Source: a virus
Virus record (IMG/VR): IMGVR_UViG_3300042691_009453
Span: 1-21,184 of that record
Direction: 5' to 3' (one strand)
DNA length: 21,184 nt
The position numbers and the translations under genes are program-made. Position 1 is the stretch's first letter. Each line of letters opens with the position of its first letter. Positions 1 to 21,184 of the stretch are shown piece after piece. The notes under the pieces are model-generated. The model saw nothing but the letters and a program-made list of their open reading frames with translations. It did not search any database and was not told where the DNA came from.

Positions 1-211
1 TTTCGTGAAACCAAACCTCTTTAAAGGGTGAAGTTCCATCATTGGTTGGAAGAATTCTAAGTCTTTTTTGTCCTTGTTTTTCATTGTCTTTAAGAAGAGC
101 TGCGAAGTATTTCTTCATTCTCTCATCTTGAGACATTTTGTTTGTGTTAGTACTAGATTTTTGTGATTGCTCATATTGAGCAAGAATCGCATCTAATGGA
201 TTTGTCGCCAT
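1..211 (-). CDS. gp32-like single-stranded DNA-binding protein, N-terminal part (runs off the left edge)
   Basis: Reading the minus strand from ATG at 211-209 gives 70 codons without a stop up to the window edge, starting MATNPLDAILAQYEQ. After a charged, probably flexible stretch comes KRLRILPTNDGTSPFKEVWF (residues about 49-68). This resembles the start of the OB-fold core of T4 gp32-type SSBs in marine and Bacteroidota phages, which carry an RILP...PFKEVYFH-like strand. In T4, gp32 coats single-stranded DNA during replication, recombination and repair. The zinc-binding and acidic C-terminal parts would lie beyond the window. The leader has no Shine-Dalgarno sequence (TTTTTAACAAAC before ATG), and a separate promoter precedes the gene, so it is probably not expressed only as part of the tail operon. 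The family call rests on this N-terminal signature alone. Confidence 0.72.
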   Translation of the reverse strand, partial: MATNPLDAILAQYEQSQKSSTNTNKMSQDERMKKYFAALLKDNEKQGQKRLRILPTNDGTSPFKEVWFHE

Positions 212-238
212 GTTTGTTAAAAATTTAAGTTAGAAAAT

Positions 239-278
239 ATTATACACAATAATAAGTGTCAGCCGTGGGTTTGTCAAA
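239..278 (-). promoter_or_regulatory. Promoter for the gp32-like gene
   Basis: On the minus strand TTGACA (277-272) is followed after 17 bases by TATTAT (254-249). The same bases also fit the Bacteroidota housekeeping form: TTTG (278-275), 20 bases, then TATTATTG (254-247), one mismatch from TAnnTTTG. A further TATAAT lies at 244-239. The elements start just after the stop codon of the upstream 232-residue gene and lie about 30-65 bases before the gp32-like ATG. I infer that a host polymerase reads this gene independently of the tail genes. Confidence 0.55.
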
Positions 279-285
279 TGAAATA

Positions 286-984
286 TTAATATAATTTTTG
301 GTATCCTGAAAGGTTGAATTTGTCTGGGTCTTGTATGTCCTCAAATTCTCTAAAACTTTTTTTGATGTCAGGTTGAGAATAATTTTGAACATCATCTGGT
401 CTTATGATATATTGTTCTCTTCCCATATCTTCAAAATCACCCTCTTTTTCCTGGAAGAATTGACTTAATTTTTGATTATATGGTCCTGAGTCCAAACTTC
501 TTAATTCCATTTTTTCTTCAGGTGTCTTAACTCTATATTTTTCAATCTTAGTTTCAATTGAATTTAATTTATCAATAATCTGATCCATATTAGCCAATTT
601 ACTTTCTAGGTCATCCAAGTGTTGGAAAAGGTTTTCAAAATAAGTTTCTTGTTTTTCTTCAACTGATTTTTGTCCTTTAACCAAGTCAGTGACTTTGATT
701 TTCTTTTCTTTAGTTTCGTCCTCTATTTTCTCAACCTCTGGGTCTTCACCAACATTTATTGGTTCAGCTGGAGGTAATGGTGCACCCTCACCACTAGGAG
801 GAGGAGGAGCGCCACCAGGAGGAGGAGGAACATCACCAGGGGGTGGGGGTGGTGGAGGTAGAGCCCCACCAGGAGGAGGAGGAACATCGCCACCAGGAGG
901 TGGGGGAAGTTCTTGTTCGTTAATATAAGTATTTATATCTTTATATCTTCTGATTTCATTTAAAATTTTGACATCAATTCTCAT
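286..984 (-). CDS. Unknown protein with PPPPGG repeats and a coiled coil (232 aa)
   Basis: I do not recognise this family. The N-terminus (residues 1-25, MRIDVKILNEIRRYKDINTY...) is a short amphipathic segment. Residues about 26-75 form a low-complexity run of PPPPGG-type units separated by short DV, AL or AP spacers. A charged region follows, with a likely coiled coil around residues 108-150 (YFENLFQHLDDLESKL then MDQIIDKLNSIETKIEKY). The C-terminal 80 residues are hydrophilic and end in GYQKLY. There is no signal peptide or membrane segment. The gene starts five bases after the stop of the 74-residue gene, so the two are probably co-transcribed and translationally coupled. Position after the baseplate genes suggests a virion or assembly role, but this is only inferred from context. 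The proline run resembles flexible or extended linkers. Confidence 0.75.
   Translation of the reverse strand: MRIDVKILNEIRRYKDINTYINEQELPPPPGGDVPPPPGGALPPPPPPPGDVPPPPGGAPPPPSGEGAPLPPAEPINVGEDPEVEKIEDETKEKKIKVTDLVKGQKSVEEKQETYFENLFQHLDDLESKLANMDQIIDKLNSIETKIEKYRVKTPEEKMELRSLDSGPYNQKLSQFFQEKEGDFEDMGREQYIIRPDDVQNYSQPDIKKSFREFEDIQDPDKFNLSGYQKLY
790..909 (-). repeat. PPPPGG-coding tandem repeat; G-rich on the plus strand
   Basis: The proline-glycine stretch of the 232-residue protein is encoded by imperfect tandem units. A 23-base stretch (plus strand ccaccaggaggaggaggaac followed by atc) occurs exactly at 812-834 and again at 866-888, 54 bases apart, with partial copies at about 790-808 and 890-908. 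The plus strand also contains a run of G-tracts at 839-857. This is a G+C-rich island in otherwise AT-rich DNA and a plausible site of copy-number slippage. Confidence 0.85.
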
Positions 985-989
985 TTTAA

Positions 990-1214
990 TTATCCGTTTA
1001 ATAATTGTTTTATTCCGTTAGTTGTTTCAACTTGGATTTTTTTGTTTGTTTTAATTGTGTTATCAACTCTTTCAATCAAACCATCTTTCATTCTAACGAC
1101 ATAACATTCACCAGTTTGTATATCACAAACTTGTTTAGTTCCATCCCCCAAATCTTTCTCGGTTGTTTGGGTTTTTCTACCTAAGTAGTTTTCTAATATA
1201 GTTTTTACGCTCAT
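990..1214 (-). CDS. Small protein of unknown function (74 aa)
   Basis: A short ORF beginning MSVKTILENYLGRK, with no family I can name. It is hydrophilic, with two cysteines in CDIQTGEC (residues about 29-36) and a predicted beta-rich middle (YVVRMKDGLIERV); there is no signal peptide or membrane segment. I accept it as real because it fills the gap between the giant hub-like gene and the proline-rich gene on the same strand, its ATG lies seven bases after the conserved 15-base upstream motif (1222-1236), and its stop sits five bases before the next ATG. A small virion or assembly protein is possible, but nothing in the sequence shows it. Confidence 0.65.
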   Translation of the reverse strand: MSVKTILENYLGRKTQTTEKDLGDGTKQVCDIQTGECYVVRMKDGLIERVDNTIKTNKKIQVETTNGIKQLLNG

Positions 1215-1221
1215 AGTTATA

Positions 1222-1236
1222 GTTTTATTATAAATA
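1222..1236 (-). promoter_or_regulatory. Conserved 15-base upstream motif (copy before the 74-aa gene)
   Basis: The coding strand reads TATTTATAATAAAAC and ends seven bases before the ATG at 1214. It matches the copy before the tape-measure gene at all 15 positions and the copies before the OmpA-domain and tube genes at 13 of 15. Probable phage promoter or start-site element; see the separate finding. Confidence 0.5.
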
Positions 1237-1242
1237 TCTTAT

Positions 1243-1260
1243 AGATAATAAAAATTATCT
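1243..1260 (-). terminator. Weak A/T hairpin at the end of the hub-like gene
   Basis: AGATAAT (1243-1249) and ATTATCT (1254-1260) can pair around a four-base loop, overlapping the hub-like stop codon at 1255-1257. The stem contains one G-C pair and no long T run follows, so it would be a weak terminator at best. It may instead be an RNA-processing or stability element, or chance in AT-rich DNA. Confidence 0.25.
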
Positions 1261-4200
1261 TAAATTTGAATTATATACATCTATAGATGTCTTTACGATG
1301 TTTTCAATATCTTTTAACCCATCAGAATAAGTTGTTGGGGGTTGTGACCCAGCCAAGGATTTATAAGTGTCTTCACCTGCTTTGTAATCTGATTTAGTAG
1401 TAATTACAACAAATTTAGCAATATCTGTTACAGTGTTTTGTAATTTCAAGGAGTTTGGTATGTCTTTCCATCTACCGAATACAAAATCTAAATGGTCTTC
1501 TAGTGAATCAAAAAAGACTATTGGTTCACTTCTGCTATCACAAAAGAATTTTTTTGATTTTCCAAATTTTACGGCACTTGGTCCCCAATCTTGACCTTCT
1601 GATATATTAATAGCGGAATAATTATTTGAGTAAGTTTCAATTATATCTTGACCGCCTGAGTTAAAATAAAATTTGGCGAAAATACAATATCTTAATAATA
1701 CTGAGTCGGTTTTGGCCACAATACTATTAATTACTTTATTTAATGTTTCAAATGTAACTATTGGTGTTTCCGCAACATAAGTATTATACTTAGTTCCAGC
1801 GCTACAATTTTGTTGATTGTTAATTGTAATTTCAAATGTTGATGTTCTTACCGCAACACTATTATTTTTTACTTTAGCTTTTTCAGCATTTTTTTCTTGT
1901 CTATTTTTTTCAATGATAGACTGAACTAATTTTTGTTTCAAAGATTGTAAAAAATTATCAATCTTAGGTAATGACGCAATTGGTTGTCTAATTCCTTCAA
2001 ATGATGTGGTGAATGAACCAGGTCTGATTTGATGACTAACATCTAATATCATATATGGCCCACTAAACATTGGTACATTTCTAAGATTAAAATACATAGT
2101 TGGTTGTATTAATGCGTTACCCATCATTGATACACTACATTTGTAACTTCTATTTTTATACAAATTATATAATGACACACTTTGAGTCGCACCAGCTCTA
2201 TTGTTTCCTTGATTTGCTAACTGATTGTTAATCTCTAATGATTCAGATGTTGCGACACCATTATCTTGTCCAACATTAAAACTACTGAATATGCCTTGAT
2301 TTTGTGGTCCAATGTCAACATTGAATCCTACAACTCTATTTGATTTATCCCAATCATTTTTACCAATTAAATTTTCAACTAATGGATTGTCACTAGCACG
2401 TCTTAAATCAAAAGCATCACTTCTTTTTCTAAAATCAACATTCTCTTTTAATTCTAATTGACCGCTAGGTTTTCCGCCATAAAAACAAACCATCTTGGCG
2501 GTAGAATCTCTATAATCAACACTCGTAAATGTTCCAAATAAAGTGTTTGCAAAGTCTAATGTTGATTCAATTTTTGGTTTTGGATTTTTAATAGAATCTT
2601 GTACACCATAGAAATTTACATACGATGGTATATTCATAACTATGAAATTATTCTCAACTAGAATTGTTTGAACCATTGATAACATAGATACCTTTGGGTT
2701 GAAGTCTTTGAGCCTTAAATTCAATTTATCAATATCTACCAAAATTTTATCCCCAATATTTCTACTTGCTCTATCCATTAACAAGACATCCTCAAATAGT
2801 GTTTTAGTTTTAAAATCATTACCAGCTATCCATTTATCATTTAACGATTTAAACATTTCCCATAACTCTAACTTAGGTTGTGGTTCTCCTTGTATTGCAC
2901 TACTAATTTGTTCTTCTGGATTAATTTTAATTGAGTCTAATGAATTTCTAATATCAATCATTAATGAATTAACAACCTTATCTTTAAATCCATTTATCTT
3001 ATTCAGATAATTGGTCATAGCAATTAAGAATGGGGATGAACCAATATTATTAATTGGTGATGGTGTTGGTCTATATACAACAGGTGTGACTTGTTCAAAT
3101 AATATAATAAATTGAGCATCAGTTGGTGTTGTAGTTGTATTGCCAAATACCCCAGTAATAGTATTATTAATCAATGACTTATAATAAATTTCTGAACCAG
3201 ATGTTGTATAAACATCATTGTTTGGTGGTAAAGAATATTCACTCTCAAATAACAAAACACCATCCTTGTTTGTAAATGTTGTTCTGAATTTTGATTCCAA
3301 TTGTTGTACATTTATAGTATCACCACTCCTCAAGTCAGCAAGAGCAACTAATGTTGGTAATGTTTGATTTGTTGGGGCTGGTGGTGGAATATAATTACTT
3401 TGGAACTGGTTAAGTTTTTGAGTTGCATATATTTTAATAATTGGGGCTAACAATTTTACATTTTCTGGTGTAAATTCAACATTTAAATCAATGAAAAAGT
3501 CGGTAATATATGAACCGCTATTTTTATATTTTAATTCAGGTATTTCTGAAAATCCGACATAAGTTCTCAATGCCGCCCAAGCGTCCTGATAATTTATTTG
3601 AGAATTCGCTAATGTCACAACTCCGTTTAAGGTTGGTAACGCATTAGGTGTATTTGTTGTGTATTTATTCCATTCAACTTTATCAACAATTGGTAATGTT
3701 GAAAATGATGTGAATAGTCTCCTATCATAATTTGATGGGTTACCATATTTGAATATAACATCAAAATCTAAAAATTTACCAAGAGTATCTTGTAGATTAA
3801 TAAATTGTTCTGTTTGAGCACTATTGACAAATTCAAATCCAGTACTTCCAGTTGTCTTTGGTATTCTCAACATAGTCCTCATAAGACCTTGGAAGTTTCT
3901 AAAGTTTTTGGTTAATGAAGTATCGGTAATTACTACCGAATTTGTTATTTGTATATCTGTTTCATCTGAAAAATCATTTGCGTCATAAATTGATTTTGAA
4001 AAAATTAAAAACTCATTTTCAAATTTATCCAATATATCTTTTTCAAAAACGGAAAATACTTCATCCATTTTAGCATATTCATTATTAAACCCAGTAAGTG
4101 TGAATGCGTCTTGTAATGTATCGCCAGTCTTAATCATTTTTAGATATTCTTCTGGTGATACTTTTTTAAGTCTTGAGTTATCAAAATAACCATAATTTGG

Positions 4201-7200
4201 TGCTGACCAAAATAATCTAACTGAACCATTATATACCGCACTATTACCTAGAACCTCTTGTTTTATAGTATTATTTGGCCCAAAACATTCGTTGTTAGTT
4301 TGATTAAATAAAGATCCACTTGATGGTAATAGATACATAAAATTACCATCATTAGTTGTAACAGCCAATGACCAAGGAATGACTCTAATATTTCTTTCTG
4401 CGTTTGTTGTTGGTTCTGTCTTAGTAAAATCAATAATTGCATTACTTACATAGTACATCGTTAATCCTGATGAATCTAAGACATTTTGAATTGCTGTTGA
4501 GGTGTAATTATTAGTTGGGACATTAACGACTGAGAATAATCCTGTTGAGCCAGTTTGGGCTGGTGTTACAACATATTTACCAATACCTCCAGGTGTTCCT
4601 TCAATTTGAGAAACAATTGTAGTATTAGATAAAACATTAACCCCACCTAAAATTGAACCAACTTGTAATCCGTTTGTACTTATTTGAGTGACAGTTAATG
4701 TTGTTCCACTAATATCACAAGTTCCATTAATTTGTGAAGTAATTAATTCATATCCATTTAAGAAAACATTAAAATCATTTATTAATTTGGGGTAAAATCC
4801 AACATTAAGTAGTGTTGATGCTTCTAACCCAATGATTGTGTTTGTTTCCAATACAATATCAATTGGGGTATTATTAATAGTTAAACTATATGTTTTAGTT
4901 GCCGCAGAGGTTATTGGGTCATAGTTTGGAACTCTATCAAAATCTTTCCAAGACTCATCTAAGATATCTATACCAGTTTCAATAAATTTTTTATACCTAT
5001 GCCAAACTGAACCATATTTTAATATCCAAGCATACGGAAGTTTGTGTATTGCACCAAATTTTTTAATAGTTGCAAAAATATAATCTTGTAATATATTTGC
5101 ATTATTTTCATATTTAAGATATTTCTCTTTTAAGGTTGCTAAAGGTAAACTATTAATCAAATAATAAGCTGAACTTACAAAAGGATATTGGTCATAGTTT
5201 CTAAATTTTTTCAATCCATCTTGGATGGAATTAATAAAATATGGTGTATTAAGAATTGAAGTTGTTTGTTCAAAACTAACACCCCCACTGTAATTCAAAT
5301 ATCTAATAGTACCTTCCGTTAAAATTTGTTCTTCTGGAAATCTATTATAGAAACTTTTCAACATATCATTTGTTGGTACTATTGCTTGAGACGATGTATT
5401 AATAGGTTGTGGCTCAGTATTATTTTTTTGAGCGAATACCGTGAAAGGTCTTCCAAATATATTAGTCGTTGTTGGTAAAAAATTCGCTATAACCTTATTG
5501 ACTGCATTGTATTTTAAAATTTCAGTTACAACAAATGCGGATTCAGGAGTTTCAATAGATGTACTTTGGGCTAAATATTGTTTAACCCAATTTTTATTGG
5601 TAAAAGGAAAAGTATCAGTGAAATCAAATTTTTTATTTGTGTTTGACGTTAAAAACTTTTCAAATTCTACTTCACTCGTTAGTGTTATCTGAGGTCGTGA
5701 AATTGATTCACCCAATATATTAGAATTTAAAAATTCAAAACTAGCATTACTAATTTGATTTCTAATATATGGAGTATTGAATATGCCCCTAACAAAATTT
5801 TGCCAACTCTCCCCAACCCCATTATTTGAAAATTGACGTAATAATGCTTCAAAATTACCCGAAGAAATTATATAATTTTTTAACTTATCCACAATAAAAG
5901 GGCTTCCACCCTCTAAGGCGTTTTTCACATTTGTTTTTTCACTTTCAGATATGAATTTGATGATTGGGTCAATAAATGATGGGGTGTCTTCCACCCTAGA
6001 TATTTTTGAAAAGTTAATTAGATATATAATCCTTTCATATAATTCATAGAAGAATTTAACTTCTTCTTGATTACTAAAAACATTATTACCAATAGGAAAC
6101 TCAATAGCATTTATTGATATTCTTTTTACATCACTAACTTCATTTGAATTTTTTCTTTCCACTGGTGGGGTGTCCCTTTCAGTGTACCCATTAACAAACT
6201 CTTCAACAAATTCAATTTCAGGCCAAATGTTATATAAATAACCTTTGGTTTTTGATACCAATGATGCGTCACCAGGATATCTTAATTCATATTTCTCATG
6301 CCCATTTTCGCCCGTTGTTTCAACAATGTATTGAGGCCAAGGATAAATTGGGGTATTTGCAATATCACCATTATTAAAAGTTTCTTCAGAAGCTCCGGCA
6401 GTTTGTTGGTCTAATATTACTTTCTTTCTCTCTTTGTCATTTCTTAAATCCCAAGCTTTAGTATGAACATCGTCCATCATACGAAGAAAAGCTTCTCCAT
6501 TTGCAAATATCATTCCTAAAACATTTCTGATATTAGGTATAAATCCAATTCCTTCGTTTTTATTTTCAATAAGGCTTGACAACGCTTCAGTTAATTGTTG
6601 TTCAATTTCTTCACGTATAACTTTTAACTCTTTATTCATATTATTGGTTAAATCAATAAATGAATTTAAACCTTCAAAAAAGAAAAATCTGTTACCCTTG
6701 ATTTTTCCTCCTGTTTTTAAAATGATGTCATTTGAGTTAAGACTATGTGTTTCTTGGAGTTTACTTATAAAATTTTTTTCTTCCGAAGAGTCTTTTAATA
6801 ATTGTTTTCCTGTTCTTTGATAATAAGTTTCTTTGGGGTCTATACTATTATAACTTGGACTTACATTGAAGACATTACTTGTTATTGAATTTGGTACTTG
6901 TACAGTATATGGAATTTTACCAATTTTATATGATTGGGGTTTCTCTTTTGTTATTCCATTTTTTCCTACAACTGGATTACCATCTAACTTATTATTGAAT
7001 TCGGTGATAATTGCTTCCAATTCTGTTATGGCCGCCAATCTTAAATCATCTGAGTTTAATTCTTTCCTAAAGGTATAAACTTTTGTTTTTTGTTTATCAT
7101 TTAAAACATAGAAATTTTCCTTGTCTATATACTTATTAAACCAAGAAATTCTTCCTGAAGTATAATTGTAAACCACTCCTTGGTATTCGTTCAAATCTGT

Positions 7201-8214
7201 CTGATAGTCATCGCAACCTGATATTGGTTCTAGATTTTCTTTTGTGAATGTGTTTAGTTTTGTGGTAATAAAAGTGTTTAATGATTCTCTCAATTGCACT
7301 AATGTAAGTTCAGGTAAATCATCAGGTACTAATCCTTTTGATTTATATTCACTATACATTTCTTTTATTTTTTGATATCCCCTTTCCGTTACAACTTCTC
7401 TCACTGGAACTGTTCTAGAATTACCTCCACTACTTGATTGTCTTGATATTCTTGTTTTGTACATATGTGGAGCTGCGACTAATGCCGCCATTGTAAGCTC
7501 ACTTAGTATTGTATATTTGTAAGTTAAAAACTTAAGACTTATTCTAAAGTTACCCTCGGATTCATACCTAGCATTAAATTCTTTTAACATAATTGGTAAT
7601 CTGACCGCCTTGCCATAATATCCTTTAATTGTTAAAGTAAATAAGGGGTAGGGTAAATTAAAAAATGTGGCATATGGTGAATTGTCACCAGACTCAAATA
7701 AGGCTCTACCCTTAACATCAACCATTTCAATATCAATTTGTGGCATAAATGCCGTAGTCATTCTAATGAAGATTGATGTAATACCCAATAAACCATTATC
7801 CACAGAACCAGATTTACCACCCGATTGTATTGTTTGACGAATATAATAATCATCATCCTTATTTGGATTTTTTATTGATGTTTGTTTTGGTTGGTTTACA
7901 CCTTGTCCTCTTATGGTATCTTTCCCTGTCAATTCATCAGTCCATTTTGTATCCAAAAATGTATTACCACCAGGTTTTAAAAAATTAATTGTCGCAACAG
8001 ACACCGTTTCCATAATGTCATTATTGGCAACACCAATAGCTAATTTGGTTCTTGGGAGAACTTTAGTTTCCAAATTTGCATACATAACTAAGTCTTCGTG
8101 TCTAACCAATCTTTGTTGGGCAACACCTTGCTCGTTAATAACTTTATTTGGGTCAACAATTATGATATTGTTATAATCAAATTCAACTAAAATATTTTCG
8201 GGTCTATCTACCAT
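1255..8214 (-). CDS. Giant baseplate hub-like protein (2319 aa)
   Basis: Residues about 150-245 (MPQIDIEMVDVKGRALFESG, then NLPYPLFTLTIKGYYGK and a region ending GNFRISLKFLTYKY) look like an early hub/wedge domain of contractile-tail phages. Residues about 1840-2090 resemble the gp27/gpD-type hub: a Gly/Asn-rich stretch, then CSVSMMGNALIQPTMYF (near 2028) and FSGPYMILDVSHQIRPGSF, the pattern of tail hub barrels. Residues 2140-2319 form an extra C-terminal domain that may be a degenerate glucosaminidase fold (see finding). A beta-rich inserted module lies near residues 1160-1230. The large middle part is unrecognised. T4 gp27 is only 391 residues, so this is a multidomain expansion or fusion. 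The ATG overlaps the end of the LysM-like gene by 11 bases, implying coupled, low-copy expression with the rest of the baseplate. The baseplate/hub role is well supported; the exact T4 equivalent is not. Confidence 0.72.
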   Translation of the reverse strand: MVDRPENILVEFDYNNIIIVDPNKVINEQGVAQQRLVRHEDLVMYANLETKVLPRTKLAIGVANNDIMETVSVATINFLKPGGNTFLDTKWTDELTGKDTIRGQGVNQPKQTSIKNPNKDDDYYIRQTIQSGGKSGSVDNGLLGITSIFIRMTTAFMPQIDIEMVDVKGRALFESGDNSPYATFFNLPYPLFTLTIKGYYGKAVRLPIMLKEFNARYESEGNFRISLKFLTYKYTILSELTMAALVAAPHMYKTRISRQSSSGGNSRTVPVREVVTERGYQKIKEMYSEYKSKGLVPDDLPELTLVQLRESLNTFITTKLNTFTKENLEPISGCDDYQTDLNEYQGVVYNYTSGRISWFNKYIDKENFYVLNDKQKTKVYTFRKELNSDDLRLAAITELEAIITEFNNKLDGNPVVGKNGITKEKPQSYKIGKIPYTVQVPNSITSNVFNVSPSYNSIDPKETYYQRTGKQLLKDSSEEKNFISKLQETHSLNSNDIILKTGGKIKGNRFFFFEGLNSFIDLTNNMNKELKVIREEIEQQLTEALSSLIENKNEGIGFIPNIRNVLGMIFANGEAFLRMMDDVHTKAWDLRNDKERKKVILDQQTAGASEETFNNGDIANTPIYPWPQYIVETTGENGHEKYELRYPGDASLVSKTKGYLYNIWPEIEFVEEFVNGYTERDTPPVERKNSNEVSDVKRISINAIEFPIGNNVFSNQEEVKFFYELYERIIYLINFSKISRVEDTPSFIDPIIKFISESEKTNVKNALEGGSPFIVDKLKNYIISSGNFEALLRQFSNNGVGESWQNFVRGIFNTPYIRNQISNASFEFLNSNILGESISRPQITLTSEVEFEKFLTSNTNKKFDFTDTFPFTNKNWVKQYLAQSTSIETPESAFVVTEILKYNAVNKVIANFLPTTTNIFGRPFTVFAQKNNTEPQPINTSSQAIVPTNDMLKSFYNRFPEEQILTEGTIRYLNYSGGVSFEQTTSILNTPYFINSIQDGLKKFRNYDQYPFVSSAYYLINSLPLATLKEKYLKYENNANILQDYIFATIKKFGAIHKLPYAWILKYGSVWHRYKKFIETGIDILDESWKDFDRVPNYDPITSAATKTYSLTINNTPIDIVLETNTIIGLEASTLLNVGFYPKLINDFNVFLNGYELITSQINGTCDISGTTLTVTQISTNGLQVGSILGGVNVLSNTTIVSQIEGTPGGIGKYVVTPAQTGSTGLFSVVNVPTNNYTSTAIQNVLDSSGLTMYYVSNAIIDFTKTEPTTNAERNIRVIPWSLAVTTNDGNFMYLLPSSGSLFNQTNNECFGPNNTIKQEVLGNSAVYNGSVRLFWSAPNYGYFDNSRLKKVSPEEYLKMIKTGDTLQDAFTLTGFNNEYAKMDEVFSVFEKDILDKFENEFLIFSKSIYDANDFSDETDIQITNSVVITDTSLTKNFRNFQGLMRTMLRIPKTTGSTGFEFVNSAQTEQFINLQDTLGKFLDFDVIFKYGNPSNYDRRLFTSFSTLPIVDKVEWNKYTTNTPNALPTLNGVVTLANSQINYQDAWAALRTYVGFSEIPELKYKNSGSYITDFFIDLNVEFTPENVKLLAPIIKIYATQKLNQFQSNYIPPPAPTNQTLPTLVALADLRSGDTINVQQLESKFRTTFTNKDGVLLFESEYSLPPNNDVYTTSGSEIYYKSLINNTITGVFGNTTTTPTDAQFIILFEQVTPVVYRPTPSPINNIGSSPFLIAMTNYLNKINGFKDKVVNSLMIDIRNSLDSIKINPEEQISSAIQGEPQPKLELWEMFKSLNDKWIAGNDFKTKTLFEDVLLMDRASRNIGDKILVDIDKLNLRLKDFNPKVSMLSMVQTILVENNFIVMNIPSYVNFYGVQDSIKNPKPKIESTLDFANTLFGTFTSVDYRDSTAKMVCFYGGKPSGQLELKENVDFRKRSDAFDLRRASDNPLVENLIGKNDWDKSNRVVGFNVDIGPQNQGIFSSFNVGQDNGVATSESLEINNQLANQGNNRAGATQSVSLYNLYKNRSYKCSVSMMGNALIQPTMYFNLRNVPMFSGPYMILDVSHQIRPGSFTTSFEGIRQPIASLPKIDNFLQSLKQKLVQSIIEKNRQEKNAEKAKVKNNSVAVRTSTFEITINNQQNCSAGTKYNTYVAETPIVTFETLNKVINSIVAKTDSVLLRYCIFAKFYFNSGGQDIIETYSNNYSAINISEGQDWGPSAVKFGKSKKFFCDSRSEPIVFFDSLEDHLDFVFGRWKDIPNSLKLQNTVTDIAKFVVITTKSDYKAGEDTYKSLAGSQPPTTYSDGLKDIENIVKTSIDVYNSNLR
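4525..4735 (-). other. Beta-rich module inserted in the hub-like protein
   Basis: Codons for residues about 1160-1230 encode ISGTTLTVTQISTNGLQVGS, then a Thr-Thr-Ile turn and GGIGKYVVTPAQTGSTGLF. This follows the pattern TLTVT..(S)..L.VG..L.G...T.I....G.GG.GTY.V...Q seen repeatedly in phage tail fibre and structural proteins as a roughly 60-residue beta module. It interrupts sequence that otherwise seems continuous (FLNGYELI before, TSTAIQNVLDSSG after). I recognise the pattern from general knowledge; no alignment was run. Confidence 0.45.
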
Positions 8215-8527
8215 AATAAAAAAGATAATCGTCTAATTGGGATTTATAATCTTGTAATGAAGCTACTAAAGGATATGGAATTGTCAATATAGATCCATCC
8301 GAAATACTCCATTCATTTCCAGCAAAGTTTGGATTTGCTTGTAAAATTAACCACCCAAACAAAGGAGAGCCATAGTATTGTTGAGAAACTTTATCCAATC
8401 TTGACATACCAACTTTGTAGATATACCTTTTATCGGTACTCTTTGATGGTATTTTAATATATGGAACAATGGTTTGTTCACCATTAATTATGAAATCTTT
8501 ATATCTATTATAATTTTGTCTAGCCAT
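8204..8527 (-). CDS. LysM-like baseplate wedge protein, gp53-like (107 aa)
   Basis: The core YIYKVGMSRLDKVSQQYYGS (residues about 35-54), followed by PLFGWLILQANPN and an ISDGSILTIPYPL end, is a LysM pattern: Y.V..gd.L..IA..YYG, W..I..ANP, G..L.IP. Small LysM-type proteins such as T4 gp53 and P2 gpX sit in the baseplates of contractile tails, where the LysM fold serves as a structural connector and not necessarily as a peptidoglycan binder. The gene starts six bases after the TAG stop of the OmpA-domain gene and in the same frame, and overlaps the next gene's ATG by 11 bases, so the three are surely one operon. There is no catalytic motif. The domain call is good; equivalence to gp53 is an inference from size, domain and position. 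Confidence 0.75.
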   Translation of the reverse strand: MARQNYNRYKDFIINGEQTIVPYIKIPSKSTDKRYIYKVGMSRLDKVSQQYYGSPLFGWLILQANPNFAGNEWSISDGSILTIPYPLVASLQDYKSQLDDYLFYYGR

Positions 8528-8533
8528 ATATGT

Positions 8534-11500
8534 CTATTTGTATAGATTAGTTATTTTATCTTTTTCCTCTTGAGTGAATTCTCCAACTGTAGTGTATTCA
8601 AATTTCCTTGGGTTTCCTGGGGGGTACATAAACTCTTGAGTACCTTCAATCAAATTTTTAAAATTTTTGTTCTTACGTAAGTCCTTGAATAATTTTTGTT
8701 CGGCATCTAACTCGTTCTTGTATATATCCTCTAATTTATTTACAATTTTTTCAAATTTATTTAATAAACTTACTGGGGTTTTATAACTTTTCAAATTACC
8801 ACTAATTACTTCATCAATAAATTTTTGTTTTTTTGTTGGATTTGTTATAATCCTAGCTATAACCATAAAGAATTGTTTGTCTGATTTTGTTTTAAGTTTG
8901 TCTTTCTTAAAAACTTCAAATTCTCCATTTTTATATGTGTCAGTAAATGCTATTTTTGAATTAGATAAAATTGGTACAAATGATTTTGGGTCATCAGTAC
9001 TATTAAATTTATTTAAAACATCAAACAACTTATTGAAATCACCGATTAAATCTGTTTTGGTTGTACCTGTTGTTGGATTTGGAATACCATTTACTCTATA
9101 TAATCTTGGTACTCCAGTTTCAAGTATTTTGCCATCTAATCCATTTTCTGGATTATTATCAGTACCAACAACAATGTTTATTTTTTCAATAACTTTTGTA
9201 AAAATAGCTTGTCCAGCATTTAATTCTTGTACTATTGTTGCAATTCCATTTGAGAAATCAGATTCTAAATTCTTGATATATTTTTTTAAGTTTTCTTTAA
9301 CTTGTGGTAAAATACTTTCAAAACCAGTTATCTTTTTAAGTTCACCGATTATTGGGTTTGCATCTCCATCTATATCTTTTGATACTTCAGTAAAAGATTG
9401 TTGTACTAAACTTTCATATTTTGAGTTACCGAAAATCTCTACTTTTTCTTGTTGTGGTGGGGCTATAAATGGGTTATTTAATGTTAATATTACACTAGGT
9501 TTTCTTCCCTCATCTACTAATTGAACAACACCATAGTTGTAAGTGTTATTAATACTTTCCAATTTATTTGTAACAAGATTCATGTAATTAGTAGTCTCTT
9601 TTAATAAAGCATCCATAATAACCGTATAAGATGTTTCACCTGTTTGACCGCTAGTTACAGGAATGTTAGTTATGATAGTACCAATTGTATTACCACCATC
9701 ATTTGGTTTGACATTATTTACATTGTTTATTGTCGCTGGAGATTGACTACCAACAATTTTTTCAACCACTTCTTTGTCTAATGCGGAAGTATCTTCAGTC
9801 CAAGTTGCCCTTTCGTCATAAATTTCAGTGTTCGCATAGTAATTAAATGATAAAGCATTTTGAAGTTGTTCAACGGGTTTTGCCAATCCCATACCACCAA
9901 TGATATTAAATCCCATTGATACTTTAACTATCATTGGTTGTACTCCAATACCTTCAGGGTTTAAATCTAAAGGACTATTATCATAAGAAAAACTCATTGA
10001 GGTTGGTACTATCTTGGTGTGATAGAAGTCCCCAAGTCTTAAAACTAAAATTGGTGGCGTACCAAATGACGTATTGATAGAATCATTGTATTTAGGTTTA
10101 CCGTCAGTACCAATAATTGGTATTGTTTCACCTGGTCTAACACATTGATTTAAGAATGTTAACCTAGCGTTTAATCCTTCGGGTGTCATTGAATGAAATG
10201 CGGGATTAAAATACTTAATTTTTTCTTTAAATGAAGCGTAAACCATTGGTGCTTTTTCTTCAATCAATTCAAAATAATCACACTCAGTTAAAAGATTCCT
10301 TAATATTTTCTTACTAATACCTTCTTTAAGTTTTTTAATAACATCAACAGTTGGTTGTACTCTTGGTATTGGTTTTATTTTTATTGATTCTTGTTGTTTT
10401 TCAGGGTCACCAATACCTTGAACATCCTCGGCAATTATATCTTGTAATTCAACATTAATCCCATCAAATCTAACTCGTCTACAGGCCATTGCGTTAACTG
10501 AATATACTTTACCATATGCAATATATCCACTACCATCAATAACATTTGAAGTACAGTTAACCGAAAACCCAGGTAACCCACTATCTCCGTCAGGGATTAC
10601 AATATTTTCACCCTCTGTTTTTGGATCATTTATAATAATTTGTTTAGTCCCAAAAAATTTTTTTAATGAAACTCCGCCAATCTCATATGTCTCCAAAAAT
10701 TTTCTAACAGAATCAACACGTCTTTTAGATAAACTCACATTATAATCTTCTTCACCAAGAGCTGATGCTGAACCTATCATATTAATGGTAATTTTGTTAT
10801 TCGCGTTTTCATTTAAAACGGTATATATTTCGGGTATAAATTCATCAACCGCTTTATTGAATTGGGGTATAATAACACTATTAAAAAAATCTGTGGTTTT
10901 TTGTGCTCTCACACAATAGTCACTATACGTAACTGTTATACCATCACCAATTAGATTACTTGGTATATTTCCAGACAATTTACAATAATATGAATTTGGT
11001 GTAAAAGCATTTCTAGAAATTGATTCATATTGATTAATATTTGTTGTTGCAGTATACGTTGCGTATATATCTTGGAATAGTAATGTAGTTGTTACCGAAT
11101 TCGTATTACTAGGTCCGGGTACATCATTTTCAAAATAAAATGCCAAACTCTTAAATTTTTCTTCAAGTAATATTTTTCTTGCGTCAGGAATTGTTGTTTT
11201 ACCAACATTTGATTCGGGGTCGGCATCACCTAATGGTAATGGTTCTTTGGGAATACTTTTAACAACCCCCTCATATTCTTCAGTGGTTAATCTTGGGTTA
11301 TTTAAGATTTCTTGATATGTAAATAAGTCAGATGCTGGTATTGTGTTAAATTTTTTAGCTAATTCATATATATCATATTTTACACAACCAGCAAAGAATG
11401 AATCCATAATTGAATTTATTCGTTCATCATTTCTATTTTGTAATTGTTTATCCACCAATAAATTTGTAACAGATGGGTTATCAACAATAATAGTCCATGC

Positions 11501-13555
11501 TAATGTACCACTCCTAGTGGTATGTTGATAAGTATAGATAGGTTCTGGTCTTCCAATGAAAGATGTTGGTGTAAAACTTGGTGTACTTGTATCACCAAAT
11601 GTTAAATTATATGGTGGAAACCACATAACTCTACCACCATTTGGCCCCTTCTCACATACTGGTAAATCATCATAAGTGTACCCAGGTCTACTAGATGTCC
11701 TCCAAGCTAAATTCTCAATTGAGAACATATATTTTTTAGCAATTAAATTACCTTTGGCATCTTTAACTATGTTTGTTGATTTGTCACCTTTAATTGGGGC
11801 AATATTTAAATTGTAAGTATTATCTAAAATTGAGTTATTAAATCTTCTACCACTGGTTGTTATACCATCAGTTTTTTGTAAATCAGCATAAGTGTAATAT
11901 GGTGTATCTTTTGTAAAAAGACGGCAATACTCAATACCACGTTGTTCCCCAGTTGTATTGTCAGTATATGAAACTACCTTAGAACCTTTAGTAATTTCCT
12001 TATATCCATCGTTGAAAACCTTACTGACTTGATTAATAGCATTACCGACATGTTTTAATCTAGCTTCACCAGCAACATTATCCGCAGAATCAATTAATCT
12101 TTGAGTATTATCTAATATTGAACCCGATTTAAAAGTAATATTAGTTGATTCATCCCTAGTGTATTGAGATGTGATAGCATTAAATTCCGAATCTAAAGAA
12201 CCTTTACCGCCACCAACAGTTGCCTTATAACCAGCACCACCTTTGTATTTTGGTGATGTCCATACAAATCTACCAACAATACCTCCATCATCTGAAAATG
12301 ATTTACCAGCCAAACCAAAATTCAATTGATTTTGATTTCCTTCATATAATATCCCTAACTCAGATGGTCCATAAACATTAGTTTGAACTTGTCTTCCTCC
12401 AGCGTCAACAGGTATTTGATTTGGTGGTGATGTTATTGTTGATGGTTCAGATGTTCTTGAACCCACATAGTACCCACCAATTAATGTTCCATTCTCTGGG
12501 TTAACTGAAGCTAATCCACTTTGTAATAATTGTCCAAAACCTCGTTCATAGAATGGTTGATACTTGTTGTAGTTAATTGTTTGGAACAATACGGAACGTT
12601 GCCCACTACCAGTGTTAGCCAAAAATATTTCAGATGGGTTTCTAGTCGTATTTAAGATTGGACCTAAAAATCCCCCAGTTAATTGATTAACAACATTTAA
12701 AGCTAAAGATGTTTGTTTGGACATCCCAGCTCCAGGTGTATTCTCCAAAAAGTAATCCCCAGGTATTAACGAAAATGGTAAATATGCACCAGTTAATCTT
12801 AATGTAAGTTCCGCACCAGCTGTAACTATGTTTTCTGGTACTGTAATTCTATAATCCCTATATATTAAAGGTTCTCTTCCTGTTGCAACTAAACTCGCCT
12901 CAAATGGGTCGGATAGTATATCCAAATTTACCGAACCTAAAGTTCTTTGATATAACTCACTATCTATCCTAGCCTGAATGGCCTCCTTAAGAAATTTAGC
13001 CCCCAACTTAGCAATATATGAATCTTGTGATAATAATCCATTAGAACCCGTTGGGTCGTTAGATAATAGTATATTATATGGCGAATAAGAAGATGGAATA
13101 AATGTGGGTGGATCCCAATATGGAACATATAATCTATTGTTATTTTGAATTGAATCAATAACAACCATATTATTAAACCCTCCAACGGGACCATATCTAT
13201 TTTCAATATACGCGGCATCAATATAAAATTCATTTACCAAGTCTAATGCCGTATCATTGATGTTGTATTCACCTTGGTTTGGGGTAACAGGTAAGTTATT
13301 ATTTATAACGGTATTTTGGTATCCGTTATTAGGCCCATATTCGTTTAATGTTTGAGTATTTCTGACAAATGGATTCTGACTAATAAGTTCATTTGGTGAA
13401 TCAACTACATTAAAATTTGACACCGAAACTTCATAGTTCTGAGGTCCAGATGGTGGGGTGTAAAGACCATTGAGTGTATATGGTGGTAAGTTTCTAGCAA
13501 TTAAACTATTTCTAAAACTTGCACTATTAACAAAAGATAATATACTATCAGACAT
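8534..13555 (-). CDS. Giant baseplate protein with internal OmpA-like domain (1673 aa)
   Basis: N-terminal residues about 1-350 are Asn/Pro/Tyr-rich and unrecognised. Around residue 670-700, FIGRPEPIYTYQHTTRSGTL and then AWTIIVDNPS resembles a motif shared by baseplate proteins of contractile phages. Residues about 890-1032 form an OmpA C-terminal-like domain: ITINMIGSASALGEEDYN, the signature NVSLSKRRVDSVRKFL (939-954) and, after an insertion, ACRRVRF (1024-1030), the usual ending. Residues about 1165-1225 (PPILVLRLGDFYHTKIVPTS then GFNIIGGMGL) look like a hub/spike-adjacent strand region. The C-terminal 250 residues are Lys/Glu/Asn-rich and helical. The OmpA fold binds peptidoglycan in bacterial proteins, so a cell-wall contact during injection is possible. 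Its place between the tape measure and the gp53-like gene supports a baseplate role; no T4 counterpart of this size is known to me. Confidence 0.72.
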   Translation of the reverse strand: MSDSILSFVNSASFRNSLIARNLPPYTLNGLYTPPSGPQNYEVSVSNFNVVDSPNELISQNPFVRNTQTLNEYGPNNGYQNTVINNNLPVTPNQGEYNINDTALDLVNEFYIDAAYIENRYGPVGGFNNMVVIDSIQNNNRLYVPYWDPPTFIPSSYSPYNILLSNDPTGSNGLLSQDSYIAKLGAKFLKEAIQARIDSELYQRTLGSVNLDILSDPFEASLVATGREPLIYRDYRITVPENIVTAGAELTLRLTGAYLPFSLIPGDYFLENTPGAGMSKQTSLALNVVNQLTGGFLGPILNTTRNPSEIFLANTGSGQRSVLFQTINYNKYQPFYERGFGQLLQSGLASVNPENGTLIGGYYVGSRTSEPSTITSPPNQIPVDAGGRQVQTNVYGPSELGILYEGNQNQLNFGLAGKSFSDDGGIVGRFVWTSPKYKGGAGYKATVGGGKGSLDSEFNAITSQYTRDESTNITFKSGSILDNTQRLIDSADNVAGEARLKHVGNAINQVSKVFNDGYKEITKGSKVVSYTDNTTGEQRGIEYCRLFTKDTPYYTYADLQKTDGITTSGRRFNNSILDNTYNLNIAPIKGDKSTNIVKDAKGNLIAKKYMFSIENLAWRTSSRPGYTYDDLPVCEKGPNGGRVMWFPPYNLTFGDTSTPSFTPTSFIGRPEPIYTYQHTTRSGTLAWTIIVDNPSVTNLLVDKQLQNRNDERINSIMDSFFAGCVKYDIYELAKKFNTIPASDLFTYQEILNNPRLTTEEYEGVVKSIPKEPLPLGDADPESNVGKTTIPDARKILLEEKFKSLAFYFENDVPGPSNTNSVTTTLLFQDIYATYTATTNINQYESISRNAFTPNSYYCKLSGNIPSNLIGDGITVTYSDYCVRAQKTTDFFNSVIIPQFNKAVDEFIPEIYTVLNENANNKITINMIGSASALGEEDYNVSLSKRRVDSVRKFLETYEIGGVSLKKFFGTKQIIINDPKTEGENIVIPDGDSGLPGFSVNCTSNVIDGSGYIAYGKVYSVNAMACRRVRFDGINVELQDIIAEDVQGIGDPEKQQESIKIKPIPRVQPTVDVIKKLKEGISKKILRNLLTECDYFELIEEKAPMVYASFKEKIKYFNPAFHSMTPEGLNARLTFLNQCVRPGETIPIIGTDGKPKYNDSINTSFGTPPILVLRLGDFYHTKIVPTSMSFSYDNSPLDLNPEGIGVQPMIVKVSMGFNIIGGMGLAKPVEQLQNALSFNYYANTEIYDERATWTEDTSALDKEVVEKIVGSQSPATINNVNNVKPNDGGNTIGTIITNIPVTSGQTGETSYTVIMDALLKETTNYMNLVTNKLESINNTYNYGVVQLVDEGRKPSVILTLNNPFIAPPQQEKVEIFGNSKYESLVQQSFTEVSKDIDGDANPIIGELKKITGFESILPQVKENLKKYIKNLESDFSNGIATIVQELNAGQAIFTKVIEKINIVVGTDNNPENGLDGKILETGVPRLYRVNGIPNPTTGTTKTDLIGDFNKLFDVLNKFNSTDDPKSFVPILSNSKIAFTDTYKNGEFEVFKKDKLKTKSDKQFFMVIARIITNPTKKQKFIDEVISGNLKSYKTPVSLLNKFEKIVNKLEDIYKNELDAEQKLFKDLRKNKNFKNLIEGTQEFMYPPGNPRKFEYTTVGEFTQEEKDKITNLYK
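10450..10890 (-). other. OmpA-like (peptidoglycan-associated) domain segment
   Basis: Codons for residues about 890-1035 of the 1673-residue protein. The helix signature N-x-x-L-S-x-x-R-x-x-x-V (N939, L942, S943, R946, V950) and the terminal R-R-V (1026-1028) match OmpA/Pal/MotB C-terminal domains. The usual GHTD loop, whose Asp contacts diaminopimelate, reads GSAS (928-931), so the classic ligand site is only partly kept. An insertion of about 60 residues separates the last two strands. Confidence 0.65.
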
Positions 13556-13561
13556 TATTTG

Positions 13562-13576
13562 ATTTTATAATAAATA
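13562..13576 (-). promoter_or_regulatory. Conserved 15-base upstream motif (copy before the OmpA-domain gene)
   Basis: The coding strand reads TATTTATTATAAAAT and ends six bases before the ATG at 13555, within the 35-base gap after the tape-measure stop. It is identical to the copy at 16971-16985. No terminator hairpin precedes it here. Confidence 0.5.
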
Positions 13577-13590
13577 GATATTTTTTAATT

Positions 13591-15432
13591 TTATTGGTTA
13601 GTCGGTTGTTTTATTTCGTAATTTGTTGCACGTTTAGTAGCTTCATCTATTATTATGTCCGCTTTTCCTCTTTTAATTAAATCTAAAACTTGTTCTTCGG
13701 TCAAACCCTTTACATCGCCTTCAAAAACTACCTTCATCACCAAAGGTTCAGTAAATTTAACTTCACTCTTATTGGTTCCACCAGCAACATCCTTACTTTT
13801 TTCTAATACTCCTGTTGTTAAATTTTTTGTTGCAGGATTATTTAGAGCGGTATTTGTTTTATTAACGGTTTCAGTTAATGACCCAAAACTACCTTGTAAT
13901 TTTTCATGACTACTAATTAGTTCCCCACCTTTTGATGCGACATCACCAAAAACTTTAATAAGTGCGTTATCTGAATTTTTTAAGTCAGTCAATGCTGTAC
14001 CAATTCCAGTAACAAAATCATCGGCAGCACCACTAAGGTATTTTGATATCGTTTGACCACCTTCCGATAATCCACCAAGAAGATTACCACTATCATACCC
14101 TTTTTGTACTTGTCCTACAGCTGTATCAACAGTTTCTCTAATTTCTTTTGCCTGAAATCTTTCTCCAGCAAATACTTTTGGTACTGATTTTGCTATTTCT
14201 AATTGTGCTTGAAGTAGTGTTTCATTTGTTTGAGTTCCCGCTAAACCACCCGCAGTTCTTCCTGCGATAGATTTCAAATATCCAGCAGATTGTTCTTGAA
14301 TGGTTAATTGTTCTCGTGCTAAATCTTCCATTGATTTTGGTTTTGTACTTTCAAAGAATTTTTTCCTTTCTTCCTCCCCCATATTTTGGACTTTAACCAT
14401 CGCTTCATCTATTCTCAATTCTTCACCATTTACACGTAATTTGTATTCACCCCCTTTCATTTCTGACAAATTAGCAATTAATTCTTTTTCTTCTTGATTG
14501 AATTTATCCGAGAATGATATTTTTTTCATTTTATCTTCAAACTCAGCCGCAGACTTGGCCATTTTAGCAAATGTACCTGGTGTCATATTAAGTGCTTTTT
14601 CAACCTCCATCACTTGTTCTTTAGCTCCAGGTAATATTTCAAATTGTTTTGTCTTTTCGTTAAAATCAACAAACGATTTGGACATTTCGGCTATTTGTTT
14701 TTGAAATTCAGCTGGGTCGTTTCTAGACATATCCATCAATCTAAGTGGGTCTAATAAATCACTTTGAGCCACACCAAGTCTCTGTAATGCTGCGGCCATA
14801 TCAATAGCACCTTCGGGTTTAAATGCAGAGTCTAAAGTACCTTTAATATTATCAACACTTATTCTTAATTTAGTCGATTCAGTTACCATCTTTGCCAAAC
14901 CTTCAACACCATTTGAAAAATTGTATTTGTCCATCATATCCAAATTGCTAACAACTTGAGATGAAACAACTTTGACATTAATACCAGTTTCTCTGGCCAA
15001 ATTCACAACTTTGGTCATATTCTCACTCATATTGTAAATTGAAAAACCAGCATCTTTAAATCCTTTGGCCATAGTTTCTGTCGCTACACCGGTAACCTTA
15101 TGGGTCGCGTATATATCAGCGTAGGCGTCTTTTAATGGGATTACACTCCTATTCAAAGCCTTACCAATATTTTCTGCTATACCTGGTAAATCACTTAAAT
15201 TCCCACCCAATTGATTAACACTAACAACGGCATCGGCAAATGACCTTTTTATTTCAACAATACTTTCACGACCCATACCCATACTTTTACTAAAATTTAC
15301 TGAGAAATCTTCGTAGTCATCCATAATTTTTTGAATCTGTCCTGGGTCAACATTCGTCATAAATTGTTGTTTAACAAATTCCCCGTATTTTCCTAATTGT
15401 TTAAAAAAACCTTCAAATTCTTTTTCGTCCAT
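13591..15432 (-). CDS. Tail tape-measure protein candidate, gp29-like size (613 aa)
   Basis: The protein is almost entirely helical by composition, with long Ala/Lys/Glu-rich segments and repeated phrases typical of tape measures: NIGKALNRSVIPLKDAYADI (residues about 88-107), a METMAKGF/GFSIYNMSENMTK region, and LQRLGVAQSDLLDPL. The C-terminal part is Gly/Thr/Asn-rich. Its length is close to T4 gp29 (590 residues). Tape measures set tail length by spanning the tube, so 613 residues at about 1.5 angstrom each would give roughly 90 nm. The gene follows the chaperone with its candidate frameshift and precedes the baseplate genes, the usual tape-measure position. It has no obvious membrane segment or lytic motif. 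The start is chosen because its ATG follows the terminator and the 15-base motif. The call is based on context and composition, since tape measures rarely show motifs. Confidence 0.7.
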   Translation of the reverse strand: MDEKEFEGFFKQLGKYGEFVKQQFMTNVDPGQIQKIMDDYEDFSVNFSKSMGMGRESIVEIKRSFADAVVSVNQLGGNLSDLPGIAENIGKALNRSVIPLKDAYADIYATHKVTGVATETMAKGFKDAGFSIYNMSENMTKVVNLARETGINVKVVSSQVVSNLDMMDKYNFSNGVEGLAKMVTESTKLRISVDNIKGTLDSAFKPEGAIDMAAALQRLGVAQSDLLDPLRLMDMSRNDPAEFQKQIAEMSKSFVDFNEKTKQFEILPGAKEQVMEVEKALNMTPGTFAKMAKSAAEFEDKMKKISFSDKFNQEEKELIANLSEMKGGEYKLRVNGEELRIDEAMVKVQNMGEEERKKFFESTKPKSMEDLAREQLTIQEQSAGYLKSIAGRTAGGLAGTQTNETLLQAQLEIAKSVPKVFAGERFQAKEIRETVDTAVGQVQKGYDSGNLLGGLSEGGQTISKYLSGAADDFVTGIGTALTDLKNSDNALIKVFGDVASKGGELISSHEKLQGSFGSLTETVNKTNTALNNPATKNLTTGVLEKSKDVAGGTNKSEVKFTEPLVMKVVFEGDVKGLTEEQVLDLIKRGKADIIIDEATKRATNYEIKQPTNQ

Positions 15433-15441
15433 TTTATATTC

Positions 15442-15456
15442 GTTTTATTATAAATA
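15442..15456 (-). promoter_or_regulatory. Conserved 15-base upstream motif (copy before the tape-measure gene)
   Basis: The coding strand reads TATTTATAATAAAAC, identical to the copy at 1222-1236. It lies nine bases before the ATG at 15432 and begins only four bases after the terminator hairpin at 15461-15488, giving a compact stop-and-restart module. Confidence 0.55.
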
Positions 15457-15460
15457 CACA

Positions 15461-15488
15461 AAAAGACTAATTAAAAAACTAGTCTTTT
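15461..15488 (-). terminator. Terminator after the chaperone/frameshift ORF
   Basis: AAAAGACTA (15461-15469) pairs perfectly with TAGTCTTTT (15480-15488) around a ten-base loop. On the minus strand the 3' arm ends in a T run (TCTTTTTG). The stem begins inside the stop codon region of the shifted frame (TAG at 15481-15479), so it marks the true 3' end of the frameshifted gene and supports the view that this frame is translated. The stem is A/T-rich, hence of moderate strength, and could also work on the plus strand. Confidence 0.65.
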
Positions 15489-15641
15489 GGTGTATTCAGC
15501 TCAATTATTTTATTAATAAGGTATTTTCTTGAATATGTTGGCATTATTAAAAAATCAGACCAAGATGTTCTCAAGAATTTTGCCATCAAATAATACTCAT
15601 CCAGCAATATTGTTCTATAATCAGAAGAAAGGACGAAAAAA
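15479..15641 (-). CDS. Frameshift extension of the gp26-like chaperone (gpT/gp51-like, about 52 aa)
   Basis: Downstream of a run of six T (minus strand; plus positions 15636-15641) the frame that is +1 (equivalently -2) to the gp26-like ORF is open for about 52 codons to TAG at 15479. It encodes FVLSSDYRTILLDEYYLMAK, then FLRTSWSDFLIMPTYSRKYL and INKIIELNTPKD. The W.DF..MP.Y.R.YLI..I pattern resembles the C-terminal extensions of tail assembly chaperones made by frameshifting (lambda gpGT type) and the end of some gp26-like proteins. This frame's own ATG at 15661 lies upstream within the overlap and has no obvious initiation signal, so expression as a shifted fusion of about 297 residues is more likely than separate initiation. 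A sequencing error in the T run is the main alternative. Confidence 0.6.
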
Positions 15642-16373
15642 CTCCGCCCCAAAAGTAACATTGAAAGTTACTCTTTCTCCTGATGGGGCTAAAACTGTTC
15701 TACTTAAATCTAATGAGGGTTGATTATCTTTTATAAAGTTTCTGATATATTTTGAGTCGGCAATTGGTAATGTATCAACAAACATAGCAATATTATTTCT
15801 ATCAGTATCACCATTTATTTCTTGAATAATTTTATTCAATCTCCAAGTAATTTTTGGTGGTATCAACCCAATAGGATATTGTTCTGCCATTTTTTCCAAT
15901 TCATTAATTTCACCATACGTTAAAGGTTTTAATTTAACTTTAACATTTGTTTTAGGTAAAATTGTATTAAAAGTACCGTCTTCATTAGGGGTTTCCTTTG
16001 GTTGTTTAATATTTAATTCATCCAATAAGAAATCAACATTAAATGTTTTTTCTGTTTTTGGATCTGTTAGTGTAACGGAATATTCAGGACCAAATGCCGT
16101 ATTTCTTAAAAATATAAGGATTGCTTCAATGTCACCCTCCAATAATTCATCTGGTTTTAAATCAGGTTCATACATTTTATTTCTTATCAAGGAAAGAATT
16201 ATATTACCACCATTATTTTGATTTCCAGCTATTAAAAAGTTCTCATCATTTGCGGTTAGATAACCAACTTTTACAACTTTTTTCTTTGATTTATAAAATA
16301 TACCTTGAGATGGGAGAGGTACTAAATCATGGGGTAAATTAAAATCCATTTGACCATATGCTTCTGCGTTCAT
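15621..16373 (-). CDS. T4 gp26-like baseplate/tail assembly chaperone (250 aa, zero frame)
   Basis: The N-terminus (MDFNLPHDLVPLPSQGIFYK, residues about 9-28, then VKVGYLTANDENFL) matches the T4 base-plate protein family that includes gp26, which shows LPS.G..Y......V.V..LT..DE. Middle segments LLEGDIEAILIFLRNTAFGP and YSVTLTDPKTEKTFNVDF also fit. In related phages such proteins act as tail assembly chaperones that load the tape measure before tube polymerisation. The zero-frame product ends EFFRPFF just after the T6 run, while the +1 frame continues (see the extension). It lies between tube and tape measure, exactly where frameshifted chaperones occur in most long-tailed phages. The ATG at 16373 follows a terminator and a variant of the upstream motif. 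Confidence 0.75.
   Translation of the reverse strand: MNAEAYGQMDFNLPHDLVPLPSQGIFYKSKKKVVKVGYLTANDENFLIAGNQNNGGNIILSLIRNKMYEPDLKPDELLEGDIEAILIFLRNTAFGPEYSVTLTDPKTEKTFNVDFLLDELNIKQPKETPNEDGTFNTILPKTNVKVKLKPLTYGEINELEKMAEQYPIGLIPPKITWRLNKIIQEINGDTDRNNIAMFVDTLPIADSKYIRNFIKDNQPSLDLSRTVLAPSGERVTFNVTFGAEFFRPFF
15636..15641 (-). other. Candidate programmed frameshift slip site (six T)
   Basis: The zero frame reads GCG GAG TTT TTT CGT and meets TGA five codons after this run. A +1 slip of Phe-tRNA from TTT to TTT, or a -2 slip after the second TTT, keeps full pairing and continues in TTC GTC CTT. A purine-rich GGGGCGGAG lies directly upstream and could act as a Shine-Dalgarno-like stimulator of a +1 shift, as in prfB, although anti-Shine-Dalgarno use would be weak in a Bacteroidota host. 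Confidence 0.5.
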
Positions 16374-16384
16374 AATTTTTTTTA

Positions 16385-16399
16385 TTTTTAGGATAAATA
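16385..16399 (-). promoter_or_regulatory. Variant 15-base upstream motif (before the gp26-like gene)
   Basis: The coding strand reads TATTTATCCTAAAAA, keeping TATTTAT and TAAAA but with CC in the centre. It ends 11 bases before the ATG at 16373 and directly follows the T run of the terminator at 16404-16432. Confidence 0.4.
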
Positions 16400-16432
16400 A
16401 AAAATCCTAAATGTATATGCTACACTTAGGAT
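16400..16432 (-). terminator. Rho-independent terminator after the tail tube gene
   Basis: On the minus strand a 12-base-pair stem (ATCCTAAGTGTA with TACATTTAGGAT, one G-T wobble; plus arms 16404-16415 and 16421-16432) closes a five-base loop and is followed by TTTTTATTT. The T run lies only on the minus-strand 3' side, so it is oriented for the tube transcript, 23 bases beyond the tube stop codon. Confidence 0.85.
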
Positions 16433-16454
16433 TAAGAATTATAAAATAATAAGA

Positions 16455-16943
16455 TTAATAAACCAAGATACAACGATCCATTCTCAAACTTGTTGTTATT
16501 TTTGCAATCGCCTCACTACTATAACCTAAACCACCAAAATCAGCACTTGTTATAAAACACCCTTCTAATATCCATTTTTCAACAACAACACCCGTTGGAT
16601 CTAACATCTCTAAGTCTACGTTTTTCTTATATCCTGCAGCATAACCCATCCTACCTGTCACAGATTCAGCACATAGACGAATCCATTCCATAATTGCTTG
16701 TGACGCTGATGGACCAATTGGGTCTCTAAAAGTAACACTAATTTCATTCCATTCGAATCTACCCGCAACATATGTTGAGGTATTTAAAAAAGGAATAGGT
16801 GTTGCGTTTATTTTAATTGAAGGTCTTTTAGATGTTTCAACAAACCATTCATTAATCCCTAATGAAGATGGGAAACGCATAATAAACCTATTCTCTCTTT
16901 TCGGTTCATAAGGAACCGGCATTTTCATTAATAAATCAGCCAT
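16455..16943 (-). CDS. Tail tube protein, gp19-like (162 aa)
   Basis: Length and sequence agree with T4 gp19-type tube proteins (163 residues in T4). ENRFIMRFPSSLGINEWFVE (residues about 17-36) is the N-terminal strand region, followed by RPSIKINATPIPFLNTSTYV and the family hallmark FEWNEISVTFRDPIGPSASQ (residues about 63-82) with W.....V.F.DP. The C-terminal half has WILEGCFITSADFGGLGYSS, which matches the conserved W.L.GC.....DFG.L.Y.......I..TL..D..... ending. Hexameric rings of this protein stack to form the inner tube through which DNA passes. It lies upstream of the chaperone and tape measure and has its own terminator and an upstream 15-base motif, consistent with high-level expression. 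This is one of the firmest calls in the window. Confidence 0.92.
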   Translation of the reverse strand: MADLLMKMPVPYEPKRENRFIMRFPSSLGINEWFVETSKRPSIKINATPIPFLNTSTYVAGRFEWNEISVTFRDPIGPSASQAIMEWIRLCAESVTGRMGYAAGYKKNVDLEMLDPTGVVVEKWILEGCFITSADFGGLGYSSEAIAKITTSLRMDRCILVY

Positions 16944-17092
16944 TTTATATTGTTTTAGTTTTGTTCATTTATTTTATAATAAATATTACATTGTTGAAAA
17001 TTTTTCTATTTACTTTTAGTTGAAAAATAATTATCCATTAATTAATCACATTATATATTAGTAATTATATATAATTTTAATTATATTAATTA
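16944..17092 (-). other. AT-rich intergenic region with palindrome
   Basis: The 149-base gap between the HAD gene and the tube gene is almost purely A/T. It holds the upstream motif at 16971-16985 and a perfect 14-base palindrome AATTATATATAATT at 17063-17076. No ORF, G/C-stemmed terminator or RNA gene is visible. Confidence 0.6.
16971..16985 (-). promoter_or_regulatory. Conserved 15-base upstream motif (copy before the tail tube gene)
   Basis: The coding strand reads TATTTATTATAAAAT, identical to the copy at 13562-13576. It ends 27 bases before the tube ATG, farther than the other copies (6-11 bases), which leaves room for an A-rich untranslated leader. Confidence 0.55.
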
Positions 17093-17923
17093 TTATTTAA
17101 TTTCTATATTAATATATTTTTTCTTAACATCTTTAGGATTTGAAGTATCATATATTACAAATTTTACTTTAGGATATTTCTTCAATAATTCTTTCCTAAT
17201 GAATTCTTCCATTTTTTTGATGTTACCTAAATCATCATCACTAAATCCAATTTTAACTCCCTCTCTATCTGGGTTGTCAACTAAGTCTCCAACTTTTTTA
17301 ACAACACTCTCAACATATTTCTCAAATGCCATTGTCTTAGCAACTTCAGGGTTTTCAGCTCCTCCTTTTGATTGGTATTCAGTTTTAAATTCTTCTGAAG
17401 AAACTGCAGATAATTGTTGATTATTTAAATAATCATCAATACTTTTATATTTCTTTTCTTTTAAATTTTTATTCATAGTTTCTTTTTCTTCTTCAGAAAA
17501 AGTCATATCAATTAAAACTTTGATACCCTTTCTTAAAGAATCTTTACTTGTACCACGAGCTGTAATGATTGAAAAATCATATCCTTTTATTAAAGCTTTT
17601 TTGAACTTTTTGAAACTAGGTCCAAATTCATTAGCATTAATAGCATCTTTAGTATGTTGAATAAAAATTTCAGTTTTAAAATCTTTGAAGGCGTCATTTG
17701 GATTATTGTTTTTTAATCTCAATTTTTCCCCATCAAGTTCATGTCGTATCTCTCTAAACTTTTCTGTTGATACTTCATAATCTTTCCAACCACCATTTGA
17801 TTTTTTCTCCAAATGTATTTTTGTTGGCATATTTAAAACATTATCATCCCAATCAAATGAATAACCCTTTTCATAAAATTCTAATATTCTTCTATATTGG
17901 TTTTCAGTTACTAATATTCTCAT
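17093..17923 (-). CDS. HAD-superfamily phosphatase-like protein (276 aa)
   Basis: HAD motifs are visible in order: FDWDDNV with the nucleophile/acid pair D24 and D26, SIITARG with T121 as motif II, and IGFSDDDLGNI with D229-D231 as motif IV; the Lys of motif III is not clearly assignable. This points to a metal-dependent phosphoryl-transfer enzyme, probably a phosphatase; the substrate cannot be told. Residues about 36-100 would form the cap. The first 16 residues (MRILVTENQYRRILEF) look like a short tag preceding the catalytic domain. The gene lies alone between sheath and tube, with a terminator upstream and its own upstream motif, so it is an independently controlled insertion within the structural cluster (moron-like). 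It is very Lys-rich and more A/T-rich than the sheath gene. A polynucleotide kinase 3'-phosphatase-type or 5'-nucleotidase-type role is possible. Confidence 0.75.
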   Translation of the reverse strand: MRILVTENQYRRILEFYEKGYSFDWDDNVLNMPTKIHLEKKSNGGWKDYEVSTEKFREIRHELDGEKLRLKNNNPNDAFKDFKTEIFIQHTKDAINANEFGPSFKKFKKALIKGYDFSIITARGTSKDSLRKGIKVLIDMTFSEEEKETMNKNLKEKKYKSIDDYLNNQQLSAVSSEEFKTEYQSKGGAENPEVAKTMAFEKYVESVVKKVGDLVDNPDREGVKIGFSDDDLGNIKKMEEFIRKELLKKYPKVKFVIYDTSNPKDVKKKYINIEIK

Positions 17924-17929
17924 AATTAA

Positions 17930-17961
17930 TTTTAATAATAAATATCCTTTTATAATAAAAA
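17930..17961 (-). promoter_or_regulatory. Tandem upstream motifs before the HAD gene
   Basis: The coding strand carries TATTTATTATTAAAA (17944-17930), six bases before the ATG at 17923, and just upstream a looser copy TTTTTATTATAAAAG (17961-17947) that merges with the T run of the terminator after the sheath gene. Confidence 0.45.
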
Positions 17962-17990
17962 AAATGGGGAGAGCTTTTAATCTCCCCCCA
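17957..17990 (-). terminator. Rho-independent terminator after the sheath gene
   Basis: On the minus strand a G/C-rich stem (TGGGGGGAGA with TCTCCCCA, loop TTAAAAGC; plus arms 17965-17972 and 17981-17990 with slight bulging) is followed by eight T. It stands 15 bases beyond the sheath stop codon. It is the strongest terminator in the window and fits a very abundant transcript. Confidence 0.88.
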
Positions 17991-18005
17991 TCATTATTTC
18001 AAGAA

Positions 18006-21000
18006 TTATATATTCTCAAACGAAGCACCTGTTGGAGTAATATAGAATGTGATATCTATAAATTCTAAGGCTCTTGTTGGTTTGATATAAATCTTACCTG
18101 TCAATTGGTTTCTATCCAAATCGGCTGGGTCTGAAGAAACTGTTACACGGAAATCAAACAAACCTCTATCTCTTCTGATAGCGTCTAGAATTGGATTAAC
18201 CGCATCTAAAAAGTCTTGTCTAACCTTGGCATCGTTTTGTTCAAATAACAACCTTACAGATACCGCAGAAATCAATTTACGTGCTTGTAATAACAATCTT
18301 CTTACATTGATTCTGTCCAATGCTGATTCTCTAATTTGTAAGGTCTTGTTACCCCAAATTACAGTTCCAACATCAGAGAAAGTTGCAATTGGATTAATTC
18401 TACCTTTGTATAAAGTATCTCTTTCTTCTTGAGTTAGTTTTCGTCTAGCCTTAACCGCGTTAACAATACCACGAGTATAACCAGCCGTAGCAAACCAAGG
18501 AAACGCAATATTATCAGTTAATGCTAAGTTTCTACATACTTCAGCAGTTGGTGGAATATAAACCTGAGTGTTATTAACCGTGTCTCTTGTTAATACCCAA
18601 GGATAATATGTTGCAGTATAGTTAGAATCAATATTACTTTCTTCCAAACTATCAACAGCTTCTTGAGGGAAAATACTATTGATTGGGTCACTAGTATTTG
18701 GTACTAACATATTATAGTCAGGTGTTGTACAAATATAGATTGAATCGGCTCTATCAAACTCTATCATCTCTATTGCCGCCTCAACCAAGTTAGAATTAAA
18801 CACATAATCTATACCTGGTGTTGTGAACACGTTAATATTTACCGCTTCAGGATTAGCAAATGTTTGTTGTCCTAACAAGTAAGCATAGTAGTCAGTGTTA
18901 GCGTAATCTTCACTGTTATTACCAACTGTAATACGTTTAAATGTTCCACTACCAGTTGCACTTGGATATCTTAATGAAGTACAAACACCTCTTAAGAAAC
19001 CAGGTCCTCCTAATCTGAACTCGTCACTATTTGATCTTCTTTCTCTATAAACATCCCAACCATCAAAACCACCTTGACACAATAAAGTAAATTTACGTGC
19101 GTTTAATCTATAATATGGGTTTGTTGCGTTATCTGGGTCTGTTATAAATTCACCAGAACCAACTTGGAACGCGGATGTACCACTAGTTGTAAAGAAGTTA
19201 GATATTGTAATGGCCGAAGCATTCTTATCCATATGGAAACCTTGAGTTTTAAACGCCCAATTAGTGCCAACACCTTCACAAGTATCTATTGGATTTTGTT
19301 TTCCTTTATATCCAAAGAAATCAATGTCATATCCAATAGTATCTGAAATACCTAAATATGTTCTTTTTACATTATCCCCACCACTTCTAGATACATCATC
19401 AGCACCCGATGTTAAACCAAATGGTGGATTGTATATAACTTCACCAGGGAAATCATATTTAGTTTTATAGATTGGGAATGGAGATTTAACACCTGCATAC
19501 TCTCTAAACATATAACCCTCAAATCCACAAGGTAAGGCATCAGTCGGAGCATCTTCATTCATCTCCAGCATCACATATTTTGAATTCATTTGGAACTCAC
19601 CATTACTAGTACCAATCTTTTTAGCGATAAAACTATTTTCATTGGGGTTCATCGTACAATTGGTGAATTTCTCAATTACCACAGGATTAGCATCAGTATC
19701 AAAGAAATCACGTACAAATACATCAAATGTCCCATTATTGAACGACATATTAGCAATTGATATTTTTACTTCCGTATTAGCGGCATCTCCATCAGCTATT
19801 GTAATAAACTTAAATAGATTGAATACTTTATTACCTCTTAATTCAGAAACAACCCAAGGTGATTCCGGTGATTGATATTGTTCCAAATACCACCCAATTG
19901 ATGTTGATACTGTAGACCTAGCAGTGTCTAAAGAAGTTAAATTACAATTCAAACCTCTGATATAACCTTTTCTGTAAGCGTAATTTAATAAACTTTGGAA
20001 TCTTTCTTCCAAAAATAATGGTACAACAGTTCTAGGTTTTGCAAAGTTAGAGTAACCAAATACCTTACCAATATAATTAACATTTGAATTTGAGAATGAA
20101 GTCTCAAAGAAGAAAGTATCTCCGTCTTTATCTGTTACATTTACCCCAAAAGTTGAATATGGGTTTTTAGTTACCGCAGAATATGTTCCAGTACAAGTCA
20201 ATGACACATCAGTCAAACCTGTTACTTGATAAGCTGGACCTGTACTATCAGTACCATAAGTTGCAATACCCCTTGAACGTAATGTAGCCAAAACCAAATC
20301 ATCATAATTAGTGTAAGCCATACCTGAGAATACATAAATTGTACCCACTAATTTACCCGAATAACAATTAACAACCGTTGGTGTTGGTGACGGTGTTGGG
20401 GTACTTGTTGGTATTGGTGAAGCACAAGGATTAGTTGGTGATGGAGATGGAGCTGGTGGTGCCGCAGATGTTGTTGTTGTCACAGGCATCATAGTCAAAC
20501 CTGATACTATTGAATAGTATGAAAAACCAGTATACATTGAATTAATACCAGTATGGTCAAATAGAGCATAATACCAAGGGTCATTAGCTGGGGCGTTGTA
20601 ATTAATAAGACTAGCATCAACATTATCTACTTTAAACACATTAGTTGCGGCAGTATATCCCGTTGAAACTAAGGCAGTGTAATCTGAACCCGAAATTGGT
20701 CCATAGTAGTAAATTGAATTATCATCCAAACTTGGGGTAATTAATACATCCAATATTTGTTGATACATATTATCCCTCAAGGTACTAATTGAACCATTGA
20801 ATTGTTCAAACGGTAAATCAATTTTACTTAGAATTAATGGGTCAATACTTGATGTAAAGGCAATTGTTTCCACATTGTTAGTACAACCAGTAAAGTCAAT
20901 TGAATAATCATAGATTGAGTACCCAGTACAAACTGGTTCACAAGTACCTGATGGTATTGTTGAACCCAAACATAAGAAATCAACGGTTGATTGGTCAACA

Positions 21001-21184
21001 TTTGCAATTGTTGATATAGACCAAGATGGTCCCGCATCATAACCTGATAATCCCAATATTCTTGTTACAAATAATTGATTAGATTGTTGCAAATACGCCT
21101 TGGCAATATAAGCTGCCTCATATTTTGGTATTTGTGTGTTGATGAATTTTTCTGGTGAAGTACCACCAAAGTAGGCTGTGAACT
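18006..21184 (-). CDS. Tail sheath protein, enlarged; 5' end cut by the window edge (at least 1059 aa)
   Basis: The C-terminal 170 residues are a clear contractile sheath domain: GYTRGIVNAVKARRKLTQEE, then GRINPIATFSDVGTVIWGNKT, then ALDRINVRRLLLQARKLI, LLFEQND, and finally IKPTRALEFI with a GASFENI end. The frame is open through the right edge: before the leucine codon TTG at 21092, which could be mistaken for a start, it reads FGGTSPEKFINTQIPKYEAA then YIAKAYLQQSNQLFVTRILG, a typical sheath N-terminal region. T4 gp18 has 659 residues, so this protein carries about 400 extra, including a Cys-containing beta region, a Pro/Ser/Thr linker and probably surface domains. Sheath subunits stack around the tube and contract to drive it through the cell envelope. 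The gene is richer in G+C than its neighbours, as expected for a highly expressed structural gene. Confidence 0.92.
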   Translation of the reverse strand, partial: FTAYFGGTSPEKFINTQIPKYEAAYIAKAYLQQSNQLFVTRILGLSGYDAGPSWSISTIANVDQSTVDFLCLGSTIPSGTCEPVCTGYSIYDYSIDFTGCTNNVETIAFTSSIDPLILSKIDLPFEQFNGSISTLRDNMYQQILDVLITPSLDDNSIYYYGPISGSDYTALVSTGYTAATNVFKVDNVDASLINYNAPANDPWYYALFDHTGINSMYTGFSYYSIVSGLTMMPVTTTTSAAPPAPSPSPTNPCASPIPTSTPTPSPTPTVVNCYSGKLVGTIYVFSGMAYTNYDDLVLATLRSRGIATYGTDSTGPAYQVTGLTDVSLTCTGTYSAVTKNPYSTFGVNVTDKDGDTFFFETSFSNSNVNYIGKVFGYSNFAKPRTVVPLFLEERFQSLLNYAYRKGYIRGLNCNLTSLDTARSTVSTSIGWYLEQYQSPESPWVVSELRGNKVFNLFKFITIADGDAANTEVKISIANMSFNNGTFDVFVRDFFDTDANPVVIEKFTNCTMNPNENSFIAKKIGTSNGEFQMNSKYVMLEMNEDAPTDALPCGFEGYMFREYAGVKSPFPIYKTKYDFPGEVIYNPPFGLTSGADDVSRSGGDNVKRTYLGISDTIGYDIDFFGYKGKQNPIDTCEGVGTNWAFKTQGFHMDKNASAITISNFFTTSGTSAFQVGSGEFITDPDNATNPYYRLNARKFTLLCQGGFDGWDVYRERRSNSDEFRLGGPGFLRGVCTSLRYPSATGSGTFKRITVGNNSEDYANTDYYAYLLGQQTFANPEAVNINVFTTPGIDYVFNSNLVEAAIEMIEFDRADSIYICTTPDYNMLVPNTSDPINSIFPQEAVDSLEESNIDSNYTATYYPWVLTRDTVNNTQVYIPPTAEVCRNLALTDNIAFPWFATAGYTRGIVNAVKARRKLTQEERDTLYKGRINPIATFSDVGTVIWGNKTLQIRESALDRINVRRLLLQARKLISAVSVRLLFEQNDAKVRQDFLDAVNPILDAIRRDRGLFDFRVTVSSDPADLDRNQLTGKIYIKPTRALEFIDITFYITPTGASFENI
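20370..20482 (-). repeat. Pro/Ser/Thr-rich low-complexity linker in the sheath protein
   Basis: These codons give TTTTSAAPPAPSPSPTNPCA followed by SPIPTSTPTPSPTPT. The stretch separates an N-terminal beta region from the domain starting NCYSGKLVGTIYVF and looks like a flexible linker tethering an inserted domain. Confidence 0.8.

Follow-up and report, generated by a model that had tools for sequence, protein, structure and literature searches.

Evidence for a programmed +1 frameshift in the gp26-type tail assembly chaperone gene of a distant T4-like phage

How can a T4-like phage produce a short and a long tail assembly chaperone from a single gene whose reading frame closes before the long form is complete? 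Frameshifting in the chaperone gene has been described as conserved in long-tailed phages, with the exception of T4 (2016 Atkins review, PMC5009743); lambda (gpG/gpGT) and phage Mu both obtain two chaperone forms from one gene in this way, and Mu uses a −2 shift for it (PMC5009743). As cited in later papers (PMC10885494, PMC12846349), T4 gp26 and gp51 were recognized as tail assembly chaperones by Vladimirov, Gautam and Davidson (2022, Virology 566:9-15), who are credited there with explaining the T4 case by separate short and long genes. Some T4-like phages are also known to carry a short gene together with a longer fused gene (PRFect paper, PMC10885494), and poly-T sites have been presented as −1 signals in the chaperone genes of T4-like phages (phage Adele paper, PMC12846349).

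The DNA studied here, to which we will refer as “the window,” is the IMG/VR virus record IMGVR_UViG_3300042691_009453, 21,184 bases long, in which a gp26-like gene and a +1 reading frame overlap. We propose that this locus encodes both chaperone forms by means of a +1 slip on UUU before CGU, a reading to which we assign a probability of approximately 0.88. The original prediction suggested that the locus would extend the frameshift-chaperone rule to gp26-type proteins. There is good support for a programmed frameshift in a gp26-type chaperone from a T4-like phage, but the general rule is not new, since gp26 and gp51 of T4 had already been published as chaperones. What appears to be new is a +1 class of T4-like phages, together with its upstream hairpin: no description of a +1 class of T4-like chaperone was found in the literature searched, in which the 2022 paper is represented by the papers citing it and may itself mention a +1 case.

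The gp26-like gene and its +1-frame extension

The gene belongs to a contractile-tail cluster on the minus strand, consisting of the sheath gene, a gene without family, the tail tube gene, the gp26-like gene and a gene of 613 aa. Its zero frame (15621..16373, minus strand) encodes a short form of 250 aa, matching PF12322 (50.8 bits, above the gathering cut-off of 24.5) and phrog_150 (E 1.9e-14), the family that comprises T4 gp26 and gp51; PF12322 is also matched in 25/25 relatives. The upstream neighbor encodes the tail tube protein (16455..16943, minus strand; phrog_4542, E 1.6e-25). On the other side, the 613-aa gene (13591..15432, minus strand) occupies the tape-measure position, and a search for its family in PHROG and Pfam gave no match in the window; the records of phages immuto and LIS04 name the next large gene as that of the tape measure. 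The predicted location between tail tube and tape measure genes is thus confirmed for the tube, and is positional for the tape measure.

Other features of the window are worth recording. A terminator-like hairpin followed by a T tail lies between the tail tube and gp26-like genes (16403-16433). The gene situated between those for the tail tube and the sheath (276 aa, 17093-17923, minus strand) encodes an FDWDDNVL motif recalling HAD-type phosphatases, and no Pfam family match was obtained for it. The tail sheath (18006-21182, minus strand) is very long (1058 aa, open at the contig end) and contains a Pro/Thr/Ser-rich stretch, SPSPTNPCASPIPTSTPTPSPTPT, whereas a Pro/Gly repeat region with PPPPGG units is present in a 232-aa protein (286-984, minus strand).

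On the minus strand, the zero frame of the gp26-like gene ends as GAG TTT (15641-15639) TTT (15638-15636) CGT CCT TTC TTC TGA (15623-15621), closing five codons after a T6 run (15636..15641), as had been stated beforehand. The +1 frame, already open before this run, continues for 51 codons past the slip (15482..15634), from GTC (15634) to TAG (15481-15479); the long open frame expected earlier is therefore present, its exact length after the slip being 51 codons instead of about 52. Fused to the zero-frame part, the extension yields a long form of 297 aa. It contains the anticipated W.DF..MP.Y.R.YLI motif, in the form W.DF..MP.Y.RKYLI. The extension was also expected to stop exactly at a terminator: its stop codon is indeed spanned by a long inverted repeat (15451..15498, minus strand; 21 pairs, −22.2 kcal/mol, z −7.9), which is a possible terminator and beyond which the next gene begins after some 20 bases, but the terminator scan did not call it.

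Homologues were drawn from IMG/VR and phage records, giving 187 non-redundant loci. Eight of them have a −1-frame extension (seven clear −1-class phages and the divergent LR756511) and seven run off the contig, while the other 172 all have a +1-frame extension of at least 100 nt. The comparison of overlap and run proposed in the original prediction thus shows the extension kept in 172/172 complete loci of the +1 lineage; as a control, +1 extensions of at least 100 nt were found for 36 of 374 other genes of the same loci (9.6%). Cultured phages from six host genera are among the relatives that keep the extension, and the isolates carrying it include Flavobacterium phage immuto and Bacillus phage SP-15. 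In the jumbo phage relative LR756511 (L024), the zero frame ends differently, and the −1 frame from GGTTTTTTCTTC enters a recognizable extension, YLMDEQFFFLYHLHVGRKDFLQYPINERKYIIHKFIEQ.

For finer comparison, we considered the window's own clade (clade A, 96 rows, one of which, L139, is in truth an SP-15-like sequence) and clade B (75 rows). Both sets were selected for extensions of at least 40 codons, so that the presence of the extension is read from the 187-locus census; the rows, being related by kinship, are not independent. The extension is under purifying selection, with a dN/dS of about 0.15 in the +1 frame and of at least 1 in the other two. In clade A, internal stops are absent from the +1 frame in all 96 rows (0/96), and interrupt the other frames in 89/96 and 96/96.

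The slip site and the direction of the shift

The second Phe codon of the run is TTT in 96/96 rows of clade A, and the equivalent position in the 75 rows of clade B is UUU in 70, CUU in four and CUA in one. UUC, which accounts for 24% of the Phe codons elsewhere in the genes, never occupies it in either clade. The codon that follows is CGN throughout clade A (96/96) and TGG in most of clade B (64/75), the combination CUU UGG being used by four relatives. These Arg codons are rare ones: CGG and CGC together fill 61/96 clade A sites against 2/910 of the Arg codons elsewhere, where AGA is the main Arg codon, and in the window's genes CGC and CGG are absent and CGT represents 25 of 6,744 codons. 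In 169/171 rows the slip codon is followed by a T or a C, as required for re-pairing in +1. The overall pattern is YUU-Y and then a slow codon, in which the P-site tRNA can re-pair one base forward to UUU or UUC; there are exceptions, as isolate LIS04 would slip to TTA and isolate LR756508 would need to slip one codon earlier. Some of the conservation 3′ of the slip codon is ascribable to the demands of the +1 reading frame.

Based on this pattern, the majority of ribosomes would terminate at 15621 and release the 250-aa short form. We infer that others, at some rate, stall when UUU (15638-15636) holds peptidyl-tRNA-Phe and the A site presents the rare CGU (15633..15635). The tRNA would then move one base ahead onto UUC (15637-15635), which fits its GAA anticodon, and translation would continue in the +1 frame to give the 297-aa long form, with GAEFFVLSSDYR as the predicted junction peptide of the fused product.

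Other explanations can be given for the overlapping frames. The +1 ORF might be a separate small gene, similar to the small gp51 found in cyanophage annotations, translated from an internal start or by re-initiation after the stop. There is an ATG at 15661 in the window's +1 frame, and the tail is annotated as a gene of its own in the records of Sf-FS3 and Cygsa01. In the cyanophages (L219-L298), the heptamer T TTT TTC is maintained in 54/54 non-redundant loci, as is an ATG located two bases past the zero-frame stop, and the gp51-like product may there come from −1 frameshifting as well as from re-initiation. Nonetheless, from the upstream stop to the sixth codon of the extension there is no ATG, GTG or TTG in 11/96 rows of clade A and 39/75 of clade B, and no ATG in 60/96 and 61/75, respectively; besides, a separate gene leaves the T run and the rare codon unexplained. 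We therefore consider it improbable.

A −2 shift, such as that of Mu, would reach the same frame with one additional Phe, the junction residues being EFFFV instead of the EFFV produced by a +1 shift. On TTT TTT the P-site tRNA could re-pair two bases back in most rows, and the earlier view that TTT re-pairing makes both shifts easy is correct to this extent; it does not hold for −2 as the shared mechanism, since 12 relatives with TTC TTT retain the extension, where re-pairing in +1 is preserved and a −2 shift would have to pair on TCT. The T or C following the slip codon likewise matches what a +1 shift needs. Judged by these sequence comparisons, +1 is favored over −2, which we regard as rather improbable.

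Slippage of the RNA polymerase on the T run, the long form being translated from an edited mRNA, seems very unlikely: most rows do have a run of T6 or T7, but six or seven T are short for known transcriptional slippage, and the run is broken in TTC TTT and TTT CTT rows that nevertheless keep the extension. Finally, a sequencing or assembly error in the homopolymer of a metagenome contig, by which T6 would really be T5 or T7 within one single ORF, is rejected, as about 170 non-redundant contigs, and cultured phages as well, show the identical break.

A covarying hairpin upstream of the slip site

Besides the proposed slip site itself, clade A has a second conserved element, unremarked in the original prediction, namely an mRNA hairpin located 5′ of the slip codon (15646..15689, minus strand). 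Its outer stem pairs 15689-15684 with 15651-15646 and its inner stem 15674-15667 with 15659-15652, and in clade A 7 nt separate its 3′ end from the P-site codon. It lies within a stretch of approximately 28 codons preceding the slip site in which synonymous changes are suppressed. Across 75 sequences, pairing is maintained in 96.7% of the cases for the outer stem and in 78.2% for the inner one, and the cells changed on both sides amount to 78, compared with 31.3 (sd 4.7) in shuffled versions and at most 59 in slid ones. The window's hairpin has a folding energy of −16.3 kcal/mol (z −2.75); for clade A, the mean z is −1.95 at the hairpin position and ranges from −0.27 to 0.51 elsewhere in the gene. 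Two sequences (L046 and L083) adopt other folds in isolation, although their outer-stem changes are compensatory. The hairpin is seen in clade A only, clade B giving no signal upstream (mean z −0.51).

The GGGGCGGAG stretch described as lying directly upstream of the run is present, and its GGGGC (15650-15646) proves to be the 3′ arm of the covarying hairpin. In this sense, a slip on GGG-G at codon −5 was considered and rejected: GGG is conserved in clade A, yet L046 and L058 have GGT together with a matching change in the opposite arm, so that the conservation of this codon is better explained by the stem. A Shine-Dalgarno element 3 nt before the P-site codon, like that of prfB, was also discarded, as the window has GGAG but the last base is G, A, C or T in relatives. 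Regarding downstream structure, the 44-nt stretch starting 10 nt past the slip codon folded only slightly more stably than its shuffles (mean z −0.27 in clade A and −0.53 in clade B).

Upstream hairpins have been discussed in relation to frameshifting (PMC10885494), and a 5′ stem loop has been described for T4 gene 60 (PMC5009743). In the window, refolding of the hairpin just behind the ribosome would be a plausible forward push and would probably favor the forward slip. We see the chances as even that a hairpin directly behind the ribosome stimulates the conserved +1 shift from UUU when a rare sense codon follows. If true, this would add, to the −1 class and the T4 gene pair, a third route to the same two products within one chaperone family.

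Relationship with T4 gp51 and with other frameshifting systems

No direct match of the extension was found among the PHROG and Pfam families, and its relationships were established by comparison of profiles. Between the extensions of clades A and B there is a match of 98.6% (E 6e-16). When pooled, the +1 extensions match the pool of −1-frame ones at 93.2%, and the latter pool in turn matches the C-tail of T4 gp51 at 94.0%; for the cyanophage tail, matches were obtained with phrog_634 (baseplate hub assembly catalyst, E 8e-27) and with the final portion of phrog_150. Fused full-length profiles, which align through the junction, gave 99.7% for the +1 against the −1 class (E 4e-26) and 99.2% for the −1 class against gp51 (E 6e-20), whereas the +1 class, when compared directly with gp51, gave a weak 53%. 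Through these profile chains, the extension would correspond to the −1-frame tails of cyanophages and to the in-frame C-tail of T4 gp51; the suggested kinship with gp51 is thereby supported by a chain of matches and not by a direct one.

For structure prediction we used the fused form from a relative, L033, whose zero-frame part shares 66% identity with that of the window; in the model (pLDDT 86.4, pTM 0.80) the extension is predicted as three helices. When 986 PDB chains were compared with the chaperone part, 2ob9, the tail assembly chaperone of HK97, ranked first (Z 5.6; 80 residues with an rmsd of 3.4), a score below the level of a sure match; matches of the model among viral models include T4-like baseplate hub assembly proteins. 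A PDB sequence search with the chaperone profile gave nothing of note. By analogy with lambda gpG/gpGT, the chaperone part may bind the tape measure protein, while tube subunits may be recruited by the helical domain that the extension adds.

In a tree of 50 rows, a fully supported branch separates the +1 users from T4 gp26/gp51 and most −1 users. Atu_ph07 and PA5oct, both of the −1 type, are placed among the +1 rows, a placement that is unsure given the long branches of PA5oct and of the pair.

Compared with known systems, T4 gp26/gp51 and the window have PF12322 in common, as well as a short form and a long form bearing a C-terminal tail, but T4 uses two genes without frameshift where the window uses one gene and a +1 shift. 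The gp26 genes of cyanophage, Rhizobium and phiAS5-type phages share the family, the place of the shift and a homologous tail; they enter the −1 frame at U UUU UUC or a similar sequence, and the window the +1 frame. Lambda and Mu likewise differ from the window in direction, with −1 and −2 against +1. For the haloarchaeal myovirus HSTV-2 (KC117376), the chaperone frameshift has been considered very likely +1 (PMC5009743). It is a shift between tube and tape measure genes, as would be that of the window if the 613-aa gene is the tape measure, and the zero frame near the end of the short form also reads TTT CGC (L309:15480-15515), like the TTT CGN of clade A; HSTV-2 belongs, however, to another virus group with an archaeal host, and the likeness is one of arrangement and site. 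On the other hand, the prfB +1 site (CUU UGA) shares with clades A and B a P-site YUU that re-pairs to UUU or UUC and a slow A site; prfB combines a stop codon with a conserved Shine-Dalgarno 3 nt away, and the two clades have a sense codon (CGN or UGG), with the hairpin in clade A.

To our knowledge, few bacterial +1 sites at sense codons have been studied well; the present one is available in about 170 natural variants and is accompanied, in one of the clades, by a covarying 5′ hairpin. The probable users of the +1 shift form a large group of T4-like phages that are distant and, for the most part, uncultured; their annotation is hereby corrected, as public records give the extension as separate small hypothetical genes or omit it. 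The family as a whole constitutes a natural experiment on the way a protein ratio can be kept through changes of mechanism, from +1 and −1 frameshifting to separate genes.
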